64,000 nucleotides of DNA from Sphingomonas alba (GTDB taxonomy: Bacteria > Pseudomonadota > Alphaproteobacteria > Sphingomonadales > Sphingomonadaceae), in NCBI RefSeq assembly GCF_023516555.1, contig NZ_JAMGBD010000001.1, positions 310,001 through 374,000 on the forward strand. The letters are read 5' to 3'. Within the stretch, counting starts at the first letter, position 1. Each line of letters opens with the position of its first letter. A model generated the notes under the pieces. The model saw nothing but the letters and a program-made list of their open reading frames with translations, ran no database searches and was not told the DNA's origin. Both the position numbers and the translations under genes were made by a program. This document shows positions 1 through 64,000 of the stretch, one piece after another.

Positions 1-2248
1 AGCCGTACCCGGCAAATTTGTCGATCAAGTCGAACAGCTCGTTGGCTTTGGCGGGGCCGATGTCGTTTTTCGCCGCCCCCTCGATGAAACGCGCGCGCTG
101 GGCGTCCATCTCCGACTGGATCTTCTTGCCCATGGCGCGGCGCAGGAGGTCGGCTTCACCCAGCGAGTAGCCGGCAAGCACCTGCGCCGCCTGCATGACT
201 TGTTCCTGGTAGACGAAGATGCCGTAAGTTTCCTTCAGCACTTCCTCGAGCATCGGGTGCGGGTAAGCGAGCGGGACGCGGCCGTTCTTGCGGTCGCCGA
301 ACAACGGGATGTTGTCCATCGGGCCCGGGCGATAGAGCGAGACGAGCGCGATGATGTCGCCAAAGCTGGTTGGCCGAACCTGGGCCAGCGTCCGCCGCAT
401 CCCTTCGGATTCCAGCTGGAACACGCCGACGGTGTCGCCGCGCTGCAGCAGTGCGTAGACGGCGGGATCGTCCCACGCGAGACCCGCAAAATCGACCTCG
501 ATCGCGCGCTGGGCGAGCAGTCGCTGGCCTTCCTTCAACACCGACAGTGTCTTGAGGCCAAGGAAGTCGAACTTCACCAGCCCCGCCGCTTCGACATATT
601 TCATGTCGAACTGCGTGACCGGCATGTCCGAACGCGGGTCGCGATAGAGCGGGACCAGCTGGTCGAGCGGGCGGTCGCCGATGACGACGCCGGCAGCGTG
701 CGTCGAGCTGTGACGCGGCAGGCCTTCCAGCTTCATCGCCAGGTCGAACAGGCGCTTCACGTCCTTGTCGGCGCGATATTCGGACTGCAGCTCCGGCACG
801 CCCTGCATCGGCCCACCGTCCTTGTCGCGGGCGCGCCCAAGGCTGCGTTCCAGCGTCCACGGGTCGGTCGGGTGGTTCGGGACTAGCTTCGCGAGACGGT
901 CCACCTGGCCATAGGGCATCTGGAGGACACGCCCCGTGTCTTTCAGCACTGCACGGGCCTTCAGGCGGCCGAAGGTGATGATCTGAGCGACCCGATCGCG
1001 GCCGTACTTACCCTGGACGTAGGTTATGACCTTGTCGCGGTGGGTTTCGCAGAAGTCGATGTCGAAGTCGGGCATCGACACGCGTTCGGGGTTGAGGAAG
1101 CGCTCGAACAGCAGGTTGAGCGCGATAGGGTCGAGGTCGGTGATGGTCAGCGACCAAGCAACCACGGACCCAGCGCCCGACCCGCGGCCCGGGCCGACCG
1201 GGATGTCGTTCGCCTTAGCCCATTGGATGAAGTCGGCGACGATCAGGAAGTAGCCGGCAAACCCCATGCGAATGATGACGTCGAGCTCGAAGTCGAGGCG
1301 CTCCGCGTAACCCGCTTTCTCTTCCTCGCTGCGCCCTTCAAGGCGGCGGGCGAGACCTGCGTGTGCTTCCCGGCGGAGCTCATCGTCCTCGTGCTCGGAC
1401 AGGCGCGGCAGGATCGGCTTGCGGCTTGGCGCGGCGACGGCGCAGCGCTGGGCGATAACGGAGGTGTTGGCGATGGCCTCCGGCAGGTCGGCGAACAAGG
1501 CGATCATCTCGCCGCCGCCCTTTAGCCAGGCTTCCGGCGAGGAGGTCGGCCGCTCGGCATTTTCGACGTAGGTCGAATTGGCGATGCAGAGCATAGCGTC
1601 ATGCGCCGCGTGAAAGCTCGGCTCGGCATATTGCGCGGGGTTTGTGGCGACCAGCGGCAGGTCCATCGCATAAGCGAGATCGATGAGGGCAACCTCTGAC
1701 GCTTCCTCGATCGGATCGCCACGCCGGCTGATCTCGATGTAGAGGCGATCAGGGAACAAGGCCTTGAGCCTGCCGGCATAGCTGCCCGCCTTGTCCGCCT
1801 GCCCGTCGGCGAAGAGGCGGGCAATGGCCCCCTCGCCACCCGCCGTCATGGCAATCAGACCGTCAGTCTGCCCCTCGAGTGCCTCGAACGGCACATGCGG
1901 GTCCTCATGCGCCGGTCGGTCGAGGTGCGCTGCCGAGACCAGTTTGCAGAGATTGTCGTAGCCGATTTCGTCCTTGGCGAGCAGGGCCAGCCAGTCGATC
2001 TTGCCCGTAGGGCCGATGTCGGCAGGCCGTGCTACCGCCAGCAACGTGCCGATGATCGGCTGAATGCCCTCCGCCTTGGCCGCGTCGGAAAAGCCCATGA
2101 CGCCGTAGAGGCCATTGCGGTCGACGATGGCTACCGCCGGGGAACCGAGCTTCTTGACCTGTTTGGCGATCGCCTTCGGCTCGATCGCGCCTTCGAGCAT
2201 CGTGTAACTGGAAAAGACTCGCAGAGGTACGAAAGGCGCAACCGACAT
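1..2248 (-). CDS. dnaE: DNA polymerase III alpha subunit (partial, 3' end off the window)
   Basis: Replicative polymerase catalytic subunit; about 749 N-terminal residues are present, against about 1,150 for the family, and the gene runs off the left edge. The ATG at 2248 gives an N-terminus aligning with the DnaE PHP domain. The palm carries PDFDIDF at residues 393-399 and KFDFLGLK with D561, which match the catalytic aspartate sites of the E. coli enzyme. The PHP start reads FVPLRVFSSYTMLEG where E. coli has FVHLRVHSDYS, so two metal-site histidines are Pro8 and Phe12 and the PHP site looks inactive. It is last in a minus-strand series after proS-lolC-lolD-gpx. Confidence 0.96.
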   Translation of the reverse strand, partial: MSVAPFVPLRVFSSYTMLEGAIEPKAIAKQVKKLGSPAVAIVDRNGLYGVMGFSDAAKAEGIQPIIGTLLAVARPADIGPTGKIDWLALLAKDEIGYDNLCKLVSAAHLDRPAHEDPHVPFEALEGQTDGLIAMTAGGEGAIARLFADGQADKAGSYAGRLKALFPDRLYIEISRRGDPIEEASEVALIDLAYAMDLPLVATNPAQYAEPSFHAAHDAMLCIANSTYVENAERPTSSPEAWLKGGGEMIALFADLPEAIANTSVIAQRCAVAAPSRKPILPRLSEHEDDELRREAHAGLARRLEGRSEEEKAGYAERLDFELDVIIRMGFAGYFLIVADFIQWAKANDIPVGPGRGSGAGSVVAWSLTITDLDPIALNLLFERFLNPERVSMPDFDIDFCETHRDKVITYVQGKYGRDRVAQIITFGRLKARAVLKDTGRVLQMPYGQVDRLAKLVPNHPTDPWTLERSLGRARDKDGGPMQGVPELQSEYRADKDVKRLFDLAMKLEGLPRHSSTHAAGVVIGDRPLDQLVPLYRDPRSDMPVTQFDMKYVEAAGLVKFDFLGLKTLSVLKEGQRLLAQRAIEVDFAGLAWDDPAVYALLQRGDTVGVFQLESEGMRRTLAQVRPTSFGDIIALVSLYRPGPMDNIPLFGDRKNGRVPLAYPHPMLEEVLKETYGIFVYQEQVMQAAQVLAGYSLGEADLLRRAMGKKIQSEMDAQRARFIEGAAKNDIGPAKANELFDLIDKFAGYG

Positions 2249-2308
2249 CGCGAAACTATGGGCCTTTGAGGCCGGACTTCAAAGCTTCGCAAAGCGCTTT
2301 TTCCACAA

Positions 2309-2827
2309 CTATTTGAAGTCGGGTAGCGTCGCTCTCCGGTAATAGAAATCGAACGCCGGCTGCCAGCTCTTGCCACCGTCGGTCGAATTCTCGGCCCACT
2401 GCCGGACTTCGCCATTCGGCATCAGCTGGTAATGCATAGAGACCAAAGCGTCCTTCGCGGGTCCGGCATAGTTCGCCCAGTTCCCGGTGATCGTCATGAC
2501 GCCATCCTTGAACCCGCCGTCAAGATCGACGCGCGTGCCGCTGCTGTCGATCCACACCTGGCGCCATTGTTTCAGCTTGGAGTCGTAGAAGCTCAGCGAA
2601 CCGCCGCCGCCCGCAACCTCCTTGCCGACCGGCATCCAGTTCTCCCGGATGGCACAACCGGTATAGCGCTTTTCGATCAGCGAATGGGCGATGACCTGGT
2701 CAGCGCCCTTGGGACGTACCTCCCAGGAACCAACCCAGAAGTCCCATTGATGCGATTCAGGGCTGTTGCACCCCGGTGGGGCCGGCGGCGGCGCAGCAGC
2801 CTGAAGAGCAAGGACCAGAAGAAGCAT
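2309..2827 (-). CDS. Small secreted protein, DUF1579-like
   Basis: 172 residues. A short hydrophobic N-terminus (MLLLVLALQAAA) and a Pro/Cys stretch suggest export to the periplasm or a lipid-free secreted form. The mature part opens with HQWDFWVGSWEV, like the FDFWxGxW motif of DUF1579 and lipocalin-like secreted proteins, and is rich in alternating beta-type segments. The start is supported by GGAGG 8 nt upstream. It lies between gpx (68 bp upstream) and dnaE (60 bp downstream) and is probably co-transcribed. No enzymatic motif is visible and the biochemical role is unknown. Confidence 0.8.
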   Translation of the reverse strand: MLLLVLALQAAAPPPAPPGCNSPESHQWDFWVGSWEVRPKGADQVIAHSLIEKRYTGCAIRENWMPVGKEVAGGGGSLSFYDSKLKQWRQVWIDSSGTRVDLDGGFKDGVMTITGNWANYAGPAKDALVSMHYQLMPNGEVRQWAENSTDGGKSWQPAFDFYYRRATLPDFK

Positions 2828-2895
2828 TGGCGTTCCTCCTCGCCCACCAGACTAGGCCGGCGGGACAACCCCTCAACCACGATTCGACGAATGGC

Positions 2896-3375
2896 CTAGA
2901 GGACAGCCTCGATGTCGCGCTGCATATCTTCCGGCTTTGTCTGCGGTGCATAGCGCTTCAGCACCTTGCCGGTGCGGTCGACCAGGAACTTGGTGAAGTT
3001 CCACTTGATGACTTCGGAACCAAGCAGACCGGGCGCGTCCTGCTTAAGCTGCTTGTAGATCGGAGCGGCATTGGGACCATTGACGTTGATCTTGCCCATC
3101 AATGGGAAGCTGACGTCGTAGGTCAGCTTGCAAAAATTGGCGATTTCCTCGGCATTGCCGGGCTCCTGCGCGCCGAACTGGTTGCAGGGAAAGCCGACGA
3201 CGGTGAAGCCCCGGTCCTCATATTTCCGCTGCAGCGCCTCCAGGCCTTCGTACTGCGGCGTGAACCCGCATTTCGAGGCGACGTTCACGATCAGCAGGGC
3301 CTTGCCCTTGTAGGCTGACAAATCGGTCTCCGAACCGTTTGCAGCGGTAACGGGAATGTCGGTGATCGCGGTCAT
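2896..3375 (-). CDS. Glutathione peroxidase family thiol peroxidase
   Basis: 159 residues, usual length for bacterial GPx. It reduces hydroperoxides with a thiol donor, in such Cys-type enzymes often thioredoxin. The peroxidatic cysteine is C36 in [12 protein letters not shown]; the catalytic-tetrad partners Q66 (GFPCNQF), W125 and N126 (KWNFTKF) are present, and C82 ([11 protein letters not shown]) is placed as a resolving cysteine, so an atypical 2-Cys mechanism is likely. No signal peptide is seen. Its start overlaps the lolD stop by 4 bp (3372-3375), which indicates translational coupling within the proS-lolCD operon. Confidence 0.93.
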
Positions 3376-4046
3376 TCCAGCACTCCTTCATGCAATCGTA
3401 CCACGCGGTCCATCTTGCGGGCGAGGCGCTCGTTATGAGTCGCGACCAGGGCCGCACTGCCCTCCCCTCTGACAAGCCTGAGGAATTCAGCGAGGACCGT
3501 ATCGGCGGTATGCTCGTCGAGGTTGCCGGTCGGCTCGTCGGCAAGAATGAGCGGCGGCCGGTTGGCGAGCGCGCGGGCGACGGCCACGCGCTGTTGCTCG
3601 CCGCCAGACAGTTTTGACGGACGGTGGTCCAGCCTTGCGCCAAGCCCGAGTTGGCCGAGCAATTCCTCGGCGCGGGACTTGGCGGCTTCGGGCTCGGCGC
3701 CGTGGATGACCTGCGGCAGGATGACGTTCTCCCGCGCGTCGAAGTCGGGCAGCAAATGGTGGAACTGGTAGACGAAGCCGAGCGCGTCCCGGCGCAGGTC
3801 GGTGCGGCCATCATCGTCAAGTTTCGATGCTTCCTTGCCGAGCAGCTTGATCGAGCCCGAGAAGCCGCCTTCGAGCAGGCCGACAGCCTGCAAGAGCGTC
3901 GATTTGCCGGAGCCTGATGGCCCCAGCAGGGCAACGATCTCGCCGGGCTGAACGGCAAGGTCGATGCCGCGCAGCACCTCTATGGTGACGTCGCCCTGGG
4001 TGAAGCTGCGCTTTAGGCCGGTAGTCTGGAGGACCGCATCACTCAT
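3372..4046 (-). CDS. lolD: Lipoprotein-releasing ABC transporter ATPase LolD
   Basis: 224 residues. ATPase of the LolCDE-type complex that extracts lipoproteins from the inner membrane for delivery to LolA. Walker A is GPSGSGKST at residues 42-50, the signature is [15 protein letters not shown], and Walker B is [12 protein letters not shown]. Its start overlaps the 3' end of the permease gene by 8 bp (4039-4046) and its stop overlaps gpx by 4 bp. The closest alternative would be a MacB/FtsE-like ATPase; the adjacent LolC-type permease argues for LolD. Confidence 0.95.
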
Positions 4047-5289
4047 AACGCAGCACCTGCACGGGATCGGTGCTCGCCGCCTTCCAGGCCGGATAGAGCG
4101 TGGCGAGGAACGACAGCACCAGAGCCAACAGCACGACCGTCAGCACCTCGAACGGGTCGGTCTTGGCCGGCAGCTCGGTCAGGAAGCGCACCGAGGGGTC
4201 CCAGAGGTTGGCGCCGGTCAAGAACTGGAAGGCATTCACGATCCCCTGGCGGAAGAAGAGGAACAGAGCACCTATGATAATGCCCAGCACGATGCCCAGC
4301 GAGCCGATGGTCACACCCACCGTCATGAACACCTTCATCAGGCCGCGGCGGCTGGCGCCCATAGTGCGGAGGATGGCGATGTCGCGGGTCTTGGCGCGGA
4401 CCAGCATGATCAGCGACGACAGGATGTTGAAGACGGCAACGAGGACGATGAGCGACAGGACGACGAACATCGCCACCCGTTCGATCTCCAGGGCCTCGAA
4501 GAGGGCCGAATTCATCTGCCGCCAGTCGGTGATAATGGCGCGGTCCTTTGCCAAGGGCTGCAGCGGCGCCAGAATCTGGCCGACCTTATCGGGATTGGTC
4601 ACCTGCACCTCGACCATGCCGACATCGTCGCCGAGCATCAGCAGGTTCTGTGCGTCCTGGATGGGCATGACGACGAAGGCATTGTCGTAATCGTACACGC
4701 CGACTTCAAAGATCGCGCCGACCTTGTAGCTGACAATGCGTGGGACGGTGCCAATCGGGGTCGCCCGGCCTTCCGGGCTGATCAGCGAGATTTCACTACC
4801 CGGATAGGCGCCAAGCGCCTCGGCGAGGCGCGAACCGATGGCGATATTGCCACTGCCGGGCGTGACCGTCTTCATGTCGCCCGACTTGACGTTTTCGTTC
4901 ATCGTCTTGTTCGTGCGAATGTCTTCGGGGCGAACGCCGCGAACCAGGACGCCTTCGACGCGGCCATTGGCTGATGCCATGAGCGGCTGCTCGATAAGGG
5001 GAGTCGCGGAGAGGACCCCGGGCGTTTTCTTGGCCGCGACCGCAATCTGTTCCCAGTTCGACAGGCGACCGTCGTAGCCCTGGATAACGGCATGACCGTT
5101 CAATCCGACGATCTTGTCAAAGAGTTCGGCACGGAAGCCGTTCATGACACTCATGACGATAATCAGGGCCGCAACGCCCAAAGCGACCGCGCCAAGGCTG
5201 ATGGCGGCGACCAGGAAGATGAACCCCTCGCCCTTTCCGGGGAGCAAGTATCTTTTCGCGATCATCCGCTCATAGCGGTTCAATATCAT
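4039..5289 (-). CDS. lolC: Lipoprotein-releasing ABC transporter permease, LolC/LolE family
   Basis: 416 residues. Inner-membrane permease of the lipoprotein sorting complex. One N-terminal membrane segment (about residues 22-48), a large periplasmic domain, then three C-terminal segments (about 270-300, 315-345, 375-400) give the usual FtsX/MacB topology. The N-terminus [19 protein letters not shown] is typical. Only one permease gene is present, as in many alphaproteobacteria where one protein serves for both LolC and LolE. The start forms a 4-bp ATGA overlap with the proS stop (5286-5289). Confidence 0.94.
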
Positions 5290-6608
5290 GCGCTAAGCCT
5301 CGTAAGCGCAGATTCAATGGAAAGTTCTTCGCGGTCCCCGGTGCGGCGATTCTTGAGTTCGACGACGCCCGACGCCAGCCCCCGCGGGCCTATGATGACC
5401 TGCCAGGGCAAGCCCATCAGGTCCATTCCGGCAAGCTTGGCCCCTCCCCGCTCGTCTCGGTCGTCGTAAAGGACTTCGACGCCCGCGTCATGAAGTGCGG
5501 CGTGAATCTTCTCGGCAGCACCGGCGCTGGCATCGTCATCCTGCCGCATGGTGACGATGCCGACTTTCCAGGGTGCGACTGCATCCGGCCAGACGATGCC
5601 GTTGTCGTCGTGGCTCGCCTCGATGATCGCGCCGACGAGTCGGGACACGCCGACGCCGTAGCTGCCCATCATCGGCGTCACCATGCCGCCATCGGGACCT
5701 GTGACCTTCAGGCCCATGGCCTTGCTGTACTTGTCGCCGAACGAAAAGATGTGGCCGACCTCGATGCCGCGGCCGGTGCGACGGCGTTCCTCGGCGACCT
5801 CCGACCAGCGGGCCTCGTCATGGGTCTCGTCGGTGGCCGCGTAGGTCGAGCTTACTTCGTCGAACATCGCTTGGAGGCCGGCCTTGTCGCCGTAGTCCAG
5901 CCCTGCGCGGTCAAGATCGATGGCCTCGAACGCGGCGTCATAGAAGACCTTACTTTCGCCCGTCGGCGCGAGGACGATGAATTCATGGCTGAGATCGCCA
6001 CCGATCGGGCCGGTCGCGGCCTTCATGGGCACTGCCTGGATCCCCAGGCGCTTGAAGGTGCGCAGATAGGCAAGCAGCTGCATATTGTAGCTGTGGCGGG
6101 CGCCCGCTTCGTCCACGTCGAAGCTGTAGGCGTCCTTCATCAGGAACTCGCGACCGCGCATGACGCCAAAACGCGGGCGCACCTCGTCCCGGAACTTCCA
6201 CTGGATGTGGTACAGCGTGCGCGGCAGGTCGCGGTAGCTCTTCATGTCATCGCGGACCAGCGCGGTCAGCATTTCCTCGTTGGTCGGGCCGTAGAGCATC
6301 TCGCGGTCGTGCCGGTCCTTGATGCGAAGCATTTCGGGGCCGTAGGCATCGTAACGGCCGCTTTCGCGCCATAGGTCGGCCGACTGGATGGTCGGCATCA
6401 GCATTTCGATGGCGCCGGCGCGGTCCTGTTCCTCGCGGACGATCTGCTCGATCTTCTTGAGTACGCGGAATCCCAGCGGCAGCCAGGCATAGATGCCAGC
6501 GGCGGTCTGCCGGACGAGGCCGGCGCGGAGCATCAGTTTGTGGCTGACGATCTGGGCGTCGGCGGGGCTTTCCTTGAGGACGGGCAGATAGGCTTTGGAG
6601 AGGCGCAT
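5286..6608 (-). CDS. proS: Prolyl-tRNA synthetase (short alphaproteobacterial type)
   Basis: 440 residues from the ATG at 6608 ([18 protein letters not shown]). The open frame extends to 6719, but the upstream residues do not look like family sequence. Class II synthetase charging tRNA-Pro in the cytoplasm. The catalytic core includes [19 protein letters not shown] and the class II motif 2 region [21 protein letters not shown]; an anticodon-binding domain ends the protein. The length fits the short form lacking the editing insertion. It is first gene of the proS-lolC-lolD-gpx series and its stop overlaps lolC. Confidence 0.96.
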
Positions 6609-6846
6609 GGGCATGCGCTCTACTGAGGGCACCGGCGGCTGGCAATGCGGCGGCGATTGTGGCGGCGACGCCACAGGGTTGGCGCAAAAGCCGCTGTACT
6701 GTTGTTTAACAATGGTCAAGCGCCGCGAACCGGCTTAGCCAAGGCTCTACCGAGCGCCGGCCGGTCCGGAGGTTCGGGGAGGATGCCGGTCTTTTTGGCA
6801 GGCGCTTCAAGACTCCAAGGGGGCTGACGAGCAATCGTCACGCAGG

Positions 6847-6875
6847 ACGCCCGGATCGCCAGACGGTCCGGGCGT
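6847..6875 (+). terminator. Terminator-like hairpin
   Basis: ACGCCCGGA (6847-6855) pairs perfectly with TCCGGGCGT (6867-6875). Three more pairs including one G-U extend the stem inward, leaving a CCAGA loop. TTTGCATTT follows rather than a clean T-run, so termination would be only moderate in rightward transcripts. No gene reads into it from the left on this strand, so it would end an unknown short RNA or serve as a leader structure for the Crp/Fnr gene. Confidence 0.45.
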
Positions 6876-6903
6876 TTGCATTTGGCCGGGCGTTTGCATT
6901 TGG
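6868..6903. repeat. 18-bp perfect tandem duplication
   Basis: CCGGGCGTTTGCATTTGG occurs at 6868-6885 and again, back to back, at 6886-6903. The unit contains most of the 3' arm of the 6847-6875 hairpin, so the 5' arm has two possible partners. Confidence 0.95.
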
Positions 6904-6909
6904 ATTGTC

Positions 6910-6921
6910 TAACCTAGGTTA
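6910..6921. promoter_or_regulatory. 12-bp palindrome upstream of Crp/Fnr gene (operator candidate)
   Basis: TAACCTAGGTTA is a perfect inverted repeat 41 bp upstream of the GTG start at 6963. Its position suits an operator for autoregulation or another dimeric regulator. It does not resemble the CRP or FNR consensus, so the binding protein is not identified. Confidence 0.4.
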
Positions 6922-6962
6922 CCCTGGCGGAACGATCTGCGCACTTCGGGCTTGACCGAAGC

Positions 6963-7691
6963 GTGACCGTCAACATCGATCTGCTCATCCGCAAGCTTCA
7001 GGCCCGCCATGACCTCTCACGCGAAGAGGAAAGTGCCTTGCGCTCCATCCACTGGATCGAGCGCTCGTTCGAACGCAACCAGGTGATGGTCAGAGGGTCC
7101 GACGAGCTTCATCACAGCATGCTGCTTCTCAGCGGATTCGTTCTGCGCTCAAAGATCGCAGCCGACGGGTCGAGGCAAATTGTCGAAACGAACGTCGCAG
7201 GCGATTTTGTCGACCTGCACGGATTCATCCTCAAGCGCCTTGAGCATGAGATCAGCGCTGCGAGCCCCTGTGACGTCGCGCTCGCGCCCCACGACGACCT
7301 GCGCCGCATCACCAACGCCTTTCCTCGCTTGACACGGGTGCTCTGGTTCCAGACGCTGGTCGATGCCTCCATCCATCGCGAATGGATGCTGGTTCTGGGA
7401 AAGAAACGGAGCCGTTCGCGCATCGCGCAGTTCTTCTGTGAGATGCAGGCCCGTCTGAAGATTGTCGGCCTCGCAGACGCGAACGGATATGACCTTCCCT
7501 TTTTCCAGCAGGAACTGGCTGACATCACAGGCATGAGCCCGGTTCATCTCAATCGCTGTCTGAAAGAGCTGCGCGACGGTGGGCTCGTCACCTACCGCGC
7601 GGGCAGGGTAGAGATTCACGAACTTGCCAAATTGGGACGCGACGCTCAGTTCGACCCCGCTTACCTGCACATCGGCCACCACGAAATCTAG
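6963..7691 (+). CDS. Crp/Fnr-family transcriptional regulator
   Basis: 242 residues from a GTG start. The N-terminal half (about 25-140) is a degenerate cyclic-nucleotide-binding fold with GDFVDLHGFI; the C-terminal half (about 150-220) is an HTH_Crp winged helix with LADITGMSPVHLNRCLKEL as the recognition region. No FNR-type cysteine cluster is visible, so an oxygen-sensing FeS form is unlikely and the ligand is unknown. A CTTCGG/CCGAAG inverted repeat (6944-6961) sits directly against the start and no good Shine-Dalgarno is seen. The stop shares CTAG with the convergent protease gene. Confidence 0.9.
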   Translation: MTVNIDLLIRKLQARHDLSREEESALRSIHWIERSFERNQVMVRGSDELHHSMLLLSGFVLRSKIAADGSRQIVETNVAGDFVDLHGFILKRLEHEISAASPCDVALAPHDDLRRITNAFPRLTRVLWFQTLVDASIHREWMLVLGKKRSRSRIAQFFCEMQARLKIVGLADANGYDLPFFQQELADITGMSPVHLNRCLKELRDGGLVTYRAGRVEIHELAKLGRDAQFDPAYLHIGHHEI

Positions 7692-8632
7692 CCGCCTCGG
7701 CGCTCCTTTGGCAGCACGAGCGAAATCGTGCGATCCGCGAAATCGATGGCGACCTGGTCAAACCCGCTCAGCGCGTTCATGCCGAGCAGGATGGCGGGCT
7801 TCCGGTCGAGGCCAAGCAGGCGGAACGTATGCGCATCTGCGAACATCATTTTCAGACCCTCGAGCCGCGCCCCGCCAATTTCCAGCGCCTGAGCCGTGGC
7901 AAGTTCGCCTGGCAGCGACTGTCCCGTGACGGACACCAGGCTTGTGGGTTCCGACTGGCCAAGGCGTCCATGGCGGGCGAGGCGCTCCCGGAGCGCCAAA
8001 TTACCGACGGTCAGGGAAGATCCGGTGTCGAGGATCACGCTCACCCGTTCGCCGTCGACGATCGCATCGGTAATCACGAGACGCCCCTGTCGCGCCTTGG
8101 CACGGACGATGATCGCATCATCTTCAAGCTCCGCCCTGTCATTGCCTGAAAGAATGAGTAGGCGCTTCTGGCCAAAATCGAAGACGACTTGCTGGGATCG
8201 CAGCGAGTCGATGCCGAGGATACCGTCGGCGCCGATATTCGAGGCGTTGAGCATCGGCGCGCTGATATTCTTGACAGACCGCCGGCTCATTCGGAGCTCG
8301 GGCAGCAAGGCCATGCTGACCTGGCTCGCCCCGGTAGCGCTGTGCAGGATCGCCTTCGGCCGTTCGGAGAGTTTCAACTCACTCACCAGTTCACGCGAAA
8401 CGGACGTGCGTCCTGAACCCGTATCGACAAGAAACTGAAACGGCCGTGATTGGCCGAGCCTGACCGGCACGGTCATCCGGTCGTAGTGATCCGAGGCCAT
8501 GGCCAGGTCGGTCTCGTCACCGGTGATCGCGCCCGGTGGAGCCGGCACGGCCTCGTAATGCATGACGGGCGGCGGCTCCTGGCCGGCCAGGACCGGCGCG
8601 GCAAAAAGCATCCAGAGAGTCATGCATTTCAT
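7688..8632 (-). CDS. Secreted retropepsin-like aspartyl protease
   Basis: 314 residues with a signal peptide (MKCMTLWMLFAAPVLAG). Two DTGS motifs, D70 in FLVDTGSGRTSVS and D202 in VILDTGSSLTVG, each open a half-domain; the second half ends with LLGMNALSGF and LGLDRKPAILLG-type hydrophobic glycine strands. This two-lobed arrangement in one chain resembles bacterial periplasmic aspartyl-protease-like proteins (TIGR02281 type and relatives). The substrate is unknown. An ATG at 8623 is an alternative start. It is a single gene between a convergent regulator and a tRNA. Confidence 0.85.
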   Translation of the reverse strand: MKCMTLWMLFAAPVLAGQEPPPVMHYEAVPAPPGAITGDETDLAMASDHYDRMTVPVRLGQSRPFQFLVDTGSGRTSVSRELVSELKLSERPKAILHSATGASQVSMALLPELRMSRRSVKNISAPMLNASNIGADGILGIDSLRSQQVVFDFGQKRLLILSGNDRAELEDDAIIVRAKARQGRLVITDAIVDGERVSVILDTGSSLTVGNLALRERLARHGRLGQSEPTSLVSVTGQSLPGELATAQALEIGGARLEGLKMMFADAHTFRLLGLDRKPAILLGMNALSGFDQVAIDFADRTISLVLPKERRGG

Positions 8633-8678
8633 CGCAAGCGACGATGATACTATAGATTGGCGAAGCCCGGCAAAGGGA

Positions 8679-8755
8679 TGGTAGCGGAGGAGGGACTTGA
8701 ACCCCCGACACGCGGATTATGATTCCGCTGCTCTAACCAGCTGAGCTACTCCGCC
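8679..8755 (-). tRNA. tRNA-Met (CAT), elongator type
   Basis: 77 nt with encoded CCA. Acceptor stem GGCGGAG/CTCCGCT with A73, D-loop AGCTGGTTAGAG, anticodon loop ATCATAA, and TpsiC arm GGGGGTTCAAGTCCC. Position 1 pairs with position 72 as G-U, unlike an initiator tRNA mismatch. The elongator Met identity is preferred over tRNA-Ile(CAT) from the overall sequence pattern known in alphaproteobacteria. Confidence 0.9.
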
Positions 8756-8859
8756 CCAAAGGGCCGGTAAGCGTTTGGGAACGCTCCGAAGGCGCGCGAT
8801 ATAGCAGCCAATCCGCGCCGGTCAACGCGAGTGGCCCAGTGCGTAAGTTACGGGAACCG

Positions 8860-8888
8860 CCGCCTTTAACCCTCGTTAAGCGAGGCGG
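8860..8888 (+). promoter_or_regulatory. Hairpin containing a TTAA-N6-TTAA pair upstream of the 141-aa gene
   Basis: CCGCCT (8860-8865) pairs with AGGCGG (8883-8888); the loop carries TTAACCCTCGTTAA (8866-8879). The paired TTAA boxes resemble the alphaproteobacterial CtrA site (TTAA-N7-TTAA) but with 6 bp between boxes. The element ends 17 bp before the start codon at 8906, so it lies in the 5' leader or core promoter. Either a regulator site or an RNA hairpin is possible. Confidence 0.35.
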
Positions 8889-8905
8889 ATTGGAGAGAGC
8901 TTCGA

Positions 8906-9331
8906 ATGGACCCCCTCACCCCCCTCGACACCTTGTGCCGGATCATCCTGCGTGCGCGGGAATATGAGGCGCAGACGCCGACCGACTATGACGGCGGCGA
9001 GGCGGCCGAAAACGTCGATGGCGCCGATGAGGAAGCGCTTTCGGTCCTCGACGATTCGATCAACGATAGCGTCGAGGAAGAACTGAAGGCTGCCTTCGAA
9101 GACCTTGGCGAGGATCAGCTGGCGGAAGTCCTGGCGTTTTGCTGGGTCGGGCAGGGTACTTATGAAGCCGCGGATTGGGACGAGGCGATGGAAGAGGCCC
9201 AGTCGATCGTCAGCGACGGCGCCGACGGCGCGATCGACGAACTGATGGAGCAGCCGATGCTGGCCTCCGTGCTCGAATCGGGTCTAGCCGCCTTCGACCT
9301 TAGCTGCGACGGGATCGGCGATCTTTCCTAG
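8906..9331 (+). CDS. Acidic DUF3775-like protein
   Basis: 141 residues, strongly acidic (a run of Asp/Glu from residue 20 to 75), with no signal peptide or membrane segment. The pattern of an N-terminal helix, an acidic middle, and LAEVLAFCWVGQGTYEAADWDEAMEEA recalls the DUF3775 family of alphaproteobacteria; this match is from memory. The start is supported by GGAGAGAG about 8 nt upstream. The stop shares CTAG with the convergent ligase gene. Function is unknown. Confidence 0.82.
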   Translation: MDPLTPLDTLCRIILRAREYEAQTPTDYDGGEAAENVDGADEEALSVLDDSINDSVEEELKAAFEDLGEDQLAEVLAFCWVGQGTYEAADWDEAMEEAQSIVSDGADGAIDELMEQPMLASVLESGLAAFDLSCDGIGDLS

Positions 9332-9831
9332 TGATGGAAGCTCCAGGTCTGGAGCGTTTCCCAAGGGCCGCCCAAATAACGATGCAGGCCAAGCCCCGAA
9401 ATGCCGAGCGGGCGCGGATGGAAACCGGCCTCCAGCGCTTCCAGCAGCAGGCGTGATTCGCGATTGGGAACCTTGTTCTGGATGGTGACGTGCGGTCGCC
9501 AGCCACCGCTGTCTTGGGCGCTGAGCATGCCGTGAAAAGCGTCGGACAGGGCATTGCGGATAGCGTCGAGGTCGTCGGAAACGACCCGAAAGGCAACGCC
9601 GCCGCCAAGGTCCATGATGCCCGCCACCGAGGCTCGCGGCGGCCTGGCGTTCACAGCCATCGCCAAACGATGCCGCGCTTCACTTTCCAGTGACGGCGGC
9701 AAAGCGTGAAACATGGTGAGATGGGCCGGAAGCTGGTTGCGCTCGGCCGGATAGTGGGCGCGTCGCAGCCGGTCGAGCCAGGCGAGGTCGGCCGGCGCGA
9801 GCTCGGCAGTCACGATCAGCGCCCCGGCCAT
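9328..9831 (-). CDS. thpR: 2'-5' RNA ligase / cyclic phosphodiesterase superfamily protein
   Basis: 167 residues. Two HxT motifs, H37-L-T39 (PAHLTMFHA) and H114-V-T116 (RPHVTIQNK), define the 2H phosphoesterase fold; the spacing and length fit the ThpR/LigT group that acts on 2',3'-cyclic phosphates of RNA. Cytoplasmic. The start overlaps the 3' end of the PRC-barrel gene by 16 bp, so the two are probably coupled. The physiological substrate in bacteria is not settled. Confidence 0.85.
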   Translation of the reverse strand: MAGALIVTAELAPADLAWLDRLRRAHYPAERNQLPAHLTMFHALPPSLESEARHRLAMAVNARPPRASVAGIMDLGGGVAFRVVSDDLDAIRNALSDAFHGMLSAQDSGGWRPHVTIQNKVPNRESRLLLEALEAGFHPRPLGISGLGLHRYLGGPWETLQTWSFHH

Positions 9832-10367
9832 TCGTCCTTCTCGACCTCCTCAAGCCTTTGGGCGTGATCAGCGATCAATCGCTCACCGCTCATGCGGGCA
9901 TCGCGCCACGGCAGTTTGAATAGCCTCTCACCGACGCCCGCAACACCGCCTTCCGTGACGACGACGTAAGCGATGCGGCCGCTGCTCTCGCCGGCCATGG
10001 CATCGACGCAGGTTCCCGCGTCCCTGCCGCCGACGAGCACCTCCGCGCGGGACAGCAGCGAGACTGGAAAAAGCGCCTCGCCCGGTGTGTGCTCGCTCGC
10101 CTGAGCTGCCGCCTTTCCGCCCTCCTCCACTTTTGCCTGCCGTCCCAGCCAGCGCCAGATGCCGAATAGGTTGAGGAAGGTGAGAACGATATTCGTCCAC
10201 AACAGCGCCTCCTGTCCCGTCATCAGGCTAACGCCGATCCAGCTCAACGACCCGAACAGGAAGACGATGAAGCCGGTGCCGGTGATTCGCGCGCCGAGGT
10301 TGGACGCGGTCAGCAGCGCACCGCCGATGGTGGCGGCGGTCGCCACCCAGGAAAGCATGTTGTCCAT
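9816..10367 (-). CDS. Membrane protein with C-terminal PRC-barrel-like domain
   Basis: 183 residues from the ATG at 10367; a longer open frame overlaps kup and is not used. Residues about 5-75 hold three hydrophobic segments ending ...NLFGIWRWLGR. The C-terminal part from about 100 (SLLSRAEVLVGGRDAGTC, then IAYVVVTEGG and LFKLPW) resembles a PRC barrel. It follows kup by 31 bp on the same strand. A membrane-anchored PRC-barrel is known in sphingomonads, but no function is assigned. Confidence 0.75.
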   Translation of the reverse strand: MDNMLSWVATAATIGGALLTASNLGARITGTGFIVFLFGSLSWIGVSLMTGQEALLWTNIVLTFLNLFGIWRWLGRQAKVEEGGKAAAQASEHTPGEALFPVSLLSRAEVLVGGRDAGTCVDAMAGESSGRIAYVVVTEGGVAGVGERLFKLPWRDARMSGERLIADHAQRLEEVEKDEWPGR

Positions 10368-10398
10368 GGACGCGCCAACCAGCGGGCCGGCGGGAGGT

Positions 10399-12351
10399 TC
10401 AAATCTCGACCTGGCTACCCAACTCGATGACGCGGTTGGTCGGCAGCTTGAAGAATTCCATTGCGCTTTCCGCGTTGCGCAACATCCAGGCGAACAGCCG
10501 CTCGCGCCAGATAGCCATGCCGGGCCGGGCCGACGGCAACAAAGTCTGCCGGGCAAGGAAGAAGCTGGTGTCCATCATCTTGCACTGCGAGCCGACGCCT
10601 TTGATCTCGGCCAATGCCGACGGAACGTTGATTTCGTCCATGAAGCCGTAGCGCAGGACGACGCGGAAGAAGCCGGCGCCATAGTCCTTTGTCTCGGCGC
10701 GCTTTTCCTCGGGCACGAACGGGACGTCCTCGATCCGGACCGTGAGTAGCATCACCCTCTCGTGAAGCACTTTATTATGCTTGAGATTGTGCAGCAGCGC
10801 ATGCGGCACGCCGCTCATTGCGGTGGTCATGAAGACCGCCGTCCCCGGCACGCGCGCGGCGCTGGCGGATGCCGACTTGATGAAAACTTCCATTGGCAGC
10901 GCCGCTTCGTTCATCCGGTCGATCATCAGCTTGCGGCCCCGCGCCCAAGTGGTGAGCAGCGTGAATGCGAAGGCGCCGACCAACAGCGGGAACCAGCCAC
11001 CATCCGGCACCTTGAGCAGGTTCGCCGAGAAGTAGAGCAGGTCGATGAACAGGAAGAGTGCCAGCACCGCGCTCGCCGCCAGCTTGTTCCAGTGCCACAG
11101 GCTCACCAGCACGACGCCGATGAGAATGCTGTCGATCATCATCGCGCCGGTGACGGCGATGCCATATGCGGCCGCGAGGTTGGACGAGGACTGGAAGGTC
11201 ACGACGAGCGCAATCACCATCACCATCAGCGCCCAGTTGACGATGGGGATGTAGATTTGTCCGCGCGCCTTTTCGCTGGTGTGCGTGATACGCAGGCGCG
11301 GAATGAAGCCGAGTTGGATCGCCTGCTGGGTGACCGAGAATGCCCCGGAGATCACCGCCTGGCTGGCGATGATGGTCGCGGCAGTCGCGAGGAGAACGAG
11401 CGGCAGGCGGAAGGCTTCCGGTGCAAGAAGGAAGAACGGATTCTTCACCGTCTCCAGCGCCTGCGCGGGGCTCTCGCTCAGCAGCATGGCGCCCTGGCCC
11501 ATATAGTTGAGAAGCAGTGCCGGGAGCACGAACACCAGCCACGACACGCGAATCGGGTTGCGGCCGAAATGCCCCATGTCGGCGTAGAGCGCTTCCGCGC
11601 CAGTGACCGACAGCACGACGGAGCCCATGGCGATGAAGGCGGGCAGAGGTTGATGGAGGTAAAACTCAACGGCGTTCAGGGGGTTGAGCATCTGATAGAT
11701 GACCGCCGGATGCTTCATGATGTGAGTGACGCCTAGGAAGGCGATTGCACTGAAGTAGATGAGCATGATCGGCGCGAACATCAGGCCGACCTTGCCGCTG
11801 CCGCGGCTCTGGATGGCGAACAGCCCGACCAGGATGCCGATGGCGATGGGCACGACATATTCGCCGAGCCCGGGATTGACGGTCTTCAGACCTTCCACCG
11901 CCGACAGGACGGAGATGGCAGGAGTGATCATGCTGTCGCCGTAGAAAAGCGCGGTCGCGAAAACGCCAAGGAGGACGATTCCCCCCGTCCATTTCTTGCG
12001 CCCTCGTTCGCCGCCCATCGAGCGGTTGATGAGCGCCAGCAGGGCCAGGCTGCCACCCTCGCCCTTGTTGTCCGCCCGCATGATGATGGTCACATATTTG
12101 ATCGTGACGATGACCATCATCGACCAGAAGATGAGGCTCAGCACACCGTAAATATGCAGTGTGTCCGGAACCAGCTTATGGTGGCCGGCGAACGTCTCGC
12201 GGAAGGCGTAGATCGGCGACGTACCGATGTCGCCGTAAACAATGCCGATGGCGCCGATCGCCAGCTTGGCAAGCGAGCCTTGCGGATGGTGCCCGTCATG
12301 GGACTCTGCGGGCGGCTCTGTGACTGCGGCGCCCGTGGCTGTGATGTTCAT
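10399..12351 (-). CDS. kup: Low-affinity potassium transport protein Kup
   Basis: 650 residues from the ATG at 12351 ([12 protein letters not shown]); the open frame continues upstream through unrelated sequence. K+ uptake permease with about 12 membrane segments and a hydrophilic C-terminus. The family hallmark [17 protein letters not shown] is at about residues 40-55 and [19 protein letters not shown]-like sequence follows. It is divergent from ald across 120 bp and is followed by the PRC-barrel gene. Confidence 0.95.
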
Positions 12352-12471
12352 TCGTGCCCTGCGCCGCTCATACTTTGCGGTCCGCGGCACTAGCACCGGC
12401 AAAAAGGCGCTGCAATCGTTGGCGCTCGCGTCTATAGGCCCGCGCAAATCCCATATTGGAGCGAACGAACG

Positions 12472-13572
12472 ATGCGCATCGGAGTGCCGAAAGAAATCAA
12501 GGTGCATGAATACCGGGTCGGCCTGACCCCGGCCTCTGTGGCCGAACTGGTCGCCGCCGGGCACGAAGTCGTGGTCGAGACTACTGCCGGCAACGGCATC
12601 GACTGCCCAGACAAGGCCTATGAAAAGGCCGGCGCCAAGATCCTCCCGGACGCCGCATCGGTGTTCAAAGCCGCGGATATGATCGTCAAGGTCAAGGAAC
12701 CGCAGCAGCAGGAGATCGCCCTCCTCGAGCCGCGCCACATCCTCTTCACCTACCTTCACCTCGCCGCCGACAAGCCGCAAGCGGAAGGCCTGGTGAAGTC
12801 GGGCGCGACGTGCATCGCCTATGAGACGGTGACGTCGAATTCCGGCTCACTGCCCCTCCTGAAGCCGATGAGCGAAGTCGCTGGCCGCATGTCGGTCCAA
12901 GTCGGCGCCCATTATCTCGAAAAGGAACAGGGCGGCCGCGGCGTGCTGCTCGGCGGCGTTCCGGGCGTCGCCCCGGCCAAGGTGGCGATTCTCGGCGGCG
13001 GCGTCGCCGGCGTGAATGCTGCGCAGATGGCTACCGGCATGCGCGCCGACGTCACCATTTACGACATCAGCAACGAGCGTCTGGCCGAGCTCGACATGTT
13101 TTTCTCCAGCCAGATCAAGACCGCCTACGCGAGCCGCTCGGCGATCGCGCGTGCCGTCGAAGAGTCTGAGCTGGTGATCGGCGCGGTGCTAGTCCCCGGC
13201 GCCGCCGCGCCGAAGCTCGTCACCCGCGACATGCTGAAGACCATGAAACGCGGCTCGGTCCTCGTCGACATCGCCATCGACCAGGGCGGCTGCTTCGAAA
13301 CCAGCCATGCGACGACCCATGCCGACCCGGTCTATGAAGTTGACGGCATCATTCACTATTGCGTCGCGAACATGCCGGGCGCCGTCGCGCGGACCAGCGC
13401 CTTCGCGCTCAACAATGCGACCCTGCCGTTCGCCCTGAAGATCGCCAGGCTGGGCGCCGAGGAAGCGATGAAGCAGGATCCGCATCTCGCGGCCGGCCTC
13501 AACGTGTCGGGCGGCAAGATCCGCCACCAGGCTGTCGCCGAGGCGCTCGACCTGCCCTACGAAGCGGCCTGA
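12472..13572 (+). CDS. ald: Alanine dehydrogenase
   Basis: 366 residues, the normal length. NAD-dependent oxidative deamination of L-alanine to pyruvate and ammonia, or the reverse. The N-terminal catalytic domain starts [20 protein letters not shown]; the Rossmann motif [15 protein letters not shown] lies at about 170-185. Substrate-binding Arg15 and the catalytic Lys/His region ([14 protein letters not shown]) are conserved. Its 3' end overlaps the convergent ccmI by 16 bp. With the leucine-dehydrogenase-type gene across the ccm operon it gives two amino-acid dehydrogenases close together. Confidence 0.96.
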
Positions 13573-14171
13573 CCCCGCTCCAGCATTGCTACTCCGTCCT
13601 CGACCAATGGCCGCCAACCGGCCTGGGCGGGGGCGGAGGCAAGCAAGGCTTTCCATTCCTTGAGTGCGGCATCGCGCTGTCCTGAGCGCAACATTCCGAG
13701 ACCGTGGAAGAATTTCGGTGCCGGGCTCCACGGCGCCACCTTTTCCGCACGCGCGTAAGCGAACTCAGCTGCTGGCGTCATGACGCCGGCATGGTCGACC
13801 AGCGCATTCCCAAGCCCAACCCAGAGCGTATAATCGTCAGGGTGCGCGCGCAGGCCCGATTGGACCAGCACAACGGCTTCGTCGGTCTTGCCTCGCGAGG
13901 CAAAACTGTCAGCGATGATCATCCAATGTTCGGATCGGGTGAACTGGCCCATCAGGATGTGGCGGGCGCCAGCAACGTCCACGTAATGGCTGGCCGCGCT
14001 CCCCTTGGCGGGCGAACCCGCAAGCCCGGGGCTTCCCTGCAGGGCATAGCCGGCGCCGCCAAACATCAAGGCCGCCGCGGCAATCGTCAGCAGTGGGCCG
14101 CGGACCCGGAGCGCCCACAGACCCGCCAGCGAAAATACCCCGAGCAGGATAAGGAGAACCAGACCGGTCAT
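13557..14171 (-). CDS. ccmI: CcmI/CycH-like TPR protein of cytochrome c biogenesis
   Basis: 204 residues. Two N-terminal hydrophobic segments (about 3-22 and 28-46) anchor a periplasmic TPR-type domain (YTLWVGLGNALVDHAG and following helices) that in the family holds apocytochrome c for heme attachment. It is shorter than the roughly 400-residue E. coli CcmH C-terminal part or CycH. It is the last gene of the ccm operon, with a 4-bp overlap to ccmH, and overlaps ald in convergent orientation. Confidence 0.85.
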   Translation of the reverse strand: MTGLVLLILLGVFSLAGLWALRVRGPLLTIAAAALMFGGAGYALQGSPGLAGSPAKGSAASHYVDVAGARHILMGQFTRSEHWMIIADSFASRGKTDEAVVLVQSGLRAHPDDYTLWVGLGNALVDHAGVMTPAAEFAYARAEKVAPWSPAPKFFHGLGMLRSGQRDAALKEWKALLASAPAQAGWRPLVEDGVAMLERGQAAS

Positions 14172-14572
14172 GGTTTGCGCCTTTCAAACCGGGCACGGGC
14201 AATCCAGGCGCCAATAAGCAGGAGCACCAGCGGAGCGGCCCATAACGGCCATGTCGCGGGATCGATCGGGGGTTTGTAGCTCACCCAATTGCCGTAACGT
14301 TCAATCAGCCACCGCCGTACTTCAGCGGGCGATTGCCCCGCAGCGATCCGGGTCCGGACCATGTTGCGCATGTCACCGGCAAGGTCCGCATCGCTGTCGG
14401 CGATCGACTGGCCCTGGCAGACGAGGCACCGCAACTGCTCCATCAACGCCTTGGCCTCGGCCTCCTGCTTTGGGTCGGGCAACTGGCGGTCGGCCCATTG
14501 TGCGGGCGGAAGATTGGAATCCGCCATCGCGGGCGCAGCCAGGATCAGGAGGAAAGCGAAGAGTCGTCTCAC
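14168..14572 (-). CDS. ccmH: Cytochrome c maturation thiol oxidoreductase CcmH
   Basis: 134 residues with a signal peptide (MRRLFAFLLILAAPAMA) and a C-terminal membrane anchor (about 105-125). The redox motif LRCLVCQGQ gives C49 and C52, which in the family reduce the apocytochrome CXXCH thiols. It corresponds to the N-terminal part of E. coli CcmH; the TPR part is the separate ccmI downstream. Both junctions are 4-bp ATGA overlaps. Confidence 0.95.
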   Translation of the reverse strand: MRRLFAFLLILAAPAMADSNLPPAQWADRQLPDPKQEAEAKALMEQLRCLVCQGQSIADSDADLAGDMRNMVRTRIAAGQSPAEVRRWLIERYGNWVSYKPPIDPATWPLWAAPLVLLLIGAWIARARFERRKP

Positions 14573-15096
14573 TTCGCCTTCTCCAGTTCGGTCAGGATCA
14601 GGTCGAGGTCCTGCGGCATGATCGGGCCGACATGCTGGTAGCGGATGATGCCGCGGCCATCGACCACGAAGCTCTCGGGAACACCCGATGAGCCAAGTGC
14701 CATCTGGACATTGCTTTGCGCATCGGCGCCTATGCGCTGGTAAGGGTCGCCGTTCTCCTTAAGGAACTCGGCGATGTCCTCGGGACGATCCCGGACCGCG
14801 ATCCCGTCGATGGCGACGCCCTTCGCCTTAAGTTCGCGGAGCACGGGTGCCTCGGCGATGCACGGCACGCACCAGCTGGCAAAGAAATTGACGATGCGTG
14901 GCTTGCCCGTGGCGAGGTCGGTGGATCCAAAGGTTGCGCGAGCCGGCAGAGCTTCTGGCAAGGCGAACGATGGCACCGGCTTGCCTTCCAGCTTCGACCG
15001 GATCGTTGTGTCCGCCGGCACGGTCAGTCGCCATGCGACAAACGCCAGGAATACGACCAGCAGCGCAATCGGAACGAAGCGGACGGGTCGGCTCAT
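14569..15096 (-). CDS. ccmG: Thiol:disulfide interchange protein CcmG/DsbE
   Basis: 175 residues. An N-terminal membrane anchor (about 8-25) precedes a periplasmic thioredoxin fold with WCVPC (C76, C79), and the GVPESFVVDGRG region around the cis-proline. In cytochrome c maturation it keeps CcmH or apocytochrome thiols reduced. 4-bp overlaps with ccmF upstream and ccmH downstream. Confidence 0.95.
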   Translation of the reverse strand: MSRPVRFVPIALLVVFLAFVAWRLTVPADTTIRSKLEGKPVPSFALPEALPARATFGSTDLATGKPRIVNFFASWCVPCIAEAPVLRELKAKGVAIDGIAVRDRPEDIAEFLKENGDPYQRIGADAQSNVQMALGSSGVPESFVVDGRGIIRYQHVGPIMPQDLDLILTELEKAK

Positions 15097-16997
15097 TCGG
15101 CCACCTGCCTGCCCCAGCGCCGCTCACGCCAAAGGCGCCCGACCAGCGCGATGAGACCGCCAATCCCGATCAGCACGCCGCCAAGCCAGATCAATGTCAC
15201 GAACGGCTTCCACCACAGCCGGAGCTGCCAGCCCTCGTCGCGCTGGCGACCGATGACGGCGTAGAACTGGCCGTTCCAGGCGGTATGAATGGCCGTCTCG
15301 CTGGTCTCCGTGAACGGAGAAGTGAAGGTGCGTGCTTGCGGCCGCAGTGTCTCGGTACCGCCTCCGCGCGAGGCACGCAGATGCGCTTCGATCGCGGTCC
15401 AGTTCGGGCCCGCAACGGGCGCGATGCCGGCCAGTTCAATGAGCCAGGGTCCAACTTGCATCTTGTCGCCGGGCCTGGCGACGGTCAGTTTTTCCTGTGT
15501 GAAGGCGCTATCGCTGGCCATGCCGATCAGCGCCACGCCGACCCCGAGATGCGCAACGACCATGCCCCAGACGGCCAAAGGCGTGCGCTTCAGGCTGCGG
15601 CCGAACAGCGGCAGGATACTGGCCGGCAGCAGCGCAGTCCCGAAGGCAAGGCCGAACCTTGCCAACAGGCTCATTTCCGGCGCGAACGCAAAGCTGATCC
15701 CGACCACGACGAGTGCAATCAGCGCCGACGGCAAAACCCATTTCGCCAATGGCCTACGGTCGCTCCGCCAGCGCAGCAGCGGACCGACGAACAGCAAGGC
15801 ACCCAGTATCAGAGCCAGCGGCCCGGCGACCGCGTTGAAATAAGGAGGGCCGACCGAGATTTTTTCGCCCGAAAGCGCCTCGGCGATGATGGGATAAAGC
15901 GTTCCGACGAACACGACTCCGAGGATGACGCTCAGCAGCAAATTGTTCACCACCAGCGCGCCTTCGCGGCTCACGGGCTTGAATGGTGCGCCCTCGCGGA
16001 TGGTCGCGGCGCGCGCCGCAAACAAAATCAGCGCGGCGCCGACGTAAATGGCCAGCAGGGCAAGAATGAACGTCCCCCGCTGCGGGTCGACGGCAAAGGC
16101 ATGAACCGACGTCAGGATCCCGGAGCGGACGAGAAAGGTGCCTACCATCGACATGGAGAAGGCGACGACGGCCAGCATCATGGTCCAGCTGCGCAGGCCT
16201 CCCCGCGCCGCGAGGACATTGACCGAATGCAGCAAGGCCGTCGCGGCCAGCCATGGCATCAAGGACGCATTTTCGACCGGGTCCCAGAACCACCAGCCGC
16301 CCCAACCAAGCTCATAATAGGCCCAGTAACTGCCAGCAGTGATGCCAAGCGTCAGGAAGATCCAGCTGGCCAGCACCCATGGCCGCATGGCTCGTGCGAG
16401 TGGCGCATCGACCTGGCGAGTCAGCATCGCTCCGACCGCCAGGCTGAAAGCGACCGAGAGACCGACATAACCGAGGTAGAGGGTGGGCGGATGGAAGGCC
16501 AAGCCCGGGTCTTGGAGGAGCGGATTTAACCCCCTGCCCTCCAGCGGCGCGGGATTGAGGCGAGCAAACGGGTTCGATGCGAACAGCAAGAAGGCATAGA
16601 AGCCTAGACCGAGCGCGGCCTGCGCCCCAAGGCTGGCGACCAGCATCTTCTCGTTGATGCGCTTTTCAAGCACAGCCAGCGCCGCCCCGGACACGGACAG
16701 CACCGCCACCCAAAGCAGCATCGAGCCTTCGTGATTGCCCCAGGTCCCGGCAAATTTGTAAAGCCACGGCTTGGCGCTGTGGCTGTTCTCGAAGACCAAA
16801 GCGACGCTGAGGTCAGTGCGCAGGAAGACGGCGATCAGCGATCCAAAGGCCAGCAGGGTCAGGATTGCCTGAAGCAAAGCCAGCGGCCGCGCCGCCTTCG
16901 CGCCGTCAGCTTTGGCGAAGCCCAAGGCCAGCAGCAGCTGCAGCAACGCCAGCGCCGCCGCCAGCCACAAGGCGGCAAGTCCGAGCTCGGCGATCAC
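15093..16997 (-). CDS. ccmF: Heme lyase subunit CcmF
   Basis: 634 residues with about 14-15 membrane segments. The tryptophan-rich WWD domain GWGGWWFWDPVENASLMPW lies near residue 230 and the family's conserved histidines are in the surrounding loops. It transfers heme from CcmE to apocytochrome c with CcmH/I. It overlaps ccmE by 4 bp upstream and ccmG by 4 bp downstream. Length is usual for the family (about 640-660). Confidence 0.96.
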   Translation of the reverse strand: MIAELGLAALWLAAALALLQLLLALGFAKADGAKAARPLALLQAILTLLAFGSLIAVFLRTDLSVALVFENSHSAKPWLYKFAGTWGNHEGSMLLWVAVLSVSGAALAVLEKRINEKMLVASLGAQAALGLGFYAFLLFASNPFARLNPAPLEGRGLNPLLQDPGLAFHPPTLYLGYVGLSVAFSLAVGAMLTRQVDAPLARAMRPWVLASWIFLTLGITAGSYWAYYELGWGGWWFWDPVENASLMPWLAATALLHSVNVLAARGGLRSWTMMLAVVAFSMSMVGTFLVRSGILTSVHAFAVDPQRGTFILALLAIYVGAALILFAARAATIREGAPFKPVSREGALVVNNLLLSVILGVVFVGTLYPIIAEALSGEKISVGPPYFNAVAGPLALILGALLFVGPLLRWRSDRRPLAKWVLPSALIALVVVGISFAFAPEMSLLARFGLAFGTALLPASILPLFGRSLKRTPLAVWGMVVAHLGVGVALIGMASDSAFTQEKLTVARPGDKMQVGPWLIELAGIAPVAGPNWTAIEAHLRASRGGGTETLRPQARTFTSPFTETSETAIHTAWNGQFYAVIGRQRDEGWQLRLWWKPFVTLIWLGGVLIGIGGLIALVGRLWRERRWGRQVAE

Positions 16998-17434
16998 TGC
17001 TGGACGGTCTTCACCGCCGCATGCTCGGCGACTTCATTGCCCATCTGCGGCGGCATGTACCGTTCGTCATGCTTGGCGAGGATCGTGTCGGCGACGAAAG
17101 TCTTGCCGCGCATGCGCCCTTCCGCGACCACGCCGCTGCCTTCCTTGAACAGGTCAGGCGTAATGCCGCGATAAACAACCGGTACGTCATGGCTGCCGTC
17201 GGTGACAATGAAATCGATCGTGACGCCATCGGACCGCTGCCGGATCGATCCCTTTTTCACCATGCCCCCCAAGCGGATTGCAGCTCCTTGCTGAGCCTTG
17301 CCGATGGCGACTTCTGCGGGCGTGAAGAAATATGCGGCTCGGTCGCGCAGGCCCCACATGGCGAGCAACACGGCTGCAGCGACCGCAATGATCGCGAGCA
17401 CGGCAAGCGTAAGGCGCTGGTGCTTAGGCTTCAT
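16994..17434 (-). CDS. ccmE: Periplasmic heme chaperone CcmE
   Basis: 146 residues. One N-terminal membrane anchor (about 8-28) and an OB-fold. The heme-binding motif LAKHDERYMP supplies H122 for the covalent bond to heme and Y126 as the axial ligand. It passes heme from the CcmABCD side to CcmF. 4-bp overlaps at both ends. Confidence 0.95.
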   Translation of the reverse strand: MKPKHQRLTLAVLAIIAVAAAVLLAMWGLRDRAAYFFTPAEVAIGKAQQGAAIRLGGMVKKGSIRQRSDGVTIDFIVTDGSHDVPVVYRGITPDLFKEGSGVVAEGRMRGKTFVADTILAKHDERYMPPQMGNEVAEHAAVKTVQQ

Positions 17435-17562
17435 GCGCGCCGCTTCAGGCTATCGGCCTGCGCTTCGGCGGCGCACATAGAGCGCCATGCCCACAGCAGT
17501 AGGGAAGCCGTGCCGCCGAGAGCGATCGCGTAGGCGGCAAAGACGAATGGCCAGGGGTTCAT
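17431..17562 (-). CDS. ccmD: Heme exporter protein CcmD
   Basis: 43 residues (ATG at 17562, MNPWPFVFAAYAIALGG), with one membrane helix and a basic C-terminus (SLKRRA). It matches the short CcmD family, which aids release of heme-loaded CcmE from CcmABC. Gene order between ccmC and ccmE and 4-bp overlaps on both sides confirm it although it is very short. Confidence 0.9.
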   Translation of the reverse strand: MNPWPFVFAAYAIALGGTASLLLWAWRSMCAAEAQADSLKRRA

Positions 17563-18278
17563 TCGGTAGAAGTCCTGCGAAGGCGCGCTTCGAACTTGGC
17601 CGCCGCCAGTTCGGCGCGCATGCGCATCAGCACGACTGCACCGAAGAGGAGGCTGAACCCCACCAAGGTCAGCGGCAACGGCCAAAGCAATTCCGGAGCA
17701 ATGGACGACCCGCCCGTGATGCTGATCGACTGTCCCTGGTGCAGCGTGCGCCACCACATCACCGAATAGTGGATGATGGGCAGGTTGATAGCGCCGACCA
17801 AGCCGAACAACGCCGCCATCCGACCATCACCGCCGCGCTCGCGTTCGGCCCAGGCCAAGGCAATGTAGCCGAGATAGAGGAAGAATAGGATCAGCATCGA
17901 CGTCAATCGACCGTCCCATTCCCACCAGGTGCCCCAGGTCGGGCGCCCCCAGATGGAGCCCGTGGCAAGGCAGATGGCTGCAAAAGTCGCGCCGGCTGGC
18001 GCAACAGCCCGACCCGCAATGGCCGACAATGGATGTCGCCAGACAATCTGTGCGAGGCTTGCCGCAGCAATACCCGCCCAGCCCGCCATTCCCAGCCAGG
18101 CCGCAGGGACGTGAATGTAGAGGATGCGGACGGTCTCGCCCTGCAGGTAATCGGGCGGCGTGACGAAGAGGCCGCCGAGGATGCCTGGCGCAAGCAGCAG
18201 CAGTCCGATCCAAAGGAACCACCCGGTGGCAGGCCGCGCGAACTTCAGGAAGCGGGCAGGATTAGCGTAGCCGTGCAT
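17559..18278 (-). CDS. ccmC: Heme exporter protein CcmC
   Basis: 239 residues, six membrane segments. The WWD motif WGTWWEWDGRLTSMLILFF and flanking histidines (about residues 55 and 190) bind heme for loading CcmE. It is first gene of the ccm operon in this window. In many bacteria ccmA and ccmB precede it, but here the upstream neighbour is a leucine-dehydrogenase-type gene 38 bp away on the same strand, so ccmAB must be elsewhere. Confidence 0.95.
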   Translation of the reverse strand: MHGYANPARFLKFARPATGWFLWIGLLLLAPGILGGLFVTPPDYLQGETVRILYIHVPAAWLGMAGWAGIAAASLAQIVWRHPLSAIAGRAVAPAGATFAAICLATGSIWGRPTWGTWWEWDGRLTSMLILFFLYLGYIALAWAERERGGDGRMAALFGLVGAINLPIIHYSVMWWRTLHQGQSISITGGSSIAPELLWPLPLTLVGFSLLFGAVVLMRMRAELAAAKFEARLRRTSTE

Positions 18279-18316
18279 CTGGCCGAGCCTTAGCCTGTCC
18301 GCCCGTCCCTAGCCAA

Positions 18317-19366
<1,050 letters not shown>

Positions 19367-19399
19367 GTGTTGCTTGGTCCAGCCGTATGCGAAACAAAA

Positions 19400-19477
19400 T
19401 GGGGCGATCGACGGGACTTGAACCCGCGACCCCTGGTACCACAAACCAGTGCTCTAACCAGCTGAGCTACGATCGCC
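19400..19477 (-). tRNA. tRNA-His (GTG)
   Basis: 78 nt including G-1 and encoded CCA. Anticodon loop TTGTGGT, D-loop AGCTGGTTAGAG and TpsiC GCGGGTTCAAGTCCC. Taking T8-A9 as fixed, the acceptor stem is GCGATCG/CGATCGC with an extra 5' G facing C73, the canonical His identity pair. Confidence 0.95.
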
Positions 19478-19526
19478 GTAACGCCTTGGATATGGCGCGC
19501 GCGCTCCTTAAGGGCGGGGCCTCCAG

Positions 19527-19997
19527 ATGGCAAGCGAGGCCGCCATGATCAACCATACGATTGCGAAATTCGGTTACCCGGCAACGATGATCCGAGAGTA
19601 TGTCCATTGGGTCGTCCTATTGCGGCCTGCGCAGGTCACCGCCGGGTCGCTCATTCTCGCTGCCAAAAGCGACGCCACCGCTTACGGGGATCTTCCAACG
19701 GCTGCGTTCGTCGAACAGGGCCGGGTCATTGCCGAAATCGAGGCGACGTTGAGGGTCGCTGTCGACTACCAGCGCATCAACTACCTGATGCTGATGATGG
19801 TCGATCCGAACGTCCACTTCCATGTGATCCCGCGCTACGAGGACAGCCGGTCATTTGCCGGCCTGGACCTTGCCGACGCGGGCTGGCCCGGGCCACCCGA
19901 CCTCAAGTCGGCTGTCGCGCTGGATGACGACGCCATTGCCCGTATGAAAAACGAACTCGTCACGCTCTGGCATTCAGCAAGCACTAATGCGGGTTAA
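19527..19997 (+). CDS. HIT-family nucleotide hydrolase/transferase-like protein
   Basis: 156 residues. The motif NVHFHVIPRYED at 96-107 matches the HIT signature, with H97 and H99 present, but the first His of the usual HxHxH is Asn. The N-terminal part (REYVHWVVLLRPAQVTAGSL) matches the first HIT strands. Cytoplasmic; such proteins hydrolyse nucleoside phosphoramidates or dinucleoside polyphosphates. It follows tRNA-His and precedes a Crp/Fnr gene by 69 bp. Confidence 0.82.
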   Translation: MASEAAMINHTIAKFGYPATMIREYVHWVVLLRPAQVTAGSLILAAKSDATAYGDLPTAAFVEQGRVIAEIEATLRVAVDYQRINYLMLMMVDPNVHFHVIPRYEDSRSFAGLDLADAGWPGPPDLKSAVALDDDAIARMKNELVTLWHSASTNAG

Positions 19998-20066
19998 GGC
20001 ACCATATCATATGGCTTGCGCAACGACCTGCGTAGGAGCAAGGCGAAGTTGGGAGGGTGCGCGCTG

Positions 20067-20783
20067 ATGGCGAGTCGCGCCGAAAGCATCCAAGGGATGG
20101 CAAGCGTTTCCTTGAAGGAGACGTTGACGAAGGCCGGGCTCGCGCCCGAGCTTGCCGCTTTGCTTGAGCAAATGCCGCACCGAACGATCCAGGTCGATGC
20201 GCGCCGTCCCTTCCGCGAACCTGGCGTCCTCCGCAACGAAGTCATGTTCGTGAAGTCGGGCATACTTTCGAAGTACAAGCCCGACGGTGCCGGGCGCCGG
20301 CAGATCGTCGCCCTCCGCTTTCCGGGCGAAGGCATCCTGCCGCGCGAAGGCGCCGCGGGCTATGGCGTCCAGGCTATAGTCCGAAGCGAGGTCATGGTCG
20401 GCAAGGCAGACGACTTCGACCCTATCGTCGAGAAGAACCCCGAAATGGCCCGCTTCTTCTGGCGACTGGTTCAGAGAAACGAAGCCATCGGATATGAATG
20501 GCTGGTCAATTGCGGCCGCCGCGATTCAACGGCGCGTGTCGCCCATCTCTTGTGCGAAACTGCAACCCGAAGCGGCATCGACGTCGACCAAGAGGCATTG
20601 GTCAATCCGTTCACGCAGCAACAGATTGCCGACATTACGGGCCAGACTTCGGTCAACGTCAATCGTGTCTTCGCCGACCTTGAACGTCAGGGCCTGATCC
20701 GGCGCGAGGGCCGCGAGATCTTCTTCCAGGACTGGTCCGAAATGCGCCGCGTCGCAAGCTTCCAGGAAAGCTACCTGCAATAG
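20067..20783 (+). CDS. Crp/Fnr-family transcriptional regulator (second)
   Basis: 238 residues from the ATG at 20067, chosen because GGGAGGG lies upstream at about 20049; starts at 20016 or 20097 are possible. The effector domain spans about 20-135 (FPGEGILPREG) and the HTH about 150-215 (QQQIADITGQTSVNVNRVFADLERQG). No FNR cysteine cluster. It is about 35% like the first regulator by eye in the HTH. Its stop lies only 6 bp from the stop of the convergent secreted-protein gene. Confidence 0.88.
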   Translation: MASRAESIQGMASVSLKETLTKAGLAPELAALLEQMPHRTIQVDARRPFREPGVLRNEVMFVKSGILSKYKPDGAGRRQIVALRFPGEGILPREGAAGYGVQAIVRSEVMVGKADDFDPIVEKNPEMARFFWRLVQRNEAIGYEWLVNCGRRDSTARVAHLLCETATRSGIDVDQEALVNPFTQQQIADITGQTSVNVNRVFADLERQGLIRREGREIFFQDWSEMRRVASFQESYLQ

Positions 20784-20789
20784 GCCAAA

Positions 20790-22343
20790 TCACGGTTGGC
20801 TGTCCGGAAGGTGAATCGATTCAACATTCGGTATCGCCGCCTGCCAGTCGGATTGCTGTCCACATTGCCACGCGTTGGTTGATCTGAGTGCCGCTGCATC
20901 GCTGTTCTGTGGTGCCGCCGAGGTGAACGGCCAGTCGAGTATCCGGCCGTACCGCGAAACTGCCTCGATCACGGACGGCTCCCGTTGGAGAGCGCGGATT
21001 TTGGTGTTCATCGCCTCCCGGAATTTGCTCTGGGCCGGCTGGTCCTTGAACGGCTGAACCCAGCGCAGAGCGTCCGCGCGCTCGTCTTCGCTGGACAGGG
21101 CGGCGATCAGCGCTGCCTGTGCCTCTGGCGCGCGATCGAGGCAGAGCAACACGAACAGACGCGGGGATATGTCCAGCAATGCCGGATCGTAAGTCACGGT
21201 TGCCGGGCGGCCGCCTCGGTATGCGGCGCAAGATTCAGCCCCCTGCAGCCACGCCAGCGCTTTTTCGTCCGTCTTCGATTTTGGCAAGGCGGCTGCCTTC
21301 AGAGACCGGCTCAGGAGGGCTTCCGCCTGCCCGAAATTACCCCGCTCCAGGAGGGTTGCGGCGTAGATTGCCGGCGACACGCCGCCCGAACGGCGAATGA
21401 CGTCATCGGATTTAGCCCAGCGGCCAGCCCTTCCCAGGCTGTCTGCAAGGTCCGCTCCAATGGTTCTCGCCACCAGATCGGATGGGCAATTGTAGCCCTT
21501 TAGGAAGCGGGGCAAGAATGCATCGGCAAGCGCCTCATATTGGTTCGCTTGTTTAAGCGCCTCGACATAAGCGGCCGCGGAAATTGCATCACCACGGCTG
21601 ACCCAATCTGTCCGGGCGCCTACCAGATAATCCTGCCAGGCGTGTTCAAGGTGTGAGCCTGCAATGCGTTCGACATCGACGCGCAATGGCGCGAGGCGTT
21701 CGTCGATCAGGAATTCGTGAAACGTCGCGGGACTCTTGATGACGACCAGTAAGGCGCGGGCGCGCTCGAGCCTGCCGGCGGCAAGCTCATTCCTGATCGC
21801 AGTCAGCGCAAGGAACGATCGCAAACTGGGCGAGCCGCGCGCCCAATTGCCGTATAGCAGCGCTTTGGCCAATGCCGCCGTCCGGTCTCGATCCGAAAGC
21901 GCATCCAACTCATCCGCGAGCTTGGATACCGCCGTCGGCGAAATCAGTTGGATGAGGGAGCCGGCATGCGCAGCTGCGGCGACCAAAGTGTCGGCGCTCC
22001 GCTGCGGATCATTATTCGCCAGCGCCGCCTCCGCCACCAGGAAAGCAGATGCGGGCGAACCGGGATGGCGGACCGCGAACGCCTCGGCCTCGGCAACGGA
22101 CAAGCCATTGGGTTTGGTTTTGCCGCGAACCAGGGCACCCAACGCCTCGATCGCCACCTGCTGGTCAGGCGTAAGCGGCTGCGTTGCACCAACGCGATCG
22201 AGCCGCGACTGGATGAGATCGGCAGAACCGCCGGCGCTCATGATCGCCACGACTTTCTGCTCGAAGCTGGCTGCGGGTGGAAGCGCACCAGTCGGGGCAG
22301 CGGCAGTCAGTAACAGTCCAGCGAGGATCAGTCGGGTATCCAT
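20790..22343 (-). CDS. Secreted all-alpha protein of unknown function
   Basis: 517 residues from the ATG at 22343; the open frame continues into tRNA-Val but the ATG is followed by a clean signal peptide (MDTRLILAGLLLTAAAPTGA). The mature chain is Ala/Leu-rich and looks like repeated helical hairpins (for example FLVAEAALANNDPQRSADTL and LLERGNFGQAEALLSRSLKA), so a TPR-like or other solenoid scaffold in the periplasm is likely. No catalytic motif is visible. The C-terminal 60 residues with WQCGQQSDW are less repetitive. Confidence 0.82.
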   Translation of the reverse strand: MDTRLILAGLLLTAAAPTGALPPAASFEQKVVAIMSAGGSADLIQSRLDRVGATQPLTPDQQVAIEALGALVRGKTKPNGLSVAEAEAFAVRHPGSPASAFLVAEAALANNDPQRSADTLVAAAAHAGSLIQLISPTAVSKLADELDALSDRDRTAALAKALLYGNWARGSPSLRSFLALTAIRNELAAGRLERARALLVVIKSPATFHEFLIDERLAPLRVDVERIAGSHLEHAWQDYLVGARTDWVSRGDAISAAAYVEALKQANQYEALADAFLPRFLKGYNCPSDLVARTIGADLADSLGRAGRWAKSDDVIRRSGGVSPAIYAATLLERGNFGQAEALLSRSLKAAALPKSKTDEKALAWLQGAESCAAYRGGRPATVTYDPALLDISPRLFVLLCLDRAPEAQAALIAALSSEDERADALRWVQPFKDQPAQSKFREAMNTKIRALQREPSVIEAVSRYGRILDWPFTSAAPQNSDAAALRSTNAWQCGQQSDWQAAIPNVESIHLPDSQP

Positions 22344-22415
22344 ACGCGCCCGCCAAGCCAATGAAATACAATTGAGACTAGGCGCGCATAGTGAAGCAGC
22401 GCAAGTCGAATGGCA

Positions 22416-22490
22416 TGGTGGGCGCGACAGGGATTGAACCTGTGACCCCACCCGTGTGAAGGGTGTGCTCTACCGCTGAGCTACGCGCCC
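22416..22490 (-). tRNA. tRNA-Val (CAC)
   Basis: 75 nt with encoded CCA. Acceptor GGGCGCG/CGCGCCC with A73, D-loop AGCGGTAGAG, anticodon stem CACCC/GGGTG with loop TTCACAC, TpsiC ACAGGTTCAATCCTGT. Confidence 0.95.
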
Positions 22491-22537
22491 ATGCCAATCG
22501 GACGGCGGCTGTTAGAAGAGCCCGTCCCGCCTGTAAA

Positions 22538-22810
22538 CTACTGAACCGCGTCCTTCAGGATCTTGCCGGGGCGGAATTTCGGCTGCGAGCTGGCCTTGAT
22601 CTGCATCGGCTCGCCGGTGCGCGGGTTACGACCGGTCGAGGCCTTCCGCCGCGTCACGGAAAAATTGCCGAAGCCAACCAGCCGAACCTCATCGCCTCGC
22701 TTGAGGGCGGAGGTGATTACCTCCAGCATCGTTTCGACGGCGCGGGCGCTGTCATTCCGGCTAAGCCCTGCACGGTCGGCCACTTGCCCGATGAGATCCT
22801 GTTTGTTCAT
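22538..22810 (-). CDS. hupB: DNA-binding protein HU
   Basis: 90 residues from the ATG at 22810 (MNKQDLIGQVADRAGLS). Histone-like dimeric nucleoid protein. The beta-arm region VGFGNFSVTRRKASTGRNP with the conserved proline and RNPRTGEP motif is intact. It lies directly downstream of lon (84 bp), the order common in proteobacteria, but has its own promoter candidate at 22861-22889. Confidence 0.96.
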   Translation of the reverse strand: MNKQDLIGQVADRAGLSRNDSARAVETMLEVITSALKRGDEVRLVGFGNFSVTRRKASTGRNPRTGEPMQIKASSQPKFRPGKILKDAVQ

Positions 22811-22860
22811 TCCCCACTCCCGAGCTTTGCCGCGGGACTCGCGGACGCACAAACCATGAG

Positions 22861-22889
22861 CTTAAGGCCCAAACCCTAACGCAAGTCAA
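22861..22889 (-). promoter_or_regulatory. Candidate sigma70 promoter for hupB
   Basis: Read on the minus strand, TTGACT (22889-22884) is separated by 17 bp from CTTAAG (22866-22861), about 50 bp upstream of the HU start. The -35 box is strong and the -10 box weak, which is common in alphaproteobacteria. It lies between the lon stop and hupB. Confidence 0.5.
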
Positions 22890-22894
22890 AACCC

Positions 22895-25303
<2,409 letters not shown>

Positions 25304-25381
25304 ATGGGCGGCACTATCTGCAAGCGCAACTGAGGCTCATCCGTATTGCTTGACTAATACACTTGCTGTATTTGGGCGGGC

Positions 25382-25972
25382 ATGACCTTGGCCTATCCCG
25401 TCGCGCCAATTGAAATGGCGATGTTCCAACTCCTGAGCGTCGTCTTCGGCACTCTCGTCATCGTCACGGCGATTCGACGCGGGCGCGAGAGTGGCCGGCA
25501 GCGACTGGATCCTCGCGCTCGTGTTGGGGTGGTCGTCCAGGTTGTCGGCATTTTCCTGGCCTGTATCGGACCGATTCATCCGGACATGAGATCGACAACG
25601 CCTGCCGCGATCATCGGAGCGGCCATAGTGGTGCTCTTCGGCGTTGGAGCCGTGTGGCTTTTCTATGCCAGCGCGCGGGCCTTGAACAAGAATTGGAGCA
25701 TCGACGCGCGGATGCGGCCGGATCATGAGCTGGTCCGCGCGGGGCCCTACGCCCATTTGCGCCACCCGATCTATCTGGGCTTGCTGTTTTACATGCTCGC
25801 GCTCGCGATCGCGGCCGGCCATTATCTCCAGCTGATCGTGGCTATTCCCGTCTACCTGTGGGGAACGATCATCCGCACTCGCGTCGAGGATCGCTTGCTG
25901 TCCGAGACGTTCGGCGCATCGTTCGACGCCTATCGGCGTTCGACCCCCGCACTTTTCCCTAGGCTTGGTTGA
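25382..25972 (+). CDS. Isoprenylcysteine carboxyl methyltransferase-like membrane protein
   Basis: 196 residues, four to five membrane segments. The C-terminal motif RAGPYAHLRHPIYLGLL followed by RTRVEDRLLSETFGASFDAYRR is the SAM-binding signature shared by ICMT and PEMT-type methyltransferases. The substrate in bacteria is usually unknown; lipids, thiols or isoprenoids are possible. It starts 78 bp from lon in divergent orientation, and its 3' end overlaps the CPBP-like gene by 14 bp. A -35-like TTGCTT and -10-like TATTTG, 17 bp apart, end about 7 bp before the ATG. Confidence 0.86.
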   Translation: MTLAYPVAPIEMAMFQLLSVVFGTLVIVTAIRRGRESGRQRLDPRARVGVVVQVVGIFLACIGPIHPDMRSTTPAAIIGAAIVVLFGVGAVWLFYASARALNKNWSIDARMRPDHELVRAGPYAHLRHPIYLGLLFYMLALAIAAGHYLQLIVAIPVYLWGTIIRTRVEDRLLSETFGASFDAYRRSTPALFPRLG

Positions 25973-26429
25973 ACAGGATCCAGAGGGCGGGCCCCAGATT
26001 CTGCAAGGCGTGGACGCAAAAGACGATGCCGATGGCTGTCCATGCCGATCGCTGCCGCCAGGTAACGTAGAGCGTCGAGAAGATCAGGAACGGCCACCAG
26101 ATCACCAAGCCCCAGGCCGGAGCCTCGAGGCTATGGGCGATGCCCCAGCCGAGTGCGCTCAAAACGATGGCAATCGGCGGCCGCACCAACCGCAGCAGAA
26201 CCTCAATGACTCCCGCCATGATTAACGTTTCAACGAAGGGCGAGAAGACGACCAGCAGGAACAACAGGAGCGAACCGCGAGCATCGAAGCTGGGCTGCCC
26301 GGCAGAGGGCAACAGCCAGTTAACCAGCGCCGACAGCCCAAGGCTGATCGGGCAGGCAAGCAGCCAGCCGAAAGATATGGCCTTTAAGGGGTTTCGCGGC
26401 TCCGCGAGGGCCGCGGGAAGCCGAAACAC
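25959..26429 (-). CDS. CPBP-family (Rce1-like) intramembrane protein
   Basis: 156 residues from a GTG start, about five membrane segments. Compared with the EExxxR, FxxxH and HxxxN motifs of CPBP/Rce1 proteins, motif 1 is reduced to one acid in PFVETLIMAG, while WGIAH and HALQN keep the His and His/Asn positions. The protease activity is therefore uncertain and it may instead be a variant ET-type member. The start is directly next to the clpX stop. Its neighbour is an ICMT-like gene. Confidence 0.75.
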   Translation of the reverse strand: MFRLPAALAEPRNPLKAISFGWLLACPISLGLSALVNWLLPSAGQPSFDARGSLLLFLLVVFSPFVETLIMAGVIEVLLRLVRPPIAIVLSALGWGIAHSLEAPAWGLVIWWPFLIFSTLYVTWRQRSAWTAIGIVFCVHALQNLGPALWILFNQA

Positions 26430-27707
26430 TTAGGCGGCGTCGCCTGAAGTGGCCGCCGTCTTGTCCTTCTTGGCATAGACGCGGACCGGTTCCTTGCGGC
26501 CCTCGACCACGTCCTTGTCGATATGCACCTCGTCGACGCCGTCCATCGAGGGCAAATCGAACATGGTGTCGAGCAAGATGCCTTCGAGGATCGAGCGGAG
26601 GCCGCGCGCACCCGTCTTGCGGTCGATCGCCTTGCGGGCAACCGCGCCAAGCGCGTCGTCGGAGAAGCCAAGTTCGACTTCCTCCATGTCGAACAGCTTC
26701 TGGTACTGCTTCACCAGCGCGTTTTTCGGCTCGACCAGGATCTTGACCAAGGCCTCCTCGTCGAGATCCTCAAGCGTCGCGATGACCGGCAAACGGCCGA
26801 TGAACTCGGGGATCAGCCCGAATTTCAACAGGTCTTCCGGCTCAGTGTGCTTCAAAGTCTCGCCGGTCCGCTTTTCTTCCGGGGCGGCGACATAAGCGCC
26901 GAAACCGATCGACTTGCCCTGGAGGCGATCGCCGATGATCTTTTCAAGGCCCGAGAAAGCGCCGCCGCAGATGAACAGGATGTTGGTCGTGTCGACCTGC
27001 AGGAATTCCTGTTGGGGGTGCTTGCGGCCGCCCTGCGGCGGGACGGAGGCGGTGGTGCCTTCCATCAGCTTCAGGAGGGCCTGCTGGACGCCTTCGCCTG
27101 ACACGTCGCGAGTGATCGACGGATTGTCCGACTTGCGCGAAATCTTGTCGATTTCGTCGATGTAGACGATGCCGCGCTGCGCCTTTTCGACATTATAGTC
27201 GCTGGCCTGCAGCAACTTCAGGATGATGTTCTCGACGTCCTCACCGACATAGCCGGCCTCGGTCAGCGTCGTGGCGTCGGCCATGGTGAAGGGCACGTCG
27301 AGGATTCGCGCCAGCGTCTGCGCAAGCAGCGTCTTGCCGCAGCCGGTCGGGCCGATCAGCAGGATGTTCGACTTGGCGAGCTCGACCTCCGGGCCGGTCT
27401 TCGCGCCATGGCTCAAGCGCTTGTAATGGTTGTGGACCGCGACCGAGAGGACGCGCTTCGCCCGCGACTGGCCGATCACGTAATCGTCGAGGACCTTGCA
27501 GATTTCGGCGGGCGTCGGAACGCCGTCGCGCGTCTTCACGAGCGCGGACTTCGATTCCTCGCGGATGATGTCGTTACACAGTTCGACGCATTCATCGCAG
27601 ATGAACACGGTCGGCCCGGCGATCAGCTTCCTGACCTCGTGCTGCGACTTACCGCAGAAGGAGCAGTAGAGCGTGCTCTTGCTGTCGCCGCCGGAAAGCT
27701 TCGTCAT
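26430..27707 (-). CDS. clpX: ATP-dependent Clp protease ATP-binding subunit ClpX
   Basis: 425 residues. Unfoldase for ClpP. An N-terminal zinc-binding domain with four cysteines (CSFC at about 16-19 and CDECVELC at about 38-45), Walker [14 protein letters not shown] near 118-130, Walker [10 protein letters not shown], and the pore/IGF region [20 protein letters not shown] are all present. The leader AAGGAAGAAT supports the start. It is separated from clpP by the plus-strand MBL gene. Confidence 0.97.
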
Positions 27708-27732
27708 ATTCTTCCTTGCCCAAGCCGGCCCA

Positions 27733-27760
27733 ATGCTAGCCGGCCTTATTGCACAATCAA
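27733..27760 (-). promoter_or_regulatory. Candidate promoter for clpX
   Basis: On the minus strand TTGATT (27760-27755) is followed after 16 bp by TAGCAT (27738-27733), about 25 bp before the clpX start. A separate promoter is expected because clpP, its usual operon partner, is cut off by a gene on the other strand. Confidence 0.4.
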
Positions 27761-27891
27761 GCTGTTGAACGGGTTAACATCCAACCGGCCTGTTCGTTCT
27801 GTCCCAAATATGGAACGCATGGCGCATCGGGGCAAGGCCGGGAATGCCAACGGTTTGACGAACCGACGATTTTACCCGAATCAGCGCTGTC

Positions 27892-28746
27892 ATGGGGGCA
27901 CAGCCGCACATCCGCAGCTTCTTCGACGAAGCGACTAACACGGTAACCCACCTCGTCGCGGACCCGGCGACAGGCCAGGCGGCGGTGATCGATCCGGTGC
28001 TCGATTATGACCCGGCGGGCGGGCGGACTTCCACCAAATCGGTCGACGAAGTTTTGGCCGCAGCAAGGGCTGAAGGTTGGACGGTCGTCTGGAGTCTCGA
28101 GACCCACGCGCACGCCGATCACCTCTCCGGCGCGCCAATAATCAAGGAGCGCACCGGGGCACGCATCGGCATCGGCGAGCAAATTCGCGACGTAAGAGAC
28201 GCCTTCGGGCCGATGCTGGGTATTGAGGGGTCCGACAGCGATTTCGACGAACTGTTCAGCGACGGCGAGCGATTCAGTATCGGCGAGCTTGAAGTCGAGG
28301 TGATCTCAACGCCCGGGCACACTCCCGCCTGCGTCTGTTACCGGATTGGCGACGCTGTGTTCGTCGGCGACACACTATTCATGCCCGACTATGGTACTGC
28401 CCGCTGCGACTTCCCGGGTGGCGACGCCCGCACGCTCTATCGGTCAATCATGCGACTGCTCTCGCTCCCGCCCGAGACCCGCCTCTTCATGTGCCACGAT
28501 TACAAGGCGCCGGGCCGCGACCGGTTCGCGTGGGAGACGACCGTCGCCGAGGAGCGAGCGAAGAACCCGCACGTCCATGACGGGATCAGCGAAGACGAGT
28601 TCGTTGCCATGCGCGAAGGCCGCGACGCCACTTTGCCGGTCCCCAAGCTGCTGTATCCAGCCATCCAGGTGAACATCCGCGCAGGCAAGTTGCCGCCCGC
28701 CGAAGCGAACGGCCGCCGCTACATCAGGATTCCACTTAGCGCCTAA
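27892..28746 (+). CDS. MBL-fold persulfide dioxygenase (ETHE1/Blh-like)
   Basis: 284 residues. The metal motif THAHADH places H72, H74, D76 and H77, with later ligands at CHD-type site [27 protein letters not shown] is typical of ETHE1-type glutathione persulfide dioxygenases, which oxidise GSSH to sulfite. The long C-terminus ([19 protein letters not shown]) favours the bacterial Blh/PDO group. The TauE/SafE-family transporter 14 kb away could in principle export the sulfite, but that link is only speculation. Confidence 0.88.
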
Positions 28747-29396
28747 GAGGGCGTCACGTCGCTCTGGCCGGTAGCACCTTCCTCCCCCGCATCCGGCCGC
28801 TTGTCGAACACCTCGTCGATCAGGCCGAAGGCCTTGGCCTCGTCGGCTTCCAGGAACTTGTCGCGGTCCATCGCCTTTTCGATCTCCTCGATCGCCTGGC
28901 CAGTGTATTTTGCATAGAGCGAGTTGAGGCGTGTGCGCATGCGCAGAATCTCTCGCGCCTGGATTTCGATGTCCGAAGCCATGCCTTGGGCGCCACCCGA
29001 CGGCTGGTGGACCATGATCCGGCTATTGGTGAGCGCGATTCGCATACCCGGCTCACCGGCTGCGAGCAGGAAGCTGCCCATGGATGCGGCCTGTCCGATG
29101 CAGACCGTGCCGATCTTGGGCCTGATGTACTGCATGGTATCGTGGATCGCGAGGCCTGCGGTGACCACGCCGCCAGGCGAGTTGATGTACATGAAGATGT
29201 CCTTCTTCGGGTTCTCGGACTCGAGGAAGAGCAACTGGGCGGTGATCAGCGAGGCCATGTGATCCTCGATGGCGCCGGTGATGAAGATGATGCGCTCGCG
29301 CAGGAGGCGCGAATAGATGTCGAAGCTGCGCTCACCGCGGTTCGACTGCTCGATGACGATGGGAACGAGCTGGCTGGCAATATCTTCATGGTCCAT
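28743..29396 (-). CDS. clpP: ATP-dependent Clp protease proteolytic subunit ClpP
   Basis: 217 residues. Serine protease with S105 in [12 protein letters not shown]130 in [11 protein letters not shown] and an Asp further on, forming the catalytic triad. It pairs with ClpX. Its stop overlaps that of the convergent MBL gene in CTAA (28743-28746). Length is usual for the family, with a short acidic/Ser C-terminal tail. Confidence 0.97.
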
Positions 29397-29456
29397 GGGA
29401 AGTCAGGCGTCCTTCTTGAATGTCGGAGGCTTACATCGGCGCTCGAACCGAAAGGT

Positions 29457-30392
29457 TCAATCCCCCGTCGGGCCGGGCTGCGCCAGATAGGCGAGCCGAC
29501 GCATTTCCCGCCTGCCGCGCGTCACCGTGTCGAGGATCAGACCGGCGAAGAAACACAGGACCGCGACGATCACCATGCCGGTGACGAGGATCGCCGTCGG
29601 GAAGCGCGGGACCAGCCCGGTGTCGAGGTATGTCAGGATCAGCGGGATCGCGAGGAGGACGGCGGCGATAACCAGCAATGCGCCAATGGTACCGTAGAAC
29701 AGCACAGGCCGCTCGACGCGGTAGAGCGTCCCGATGGTCTTCAGGATCCGCCAGCCGTCGCGATAGGTCGACAGTTTCGATTCCGAGCCCTCCGGCCTTG
29801 CTCCATAGGCCGTTGCTACCTCGCCGACCGGCATGCGCAATTCGAGCGCGTGGACCGACATTTCCGTCTCGATCTCGAAGCCTTCGGAAAGCACCGGAAA
29901 ACTCTTTACGAACCGTCGTGAGAACGCCCGGTAACCGCTGAAAATGTCTGAGAAACTCCGGCCGAACAGCTTTGCAAGCAAGCCGGTGAAGACCCGATTC
30001 CCAAGCACATGCCCGCCGCGATACGCGTCCTTGGCTTCGTGCTGGCGGGTGCCGACGACCATGTCGAGTTGCTCTTCCAACAATTGCTTGACCATCGAAG
30101 GCGCGGCCTTGGGGTCATAGGTCAGATCGCCGTCGGCCATGACGTATACATCGGCGTCTATGTCGGCGAACATACGGCGGACGACGTGGCCCTTGCCCTG
30201 CATGCGCTCGGTGCGGACGATCGCACCAGCCTTCCTCGCCTTCTCGACTGTCTTGTCGCGGCTGTTGTTGTCGTAAACGTAGATGGCCGCGCCGGGCAGG
30301 GCCTTCTTGAAACCGGCGATGGTCTGCCCGATCGCCGCTTCCTCATTGTAACAGGGCAGCAGGACGGCAATGCGCGGTTGCGGGCTTGGCAA
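29457..30392 (-). CDS. Family 2 glycosyltransferase with two C-terminal membrane helices
   Basis: 311 residues from a TTG start, supported by GAGGGGG 6 nt upstream. The GT2 fold starts IAVLLPCYNEEAAIGQTI; YVMADGDLTYDP carries the DxD-like metal site; two helices occupy about 235-255 and 265-290. This architecture fits the DPM1/GtrB type that transfers sugar to undecaprenyl or polyprenyl phosphate. The substrate sugar is not identified. It is a single gene between clpP and a cupin gene. Confidence 0.87.
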   Translation of the reverse strand: MPSPQPRIAVLLPCYNEEAAIGQTIAGFKKALPGAAIYVYDNNSRDKTVEKARKAGAIVRTERMQGKGHVVRRMFADIDADVYVMADGDLTYDPKAAPSMVKQLLEEQLDMVVGTRQHEAKDAYRGGHVLGNRVFTGLLAKLFGRSFSDIFSGYRAFSRRFVKSFPVLSEGFEIETEMSVHALELRMPVGEVATAYGARPEGSESKLSTYRDGWRILKTIGTLYRVERPVLFYGTIGALLVIAAVLLAIPLILTYLDTGLVPRFPTAILVTGMVIVAVLCFFAGLILDTVTRGRREMRRLAYLAQPGPTGD

Positions 30393-30445
30393 GTGATCCC
30401 CCTCGAAAGACTGGCCAGCCTATAAAGGCGAATGCTTAACAGCCG

Positions 30446-31405
30446 CTAGGCGGATTTCGCAGGTGAACCCGGAATCCGCTCCGGCATTTGCGCTGTAGTC
30501 ACATGAAGCAGGCGGAAATCCGCCGACGCATCGGCGATTGCCCATGCTTCGCCCGGCTGAATGACGAACGCATCGGCAGGACCGAGCGCGGCGCCATCGC
30601 CGAAGTCCAGCCTGGCCGCGCCCTCCAGCACAAAGCCAAATACAAGCTCGCCGACGTGCGGCTCGAAGCGGGTAGCGGCGCTGACGATTCGGGCGTCCGC
30701 CAAACCGCCGGTAGCATCCATCAGCCCCGCGTCTCGATCGTCGATTGCCGAATGCAGGAAGTGCTGACCGGAAAACGTGCGGTCCTGCCCAATTCCGTTC
30801 GGCAATTGCATCTCATGGTCGCTGAACGTCTTGTGGAGCGCCGGGCAGCCGATCTCGATGACTTCCAGGCCCGGCGAACTCTCCAGAACGCGGTGGCGAA
30901 TGTACGGAGGCTGCAGCACCATCTCCCCCGCGTGCATGACGAACGGCTCGCCCTGGTCTTCATAAACGACCCTCACCCAACCGCTGCGGACGAAGATCAT
31001 CTGGAAGGCGACGCCGTGATAATGGACCCAGTCGTCGACCGGACCGCCTTCGGCGATCGTGATGTGGGAGGCGATGTAACGCCCTCCCAACCGGCTCGGG
31101 ATGAGGTCGCGGTAGCGCATCCCCGCCCTGCCCTCGCCGCCATCCGCGGCCGAGCGGGTCAGGATGAACTCCGCTTGGAATGCTGGCAACCGATCGCTTG
31201 GCTCGCCCGCATCCGGCATGCTGGACAGGTGAGCGCTCTCGCCTGCCCTACTCAGGATCGCCGAATGCGGCTCGTCGGCCGGGTAGATCTCATCGACCCG
31301 CCAACCCTCGCCGCGCATGCGCGCAAAATCGCGCGCAAAATCGCTTGAGACGATCAGCCGGTCGGAAAAGCGCCCGTCCTGGTCGGGAAAGGCGCTTTCG
31401 CTCAC
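30446..31405 (-). CDS. Double-cupin (bicupin) protein
   Basis: 319 residues from a GTG that forms a GTGA overlap with the tig stop (31402-31405). Cupin 1 centres on WVHYHGVAFQMIFVRSGWVRVVYED (about 125-150), cupin 2 on FEPHVGELVFGFVLEGAARLDF (about 245-265), each with the glycine and proline turn of the fold. The first has HYH as a possible metal site; the second has lost most ligands. Function is unknown, as for many regulators and isomerases of this superfamily. It is read after tig. Confidence 0.8.
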   Translation of the reverse strand: MSESAFPDQDGRFSDRLIVSSDFARDFARMRGEGWRVDEIYPADEPHSAILSRAGESAHLSSMPDAGEPSDRLPAFQAEFILTRSAADGGEGRAGMRYRDLIPSRLGGRYIASHITIAEGGPVDDWVHYHGVAFQMIFVRSGWVRVVYEDQGEPFVMHAGEMVLQPPYIRHRVLESSPGLEVIEIGCPALHKTFSDHEMQLPNGIGQDRTFSGQHFLHSAIDDRDAGLMDATGGLADARIVSAATRFEPHVGELVFGFVLEGAARLDFGDGAALGPADAFVIQPGEAWAIADASADFRLLHVTTAQMPERIPGSPAKSA

Positions 31406-32994
31406 TTCTTCTTCGCCGGAGCCTTTTTGGCGGGCGCCTTCTCGGCCTTTGCAGCCGCCTTCGCCGGAGCCTTGGCGGGCGCCGCGTCCTTCACCGGCTT
31501 GGCCGGCTTCGGCTTCGCCTCAGCTTTAGCGGGCTTGGCTTCAGCCTTGGCAGGCTTGGCTTCCGCCTTCGCAGGTTTTGCTTCGGTCTTGCCCTTGGCG
31601 CCCTTCTTGGCGGGTGCCTTGGCGGCCGGCACGTCATGGCCGCAACCCGGTCCGTGGACATGGCCTTCCTCGGCCTCGAGATCGGCTTCCAATTCGGCGC
31701 GAGTCGAAGCGCGTTCGCTAATGTCCGCCTTCGAGAAGAGGAAATCGACGACCTTATCCTCATATAGCGGCGCGCGCAGCTGGGCGGCGGCCATCGGGTC
31801 GTTCTGGACGTACTGGATGAACTTCTCGCGGTCAGCCGGCTGGTATTGCGCGGCGGCCTGGCCGATCAGTCGGTTCATTTCCTGCTGGCTGATCTCGACA
31901 CCATTGGCGGCGCCGATTTCGCTGAGCAGCAGGCCCAGGCGCACGCGGCGCTCGGCGATCTTGCGGTAATCGTCGGCTTCGCTTTCGATCTCGGCCAGCG
32001 CGGCCTGCGGATCGGCCTCATGGCTCGCTTCATGGCGCAGCTGGGCCATGATGTTGGCGAACTCGGCATCGACCATCGACGGCGGCACGGCGAAGTCGTG
32101 CCGCTCGGCCAGCTGGTCGAGGAGGCGACGCTTCATGTGGGTGCGGGTCAGGCCGTTCAGTTCCTGCTGGAGCTGGTCCTTGATAAGACCCTTCAGCTGG
32201 TCGAGGCCGGTGAGGCCCAGCGACTTGGCGAAATCCTCGTCGACCTTGGTTTCGCCGGCGACTTTCACACCGGTCACTTTGACCGCGAACTGGGCTGGCT
32301 TGCCCTTCAGATTCTCGGCGGGATAGTCTTCGGGGAAGGTCACCTTGAGCTTGCGCTCGTCGCCGTCCTTGGCGCCGACCAGGCCATCCTCGAAGCCCGG
32401 AATCAGCGAGCCGGAGCCGATCTCGACCGACATACCCTCGCCGGTGCCGCCAGCGAATTCCTCGCCGTCGACAGTGCCGACATAATCCATGACGACCAAG
32501 TCGCCGGTCGAGGCCTTATGGCCCTTCTTGGCATCGGTCCAATTCTTCTGCGAGCTGGCGAGCGTCTTGATCTGGGCATCGACGGCAGAATCGTCGGCCT
32601 CGACGGTCAGGCGCTCGAGCGAGAGCTTGTCGATCTTCGGCGCGGGAACGTCCGGGAGCGTCTCGAGGCGAACCTTCACCTCGGCATCCTTGCCGTGCTC
32701 ATAGCCTTCGCCGAGCTCGACCTCCGGTTGCATCGCCGGGCGGATCTTCTGCTCGGTGAGCAAAGCCTGCACGCCCTGCTGGACAGCAGACGACAGCGCT
32801 TCCTGTTGCAGGGACTCGCCATGCATCTTGCGGATGAGGTTCGGCGGCACCTTGCCTGGGCGGAAGCCGGGCATGCGCACTTGCGGAGCGATGCGCTTCA
32901 CCTCCCGATCGACGTGCGCCTCGATATCCTTGGCGGGAATGGTCAGCATGAAGGCGCGCTTCAGGCCCTCGTTTTCCGTCTCGACCGTCTTCAT
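31402..32994 (-). CDS. tig: Trigger factor with a long basic C-terminal tail
   Basis: 530 residues from the ATG at 32994 (MKTVETENEGLKR). Ribosome-bound chaperone and prolyl isomerase; the ribosome-binding motif GFRPGKVP is at residues 43-50 and the FKBP domain at about 165-240. The E. coli protein has 432 residues; here the last 86 form an unstructured tail that opens with HVHGPGCGHD and continues as Lys/Ala/Pro repeats of the AEAKPAK type. It opens the proteostasis block tig to hupB and is coupled to the cupin gene. Confidence 0.95.
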   Translation of the reverse strand: MKTVETENEGLKRAFMLTIPAKDIEAHVDREVKRIAPQVRMPGFRPGKVPPNLIRKMHGESLQQEALSSAVQQGVQALLTEQKIRPAMQPEVELGEGYEHGKDAEVKVRLETLPDVPAPKIDKLSLERLTVEADDSAVDAQIKTLASSQKNWTDAKKGHKASTGDLVVMDYVGTVDGEEFAGGTGEGMSVEIGSGSLIPGFEDGLVGAKDGDERKLKVTFPEDYPAENLKGKPAQFAVKVTGVKVAGETKVDEDFAKSLGLTGLDQLKGLIKDQLQQELNGLTRTHMKRRLLDQLAERHDFAVPPSMVDAEFANIMAQLRHEASHEADPQAALAEIESEADDYRKIAERRVRLGLLLSEIGAANGVEISQQEMNRLIGQAAAQYQPADREKFIQYVQNDPMAAAQLRAPLYEDKVVDFLFSKADISERASTRAELEADLEAEEGHVHGPGCGHDVPAAKAPAKKGAKGKTEAKPAKAEAKPAKAEAKPAKAEAKPKPAKPVKDAAPAKAPAKAAAKAEKAPAKKAPAKKK

Positions 32995-33087
32995 CGTCAC
33001 TTGTCCAAACCTCAAAATCTCAAATCGTCACAGGGCGCCTGTGCGATGCCCATGCTCAGCTACCCTTTAGGTGCCTCTGCATGCGCG

Positions 33088-33172
33088 TGGTGCGCGCGGA
33101 GGGAATCGAACCCCCACGTCTTTCGACACTGGAACCTAAATCCAGCGCGTCTACCAGTTCCGCCACGCGCGC
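33088..33172 (-). tRNA. tRNA-Leu (TAG)
   Basis: 85 nt with encoded CCA and a long variable arm, a class II tRNA. Acceptor GCGCGCG/CGCGCGC with A73, anticodon loop TTTAGGT, TpsiC GTGGGGGTTCGATTCCCTCC. Confidence 0.95.
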
Positions 33173-33284
33173 GCGGACGCCCTGAAGGAGCGCGGCCTAT
33201 AGCAAGGATGGGCCGTGGGGCAAGCCGCTGCGCCACGAGAAACTCCCGCAGGCCGAAGGCGTTGGGTGGGAAAGGAGCTTCTCG

Positions 33285-33527
33285 ATGCAACAGGAACCCG
33301 CACCTGGCACGCCCCCGGCAACGCCAGAAACGCCCTCACCGATGCCGGAACTGCCGCCTTCGCCGCAACAGCCGCCCGCAACGCCTGCGCCGGCGCAACC
33401 TCCGCAGCCCGGCCAGCCATCACCCGCGCCGCCCGGTGCTCCACAGCCAGGACCGGATATTGACGTGCCATCGCCCGCGACACCGGGTACACAGCCGCCG
33501 ACAACCCCCATTTCCCCGGTGAGCTGA
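33285..33527 (+). CDS. Proline-rich small protein
   Basis: 80 residues, about two in five proline, otherwise Ala, Pro, Gln and Thr, with no signal peptide or membrane segment; it would be disordered. AAGGAG 7 nt upstream of the ATG gives a good ribosome binding site, which argues that it is translated. The window is GC-rich, so a chance open frame remains possible. The stop is 1 bp from the start of a second proline-rich ORF. Confidence 0.55.
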   Translation: MQQEPAPGTPPATPETPSPMPELPPSPQQPPATPAPAQPPQPGQPSPAPPGAPQPGPDIDVPSPATPGTQPPTTPISPVS

Positions 33528-33528
33528 T

Positions 33529-33669
33529 ATGGCCAGCACTCCGCCCGACCCGAAGCCGCCGCCCCTGCCGGACGAGCCGGAGGAGCCGCCACCCCCAGAT
33601 CCTGTCTATGAGCGGAATCGCGCCGAATTCACGACCGCTTCGAAATCAGGCAGGGCCGCGTCGAAATAG
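33529..33669 (+). CDS. Proline/glutamate-rich small protein
   Basis: 46 residues starting MASTPPDPKPPPLPDEPEEP. It begins 1 bp after the stop of the previous ORF, and GGTGAG before the ATG could serve as ribosome binding site, consistent with coupling. The 3' end overlaps the convergent lipoprotein gene by 64 bp. No known family was recognised. Confidence 0.4.
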   Translation: MASTPPDPKPPPLPDEPEEPPPPDPVYERNRAEFTTASKSGRAASK

Positions 33670-34229
33670 TGCATGCGCGTGCCATCGAGCAGAATCAGGT
33701 AGAGCTTGCCGCCGATCACCGCGCCGACGACCCGTCCGCGCCGCCTGACCTCATCCGCGTCAAGATGCTCGAAATCCCATTGGAAGCCGGGGTAACCCAT
33801 GAACTGGCGCGGCTGCAGCGAGGTGGTTGTTAGGTCCACGGATCCGGCGCGCACCCGGTAAAAGCTCTCCAACATCGCCGTGATTTCCGGCGCGGTCATG
33901 TCCGAGCGAAACTTCGGGACCTGCTGAGCATCGCGCTTGTTCTGGCGGATGATGTAGCGACCGCCCTTGAGCCCCGTAACGAAGCTCATGCTGTCGAGGT
34001 ACGGCCCGTTCAGCGTCCAATCCTCGACCGCGCGTATGTCGTCGATCGCCCAGACGGTGCTGACGCGGTTCCACTCGCGCGGTGGCGTCACCATCATCGA
34101 ACCATCGCCGACGTTCGTCGTACGTGGCCTGACTAGGGCGTATCCGCCACTACTGAAGCCGCCGCCGCCATCTCCCGTCGTGCAGGCGGTCAGCACCCCG
34201 ACGGCAGCAATGATCATCATGCGTTTCAT
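33606..34229 (-). CDS. Lipoprotein of unknown function
   Basis: 207 residues. A lipobox VLTAC follows a short signal segment (MKRMMIIAAVGVLTAC), so the mature protein begins at a lipidated cysteine near residue 16. A Gly/Ser linker leads into a compact alpha/beta domain (REWNRVSTVWAIDDIRAVE and YPGFQWDFEHLDADEVRRRG). It lies 14 bp after the M48 peptidase gene on the same strand and probably shares its transcript. No catalytic motif was seen. Confidence 0.8.
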   Translation of the reverse strand: MKRMMIIAAVGVLTACTTGDGGGGFSSGGYALVRPRTTNVGDGSMMVTPPREWNRVSTVWAIDDIRAVEDWTLNGPYLDSMSFVTGLKGGRYIIRQNKRDAQQVPKFRSDMTAPEITAMLESFYRVRAGSVDLTTTSLQPRQFMGYPGFQWDFEHLDADEVRRRGRVVGAVIGGKLYLILLDGTRMHYFDAALPDFEAVVNSARFRS

Positions 34230-34243
34230 GGAACTCGGCCCCC

Positions 34244-35479
34244 TTACTGCTGGAGCTGCTGGCGGATGAACGGCGCGTCCGGCGCATTCGGCGCCATGGC
34301 GAGGTAGCGCTGGTAGGCGCCCTTCGCCTCCGCCGTGCGGCCGGTCTTCTGAAGCATGATGCCGTGCCAGCGCCAGGCGTCCGCAGGAGCATCCGGATAC
34401 TGCACCGCCGCCGCATAACCTTGCGCCGCCCGCATGTCGTCGCCTTCACGGTTTCGCAGCCGCCAGATCTCGCCCTCATGGAAACGCAGCAGGCCATTCC
34501 AGCCATCCATGGCCAGCGTCTCGACAACGTATTGGCTTGCACCCGGATCGTTGAGCTTTACCTGATCGTCGAGCAGCATCGGCCGGATATTGGAAATGGC
34601 CTGGACGTAACGCCGGTGTCCGTCGTCGTAGACCCTTCCCGGCACCGTCACTTCGGCGGCGGAGATCTTGAGGTCGGCCCGACGCGTTTCGGGCAGCGGA
34701 TGATTGGCGAACAGGGTGATCCCGCGGTCATGGTGTTTCTTGCGGCGGTAACGAGCGGAGGCATCGAGCTCGGCAATCAGCTGGTCCCAAGTTTCCGACA
34801 TTGACATCGGCCGCAAACCTGCATCGGAAATCAGCCTGAGGCCCATGGCGTCCGCCTCGGCTTCCAGGTCGCGGCTATATTTCAGCAGGCTGAGAATCGT
34901 GCCGAACTGGGCAAGCTGGGCAAGATCGCCGGCATAGAAGCCAGCCGCCCCGCCGGCGACACCGCCGGCCATCGAGGCGATAGCCAGAATATCCGTTTTG
35001 CGGCGCATGTCGCGCCACTGCCGTATCTGGTGCTTGCGCAGGAAGTGCCCGCCCTCGTGGGCGATGACGCCGGCGAGTTGGGCCTCGTTCCGCATACGCA
35101 GCAGCAAGCCGGAGAAGACCACCGCAAACCCGGTCGGGAACATCACCGCGTTGAACTCGGGAATGCGCGCCAGGTAAATGCGCATGTCCTTGGCGGCCGG
35201 TCCGCCGACGCGGGCGAACAGACCTTGAAGGTAAGCGATGGTCTGCGGATCCTGGATCAAAAGGTTCGAGCCCGCGATCTCCTCCTCGACCCGCTCCATC
35301 TGCTGCCAGATGCCGATCTCGTCTTTGTCGGTCGGCCGATAACCGGCGCCGACCAGCGGAACCATATTGGCTGGCAGGATGCGGGCTGCCGCCGCTGTGC
35401 CCGTGATGCTGCTCGCCGCCAGCGCTCCGGCACCCGCCAGCATCGTGCGCCGGCTCAGGTTTAGGCAATTAATGCACAT
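34244..35479 (-). CDS. Tat-exported M48 metallopeptidase with TPR-like tail (BepA-like)
   Basis: 411 residues. The zinc site is AHEGGHFLRKHQ (HExxH) with a downstream glutamate in SRDLEAEADAMG. The N-terminus carries LSRRTML followed by a hydrophobic stretch, a twin-arginine-like signal. The C-terminal 120 residues (QKTGRTAEAKGAYQRYLAM) are TPR-like. M48 plus TPR is the layout of BepA, which degrades misassembled outer-membrane proteins; that role is inferred. It overlaps the upstream lipoprotein gene by 11 bp. Confidence 0.86.
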   Translation of the reverse strand: MCINCLNLSRRTMLAGAGALAASSITGTAAAARILPANMVPLVGAGYRPTDKDEIGIWQQMERVEEEIAGSNLLIQDPQTIAYLQGLFARVGGPAAKDMRIYLARIPEFNAVMFPTGFAVVFSGLLLRMRNEAQLAGVIAHEGGHFLRKHQIRQWRDMRRKTDILAIASMAGGVAGGAAGFYAGDLAQLAQFGTILSLLKYSRDLEAEADAMGLRLISDAGLRPMSMSETWDQLIAELDASARYRRKKHHDRGITLFANHPLPETRRADLKISAAEVTVPGRVYDDGHRRYVQAISNIRPMLLDDQVKLNDPGASQYVVETLAMDGWNGLLRFHEGEIWRLRNREGDDMRAAQGYAAAVQYPDAPADAWRWHGIMLQKTGRTAEAKGAYQRYLAMAPNAPDAPFIRQQLQQ

Positions 35480-36254
35480 CGGAAGCCGCCTTCTCGCGCG
35501 CCCTCACGGCTTTGCCCGGCTTCATGCGGCCGAGAAGGCGGTCGACCATCTGCGCGGCGCCCTCTGGCTTGCGAATATCGCCCATGTTGACGCCTGCAAC
35601 CTGGGTTCCGGCCTGTAGTACATTGAACCAGACGACACTTCCGGTGTGGAGATCGACGAGCGACGCGTAGGCAAACTGGCCGCCACCGCCGATATTCGGT
35701 GCGCAGAAACCGACGATGCAACCTGCGACGCCCAGCACCTGCAGGGCGACCCGGCCCGTGGACGCAAAGCTGTCCTCGGCGTGGAGGAACAAAGCATAAT
35801 CCATGCCCGTCGCTTGGCCGAGCCGCACGGCGTCCTGACCTAGCGTCCAGTCGAGGCCCTTGCCGCGCTTTGTGGGCAAGTAATTGCCGTTGTAGCGATG
35901 AAGCGCGATCGACTGCGACACTGCGTAGTTAAGGCGCTCCAGCTCCGCGACGGTGTCCGGCGGAATGCCCGGAAGGCTATCGCGCCGCTCCAAAATCAGC
36001 GCATTGCCGCCGCGGCCGGCCTGTTGCGCCTTCAGCGCTGCAAGGACATTGGCGCGGGCGGTCTCGGTCCAGTCGGCGCGCTGCTCGACCATTCCGCCGG
36101 TCGTGACCGACCCGACGCTGACGTCCGGGCGCATGACCAGCAATTTGTAATCGCCTTGCGGCGGGGCGAATTCGACATCCGCATATTGTTTGGTCTGGAC
36201 GCAGGCCGACAAAGCCAGCGCCGACGCGGCAGCGATCAATGAAAAGCGACGCAC
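35469..36254 (-). CDS. Lipoprotein of unknown function (261 aa)
   Basis: 261 residues from a GTG with GGAGGGAGG 5 nt upstream. Signal MRRFSLIAAASALALSAC ends in a lipobox. The mature protein alternates strands and helices and contains two short hydrophobic glycine stretches (LQVLGVAGCIVGF and NIGGGGQFAYASLVD). The C-terminus is basic. It is first of three coupled genes with the M48 peptidase and the 207-residue lipoprotein. CsgG-like proteins are a weak comparison only. Confidence 0.78.
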   Translation of the reverse strand: MRRFSLIAAASALALSACVQTKQYADVEFAPPQGDYKLLVMRPDVSVGSVTTGGMVEQRADWTETARANVLAALKAQQAGRGGNALILERRDSLPGIPPDTVAELERLNYAVSQSIALHRYNGNYLPTKRGKGLDWTLGQDAVRLGQATGMDYALFLHAEDSFASTGRVALQVLGVAGCIVGFCAPNIGGGGQFAYASLVDLHTGSVVWFNVLQAGTQVAGVNMGDIRKPEGAAQMVDRLLGRMKPGKAVRAREKAASDVH

Positions 36255-36295
36255 ACAGCCTCCCTCCGGACCCCGCCGGCTGAACGAGCGTAGCG

Positions 36296-36324
36296 ATTTA
36301 TGCTTTATTTTCCGTAATTTGCAA
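36296..36324 (-). promoter_or_regulatory. Candidate promoter for the lipoprotein/M48 cluster
   Basis: In an unusually AT-rich stretch, minus-strand TTGCAA (36324-36319) is followed after 17 bp by ATAAAT (36301-36296), about 42 bp before the GTG at 36254. Placement after the phoK stop suits a new transcription unit. Confidence 0.5.
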
Positions 36325-36329
36325 CAACC

Positions 36330-37964
36330 CTATCGCGGGCACCTGGCGCCCGCCGCTGCCAGGCATTTGCCGTCGATCGAACCCTTTGCGACCGGCAGTC
36401 CGATCATCGCCGCCAGCGTCGGCATGATATCGACCGTCTCGACCGGCTGTTCGGGCGCCGCAGGTGCGGCTCCCTTACGCCAGAAAATGATCGGCACGCG
36501 CCGATCATAGTCCCAAGGGCTGCCGTGGGTCGCCGTATAACCAACACTCGGCTTCGCCACCGCGCTGATGTTGGGCTTGAGCGCGACATAGAGATCGCCG
36601 GACCGCGTAGCGTCATAGGAGGCGCGGATACGCTGCGGCACGGTCCATGAAACCGGCGACCCCGACGGCATCGGCAGCGCCAGGATCTCGGCCTTGGTAT
36701 AGACGCCATAAACCTGGGGATGCGCTTGGTAGCGTTCTTCCGCCGCCTTGATGACCTCTGCCTTCTTGGCCTCCGGGACCGACGCGTCGACCCAGATGTC
36801 ACCCGCGATGCCAAGACCCTTGAGAACAGTGCCAGTGAGCCCGAGGCGCGGAGCCAATTGTTTGCCGACTTCGGCGGCGTCGAGGCCCGGATCGGCGCGC
36901 GCGGCGTCGGCGACACCATGATCGCGGAGCCGCTCGGGGATATCGAGCCCGCCATGGTCGGCGGTCAGGACAATTGCATAGTCGATGCCGCTACGGTCCA
37001 TCAGCGCCAGGAAGTCGCCCAGGTCGCGGTCCAGCGCTGCCATTTGCAGGCACATTTCCATGCCGCCACGGCCGAAGGCATGGCCGACATAGTCCGTCGC
37101 CGACAGGCCGACGGACATGACGTCGGTCGCAGGGCCCTTGCCAAGCTGCATTTCCTGGATGAGTGCCGCCGACAAGGCCAGCACGGCTCCGTCGAACTCT
37201 GGCGTACGGAAGAAGCTGGAGGCATCGCCCGCGGCTCGGTCCATGCGCCAGGTACCGACCGACAGGGTTGGCGATACCTGATAGGCCTTGTCCCTGGCTT
37301 GGCAGAAGGCCGGCGGGTCCAGTGCCGGCCGAGCCTGCGCGATCGCATTGGTCAGCGCCTGGTTGGTCGAGGTCACGCTCCGCGGAACGGTGACGCCCTT
37401 AAGGTCAGTCGCAAAAGCAGTGCCTTGCCGATACCAGCGCTGGTCGAGATTGTGCCCACCCATCATGATCGCCGCTCGGTCCTTGCCGGCGACGGCGACG
37501 TTGCGACTGGCTGGCGAGACCGCTTTCAGCCGGTCGCCGAGCGTCGTTGCATTCAGATGCTTCACTGACACCGTGTAAGCGGTCGAGGTAGAGCCCGGAA
37601 CGCTCTCATCCTCGGCACAATAGACAGTCTTGTCGGCGCGTGGCGCACCCCAGTCGACCCAGGTGTTGGCAATGATCCCGTTCGATCCCGGGCGTTTCGA
37701 CGTCATGATGGTCGAATGGCCGGGACAGGTCTCCGTCGCGGCATGGCTCTGGTAACCGTTGTGGAAGACCGTTCCCCCGTCGATGAGCCGCTTGAGCCCG
37801 CCCGTGAATTGCCCGCGATATTCGTCGAACAGGTCCGCGGAAAACTGGTCGACCGAGATCGCTAGGATCAGCTTCGGCGCATCGGGCTTGAGCGGTTGAG
37901 CGGGCGCTACAGAGGGTGAACAGGCAGCCAGCGAGGCCGCAACGGCAAGACCAACCTTACGCAC
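36330..37964 (-). CDS. phoK: Alkaline phosphatase, PhoK/PafA-like
   Basis: 544 residues from the GTG at 37964, chosen because GAGGAGA lies 6 nt before it; an upstream TTG at 37979 is poorer. Periplasmic phosphate-monoester hydrolase. A lipobox-like SLAAC ends the signal, then LILAISVDQFSADL gives the first metal-binding aspartate, HAATETCPGHSTIM the catalytic threonine, and LTADHGGLDIPERLRDHG the DH metal ligands. The sphingomonad PhoK is the closest family I know. It follows gatB by 11 bp. Confidence 0.9.
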   Translation of the reverse strand: MRKVGLAVAASLAACSPSVAPAQPLKPDAPKLILAISVDQFSADLFDEYRGQFTGGLKRLIDGGTVFHNGYQSHAATETCPGHSTIMTSKRPGSNGIIANTWVDWGAPRADKTVYCAEDESVPGSTSTAYTVSVKHLNATTLGDRLKAVSPASRNVAVAGKDRAAIMMGGHNLDQRWYRQGTAFATDLKGVTVPRSVTSTNQALTNAIAQARPALDPPAFCQARDKAYQVSPTLSVGTWRMDRAAGDASSFFRTPEFDGAVLALSAALIQEMQLGKGPATDVMSVGLSATDYVGHAFGRGGMEMCLQMAALDRDLGDFLALMDRSGIDYAIVLTADHGGLDIPERLRDHGVADAARADPGLDAAEVGKQLAPRLGLTGTVLKGLGIAGDIWVDASVPEAKKAEVIKAAEERYQAHPQVYGVYTKAEILALPMPSGSPVSWTVPQRIRASYDATRSGDLYVALKPNISAVAKPSVGYTATHGSPWDYDRRVPIIFWRKGAAPAAPEQPVETVDIMPTLAAMIGLPVAKGSIDGKCLAAAGARCPR

Positions 37965-37975
37965 CCGCACTCTCC

Positions 37976-39439
37976 TCAATCCAGTTTGGCCCGCAGCCGC
38001 TCGTTGACGACGCCGGGGTTGGCCTTGCCAGCCATGGCCTTCATTACCTGCCCCACGAAGAAGCCGAAGAGCTGCACCTTGCCGCTTTTGTATTCCGCGA
38101 CCTTGTCGGCGTTGGCGGCCAGGATCTTGTCGATCTCCGCGTCGATCGCGCCCGTGTCGCTGGTCTGCTTGAGCCCGCGTTCCTCGACGATCTTCGACGG
38201 CGCATCGCCGGTTTCGAGCATGATTTCGAACACCTGCTTGCCTAAAGTGCCGCTCAGCGTTCCGTCGGCGACCAACTTGAGCAGCTCCGCCGCCTCCTGC
38301 GGTGAGATCCCAGTCGTCGCCAGCGTCTCGCTCCGCCGGTTCAGCGCCCCGAACAGCTCGGCAACGACCCAGTTCGCACCCTGTTTCGGCTCCGCCCCGG
38401 CTTCCAGCAGCGCATCGAACCAGCGCGCCGTCTCGACCTCGGCGGTCAGCACGCTCGCGTTGTACGGGGTCACGCCGACGCCTTCGTAACGCTTGCGCTT
38501 GTCGTCGGGCAGTTCCGGCAGGCTCGCCTTGCAGTCGGCGATGAAATCCTCGGTCAGCTCCAGCGGCAGCAGGTCGGGGTCCGGGAAGTAACGATAATCG
38601 TGTGCGTCTTCCTTGGAGCGCAGCGAGCGCGTCGCGTTCTTGTCCGGATCGTAGAGCCGCGTCTCCTGGGCGACCTTGCCGCCCTCTTCGATCAGCTCGA
38701 TCTGTCGGCGCGCTTCATGCTCGATCACCGCCATGACGAAGCGGACGCTATTGACGTTCTTGGTCTCCGTCCGGGTGCCGAACTCGTCGCCCGGCTTGCG
38801 CACGCTGACGTTGACGTCGGCACGCATGGAACCCTCTTCCATATTGCCGTCGCACGAACCGACATAGCGGAGGATCGATCTCAGCTTCCGAAGATAAGCT
38901 CCTGCTTCTGCGGGGGAACGCATATCCGGACGCGAGACAATTTCCATCAACGCCACGCCCGACCGGTTGAGGTCCACATAAGACATGGTCGGGTGCTGGT
39001 CGTGCATCAGCTTACCCGCGTCCTGTTCGACGTGGATGCGCTCGATGCCGATCTGCTTGACGCTGTTCTCGTCCTTGTCGTCGAGCAGGATCTCGACCTC
39101 GCCCGGTCCGACCAGCGGATGGTAGAGCTGCGAAATCTGATAGCCCTGCGGCAGGTCCGCGTAGAAGTAGTTCTTGCGGTCGAACCGGCTCCAGCGATTG
39201 ATCACGGCGTCCAGCGCCAACCCCGTGCGCACCGCCTGGCGGATGCACTCCTTGTTCGGCACCGGCAGCATGCCCGGCATGGCCGCGTCGACAAGGCTCA
39301 CCTGCGTGTTCGGCTCCGCCCCGAATGCCGTTGCGGCCCCAGAGAAAAGCTTGGCGTTGCTGACGACCTGGGCGTGGACCTCAAGGCCGATCACGACCTC
39401 CCATTCGCCGGTTTCGCCCTTGATGCGATATTCGCTCAT
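37976..39439 (-). CDS. gatB: Asp/Glu-tRNA amidotransferase subunit GatB
   Basis: 487 residues from the ATG at 39439 ([24 protein letters not shown]). It amidates mischarged Glu-tRNA-Gln and Asp-tRNA-Asn with GatA and GatC. Hallmarks are [26 protein letters not shown] and the C-terminal YqeY/GatB tail domain. The start overlaps the gatA stop by 1 bp (TGATG). The length is usual. Confidence 0.97.
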
Positions 39440-40920
39440 CACCACCACCTCTGCGGGCGCGCGGTGAACCCAGCCCGTTCCTCGATCGCCAGCGCGGCAT
39501 TGAGCACGCCCTGCTCGTCCAGTTCCTTGCCGATCAGGTGCAGGCCGAGCGGAAGCCCCTGCCCGTCCAGCCCGCCCGGCACCGACATGGCCGGCAGGCC
39601 CGCCAGGCTCGCCGGAACCGCGAAGACGTCGTTCAAATACATAGCCAGTGGGTCCGACATCTTCTCCTGCAACCCAAAGGCCGCCGAAGGCGCAGTCGGC
39701 GTCAGGATGAAATCGCACTCGGCGAATGCGTCGCGGAAGTCGCGCTTGATCAAGGTCCGGACTTTCTGCGCCTTGGTGAAATAGGCGTCGTAGAAGCCCG
39801 CGCTCAGCACATAAGTGCCGATCATGATTCGGCGGCGAACTTCCGCGCCGAAACCGGCGGCCCGCGTCGCCGCATACATCGCATCGAGATTGCCGCCCTC
39901 GGGCGCCTCGCGAAGTCCGTAACGAACGCCGTCATAGCGCGCGAGGTTCGAGGACGCCTCTGCCGGAGCAATGATGTAGTAAGTCGGCAGCGCATATTTG
40001 GTGTACGGCAGGCTGATCTTGACGGGCTCGGCGCCAGCATCGCGCAGCCACTCCACGCCCTTGTCCCATAGCGCATCGATCTCCGACGGCACCCCGTCGA
40101 TTCGATATTCGATCGGAATGCCGACCTTCTTGCCCTTGAGATCGCTGGACAGTCCGGCTTCCCAGTTCGGCACCGGCAGATCGAGCGAGGTCGCGTCCTT
40201 GGGGTCGAACCCCGTCATCGCCTCGAGCAAGATAGCGCAATCGCGCACTGTCTTGGCCATCGGCCCCGCCTGGTCGAGCGAGCTCGCAAAGGCGACGATG
40301 CCCCACCGCGAACAGCGGCCGTAGGTCGGCTTGATCCCGCAAATGCCGGTGAAGGCCGCCGGCTGGCGGATTGAACCGCCCGTGTCGGTGCCGGTCACGC
40401 CCGCGGCCAGTCCCGCCGAAACCGCCGCCGCCGAACCTCCCGAAGACCCACCGGGGGTCAGCGCGGCGTTGCCACCATCATTCCGCTTCCAGGGCGAAAT
40501 CACCGGCCCATAGGCGCTGGTCTCGTTCGACGAACCCATGGCGAACTCGTCCATGTTGAGCTTGCCAAGCATGCCGGCGCCCGCCGCCTTGAGCTTGCCC
40601 GAAACCGTGCTCTCGTAGGTCGGCTTGAACCCTTTGAGGATGTTGGATCCCGAAGTGCTGTCGACGCCCTCGGTCGCGAACAAATCCTTGATGCCGAGCG
40701 GCACGCCCGACAGCGGCTTCAGCTCGCCAGCGGCCCGTGCCTTGTCGGCGGCCTCGGCGGCGGCCAGCGCCAGTTCCGGCGTCTCCACCGTATAGGCATT
40801 GAGCGAACGGCCCGCGACGACCGCGGCATTGTAAGCCTCGGCCACCTCGCGAGCGGAGAAATCGCCCGCGCCGATCCCGTCGCGCAATTCAGCGATCGTC
40901 TTTGTCGTCAGCTCGGACAC
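39439..40920 (-). CDS. gatA: Asp/Glu-tRNA amidotransferase subunit GatA
   Basis: 493 residues from a GTG that overlaps the gatC stop by 1 bp (TAGTG). Amidase of the signature family; the Ser-cisSer-Lys triad is in [10 protein letters not shown] (Lys near 78) and [11 protein letters not shown] (two Ser near 155-180). It supplies ammonia from glutamine to GatB. GTG start inferred from the absence of another start at this position. Confidence 0.96.
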
Positions 40921-41207
40921 TATTCGATCACCTTCGGCACGGCGAAGAAGCCGTGCTGGGCCTCCGGCGCGTTCTTCAACACGTCGTCACGGCAATCGCC
41001 GTCGTTGACGACGTCGTCGCGTAGGCGAAGCTCATTGTCGATGACGGCAGTCAAAGGCTCGACGCCATCGGTGTCGACCTCGCCCAACTGTTCGACCCAT
41101 TTCAGGATATTGTTGAATTCGGGCACCATTTTCTCAACTTCGGCATCGCTCATGGCGATGCGGGCGAGCTTGGCGACATGGCGCACCTGATCTGCGTTTA
41201 CGGACAT
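40920..41207 (-). CDS. gatC: Asp/Glu-tRNA amidotransferase subunit GatC
   Basis: 95 residues from the ATG at 41207 ([19 protein letters not shown]). Small assembly subunit of GatCAB, wrapping GatA and GatB. The [23 protein letters not shown] segment is conserved. First gene of gatCAB, 45 bp after the 2OG-Fe oxygenase gene. Confidence 0.96.
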
Positions 41208-41252
41208 GGCGGGCGCGATAGCGGGGCCACGCGAACGCGGCAACCGGTTAGG

Positions 41253-42314
41253 TCAGCCCTCCTCCACCGCATAATCGTCGCCGTAGAATTTCGAGGTACT
41301 GCGTGTGTGGAAGGTTATGGCTTTGATCGGCTCGTAATGCGCCTCGCCAAGGCCAGGCAGGACCTCAAGCACCTCATCCTCCCAGACGTAGACAGCCATC
41401 GGGAAGGACACGCGCGCTTGGTCACGGTGGGATCCGTCGGCCGGCTTGCCGACCCGATGCGTCGTCGACGGCAGCAGGTCGTTACTGATCAGCTGCATGT
41501 AATCGCCGGTATTGATGATGATCGAGCCGTAGGGCGCATGCATCCTCACCCATTTACCGCTGCGATGATTCCAGACCTGGAGGCCCTCCACCCGCGTTGA
41601 CGGCAAGATCGTGAACAGGTCCACGTCCTCATGACCCAGCAACCGCCCCGCGCCCGACCGATCCTGCTCAGCAGTCAGCGGCGGATAATAGTTCAGCCGA
41701 AGGCCGAAATTGGTCTTCGTCAGCCTTCGATCGAATAAGTGCGGGTCCGCGCCCAATCCCATGAGCATCGCCTGGGCAATTGGCTTGAACAGCGGCTCAT
41801 GGGCCTCGACCAACTGGCGGAACAAGGGTTCAAAGGCCGCGTCCGGCCAATAGTTCTCCGCATGCGTCGGCTCGCCACCTCGCTGAGGGATATCAAATGC
41901 GCGGCGGCACCAGACCCATCCCTCCACCAAATCGGGATGGATCTCGCTTGTCTCCTCCAGCGGGAAATAGCCTTGACTGACTGATCCGTGCCGCGCCGCG
42001 CGAAATCGCATTTTCGTTTCAAGTGGCGTCGAAGTGAACAAGTCGAGCACACCCTCGTGCATCGCATCGTAAAGCGCAGGATCGACCCCATGTCCGGTTA
42101 GAACCGCGAACCCGATCTCCTTGAGCGCACGAACGAACTCCTCGGCAAACTGCGCCCTGTCGTCCGCATTCCCGCCCAGGAACCGCGAAAAATCGAGGAC
42201 GGCAATCTCATAGTCCTCGTCGAACTCGTCACTTTCGCTCTCGGCTAACCGATAGGTGTGCGACTTGCGGACCTGGTCGTACTTCACGAAGTCCTTGTTC
42301 AACGCATCGCTCAT
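41253..42314 (-). CDS. Isopenicillin-N-synthase-like 2OG-Fe(II) oxygenase
   Basis: 353 residues. The iron site is H228 and D230 in GHEDVDLFTILPS, with H286 in STTHRVGK; R/S after it (RVSFPMAVYVW) suits co-substrate binding. An N-terminal DIOX_N-like half (about 35-150) precedes the catalytic domain. The substrate is not identified. It overlaps the TauE/SafE gene by 4 bp (42311-42314), so the two are co-expressed. Confidence 0.88.
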   Translation of the reverse strand: MSDALNKDFVKYDQVRKSHTYRLAESESDEFDEDYEIAVLDFSRFLGGNADDRAQFAEEFVRALKEIGFAVLTGHGVDPALYDAMHEGVLDLFTSTPLETKMRFRAARHGSVSQGYFPLEETSEIHPDLVEGWVWCRRAFDIPQRGGEPTHAENYWPDAAFEPLFRQLVEAHEPLFKPIAQAMLMGLGADPHLFDRRLTKTNFGLRLNYYPPLTAEQDRSGAGRLLGHEDVDLFTILPSTRVEGLQVWNHRSGKWVRMHAPYGSIIINTGDYMQLISNDLLPSTTHRVGKPADGSHRDQARVSFPMAVYVWEDEVLEVLPGLGEAHYEPIKAITFHTRSTSKFYGDDYAVEEG

Positions 42315-43210
42315 AACGCTGCCGCCTGCGCAGTCGTGGCTTCCAGCCGGTGTTCGCGATGTCCCTTGACCGCAGCGCGCGCCATCACAACAGCTGTATA
42401 GAACACGACCACCGTGATCACCCAGCGCAGGACGTCAACGTCCATCTCCTTGACGATCAGCGCCGCGACCAGCACCGCCGGGATACCTCCCAGCGCCAGT
42501 CCGACGACAATCCTGAGGTCGATTTCCGGCACCTTCACGAACCGAACGCTCGAACCGGCGCCCATCAGCGATGCGCCCGACGCCATGATCGGGAAACAAT
42601 AGTGCGGGTCCATGCCCATCAGGCTCAGCATCGCCAGCGTTGGGGCGTAATTGCCGACCCCGAAATTGGCGAGCAGCCCAAAGCCGAAGCTTGCCACGAT
42701 AGCGACGATCGTAAGCCCCATCGGCAGGCCTGATGCCGTACCGCCCGCAGGAAGACTGCCGAGAATTGCTAGGAGGTTGGCGATGCCTGCCATCGCCAGG
42801 CCGATGGCGACCGTCATCTGCACGATCCAGGCGCGGGCACGAACAACCAGCGGCGCACCGACGATGCCGCCCACGAACGTCGCCATCGCGCCACCGAATA
42901 ATAGGACGGGGTCGACGCGCACGCCGAGGAGGATCAGGAAAATAATGCTCTCGACCATCGCCGGCGGCGTTAGGCCCGCGATCATGGTCGGCGGAATCAG
43001 CCGGTCGGGGACCAGTTTGCGGAATTTGAACCAGGCGGTCGTCTGGGCGAACGAGCCGATCCCGAACGTATCGAAAAAATTGACCACCGCGCCGAGGGCG
43101 AGCGCTTCGGGGGTTGGCCAGGCGCGGCGTCCGATCGCCTCTCGTGCCAGCACGTACGCATAGACGAGGATTGCGAGGCCGAGCGGAATGAGGAGCGCTA
43201 TCAGCAGCAT
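42311..43210 (-). CDS. TauE/SafE (TSUP) family membrane transporter
   Basis: 299 residues, about eight membrane segments in two related halves (for example GGAMATFVGGIVGAPLVVR and GIPAVLVAALIVKEMD). TSUP proteins move sulfite, sulfoacetate or similar anions; the substrate here is not shown by sequence. It starts at 43210, has a short untranslated region and sits behind a terminator and a candidate Trp-rich leader peptide. It overlaps the 2OG-Fe oxygenase gene by 4 bp. Confidence 0.88.
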   Translation of the reverse strand: MLLIALLIPLGLAILVYAYVLAREAIGRRAWPTPEALALGAVVNFFDTFGIGSFAQTTAWFKFRKLVPDRLIPPTMIAGLTPPAMVESIIFLILLGVRVDPVLLFGGAMATFVGGIVGAPLVVRARAWIVQMTVAIGLAMAGIANLLAILGSLPAGGTASGLPMGLTIVAIVASFGFGLLANFGVGNYAPTLAMLSLMGMDPHYCFPIMASGASLMGAGSSVRFVKVPEIDLRIVVGLALGGIPAVLVAALIVKEMDVDVLRWVITVVVFYTAVVMARAAVKGHREHRLEATTAQAAAL

Positions 43211-43241
43211 TTCAAAGTCACTTTACGCATGAATTTCACCC

Positions 43242-43271
43242 AAAAACAGAAAAGCCCGCCGGGCGGCGGGC
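43242..43271 (-). terminator. Intrinsic terminator in the 5' leader of the TSUP gene
   Basis: On the minus strand GCCCGCC (43271-43265), a GCCC loop and GGCGGGC (43260-43254) form a perfect 7-bp stem followed by TTTTCTGTTTTTG (43253-43241). The orientation is leftward. No minus-strand gene ends just upstream of it, since the next 2.7 kb holds plus-strand genes, so it sits in the leader of the TSUP gene 31 bp before its start. Confidence 0.75.
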
Positions 43272-43300
43272 GGGCAGTCGATGATCGATTGAAAGGCCGA

Positions 43301-43387
43301 TCAGTCGCGCCATCGCTCCGCATGCATACGACCGCGCCACCAGGTGCCGGTGGTCATTGCGTCAGCAGGGGCGCTCGGGTGGTTCAT
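43301..43387 (-). CDS. Candidate leader peptide with tandem Trp codons
   Basis: 28 codons from the ATG at 43387, or 18 from an in-frame ATG at 43357 (start MTTGTWWRGRMH). Tandem TGG codons lie at 43342-43337, and a third Trp three codons from the end; the peptide stops 30 bp before the terminator stem. No Shine-Dalgarno is seen, but a candidate promoter would place transcription start at the ATG, giving a leaderless reading frame like that described for rhizobial trpL. Inferred; could be fortuitous. Confidence 0.45.
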   Translation of the reverse strand: MNHPSAPADAMTTGTWWRGRMHAERWRD

Positions 43388-43393
43388 TGCGCC

Positions 43394-43423
43394 AGACTAG
43401 GTGCTGCTATCGAACCAGGTCAA
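43394..43423 (-). promoter_or_regulatory. Candidate promoter of the leader transcript
   Basis: Minus-strand TTGACC (43423-43418) and TAGTCT (43399-43394) are 18 bp apart. The -35 is good, the -10 matches TATAAT at three of six positions. The expected start would fall at or next to the ATG at 43387. Confidence 0.35.
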
Positions 43424-43469
43424 GCTGCCATCTTGCCCGTGTGGACGCCCTCCCTTAACGCCGCCGCCC

Positions 43470-44585
43470 ATGTGCGCGCGCCGCTTCCTGATTTTCGTTT
43501 TCTTCCTGATCCTGCTGGTCGTCGGCGGAGCCTTCGCGATTTACCAGTGGGGCGGTAACGTCCTGCTGACGCAGGCCACTCCCAAGGGCCATTTCGAAGC
43601 AAAGGCCGCGGGTGCCGGGCCCGATTATAGTTTGCCCGCGAACTGGGCTGCCCGGCCGGACATGGCGGTGGATTCCGATCCTTCGCGTTGGCTGCCGGAT
43701 GCTTTTGCTGCGGCCACGCCGACGGAGAACAAGGCCGCGGTCTTCTTCATCCACCCTACGACCTATCTGCAGCGCGATCACTGGAATGCGCCTGTCGCAA
43801 TCGACGGCGACACCGAAATGCGGACCCAGCTCTTCGTCCGCAGCCAGGCAAGCGCCTTCAATGGCGTCGGCAATGTCTGGGCGCCACGCTATCGCCAGGC
43901 AGCGTACGGCGCCTTCCTGCTGAAGAGCGAGGACGCCAACAAAGCGCTCGATTTAGCCTATGGCGACGTCCGCTCGGCCTTCGACGAATTCCTCGCCGCC
44001 AATCCATCCGGCCCTGTCATCCTCGCCGGGCATAGCCAGGGCTCGCTGCATCTCTTGCGCCTTCTCTCCGGCCGCAAGGACCAGCTGAAAAATCGCCTCG
44101 TTGCCGCCTATGTCGTCGGCTGGCCGGTTGGCATTCATTCCGACTTGCCCGCGACGGGGCTTTCGCCCTGCGCCCAGCCGGAACAGGCCGGGTGCATCCT
44201 CAGCTGGCAGAGCTTTGGCGAACCGGCGAATACCTCCCTAGTGGCCGACTCCTGGGTCGGCACGCGCGGGCTCGCCGGCATCAAACGCCAGCAGGCCGAC
44301 ATGCTCTGTGTCGATCCGGTTAGCGGCCGTCAGAATGGCAGGTCGCAGCCAGGCGAAAATCCAGGAACTCTGCTCCCGACGGCCGACCTTTCCTCGGCCA
44401 CGCTCACCACCGGCCAGGTCGGCAGCCGCTGCGACAACGGCTTCCTGACGGTCGACGGCACAATTCCGCCGCTCGGGCCATTCGTCCTCCCCGGCAATAA
44501 CTACCACGTCTATGATTACGCCCTCTTCTGGGGCGCGATCCGGCGCGATGCGGAGAGGAGGCTTGCGGCATGGAGCAAGCATTGA
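43470..44585 (+). CDS. DUF3089 alpha/beta-hydrolase-like membrane-anchored protein
   Basis: 371 residues from the ATG at 43470. An N-terminal helix ([18 protein letters not shown]) anchors or exports the protein. The nucleophile elbow [11 protein letters not shown] is near residue 190, [12 protein letters not shown] is an early family motif, and a late [12 protein letters not shown] supplies a probable His. The layout matches DUF3089 by memory. The substrate is unknown. The 3' end overlaps ruvX by 16 bp. Confidence 0.85.
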
Positions 44586-45055
44586 TCACCGCCTCCGCCG
44601 CCGATTTCGCCGAGACGCTGCCGAACGCCGGCGTCCTCGCCGGCCTCGATGTCGGCACCAAAACGATCGGCCTCGCCCTTTGCGATGCCGGCTGGAGCTT
44701 TGCCGGACCGGCTGAGACCCTCCGACGCAGCAAGTTCACAAGGGACCTGGAAGCGCTGAAATCCTTTGTCGCCACTCACCGCGTCACCGGGCTGGTCGTC
44801 GGCCTGCCGCTCAACATGGACGGCAGCGACAGCCCCCGAACCCAGTCCGTGCGTGCTTTCGCCCGCAACCTTGCTCCGCTGGCACTGCCGGTACTCCTTT
44901 GGGACGAGCGCTGGTCGACCCAGGCCGTCGAGCGGGCGATGATCGATGCCGACGTCAGCCGCGCCAGGCGGGCCGAGGCCGTGGACAAGCTCGCCGCTGC
45001 CCATATCCTTCAGGGCGCCATCGACGCGCTGGCCAATTTGCCGCCAGCCCGTTAG
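44570..45055 (+). CDS. ruvX: Putative Holliday junction resolvase / pre-16S rRNA nuclease YqgF
   Basis: 161 residues. RNase H-like fold; [16 protein letters not shown] carries the first catalytic Asp near residue 25, [12 protein letters not shown] and [14 protein letters not shown] follow, and a late Asp is in [12 protein letters not shown]. It processes the 5' end of 16S rRNA in E. coli. It overlaps the DUF3089 gene by 16 bp and precedes pyrB by 12 bp, an operon arrangement common in alphaproteobacteria. Confidence 0.94.
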
Positions 45056-45067
45056 GCCGTCATCTTC

Positions 45068-45967
45068 ATGGACCTGATTTCGATCGACGATCTGACCGAC
45101 GCCCAGATCGCCACGATTCTCGACGAGGGCGATCGCTGGTTCGCCTTCAACCGCCAGCCTCGGCGTAACGACCATCGGCTCGACGGCCTCACCATCCTCA
45201 ATGCGTTTTTCGAGAATTCGACCCGCACCCTGCTGAGCTTCGAGATCGCCGCACAGCGGCTCGGCGCGCAAATGGTGACGATGCAGGTTGAGATGAGCTC
45301 GATCAAAAAGGGCGAGACTCTCGAGGATACGGCGCGGACATTGAACGCCATGCGCCCCGACGCGCTCGTGATCCGCCACGGCACCAGCGGCGCGCCGCGA
45401 AACGTCGCGGGCATTATGGATTGCCCCGTGATCAATGCGGGCGATGGCACCGGCGAGCATCCGACGCAGGCGCTGCTCGACGCCGCGACCATTCGCCGTC
45501 ATTTCGGCCGCGTCGAAGGCCTCAGGGTCGCGATCTGCGGCGACCTCGCCCACAGCCGCGTCGCCCGTTCGAATGGCAAGCTCCTGTCCCGCCTGGGCGC
45601 GGATGTGCGTTTTGCAGGGCCGCCATCCCTGCTTCCGAAGGATTTCGATGGGTCAGGCTCGATCGACGAGGCCGTCCAGGGCGCGGATGTCGTGATGATG
45701 CTGCGGATCCAGCGTGAACGCCTTGACGAAGATCTGAATGATGGGCCGGGCGAATATCTCGCGCGCTATGGCCTGACTGCCGAACGATTGGCCAAGGCCG
45801 CGCCCAATGCCGTGGTTATGCACCCTGGCCCAATCAATCGCGGCGTCGAGATCGACGGCGCATTGGCCGACGACCCCGAACGGTCTTTGATCGTCACTCA
45901 GGTCGAAATGGGCGTGGCCGTGCGAATGGCCTGCCTGGACCTCCTCGCCGCCGAGCGCTTGGCCTAG
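45068..45967 (+). CDS. pyrB: Aspartate carbamoyltransferase catalytic subunit
   Basis: 299 residues. Forms N-carbamoyl-aspartate in pyrimidine synthesis. The carbamoyl-phosphate site FENSTRTLLSFE, the HPTQALLD motif and the HPGPINRGVE motif are intact. No pyrI or pyrC lies directly downstream; the stop instead shares CTAG (45964-45967) with a convergent gene. Confidence 0.97.
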   Translation: MDLISIDDLTDAQIATILDEGDRWFAFNRQPRRNDHRLDGLTILNAFFENSTRTLLSFEIAAQRLGAQMVTMQVEMSSIKKGETLEDTARTLNAMRPDALVIRHGTSGAPRNVAGIMDCPVINAGDGTGEHPTQALLDAATIRRHFGRVEGLRVAICGDLAHSRVARSNGKLLSRLGADVRFAGPPSLLPKDFDGSGSIDEAVQGADVVMMLRIQRERLDEDLNDGPGEYLARYGLTAERLAKAAPNAVVMHPGPINRGVEIDGALADDPERSLIVTQVEMGVAVRMACLDLLAAERLA

Positions 45968-47295
45968 AGCGAAGCGAGGCGGACCGGCGCGTCGCCCGCG
46001 GTGTCGCGGACGAAGCAGCTTCCCCCGGCGCTCTTCAGTGAAGCGCAGAAGTCGCGGGCCTGGGAATCGCTGGCAAAACCCTTGACCGACAGGCGGTAGA
46101 CGGTGCCCTTGGCGCTCTCGAAGCGGGCCGTGCTGGGGTCATAACCGCGCAGCGCCGGGTACTTCTTCGAGATGTTGTTCCAGGCGACATGGACGAAGTT
46201 GCTCGACGAATAGGCGCCGAGCTGCACGACCGCATTGCTGTTGCCGCGAACCGGCTTGGCGAAGCTCGCCTTGCGGAACAGGTTGGAGGCACGCGGGCTG
46301 AGTCCCGGCTTTGCTTCTGCAAGGACCGTAGTGCGCTTGGCTTTCGCCTTTACCGCCTTCGCGGCCGGCGGCGGAGCGACCGGCGCGGGATCGGCAGCCG
46401 CAATGGCAACCGGTTCGGGTGCGACCTCGACCGGTGCGGCATATTCGACCGGAGCCGGGGCTGGCGCAGCGGCTTGCTGAACCATCGGCGGCGCAGCCTC
46501 AAAGGCCGGCGCGGGTGCCGGCGCGGCTTCAACCGCCGCAAGGCGCACGTCCTGCTGCGGTGCATTCAGCGCCAGGCGGACGGGCTGCCCCGGATCGGCA
46601 GCGGCAGGCGTGACGCCCGTGAGCGCGGCGACCTGGTCAAAGGCATGCGCCGGCTTGGCGAAGGCCATCCATTGCTGGATGCGCGCATCGACCTGGTCGG
46701 CCGGAATGTCTTGCGCGGCGACAGTCTTGGCGGCGGTCCATTCGCCCTGCAGCGCATAAGCGAGCGCAAGGTTCTGGCGGACGCGGGCATCAGCTCCGAC
46801 CGCGCGGGCGGCAGTTTCCAGCACAGTGGCTGCCATCTGCGGCTGGCCGGCAAGCGCCAGCGCAAGGCCATAATCCGAAGGATCGAGCGAGTTGCGCGCC
46901 GAATCGAGCAACGCCATGGCCTGCTCGGACTTGCCCTGCGCGATCGTAACCAGCGCCAGCTTAAGGACGACCTGCGCCTGGCCGCCATTCAGCGTCAGCG
47001 AATCCTTGTAGGCGGCTTCCGCCGAGGCGAAGCGCCCGGCAGCGAAATAGGCATTGCCAAGAAGAGTCCGGAAATCCGCTTCGCCCGGCGTGCCGGCAAC
47101 CGCCTGCTCCGCGAAATCTACAGCAGCGGCGCTATCGCCGCGCGCCAGCGCATCCTGGGCGCGAAGGGCGAGTCCGGCCTTGCTCGAGACAGGCGCAACG
47201 GCTGCAGTGTGCAGGTTGGCAGACGGGTGGGCGCAGGCGCTCAGGGCTCCGATCAGCCCCAGGGCGGTGAGTGCGGATCCGAAGTTCTTCACCAT
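45964..47295 (-). CDS. Lipoprotein with TPR region and C-terminal SPOR domain
   Basis: 443 residues. Lipobox ALSAC near residue 21; TPR-like helices (AGRFASAEAAYKDSLTLNGG) from about 45 to 200; a Pro/Ala-rich linker with PAPAPVEYAAPVEV; a SPOR domain from about 360 (AVVQLGAYSSSNFVHVAW to the end). SPOR domains bind denuded glycan at the division septum. Last in a run from the ParA-type gene. Confidence 0.9.
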   Translation of the reverse strand: MVKNFGSALTALGLIGALSACAHPSANLHTAAVAPVSSKAGLALRAQDALARGDSAAAVDFAEQAVAGTPGEADFRTLLGNAYFAAGRFASAEAAYKDSLTLNGGQAQVVLKLALVTIAQGKSEQAMALLDSARNSLDPSDYGLALALAGQPQMAATVLETAARAVGADARVRQNLALAYALQGEWTAAKTVAAQDIPADQVDARIQQWMAFAKPAHAFDQVAALTGVTPAAADPGQPVRLALNAPQQDVRLAAVEAAPAPAPAFEAAPPMVQQAAAPAPAPVEYAAPVEVAPEPVAIAAADPAPVAPPPAAKAVKAKAKRTTVLAEAKPGLSPRASNLFRKASFAKPVRGNSNAVVQLGAYSSSNFVHVAWNNISKKYPALRGYDPSTARFESAKGTVYRLSVKGFASDSQARDFCASLKSAGGSCFVRDTAGDAPVRLASL

Positions 47296-47316
47296 GTCAT
47301 CACCTCTTTATGTGTC

Positions 47317-47970
47317 TCAGGCCCGCGCTTGTTTCTTGGGCGCGCGTTCGGCCATCGATTCCAGTTCGGGCATTTCGTTCAGCAGGCGGTCGACCGCGTC
47401 GGTTACCAATTGCTGGGCGGAACGACCGTTGACCGCGCAAGCCAGGCGCAGCTTCAAGTGCCGCGACGGGTCAAGCCGCAGCGTGAAGGCGGCCTTGCTG
47501 CCCGTTCCTGGTGCAGAACGCGGCTTCGGCTGGCGGCGCGGACGCGCAATTGCCTGCTGCTTGGCCGGCTCCGGCATGCGGACCACGGCCTCGACGTCCA
47601 CCAGCTCGGCGGTTTCGTCGAAATCCTCGTCAGCTTCTTCTTCATGACCGACGTCCGGTTCCTCACCGACCAGGCGATCGACGATTTCCGCCTGCTGCTC
47701 GTGCACAGGCGAACCGACCGGAGTCAGGGCCGCCAGCGGATTACGGGTCGGATGCGGGGTCAGCTCTTCGCCGAACGCGTCATGCTCGTCATCGCGGGGT
47801 GCTTCGGCGGCCTTTGGCGGCTCGAAGCCCATGTCGTTCCAGCCGAGATCCTCAAGGCCGCTGCCGGTTTGGGCGCCGAACCCCTGAGGCCGCATCGCCG
47901 GGCGGGCAGCACCCTTGCGGGCCAGCAATCCGGAAGAGAGGGAGGCGAAAGGCTTGGGTTCACTATTCAT
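47317..47970 (-). CDS. Ribbon-helix-helix-like protein next to ParA
   Basis: 217 residues. The N-terminal 150 are acidic and low-complexity; the C-terminal segment FTLRLDPSRHLKLRLACAVN followed by GRSAQQLVTDAVDRLLNEMPEL matches the RHH (CopG/ParD-like) pattern of one strand and two helices. The position 15 bp after the ParA-type gene suggests a partner protein. DNA binding is inferred. Confidence 0.78.
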   Translation of the reverse strand: MNSEPKPFASLSSGLLARKGAARPAMRPQGFGAQTGSGLEDLGWNDMGFEPPKAAEAPRDDEHDAFGEELTPHPTRNPLAALTPVGSPVHEQQAEIVDRLVGEEPDVGHEEEADEDFDETAELVDVEAVVRMPEPAKQQAIARPRRQPKPRSAPGTGSKAAFTLRLDPSRHLKLRLACAVNGRSAQQLVTDAVDRLLNEMPELESMAERAPKKQARA

Positions 47971-47985
47971 GGTGATACGCGCCCC

Positions 47986-48708
47986 TTACTGGCCGACCAC
48001 CCGGCGGCCGAAGCCGCCGACGGGACGTGGGCTGGCAGCGCCGATACCGGGCGCAGCATTCGGCGCCGCGAACACGGTGCGGCGGAAATTCTTTTCGAGG
48101 CGGTCGGAAATATACTCCCACAACTCGACGACTTCGCGAGCGGAGCGTCCGCCGGGGTCGACTTCCATTACCGTGCGGCCGTCGATCATCGAGGCTGCGA
48201 AATCGGTGCGGTGGTGGATGGTAACCGGCGCGACGGTGCCATGCTGCGACAGGGCAACCGCGGCTTCGTAAGTGATCTTGGCCTTGGGCGTCGCGGCGTT
48301 GACGACGAAAATCAGCGGCTTGCCGGCGCGGTCACACAGGTCGACCGTGGCGCCGACGGCGCGCAGGTCGTGCGGGCTCGGACGGGTCGGGATGACGATC
48401 AGCTCGGCAACGGCGATAACGCTCTGGATCGCCATGGTGATTGCCGGCGGCGTATCGATGACTGCCAGGCGGAAGCCCTGCTGGCGGAGCACTTCAAGGT
48501 CGGAGGCAAGTCGCGCGACGGTGGTTTGCGCGAAGGCGGGCATTTCGTCCTGCCGTTCGTTCCACCAATCGGCAAGGCTGCCCTGGGGATCGATGTCGAT
48601 CAGGCAGACGGGGCCGGCACCGGCCATCTGCGCCTGCACCGCCAGATGCCCGGACAGGGTCGTCTTGCCCGATCCGCCTTTCTGCGATGCCATTGCCAGA
48701 ACGCGCAT
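47986..48708 (-). CDS. Orphan ParA-family ATPase
   Basis: 240 residues. Deviant Walker A QKGGSGKTT (9-17), Walker A' DIDPQGSLADWW, and Walker B VIDTPPAITM mark the ParA/MipZ superfamily of ATP-dimerising positioning ATPases. No ParB or parS candidate is seen. It is distinct from the chromosomal ParA/ParB pair normally near the origin. First in the ParA-RHH-SPOR series; a 151-bp gap separates it from the divergent Sel1/SPOR gene. Confidence 0.92.
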   Translation of the reverse strand: MRVLAMASQKGGSGKTTLSGHLAVQAQMAGAGPVCLIDIDPQGSLADWWNERQDEMPAFAQTTVARLASDLEVLRQQGFRLAVIDTPPAITMAIQSVIAVAELIVIPTRPSPHDLRAVGATVDLCDRAGKPLIFVVNAATPKAKITYEAAVALSQHGTVAPVTIHHRTDFAASMIDGRTVMEVDPGGRSAREVVELWEYISDRLEKNFRRTVFAAPNAAPGIGAASPRPVGGFGRRVVGQ

Positions 48709-48859
48709 TCTATTCCCCTCGCCTTATTTGACGCTGATCAGGCTGCCACCTGACAGGAAAGCCCCTAAATATTGGTTAATGCGGTCCCGACCTTGTTGCC
48801 GGGGCCAAGCCTTCTGTAAGCTACAACCAATCGGCTTGTTCGCGTGGGAGATCCCGTAA

Positions 48860-49783
48860 ATGCGGTTAAGGATTGCGATCGCGAGCGTTGCGCTTGCCCT
48901 CGGCTCGTCGGTGACGGCCCAGGCCCCGACCGTGAAGTCGGGCGTCGAGGCGTGGCAGCGCGGCGACCACGCCGGCGCCGTCGCCATCTGGCGCAACCTT
49001 GCCGAAAAGGGGAATGTCGACGCCGCCTTCGATCTCGGCCAGGCCTATCGCCTCGGCAAGGGCGTCCCCGCCGACAGCTCGCAGGCCAAGCACTGGCTCG
49101 AAGTCGCTGCCAAGAAGGGACATACGGACGCCCAGGTCAGCCTCGGCCTTCTCCTGTTCGACAGCGGAGACCGCGCAACAGCCATGACTTGGCTCAAGCG
49201 GGCAGCCGAAAAAGGCGAACCCCGGGCATTGCTCGTGGTCGGAACGGCGCTGTTCAACGGCGACGGCCTGCCTCAGGACCCGGTGCTCGGCTACGCCTAT
49301 GTCAGCCGCGCCGCTGCCCAAGGGCTGGCGCCGGCGAAATCGACCCTCACCGAAATGGACAAGCTCATGACGGTCGAGGAGCGGCAGAAGGGAGTCGCCA
49401 TCGCGCTCGCCGCCGCCAAGGGCGGAGCACCGAAGTCGAACGAGAAGGGCTCGCCACCGCCAAAAGCCAAGGCCAAGGCGCCCCCTCCGATTGTCGCCGA
49501 CGTCCCAGTCCAAAAGCCTCCCGCGAAATCCGAAACGGCCAAGGCTGTGCCAGCGAAAGGCAATTGGCGAGTTCAGCTTGGCGCATTCTCGACAAGGGGA
49601 GCGGCGGAGGGCCTGTATTGGAAGCTATCCGGCAACGGGGCGCTCTCGGGCCGGCAGGCCTTTTACATCCCGGTCGGCAAGATCACGCGCCTGCAGGCCG
49701 GGCCGTTCGAGAGCCGCGCAGCAGCAACATCCGCATGCGCTCGTTTGGCCCCGCAAGCCTGTTTCGCCGTGGAGGCTCGCTAG
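48860..49783 (+). CDS. Secreted Sel1-repeat protein with SPOR domain
   Basis: 307 residues. Signal MRLRIAIASVALALGSSVTAQA; Sel1-like repeats (GNVDAAFDLGQAYRLGKGV and ADSSQAKHWLEVAAKKGH) from about 30 to 160; a Lys/Pro-rich linker; a SPOR domain from about 225 (NWRVQLGAFSTRGAAEGLYW). Divergent from the ParA gene. Its stop shares CTAG with serB. Confidence 0.9.
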   Translation: MRLRIAIASVALALGSSVTAQAPTVKSGVEAWQRGDHAGAVAIWRNLAEKGNVDAAFDLGQAYRLGKGVPADSSQAKHWLEVAAKKGHTDAQVSLGLLLFDSGDRATAMTWLKRAAEKGEPRALLVVGTALFNGDGLPQDPVLGYAYVSRAAAQGLAPAKSTLTEMDKLMTVEERQKGVAIALAAAKGGAPKSNEKGSPPPKAKAKAPPPIVADVPVQKPPAKSETAKAVPAKGNWRVQLGAFSTRGAAEGLYWKLSGNGALSGRQAFYIPVGKITRLQAGPFESRAAATSACARLAPQACFAVEAR

Positions 49784-50643
49784 TCGGCCACCCAGTGGCG
49801 GCGGCCGATATCGGCCGCCCACAGCAAAGCGTCGAGCCCATGATGGTCGAGCCGTGCGTCGGCGACGTCGGCCAGGGCTGGCTTGGCACGATAGGCAACC
49901 CCCAGCCCCGCCTCTTCAACCATCGCGATGTCGTTAGCCCCGTCGCCGATCGCCAAAGTCATTTCGGGTTCGAGACCCAGGCTCTCGCGCGCTTCGACAA
50001 GCGTATCGCGCTTGACGGTAGAATCGACGATGCGTCCTTCGACCTCGCCGGTCAGCTTGCCGTCCCGAACGCCAAGCACATTGGCCTCGAAACGATTGAA
50101 GCCAACCGTCTTCGCGACTGGCTCAACGAAAGCTGTGAACCCGCCCGAAACAAGGATTGTCTCGACGGTATGCAGGCGCAAAGTTCGGATCAGGGTTTCG
50201 GCGCCAGGGTTGGGCCGGATACGCTCCGCCAAACAAAGCTCGATCGTCGACGCATCAAGTCCCGCCAGCAACGCGACCCGCTCCTTGAGGGCGGCCGCGA
50301 AATCCAGCTCGCCGCGCATTGCCCGTTCGGTGATGGCGGCGATTTGCGGCTTGATGCCGGCATAGTCGGCGAGTTCGTCGATGCACTCCTGCCCGATGAT
50401 TGTTGAATCCATGTCGGCGACCAGCAACCGCTTGCGACGATGGCGGGCCGGCTGGACAACAAGATCGACGCCTTCCCACCCTTCGAGCGCCGCTCGCGTC
50501 CCGGCTGAATCGCCCACAGCGAGATCAGCGGCGTCGCCTTCATCGACCCATCCAAGGAAGCGCGCATCATCGAGCCGCTCCAGGCTGGCCTTCAGCAGCC
50601 TGTCATCCAGCCTTCCCGCTGCTATCAGCGTCGCAATGAGCAA
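49780..50643 (-). CDS. serB: Phosphoserine phosphatase
   Basis: 287 residues from a TTG at 50643, chosen because AAAGGAGG lies 7 nt before it and [11 protein letters not shown] is the usual N-terminus; an upstream ATG would read through unlike sequence. HAD phosphatase forming L-serine. [16 protein letters not shown] holds the nucleophile, with SGGFTAFV and GDGANDIAM as later motifs. It overlaps the divergent miaA start by 8 bp. Confidence 0.95.
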
Positions 50644-51559
50644 GGCGCGTCCTCCTTTGGCCCTCATCGCCGGTCCGACCGCCAGCGGCAAGTCGGCGCT
50701 GGCGCTGGCGCTCGCCGAAGCCGAAAATGACATCGTCATCAATGCCGACAGCGCCCAGATCTACCGCGACGTCCCGATCCTCAGCGCCGCGCCGGGCGAA
50801 GCGGAGCGGGCGCGTGCGGAGCATCGCCTCTATGGCATCCGCGATGGCGCCCTCGCCTGCTCCGCGGCCGAATGGGCGGAACTCGCAAAAGCCGAAATCG
50901 CCCGCGCCCATGACCTCGGCAAGCTGCCCATTCTGGTTGGCGGCACCGGTCTCTATTTGCGGACTTTGCTCGATGGCATCGCGCCAGTACCGCCAATCGA
51001 TCCCGAAGTTCGCAAAGCGGTGCGGCTAAAGGCCGTCGGTGACAATCTTGCCCAGCTTCAGCGCCTCGATCCCGAAGCGGCGGGCCGGCTCAATCCCGCC
51101 GACACGACACGCGTGGCGCGGGCCCTCGAAGTCGTAAAATCGACGGGTCGGAGCCTCAGGGATTGGCATTCCAAACACGAAGGAGGAATCGGTGGCCATG
51201 TGGACTTGCGGGCGCTGGTCCTGCTCCCGCCCCGCGATTGGCTCTACGCCCGCTGCGACGCGCGGTTCGAATCCATGATCGAACAGGGCGCCATCCAGGA
51301 AGTCGAACGCGTGCTTGCTCGCAATCTCGACGCCAATTTGCCAGTCATGCGCGCCATTGGGGTTCCGGAAATTGCCGCGTTCCTCCGCGGCCAAGTCGAC
51401 CGTGAAACCATGATAGCGGCGGGTAGTCAGGCCACACGCCGCTACGCCAAGCGTCAGTACACGTGGTTCGCGCACCAGCCGCCGGTGGAGTGGCCGCGCT
51501 ACGTCGATCCGGTCGATGACCCCGCGCAAGCGCTGGCGAACTTTACCCAAAAGCCGTAG
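50636..51559 (+). CDS. miaA: tRNA dimethylallyltransferase
   Basis: 307 residues from the ATG at 50636 ([20 protein letters not shown]). Adds the isopentenyl group to A37 of tRNAs reading UNN codons. The P-loop [14 protein letters not shown] and the [11 protein letters not shown] motif are intact. The start lies inside serB on the other strand. It precedes ilvC by 9 bp on the same strand. Confidence 0.95.
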
Positions 51560-51568
51560 CGCTCGGTC

Positions 51569-52534
51569 ATGGACCTGATCCGCGAGCATGACATCGACCC
51601 CTCGCCGCTCGCCGGTAAGCGGGTCGCCGTCCTCGGCTTCGGCAATCAGGGCCGAGCCCAGTCCCTCAATCTCAATGATAGCGGGATCGATCTTGTCGTC
51701 GGTCTGCGCGACAATTCTCCGAGCGAGAATGCCGCGCGAGGCTCAGGGCTGGAGGTCGCGAGCCTGGAAGACGCCGTCACCGGTGCCGATGTCGTCATGA
51801 TGCTCGCGCCCGACGAAATCCTCGGCAGCCTTTACCGGAAGATCGAGCCGCACTTGCGTGAAGGTGCGGCCCTCGGCTTCAGCCACGGCCTCGCCATCCA
51901 CTTCAAGCAGATCCAGCCCCGCCCCGATCTCGACGTCTATCTCGTCGCGCCCAAGGGACCCGGTACGGCGCTGCGGTCACTCTACAGCGAAGGAAAGGGC
52001 ATGCTGGCGCTCTGGGCCATCGACCAGGATGCGACCGGCAATGCCAAAGACATCGCCTTGGCCTATGGCCGCGCCATTGGCTGCGCCCGGGCCGGGCTAA
52101 TGCAATCCAGCTTCGGCGAGGAATGCGAAGCCGATTTGTTCAACGAGGGCGCGGTCGTGTGGGGCGCCGTCCCGGAAATCCTCGTCGCGGGGTTCGACAT
52201 CCTGGTAGAGGCCGGCGTCGCGTCTGAAATCGCCTACATGGAATGCGTGGGCGAGTTGAAGCTCATCGCCGAACTGATCGAAACGCGCGGCATCGCCGGC
52301 ATGCGTGAAGCAATCAGCAATACGGCCGAGCTTGGCGCGGTGCTTGGCGGACCGCGCGTGGTCGATGACCATGTCCGCAAACGCATGCGCGAAGTGCTGG
52401 ATGAGGTCCGCAGCGGCCGTTTCGCCAAAGCGCTCAGGGACGAAGCCGCCCGCGATTATCCATTGCTAAGGAGCGCCCGCATGCGCGCTCGCGCGCTCGC
52501 CGTAGAGCAGGCGCGACTGTCGCTTGAATCCTAG
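51569..52534 (+). CDS. ilvC: Ketol-acid reductoisomerase (divergent)
   Basis: 321 residues, about 18 shorter than class I enzymes. Second step of Val/Ile synthesis. The Rossmann loop is [11 protein letters not shown] (usual GYGSQGHA) and the cofactor loop is GLRDNSPSE. Catalytic-site segments [32 protein letters not shown] and ISNTAE are kept, so activity is likely. It may be a second copy; the usual ilvC is not in view. Its stop shares CTAG with the small gene on the other strand. Confidence 0.88.
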
Positions 52535-52704
52535 CCGATGACGTCGTGTTCGGCGTGCGGCCGTTCGCCGACGCTGGCGCGCTCAAGATAGGCGCGTTGC
52601 ATCTTGCGATGGGCTTCGGCCGCCTGCGGATCGCCCGCTTCCGTTGCGAGTTTTTGCTCTTCGGCCGCGCGTCGCGCGAAATAGATGCGGTCGTGGTCGC
52701 TCAT
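52531..52704 (-). CDS. 57-residue conserved small protein
   Basis: 57 residues starting MSDHDRIYFARRAAEEQKLA, charged and predicted helical, with no signal or membrane segment. GGGAGGG lies 9 nt before the ATG. The sequence, with its HRKMQRAYLERAS segment, resembles small alphaproteobacterial proteins of unknown function. The stop shares CTAG (52531-52534) with ilvC. Confidence 0.75.
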   Translation of the reverse strand: MSDHDRIYFARRAAEEQKLATEAGDPQAAEAHRKMQRAYLERASVGERPHAEHDVIG

Positions 52705-52775
52705 GAGACGCCCTCCCGTTAGAGGTCCCGGCGGTCACGATAACAGAGCACCGGCTTCCTGTCGATTTGACCGGC

Positions 52776-54542
52776 TCAGCGGCGGCCGAACAGCTTCTCG
52801 ATGTCGGCATTGGCAAGCTTCACCCAGGTAGGGCGGCCGTGGTTGCACTGGCCGCTATGCGGCGTGACCTCCATCTCGCGCAGCAGGGCGTTCATCTCGG
52901 CAACGGACAGCACCCGTCCCGCTCGAACCGATCCGTGGCAGGCCATGGTCGCGGCGACATGGTCGAGGCGATCGCGGAGCGCGAGCGCCGTCCCAAGTTC
53001 GGCCAGCTCAGCGGCAAGGTCGGCAAGCAGTGCCTTTGCGTCGGTCTTTCCCAGGGGCGCGGGAGTCGCGCGCACCAGCATCGCGGACGGCCCAAACCGC
53101 TCCATTTCAAGGCCCAGCTCGCCCAGTTCGGCCGACGCCGCTTCGAGCCGATCGCAGTCCGGCTCGTCCAGCTCTACCACTTCAGGCAGGAGCAGTGCCT
53201 GACGAGCGACTTCCCCGCCCTCATTCGCGCGCCGCATCCGTTCCAGCACCAGCCTCTCATGCGCTGCATGCTGGTCGACGATGACCAGCCCGTCCTCTGC
53301 TTCGGCGACGATATAGGTGGCGGCGACCTGGCCGCGCGCGACGCCGAGCGGATAACGCGGCGCCTCCCGCGGGATGGGCTGCGCAGCTTCTGCCCGCCCC
53401 ATTGGCGCCGCGAACTGCGCGGATCGTTCCATCACGGCGGCCGCCGGTTCTGATTGAGTCTCGAAAAGCGTGGCGAGTGCATCGACGGGCGGCGAAATGG
53501 GCATCACCGGCTCGGCTTGCCAATTCACGGCAGCCGCAAACTGCTCCCGCGCCGCGCTGCGGTGGCCTGCCTCATCCAACGCCGACCGCAAGCCGCCAAC
53601 GATCAGCCCGCGAACGGCCGACGGATCGCGAAACCGAACCTCTGTCTTGGCCGGGTGGACGTTGATGTCGAGTTCGTCCGGCGGCACCTCGACGAACAAA
53701 GCCGCCACCGGGTGCCGGTCGCGGGCCAGCAGGTCGCGATAGGCCGCACGCAGCGCGCCAACTAGCAGCCTATCCTTCACCGGGCGGTTGTTGACGAACA
53801 GATATTGATGGTCGGCCATGCCGCGATTGAAGGTCGGAAGGCTCGTAACGCCCGCCATCCGCAAACCGTCCCGCACGCAATCGATGCCGAGCCCATGCCG
53901 TTCCAGCTCCCGATCGAGCAGCGCCGCGACGCGCGTCGGCGTATCAGATGGTTGAACCGACAGTATCTTTCGCCCGTCATGCTCCAGGCTGAACGCGACG
54001 TCGCTCCGGGCCATGGCGAGCCGCCGTACCGCATCCAGCGACGCTGCATATTCGGCGCGCGGGCTACGCAGGAATTTCCGCCTCGCCGGCACCTTGTCGA
54101 ACAGTCCCTCGACCCGGACCCGTGTTCCGGGCGGCAGCGACGCCGGCCGCTCGCCTGCCGGCTCGCCATGATCGATGGTCAGCCGCCAGCCGTCGGCGCT
54201 CCTCACCCGGCTTTCCAGGGTCAGTCGTGCAACGCTGGCGATGGACGGCAAGGCCTCGCCCCGAAAGCCAAAGCTGGCGACCGCCTCGATGCGGTCGTCT
54301 GGCAGCTTCGACGTCGCGTGCCGCTCCAGCGCCAGGCGCATCTCGTCGGGCGCCATGCCGCAGCCATTGTCGGTGACTTCGATGAGGTCGAGCCCGCCCG
54401 CCGACAGCCTAACCGCAACGGTCGAAGCCCCTGCATCCAAAGCGTTTTCTACCAGTTCCTTGACTGCGCTCGCTGGCCGTTCGACCACCTCGCCAGCAGC
54501 GATCCGGTTGACGAGTTCGGAAGGCAGCCTTCTTATTGACAT
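52776..54542 (-). CDS. mutL: DNA mismatch repair protein MutL
   Basis: 588 residues. The GHKL ATPase motifs ELVENALDAGAS, DNGCGM and GFRGEALPSI are in the N-terminal third. DQHAAHERLVLE at 423-434 matches the DQHA(X)2E(X)4E endonuclease motif that E. coli MutL lacks. A linker joins it to the C-terminal dimer domain. The ATG at 54542 is directly upstream of the mre operon in divergent orientation. Confidence 0.96.
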   Translation of the reverse strand: MSIRRLPSELVNRIAAGEVVERPASAVKELVENALDAGASTVAVRLSAGGLDLIEVTDNGCGMAPDEMRLALERHATSKLPDDRIEAVASFGFRGEALPSIASVARLTLESRVRSADGWRLTIDHGEPAGERPASLPPGTRVRVEGLFDKVPARRKFLRSPRAEYAASLDAVRRLAMARSDVAFSLEHDGRKILSVQPSDTPTRVAALLDRELERHGLGIDCVRDGLRMAGVTSLPTFNRGMADHQYLFVNNRPVKDRLLVGALRAAYRDLLARDRHPVAALFVEVPPDELDINVHPAKTEVRFRDPSAVRGLIVGGLRSALDEAGHRSAAREQFAAAVNWQAEPVMPISPPVDALATLFETQSEPAAAVMERSAQFAAPMGRAEAAQPIPREAPRYPLGVARGQVAATYIVAEAEDGLVIVDQHAAHERLVLERMRRANEGGEVARQALLLPEVVELDEPDCDRLEAASAELGELGLEMERFGPSAMLVRATPAPLGKTDAKALLADLAAELAELGTALALRDRLDHVAATMACHGSVRAGRVLSVAEMNALLREMEVTPHSGQCNHGRPTWVKLANADIEKLFGRR

Positions 54543-54586
54543 GTTAACTCTCGTAGCCCAATCCGAACCGGCCTGCGAAGCACTGA

Positions 54587-55741
<1,155 letters not shown>

Positions 55742-55747
55742 CGGGTT

Positions 55748-56626
55748 ATGGCCGCGCCGGCGGGACCGCGCCCCGGCTGGTCCAGGCGCGCGCAATATAG
55801 CCTGTTTTTTGGCTTCCTGGCGGCGGTGATCGGGCTGCTGGTCGGCATCTTCATGCTCGTCTTGTCGCTGGTGGCGCCGCAGACCTACTCGGCCGTGCGC
55901 GGCGCTGCGCTCGATGTCGCCTCACCGATCACCGGGCCGCTGGCGGAAGTCGGCGCGACCGCCAAGGGACTGGTCAGCGGCGCCGGTAATTACTGGGACG
56001 CGGCCAACCAGAATGCCAAGCTCAAGAAAGAACGCGCAGAACTGCGCCGCACGGCGGTTCGAGCCGCCGGAGTGTTCCAGGAAAACAAGCAGCTGAAGGC
56101 TGCCCTGGGCCTGCGCGAGCAAAGCAGTGCCGCCATCGCCACAGGCCGCATCGTCGGATCCAGCTTCGAGAGCCCGCGGCGCTTCGCCATAATCTCCGTC
56201 GGCCGCGGCGACGGCGTCCAGGTCGGCATGCCCGTTCGCACCGCCGACGGCCTTGTCGGCCGGATCATCGATGCCGGCCATATCGCCAGTCGCGTGCTGC
56301 TCGTCTCCGACCGTGCCAACACCGTCCCGGCCCGGATCCTGCGGACCGGAGCGCCGGTCATTGCCACTGGCCGGGGCGACGGCACGGTCGACATCCGCCC
56401 GCTCGAGGTGGGCCGCAACCCGTTCAGGCGGGGCGACATCATCGTCACCTCTGGCACCGGCGGCCTTTATCCGCCGCTCGTTCCCATCGCCCGCGTCATC
56501 CGCCTGGATGACGACGGCGCGCGCGGCATGCCGCTCGCCGATCCCACGCAGTCCAGCTTCGCCATCGTCGAAAAACCCTTCGAACCAGCCGCACTCGCCG
56601 CGGCGACGGAAGCGGAGGAACGCTGA
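55748..56626 (+). CDS. mreC: Rod shape-determining protein MreC
   Basis: 292 residues, six bp after mreB. One membrane helix (about 18-40), then a coiled coil (about 75-105), and two beta domains with VGRVVG-type glycine loops (SFESPRRFAIISVGRGDGVQVG). It bridges MreB to the periplasmic enzymes. Confidence 0.95.
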   Translation: MAAPAGPRPGWSRRAQYSLFFGFLAAVIGLLVGIFMLVLSLVAPQTYSAVRGAALDVASPITGPLAEVGATAKGLVSGAGNYWDAANQNAKLKKERAELRRTAVRAAGVFQENKQLKAALGLREQSSAAIATGRIVGSSFESPRRFAIISVGRGDGVQVGMPVRTADGLVGRIIDAGHIASRVLLVSDRANTVPARILRTGAPVIATGRGDGTVDIRPLEVGRNPFRRGDIIVTSGTGGLYPPLVPIARVIRLDDDGARGMPLADPTQSSFAIVEKPFEPAALAAATEAEER

Positions 56627-57147
56627 TGGTACGAGCCGCGCTCCAGCCACGCGGCCGCCTAAATCGCGGACCGCGCAAGGGCGTGACGGTTATCCCGGCG
56701 ATCAGCGTCGTCCTGATGTCGTGCCTGGCGATGCTCCCGGTCGTCACCAATCGCGGCGGCTGGCCCGAGTTCGGCTTCCTGATGCTGGTCGCATGGCGAC
56801 TGCTGCGCGCCGACGCCTGGCCTGCCTGGTGGGCGGCGCCTTTGGGCTTCGTCAACGACCTGCTGACCGGTGCGCCGATCGGCCTCTCGGTCGCGCTGTG
56901 GACCTTTGTCATGCTGCTGATGGACCTGGTCGACCGCCGGACGCAGTGGCGCGATTACTGGATCGAATGGGCGGTCGCGGCCGGCCTCATCATCCTTGCC
57001 GAAACGGCCGAATGGAAGGTCGCCGCCTGGGGCGGCGCGCCGGTGCCCTTCAAGGAAATGCTGCCGTCGATCGTGGTCTCGGTCCTCGCCTTCCCCCTCT
57101 TCGCTCACATCGCCTCCTCGCTCGATCGCTGGAGGCTTGGCCGGTGA
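56626..57147 (+). CDS. mreD: Rod shape-determining protein MreD
   Basis: 173 residues with about five membrane helices. Length and position between mreC and mrdA identify it, with SVVLMSCLAMLP-type hydrophobic segments and the family loop GFVNDLLTGAPIGLS. The start overlaps the mreC stop by 1 bp (TGATG), and the stop overlaps the mrdA GTG in GTGA. Confidence 0.92.
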   Translation: MVRAALQPRGRLNRGPRKGVTVIPAISVVLMSCLAMLPVVTNRGGWPEFGFLMLVAWRLLRADAWPAWWAAPLGFVNDLLTGAPIGLSVALWTFVMLLMDLVDRRTQWRDYWIEWAVAAGLIILAETAEWKVAAWGGAPVPFKEMLPSIVVSVLAFPLFAHIASSLDRWRLGR

Positions 57148-59057
57148 GAGTGACCCCGGCCCACCAATCGCTCGCATTCTCACGCCGCATGCTTCTGGTC
57201 GGCAGCGCGCAGGTCGGCCTTGGCGCACTGCTGGTCGGGCGCCTTGGCTATCTCGGCATCAGCCAGAACGACCACTACCGGCTGCTGTCTGAAGACAATC
57301 GCGTCCAGTTGATCCCGGTGCCCCCGCGACGCGGCTGGATCATCGACCGTAACGGCAAGCCCATCGCGATCAATCGATCCAGCTTCCGCGTCGATATCAT
57401 CCCCCAGCAGCTGTCGGACGGGCCGCGGGTGATCCGGGAACTTGCCCAGATCCTCGAACTATCCCCCGACGAGCTTCAGCGCGTCGCCGACGAACTCAAA
57501 TCCTCCCGCGGCTTCCAGCCGGTCTCGGTCGCCGAAAATGTACCGTACGAGAAATATGCGGCGATCATGGTTCGCCTGACCGAACTGCCCGGCGTTGCCG
57601 CGGCTCGCGGCTTCAACCGTTACTATCCCGATGGCCCGGCGGTCGCCCATTTGGTCGGCTATGTGGGCACCGCGTCCGCCAAGGAGTATGAAAAAGAGAA
57701 GAACCCGCTCCTCATCATTCCAGGTTTCAAGATCGGCAAGGAAGGCCTCGAACGGTCACTGGAAACTTCCCTGCGGGGAGTGCCGGGCGGCCAGCGTGTG
57801 GAACTGACGGCTCGCGGGAAGTTGGTCCGCGAGCTCGATCCTAAACCTGACCGAAGCGGGAAAACCGTCCAGCTGACTATCGACCAGGGGCTGCAGCTGT
57901 ATGCGGCCCGGCGAATGGGCGACCAATCGGGCGCACTCGTCGCCATGGACGTGGCGACCGGCGACATGCTCGCTTACGTGTCCATGCCGGCCTACGACCC
58001 CAACAGCTTCTCCGACGGCATCGGCCGGACCGAATGGCGGATGCTGTCCCAGGACGACCATATCCCCCTTCTCAACAAGGTCACGCTGGGCCTTTATCCG
58101 TCGGGATCGACCATCAAGCCGGCCATGGCGCTGGCGTTCCTGGAGCAGGGCATCGATCCCAAGAGACGGGTCTATTGCGCGGGTGGCTACCAGATCGGAA
58201 ACCGCTACTTCCGCTGCGACGCTGTGCATGGATCGATGGACATGCACTCGGCCGTCGAGCGCAGCTGCAACACCTATTTCTGGGCGACCGGCCTGATCGC
58301 CGACCCGGCCAAGACGACCGAGATGGTCCACTATCTCGGCTACGGGGAGAAGTTCGACCTCCCCGTACCCAGCCAGCGCTTCGGCACCATGCCCAACCCC
58401 GACTGGCTGATGCAGAAGTACCACCGGAAATGGCAGGGTTATGATTCCGCCAACACTTCAATCGGCCAAGGCTATGTCCTGATCAATCCGATGCAATTGG
58501 CGGTCATGCCGGCGCGGCTGGCATCGGGTAAGCTGCTCAAGCCCCGCTTGTTGATGGCCGGCCCCCGGCAACCGGCGCCGGACGTCGCTGCCAAGCCCGA
58601 ACATCTTGAAATCGTCCGCAGCGCGATGGCCGCCGTCGTCAACGGCAGCGGGACCGCTGTCGCATCGAAGCTTCCGCTCGACGGAATCCAGATGGCCGGC
58701 AAGACCGGCACCGCTCAGGTTTTCCGGCTGGAATCGCGCGGGCATCAGGGCAATTGGGCGCTCCGCGACCATGCGTTGTTCATCGCCTTCGCGCCGGCCG
58801 ACAAGCCGCGCTACGCGATCGGCTGTATCATCGAGCACGGCGGCTTTGGTGCCTCCGCCGCTGCCCCAATCGTTCGCGACACCATGACGTATCTGTTCGA
58901 CGAGCAGAAGGCGATGGATGCGCTCCTGCCGCTCGAGCAGCAATGGGGCGGGAGCCTGGCAGAGCGTAACGCCAGGAGGTCAGCGGCGTTCGAGGCGGCC
59001 GCCAAGTTCGTGCAATCCCAGGCCCAGGCCAAAGCGCCGCAGCCGCCGACCACATGA
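57144..59057 (+). CDS. mrdA: Penicillin-binding protein 2
   Basis: 637 residues from the GTG at 57144, which overlaps the mreD stop by 4 bp; a much longer open frame upstream is antisense-like overlap with mreCD. Lateral-wall transpeptidase with one N-terminal helix. Active-site motifs are S322-T-I-K, SCN in ERSCNTYFW and KTGTA. The C-terminus has an Ala/Gln-rich extension after EQQWGGSLAERN. Confidence 0.96.
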   Translation: MRVTPAHQSLAFSRRMLLVGSAQVGLGALLVGRLGYLGISQNDHYRLLSEDNRVQLIPVPPRRGWIIDRNGKPIAINRSSFRVDIIPQQLSDGPRVIRELAQILELSPDELQRVADELKSSRGFQPVSVAENVPYEKYAAIMVRLTELPGVAAARGFNRYYPDGPAVAHLVGYVGTASAKEYEKEKNPLLIIPGFKIGKEGLERSLETSLRGVPGGQRVELTARGKLVRELDPKPDRSGKTVQLTIDQGLQLYAARRMGDQSGALVAMDVATGDMLAYVSMPAYDPNSFSDGIGRTEWRMLSQDDHIPLLNKVTLGLYPSGSTIKPAMALAFLEQGIDPKRRVYCAGGYQIGNRYFRCDAVHGSMDMHSAVERSCNTYFWATGLIADPAKTTEMVHYLGYGEKFDLPVPSQRFGTMPNPDWLMQKYHRKWQGYDSANTSIGQGYVLINPMQLAVMPARLASGKLLKPRLLMAGPRQPAPDVAAKPEHLEIVRSAMAAVVNGSGTAVASKLPLDGIQMAGKTGTAQVFRLESRGHQGNWALRDHALFIAFAPADKPRYAIGCIIEHGGFGASAAAPIVRDTMTYLFDEQKAMDALLPLEQQWGGSLAERNARRSAAFEAAAKFVQSQAQAKAPQPPTT

Positions 59058-60166
59058 TTTCCTCCGCCATCATCCCGCAGCCCCTCGCCCGCCTGCCCTG
59101 GCGGCTGATCTTCCTTGTCCTGTGCATCGCCGGCATCGGCCTCCTGACGCTCTATTCGGCCGCTGGAGGTTCGGCGCAGCCCTGGGCGCTGAAGCAGGCG
59201 CTGATCATCCTCGTTTTCCTCGGCGTCGCGGTCGGCATGTCGTGGATCAAGGAAAGCACGATCAAGGCTTTGGTCTTCCCGATCTACGGCGCCATCATCC
59301 TGATGCTGCTGCTGACCGACGCCATGGGCTTCGTCGGCAAGGGCGCCCAGCGCTGGCTCGACATCGGCTTTATCCGCCTGCAGCCCTCGGAATTCATGAA
59401 GCCGGCGATCGTCCTCGTGCTGGCCCGCTTCTACGAATTGCTCCCCGCCGGTTCGATCCGCCAGTGGCGCGCCATCTGGCCGGCTGCCCTGATGATCGGC
59501 GTCCCGTGGGCGTTGATCCTGGTCCAGCCGGACCTTGGCACCGCGACCATGGTGCTGCTGTCGGGCATCACGGTGATGTTCCTGGCCGGCGTGCCGATGT
59601 GGCTCTTTCTCGGCGGCGCAGGCCTGATCGCCGCCGCCCTGCCGATCGCCTTCACGATGATGCACGACTACCAACGCAAGCGGGTGCTCATCTTCATGGA
59701 CCCGGAAAGCGATCCACTCGGCGCCGGCTACCACATCACCCAGTCGAAAATCGCCATCGGCTCGGGCGGTATCTGGGGCAAAGGCTACCTTCAGGGCAGC
59801 CAGAGCCACCTCGATTACCTCCCCGAAGGCCATACCGACTTCGTCTTCGCGACGATGGTCGAGGAATGGGGCTTCATTGGCGGGCTGGTGCTGATCCTCG
59901 CCTTCGCCTTCGTCGTCCGCTGGGGTATGAGGGTCGCGGCCAACAGCCGCACTCGCTTCGGCCAGCTGACCGCCGCCGGGCTGACCGTCACCATCTTCTT
60001 CTACGTGACCATCAACTTGATGATGGTCATGGGCCTCGCGCCCGTGGTCGGCGTGCCCTTGCCCCTCGTCAGTTTCGGCGGGTCGGCGGTGATGACGGTG
60101 ATGCTCTGCCTCGGCGTCCTCATGTCCCTCGAACGCCAGCAGCGGACGAAATCCACGCTGGCCTAA
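59054..60166 (+). CDS. rodA: Rod shape-determining protein RodA (peptidoglycan glycosyltransferase)
   Basis: 370 residues, about ten membrane helices, SEDS family. The catalytic Asp region is WGFIGGLVLILAFAFV-proximal, and the QPDLGTATMVLL segment and PLPLVSFGGSAV motif are conserved. It works with PBP2. The start overlaps mrdA by 4 bp (ATGA). It ends the mre operon; the next gene is convergent after 64 bp. Confidence 0.97.
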   Translation: MISSAIIPQPLARLPWRLIFLVLCIAGIGLLTLYSAAGGSAQPWALKQALIILVFLGVAVGMSWIKESTIKALVFPIYGAIILMLLLTDAMGFVGKGAQRWLDIGFIRLQPSEFMKPAIVLVLARFYELLPAGSIRQWRAIWPAALMIGVPWALILVQPDLGTATMVLLSGITVMFLAGVPMWLFLGGAGLIAAALPIAFTMMHDYQRKRVLIFMDPESDPLGAGYHITQSKIAIGSGGIWGKGYLQGSQSHLDYLPEGHTDFVFATMVEEWGFIGGLVLILAFAFVVRWGMRVAANSRTRFGQLTAAGLTVTIFFYVTINLMMVMGLAPVVGVPLPLVSFGGSAVMTVMLCLGVLMSLERQQRTKSTLA

Positions 60167-60230
60167 GGCATCACGCGTTGCGGCCAGCCATGACTCCCCC
60201 CGTCTGCGCGAAGACGACGCAGGTGATCTA

Positions 60231-61133
60231 CTATGCGTCCCCAAAGTGATTGAGCACGTCCGCATCAAATTCGCCATGCGCCACCGTCACGACCCTTCCC
60301 GACAGGATGACCTCGCATTGGCCTTGATCGGGTCCCTCGCGGACTTCGACTGTCATTTCGCTTGGCCTCCCGACGAACCGGCCCTGCCGCAGCACGATTC
60401 TTTGGCCCGTGTCGGCAAGACCGTGACGGACTAGCAGGCCGGCAACCGGGCCGGCGGCGGAACCTGTCGCGATATCCTCGACCGCCCCTGCATTGTCCCA
60501 GGTTCGGCCTTCACGCTCCTCGACATCAAAGACGTAAGCGAACTTGGCACCGACGCTGGCGAGCCGCTCCTCGAGCCCGTCCTCGGCAATCCGCGCACTG
60601 GCCAGGCCCTCGCTGGTCACGGGGATCACCAGATAGGGTAGCCCAGTCGAGGCAACGCAAACCGGCATCTTCCGACCAAGGTGCCTGGGCTCGAGACCGA
60701 AGCACTTGAGCCAACTCGCATGCTCACGCTCATCTATCTCCGCGCCAAAGCTGACGCGGCCCTGATTCATGGCGACCTCATACTTCAGTCCTTGGCGTCG
60801 GCTCTTCAGGGCCACCTGTCCGGCAGAGAGAAGCAGCGTGCATGCATATTCGTCGCCGCCAACTTGCTCATGAAGTACGGCGGCAGCGCCGATTGCTGGA
60901 TGGCCCGCAAAGGGCAGCTCCTCTTCCATCGTGAAGATGCGGGCAGCAAAAACGTCCGGTTCCGGCGACGGCGTAAGGAAGATGGATTCGAACTGGCGTA
61001 ATTCTCGCGTCAACGCCTGCATGGTGTTTGTCCCGAGCGGCTGCTCGGTAATGAAGACCGCCAGGCCGTTCCCGGCGAGCGGCTCTTCAGCGAAAACGTC
61101 GACTTGACGATAGCGTAGGATCGGTGCCGCCAT
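60231..61133 (-). CDS. PhzF-family isomerase-like protein
   Basis: 300 residues. The N-terminus RYRQVDVFAEEPLAGNGLAVF, the segment ELRQFESIFLTP with the catalytic Glu, and the ELPFAGHPAIGAA and ATGSAAGPVAGLLVRHG motifs define the PhzF fold (diaminopimelate-epimerase-like). Biological substrate unknown; phenazine genes are absent here, so a general isomerase or detoxification role is more likely. Confidence 0.9.
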   Translation of the reverse strand: MAAPILRYRQVDVFAEEPLAGNGLAVFITEQPLGTNTMQALTRELRQFESIFLTPSPEPDVFAARIFTMEEELPFAGHPAIGAAAVLHEQVGGDEYACTLLLSAGQVALKSRRQGLKYEVAMNQGRVSFGAEIDEREHASWLKCFGLEPRHLGRKMPVCVASTGLPYLVIPVTSEGLASARIAEDGLEERLASVGAKFAYVFDVEEREGRTWDNAGAVEDIATGSAAGPVAGLLVRHGLADTGQRIVLRQGRFVGRPSEMTVEVREGPDQGQCEVILSGRVVTVAHGEFDADVLNHFGDA

Positions 61134-61307
61134 GCGCGAAGCTATTGTGAGCGTTGAGCCGCGTCTGCAATGGGTCGAAACCTGCCACCAGCAATTCTTT
61201 TCGAGCGAGCAGTGTCTGGCGCGGACGACATAGCGCTGGCACGACAGTCAGCAGCCGCGACAGCGGCGCTCAGCCGCCGCGCAATCCGTTGTTGGTAGGG
61301 TGGAAAA

Positions 61308-61383
<76 letters not shown>

Positions 61384-61675
61384 ACTGCCTGTCAGGCGAT
61401 GCGCCGGCTTTCAAAAAGCCGTCATGCGCGGCGCGCCGGTAGCAAATGCGATACTGGGGCGCAACCGCCTGAATTCAATAAAATGACCTGCGGCCTCAAT
61501 CGCGCAGTTGCATGCCGATGGATTCGTCGAAATGCGTGGCCATCTGCCGCCGCGCTTCTTCGGGCTCGCCGTGTCAGCGGGCCCTAGCAGCATGCGGCGC
61601 GAAGGCAGCGTGGGCCGCTTCGCAGCGCGGCGCGAAGAGTTTGCAGCAAAACGCGGCCCCGAGCGTAATCGTGCC

Positions 61676-62992
61676 ATGGTTCGGTTCGAGATCGAGGCCA
61701 GGGCCGATGCCGAGGCGACCGAGCTGCTGGTCAACGGCAAAGCCTATCGCATCGCCGGCGGTGATCCGGAGCACTATGCCGCATTCTATGCCGAGCTGAA
61801 TCGGGACTTCGGGGTTCGCGATCCTTACCGGAGTGAGCAGTGGTTTCCTAAATCACCTGACCCAAGATGGAAGCCATTGATAACGAACAATATTCACCCG
61901 AGGATTCTGGCGGGTTACGGCGACCCTGCAGTCCTACAAACCGGTGAATCCTACGTGCTGGTGGCGACGTCGAACGATGCGCCGGATGCCTTTCCGATTT
62001 TGACGTCGGTAGACCTGGAGCACTGGGACCCGGCGGGGTTCGTGTTTCCGGAAGGCGAGGCGCCCGCCTGGACTTTGGCGGGGGTTCGGGTCGGGGACTT
62101 CTGGGCGCCGGAAATGGCGCGGGTCGGCGAGGAATATTGGCTGACCTACACGGCGCGCGACAAGGATCGGGTGCTGTCGATCGGCCTCGCCAAGGCCAAG
62201 CAGCCGACGGGGCCCTGGACCGACATCGGCAAGCCTTTGCTCAGCGGCGCGATGATCGACGCACATTTGTTCGTCGACGAGGTGGGGCCGGTGCTGTTCT
62301 GGAAGAAGGACAGCAACAGCCTGTGGCCGCGCCCCCTCGCCCGCCTGCTCCGCGAACGGCCCGAACTCATCGAGCGCCTGGTCGACAGCGAGCAGGACCG
62401 GACGACCGCGGCCTGGGCGGCGGCGATCCAGCCCTGGGCCGAGACGCGGCGGCCGATGGAGCGCTTCTTCCTGATGCAGCCGCTGATCCGCACGGCGATC
62501 GACAGCTGGGACAAGGTTCGCGCGGTGCTGCGCGCCAGCGGCTGCCCGGCGGACATGCTGGATGCGCTGCAAACGCCGATCTTTGCGCAGAGTCTGCACG
62601 CGAATGGCACGGAATTCGCCGGAAAACGCGTGCAGGTGCTCGCCAACGACATGGACTGGGAGGGGCACCTTATCGAGGGACCGTGGGTGACGAAGCAGCA
62701 GGGCCGCTACTGGCTCTTTTATGCCGGCAACGACTTCACCTCGCCGGCCTACGGGATCGGCGTCGCGGTCTCGGACGATGTGTTCGGCCCGTATGAGAAG
62801 ATGGCGGAGCCGCTGCTGCAATCGACGACGGTATGGCTGGCGCCCGGACATGCCTCGGTTGCGCCGGGTCTGGATGGCGAGCCGCAATTGTTCTTCCACG
62901 CCTTCCACCCCGAGACCGGCGGCTACAATGTCTTCCGGGCGCTGCTGACGGCGAAGCTGAAATTCACCCGCGACGACGTCAGTCTGGCTTGA
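61676..62992 (+). CDS. GH43-like glycoside hydrolase with helical insertion
   Basis: 438 residues from the ATG at 61676; an ATG at 61592 is possible. Five-bladed propeller signs: D83 in GYGDPAVL as base, D195 in IDAHLFV as modulator, E334 in EGPW as acid. Between them, about 213-320 is a mainly helical stretch ([20 protein letters not shown]) not usual for GH43. No signal peptide, so an intracellular oligosaccharide-degrading role is inferred. It overlaps the aldose-1-epimerase-like gene by 14 bp. Confidence 0.82.
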
Positions 62993-63866
62993 CGTCGAGG
63001 CGCATGCTGAGCGTCATTTCCTCGCCGGGTTTGAGGACGCGCACGCCAAGTTCCGGCCATTCCTCCTCCGGCTCGTTGAGCGCGGCATTGGCATGGGTGA
63101 CCGGCTCGGCGACGAACAGGCCGCCCTCCCTTGGCGAATAGAGCTGGAAGAAGTGCGCGTCGGGCGAGGACATCACGAGCTCGACCGGCCAATCGGTATC
63201 GCTGATCCGCGCCTCCCCGCCCCAGCCTGCGAAACCATGGTCCAGACCCTGCCCGCAGATGTGGCGGCCATCGAGGTCGAAACGGCCGATCGCCGGCCCC
63301 TTCGCCAGCGGCAGGACATTTTCGTCAATGTCCCAGACGTCGGTGACATGAGTGCCGAGGACCGTGTCCGGCCCGCAGTGGAAATAGGGATGCAGGCCAA
63401 GGCCGCAGGGCATGGGATCGGTCGACGTGTTGAAGCAGGACAGGCGAACCGTCAGTCCGCCCGCGTCGAGTGCGAAATGCTGGCGTGCCTCGTAGGTCCA
63501 GGGCCATTCGCCGGCCTGATGCTCGTAAGCCAACTCGGTCTCCGCCTCGTTGGCGAAGAGGATATTCCAGCGGCCGAGCCAGCCCTGACCGTGCAGCACG
63601 CTGGGGTCGCCTGCCATGTTCGGTTGCATCACGACCTCACGGCCGCGAAAGGTGAAACGGCTGCCGCGGATGCGGTTGACGAAGGGCACGAGCGGGAAGC
63701 AGGCGGCCTCCAACACATTTGTCGAGCCGCTGTGGCATCCGCGCATCAAGGGGAATGGATCGCTGCCTTCACCTGTCCAATCGAAGCGCGCGATACTGCC
63801 GCCAATGGAAGGGCTTAGCGCCAGTTCCAGATCACCGATGTGAAGTTTGACCTGTTCGTCGACCAT
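62979..63866 (-). CDS. Aldose-1-epimerase family protein
   Basis: 295 residues from the ATG at 63866; an alternative start at 63899 exists. GalM-like beta-sandwich; [26 protein letters not shown] (first catalytic His), GLGLHPYF (second His) and [10 protein letters not shown] (Glu) align with the family. It interconverts alpha and beta sugar anomers. The convergent GH43-like neighbour suggests a shared sugar-use role. Confidence 0.9.
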
Positions 63867-63944
63867 TGCCCGTCCCTGTCCCGAAGCTGTCGACGGCATT
63901 CAGGCCGAAGCAACTTATCCACCGGCATTTTAAGCACTTAGGTT

Positions 63945-63960
63945 GCGGGACGGTTCCCGC
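63945..63960. other. Small hairpin at the right edge
   Basis: GCGGGA (63945-63950) and TCCCGC (63955-63960) form a perfect 6-bp stem with CGGT loop, followed 9 bp later by TTTTT. It lies upstream of the epimerase gene; the T-run is too distant for a convincing rightward terminator. Confidence 0.3.
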
Positions 63961-64000
63961 GGACGCTATTTTTAGCTCGGGAGCTTGGGGAGGGTCAGGT

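Follow-up and report, generated by a model that had tools for sequence, protein, structure and literature searches.

On computational evidence, the minus-strand leader ahead of a TauE/SafE-type (TSUP) transporter gene of Sphingomonas alba is very probably a ribosome-mediated tryptophan (Trp) transcription attenuator of the kind that heads trpDCBA, here heading an operon for the transporter and a 2OG-Fe(II) oxygenase. A sequence-only reading of the window, the whole stretch of 64,000 nucleotides that was analysed, had proposed an attenuator of the trp type at this place, and the proposal was supported by homology to trpD leaders, by the conservation of its parts, by alternative pairings of the RNA and by linkage to trp genes in relatives. 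What is new, as far as literature searches go, is the target and the function implied for the two genes; the mechanism is known.

Layout of the leader locus

The leader lies on the minus strand in the divergent gap between a DUF3089 gene (PF11288, plus strand) and the TSUP gene. The features of the locus are as follows, in coordinates of the window.

43394-43423, minus strand: candidate promoter, TTGACC (43423-43418), an 18-nt spacer and TAGTCT (43399-43394); read directly
43301-43387, minus strand: leader ORF of 28 codons from ATG 43387, MNHPSAPADAMTTGTWWRGRMHAERWRD*; from translation and alignment of homologues
43337-43342, minus strand: tandem Trp codons TGGTGG, the putative stall site; identical in 4/4 intact pre-TSUP leaders
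43312-43310, minus strand: third Trp codon (TGG) of the leader ORF; read directly
43297-43321, minus strand: region 2, predicted 5' strand of the antiterminator; from folding
43266-43288, minus strand: region 3, predicted 3' strand of the antiterminator, holding 6/7 bases of the terminator 5' arm; from folding
43241-43275, minus strand: predicted intrinsic terminator, a 7-bp GC stem (43275-43254) and a T-rich tract (43253-43241, TTTTCTGTTTTTG); from a scan and folding
43201-43230, minus strand: minicistron MRKVTLKCC* after GGGTGA, its stop overlapping the TSUP start; same in 4/4 intact leader-TSUP loci
42311-43210, minus strand: TSUP (TauE/SafE, PF01925) transporter gene, ATG 43210; from a Pfam match
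41253-42314, minus strand: 2OG-Fe(II) oxygenase gene (DIOX_N and 2OG-FeII_Oxy), overlapping the TSUP stop by 4 nt; from domain matches

The candidate promoter, the 28-codon ORF with tandem TGG and a third Trp codon, and the 7-bp GC stem with a T-run before the TSUP gene had all been claimed beforehand and were found as described, with the terminator placed between the leader ORF and the first gene and with a T-tract that is interrupted in the window. The transcription start is probably located at the leader ATG or a few nucleotides from it, as judged from the position of the promoter motif. The nearest apparent minus-strand gene upstream of the leader is at 47295-45964, beyond three plus-strand genes (DUF3089, RuvX and, recognised by eye, a carbamoyltransferase-like ORF), and the earlier statement that no minus-strand gene feeds the terminator therefore stands for the window.

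Generic scans did not single out the locus. The terminator scan gave 3 terminator-like sites per 4 kb against 3.4 expected, the generic promoter scan gave no match at the leader promoter, and the minimum free energy of the whole leader had a z of -1.5 in the window. At the gathering level, Rfam returned only five tRNAs in the window, and the Trp_leader model (RF00513) aligned over its full length (1-100) to 43348-43246 with 16.1 bits, below its gathering score of 41. It is the homology described below that lifts the leader of the window above chance.

Homologous leaders in the genus

With the 183-nt leader as query and a threshold of E <= 1e-9, 24 places were located in 20 of the 71 genus genomes, the one in the window being counted, with matches in the other genomes reaching E = 3e-26. 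Twenty of these leaders directly precede trpD, and four (those of the window, G243, G233 and G229) precede a TSUP orthologue. All 24 contain an ORF of 27-29 codons ending in A(A/E)RW(R/H)D*, followed by the same terminator block, and in 23 of them, all but that of G243, TTGAC lies 36-40 nt upstream of the start codon, which lends weight to the promoter read in the window. Alignment across sphingomonads had been set beforehand as a test of the attenuator, and it shows the leader to be conserved, with 24 aligned copies, four of them before orthologous TSUP genes.

The tandem Trp codons are kept in 4/4 intact pre-TSUP leaders and in 19/20 trpD leaders, and are missing from a decayed copy in G206 and from the trpD leader of G233. 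The antiterminator is invariant in the 24 copies and shows no covariation. When the leader of the window was compared with the other three intact TSUP leaders, conservation was 100% for the tandem Trp codons, 92-100% for region 2 and 82-85% for region 3 and the terminator, as against 42-53% for the leader N-terminus (the codons before Trp), 36-57% for the spacer and 22-56% for the loop. This pattern fits selection on an attenuator. In the exceptional trpD leader of G233 (L048), the tandem Trp is replaced (LWCGEF) and the pairing arms are intact; the TSUP leader of the same genome retains tandem Trp.

The genome of the window also has separate trpDCBA genes with a leader of their own, MANAFASLTNFTARGWWWRSHSFGAARWRGW*, which belongs to another subtype (ending AARWRGW, compared with AERWRD for the TSUP leader), so that the TSUP leader is the second leader of this genome. 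Trp auxotrophy of this genome was considered, as no trpE was found in it by PF04715, and was rejected because that model performs weakly in the genus (it finds just 20/71 genomes, and weakly) and because the trpDCBA genes are present with their own leader. In G236 (C97, L075), a genome with a contamination of 7% that may be a mixed bin, another leader precedes another trpD, which differs from the first.

A covariance model of one subtype, run with stricter filters, had matches in 6/397 genomes at E <= 1e-4. With RF00513, under stricter filters, 0/99 family genomes reached the cut-off of 41 bits; its weak matches across the family, mostly unsorted, were excluded from the leader counts. At least two of the 99, G000 and G077, do carry leaders before trp genes, suggesting that the current Rfam Trp_leader model misses the sphingomonad class of trp leader. 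The similar trp leader of G077 (L186, 9064-8931, minus strand) heads DAHP synthase-trpE-trpG-trpD-trpC-trpB-trpA, which places the Trp branch and the initial step of the shikimate pathway under one leader there.

The position of the leader in the gap before the DUF3089 gene, on the opposite strand, would also accord with a terminator or an antisense RNA of that divergent gene and a Trp-rich ORF that arose by chance. A terminator that served only such an antisense RNA had been named as a refuter of the attenuator. Homologous leaders, however, precede trpD and head trp operons, and in relatives the leader-TSUP-oxygenase cassette is found beside different upstream genes, which refutes DUF3089 antisense as the sole explanation and leaves this reading very improbable. 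Read-in is possible in G229 and G233, whose leaders are preceded on their own strand by an ORF that stops 47 and 44 nt upstream, respectively.

Folding of the terminator and the antiterminator

Because of GCCC repeats, the 5' arm of the terminator can take two registers, 43275-43269 or 43271-43265, against a 3' arm at 43260-43254; RNAfold prefers 43271-43265. The antiterminator that the sequence-only reading had offered, a weak pairing of 43338-43329 with 43280-43269, was wrong and was dropped in favour of the longer and stronger pairing of region 2 (43321-43297) with region 3 (43288-43266) obtained by RNA folding. In the window, this pairing has an energy of -25.9 kcal/mol compared with a shuffle mean of -19.0, with 12 of 500 shuffles as low. 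The same energy control covered 17 of the 34 leaders that were folded and gave z from -0.9 to -4.3. Pairing of the terminator arm by itself is not rare in shuffles (89/500 for the window, 38 to 302/500 over the 17 leaders).

A perfect terminator stem of 6-9 bp is present in 34 of the 35 leaders examined; the thirty-fifth, the decayed G206 copy, was left out of the folding set for want of one. With region 1 masked and region 4 absent, the predicted antiterminator captures the terminator 5' arm, with at least 4 arm bases paired in 34/34 leaders. Once the 3' arm is present, a terminator stem of at least 6 pairs forms in 31/34 leaders, and one of only 3 pairs in L052. At least 5 terminator pairs are found in 27/34 leaders when the full leader is folded, and at least 5 remain in 27/34 with a ribosome placed at the stop codon. 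At equilibrium, with all of the terminator in place, the antiterminator prevails in only 2/34 leaders (the window and L062); when region 2 is shuffled, it wins in 3.6% of folds on average and in 3.5% for the window. The model therefore needs co-transcriptional kinetics, that is, the order of synthesis, by which trp attenuators generally likewise work.

The antiterminator of the 24 close leaders is 98.5% paired and nearly invariant, with no two-sided pair changes. After the addition of 10 more distant leaders, 97.5% of pair cells are standard over the 34 and 7/16 pairs have changed on both sides, against 3.0 in shuffles and 0 or 1 in slid controls, in an alignment that was fitted to the model and that covers the terminator and the stem-loop within the antiterminator, the outer antiterminator helix lying outside it. 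Aligning the two leader subtypes by sequence alone gave too poor a result for pairs to be counted, and this alignment was left out.

Linkage of the transporter-oxygenase pair to the trp operon

TSUP matches were obtained in 21 of the 71 genus genomes, amounting to 28 genes with two halves in G229 counted as one, and the orthologues of G243, G233 and G229 are 85, 71 and 66% identical to the TSUP of the window. The oxygenase gene stands right behind TSUP in 7/28 genes; in one of the remaining 21 (G243, C1) the contig stops short of the following gene, and a piece of a second oxygenase is found at the end of another G243 contig. A covariance model built from the 24 leaders (R1) was searched in the 28 TSUP loci with flanks up to 1.5 kb. 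Leaders were found in five loci (four intact and one decayed), all among the seven with an oxygenase, and in 0/21 of the others; four of these five belong to the leaders from which the model was built and so are bound to match, and the fifth (G206) does not. In the sixth pair, that of G245, both genes directly follow trpA in a single run, leader-trpD-trpC-trpB-trpA-TSUP-oxygenase, with the leader ~4.5 kb upstream of TSUP and with trpC as a trpC-trpF fusion. No leader was found at the seventh pair (G219).

Remnants of trp genes were observed at two further copies. The leader of G206 no longer has the tandem Trp or the last Trp and is mismatched in its terminator arm, and TSUP is preceded by a trpA remnant that contains an in-frame stop; elsewhere this genome holds a complete set of trpDCBA genes headed by a leader of their own. 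Contig JAIVHR010000167.1, outside the 28, carries a leader (25.5 bits), a broken trpD whose middle is missing and whose frame is changed, TSUP and the oxygenase gene. Three more TSUP-oxygenase pairs outside the 28, in MAGs (L194, L210, L213), gave no leader. In G229 (L074, L108), the matches to trpD and trpA are fragmented over different frames and a second TSUP is split, by sequencing errors or by real decay. The sequence-only reading had called the target unexpected for not being a trp gene; the target is indeed a TSUP transporter with an oxygenase, yet the pair follows trpA in G245 and a trpA remnant in G206.

The simplest reading of these arrangements is that the transporter and the oxygenase are the former tail of a trp operon and would have kept the leader through the loss of trp genes. 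In the trpB tree, the genome of the window groups with G245 and G206 (support 100/99), and in the TSUP tree the window groups with G243 and G245 (100/100), its TSUP leader being of the G243 subtype; the oxygenase tree gives no resolved placement. Both the trees of trpB and TSUP and the subtype of the leader suggest that the cassette may have passed from one clade to another. In the wider family, TSUP homologues were found in 10/199 genomes, and the eight outside the genus had no tandem-Trp ORF in the 350 nt upstream; this absence was at one stage taken as counter-evidence and was overturned by the genus-level searches.

An operon tail of this origin could also have retained the leader as a mere convenient promoter after the trp deletion, with a response to Trp that is fading or brings no benefit. 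Such a relic would account for the decayed leader and the trpA remnant of G206, for the broken trpD of JAIVHR010000167.1 and for the pairs without a leader (G219, L194, L210 and L213). We consider it improbable for the window, which together with three relatives keeps the Trp codons, the pairing arms and the terminator while the rest drifts; moreover, a terminator that did not regulate would burden the operon.

Minicistron between the terminator and the transporter gene

After the terminator, all four intact loci have AGGTGA (GGGTGA in the window) and then an ATG whose frame ends across the TSUP start. This ATG lies 20 nt before the TSUP ATG in three loci and 50 nt before it in G229, at the position that the trpD start takes after trp leaders. 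The two Cys codons of MRKVTLKCC* result from its overlap with the TSUP start (MLL), and a reading of the minicistron as poly-Cys was therefore dropped for translational coupling. Translation of the minicistron is probably coupled to that of TSUP, to judge from this overlap.

The transporter and the oxygenase

The TSUP protein matches Pfam TauE (PF01925) just above the cut-off (36.4 against 32.6 bits), and the best stretch comprises residues 168-287 of 299 only. Members of the TSUP family are known for sulfur compounds. In the oxygenase, H228, D230, H286, R301 and S303 are invariant in 13 sequences and are putative metal and 2OG ligands; we take H228/D230/H286 to be the HxD...H iron motif and R301/S303 the RxS 2OG-binding motif. 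Its best solved relative is the ethylene/succinate-forming enzyme 9ovh (E = 4e-29). The enzyme shares DIOX_N and 2OG-FeII_Oxy with oxygenases of the ethylene-forming-enzyme and isopenicillin-N-synthase types, but differs from them as a conserved subfamily of several phyla that has no NCBIfam match and is often adjacent to a transporter. In the window, gatC and then gatA- and gatB-like ORFs (recognised by eye; 41253-37976, minus strand) closely follow the oxygenase gene, and read-through of the attenuator might reach these Glu-tRNA amidotransferase genes.

A scan of the collection confirmed 156 relatives of the oxygenase, of which the best 80, from several phyla, were kept (L187-L266). A transporter of the sought types lies within 3 kb of the oxygenase gene in 53 of these best 80 loci: a sodium:neurotransmitter symporter in 24, TSUP in 8, an amino acid permease in 8 (mostly on the other strand), an NhaC-like protein in 7, DUF969 with DUF979 in 5, and a symporter plus a permease in 1. 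None of these types was found in 27 loci, some of which are at contig ends. As the types were chosen from the same 80 loci, the tally describes them and tests nothing. Leaders were detected by the leader model in 5 of the best 80 loci, each of which has TSUP. Within 3 kb, 17 of the best 80 loci contain cupin genes, which are of two kinds. In five loci (L189, L191, L195, L197 and L203), the oxygenase gene stands behind DUF969 and DUF979, separated from them by a DUF2891-like ORF (recognised by eye); no Trp leader was found there.

The TSUP-oxygenase pair may serve when translation slows or when aromatic amino acids run short in general, rather than in the supply of Trp itself, with Trp-tRNA as a mere gauge; this fits oxygenase homologues that adjoin unrelated transporters (NSS, APC, NhaC-like and DUF969/979), and leaders confined to 5 of the best 80 loci, all with TSUP, imply that the chemistry of the oxygenase is not generally tied to Trp control. 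Against it, G245 has both genes directly behind trpA under a trp leader, and two other copies (JAIVHR010000167.1 and G206) still hold trp gene remnants. We regard such a role in general shortage as rather unlikely, though worth keeping in mind.

Proposed mechanism and relation to known systems

In the Trp attenuator that we favour, RNA polymerase would start at the ATG or next to it, and a ribosome would translate the leaderless ORF behind the polymerase. With charged tRNA-Trp scarce, the ribosome would stall on the tandem Trp codons, and region 2 would pair with region 3 before the 3' arm of the terminator is transcribed, resulting in read-through. With ample Trp, the ribosome would reach the stop codon inside region 2, and the terminator would form and leave a short RNA ending near 43241. 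On read-through RNA, the short coupled cistron would probably pass ribosomes to the TSUP start. For the TSUP leader, we infer the start site, the response to Trp, the kinetic order and the coupling.

The closest relatives of the leader are the trpDCBA leaders of the same genus, which have the same promoter, ORF, region 2, region 3 and terminator as the TSUP leader and differ in that they precede trpD. Like the enteric trp leader (RF00513), that of the window has a Trp-rich ORF and alternative antiterminator and terminator; it differs in its low score (16.1 against 41 bits), in a target that is a transporter and an oxygenase, and in a start that is probably leaderless. The rhizobial trpL/rnTrpL of Sinorhizobium meliloti (PMC7298713), also alphaproteobacterial, likewise involves attenuation, a leaderless leader ORF (probable in the window) and a short attenuator RNA (predicted in the window), whereas its target is trpE(G), before which the leaderless trpL lies, and its peptide has 14 aa. 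Target operons of amino-acid attenuators are described as highly conserved and mostly biosynthetic (PMC3766115), and uORF attenuator-like motifs have been described before cysS and aroF (PMC8632094). The literature searched gave no case of TauE or TSUP linked to a trp attenuator or to a trp operon, nor a trp attenuator of sphingomonads. A comparative study of proteobacterial attenuators was reportedly made by Vitreschak in 2004, and sphingomonad trp leaders may already be in print.

The physiological sense of the arrangement might be the import of Trp, or of a precursor that the oxygenase processes, a view that we hold tentatively and at less than even chance. Import is favoured over export because transporters of amino-acid types occur near the oxygenase homologues and because induction would be expected on Trp shortage. 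More speculatively, and still doubtful, the TSUP protein and the oxygenase could form a Trp-supply module, a permease for Trp or an aromatic precursor with a converting oxygenase, once the tail of a trp operon and now a leader-TSUP-oxygenase cassette that travels among sphingomonads.

Taken together, these data tie two proteins of obscure role to Trp supply through a regulatory link at the sequence level, and the series of genomes presents an amino-acid attenuator that was apparently handed from biosynthesis genes to a transporter-oxygenase pair. The cultured strains Sphingomonas sediminicola KACC 15039 and Sphingomonas sp. URHD0057 have the leader, TSUP and the oxygenase, which makes the prediction readily testable.
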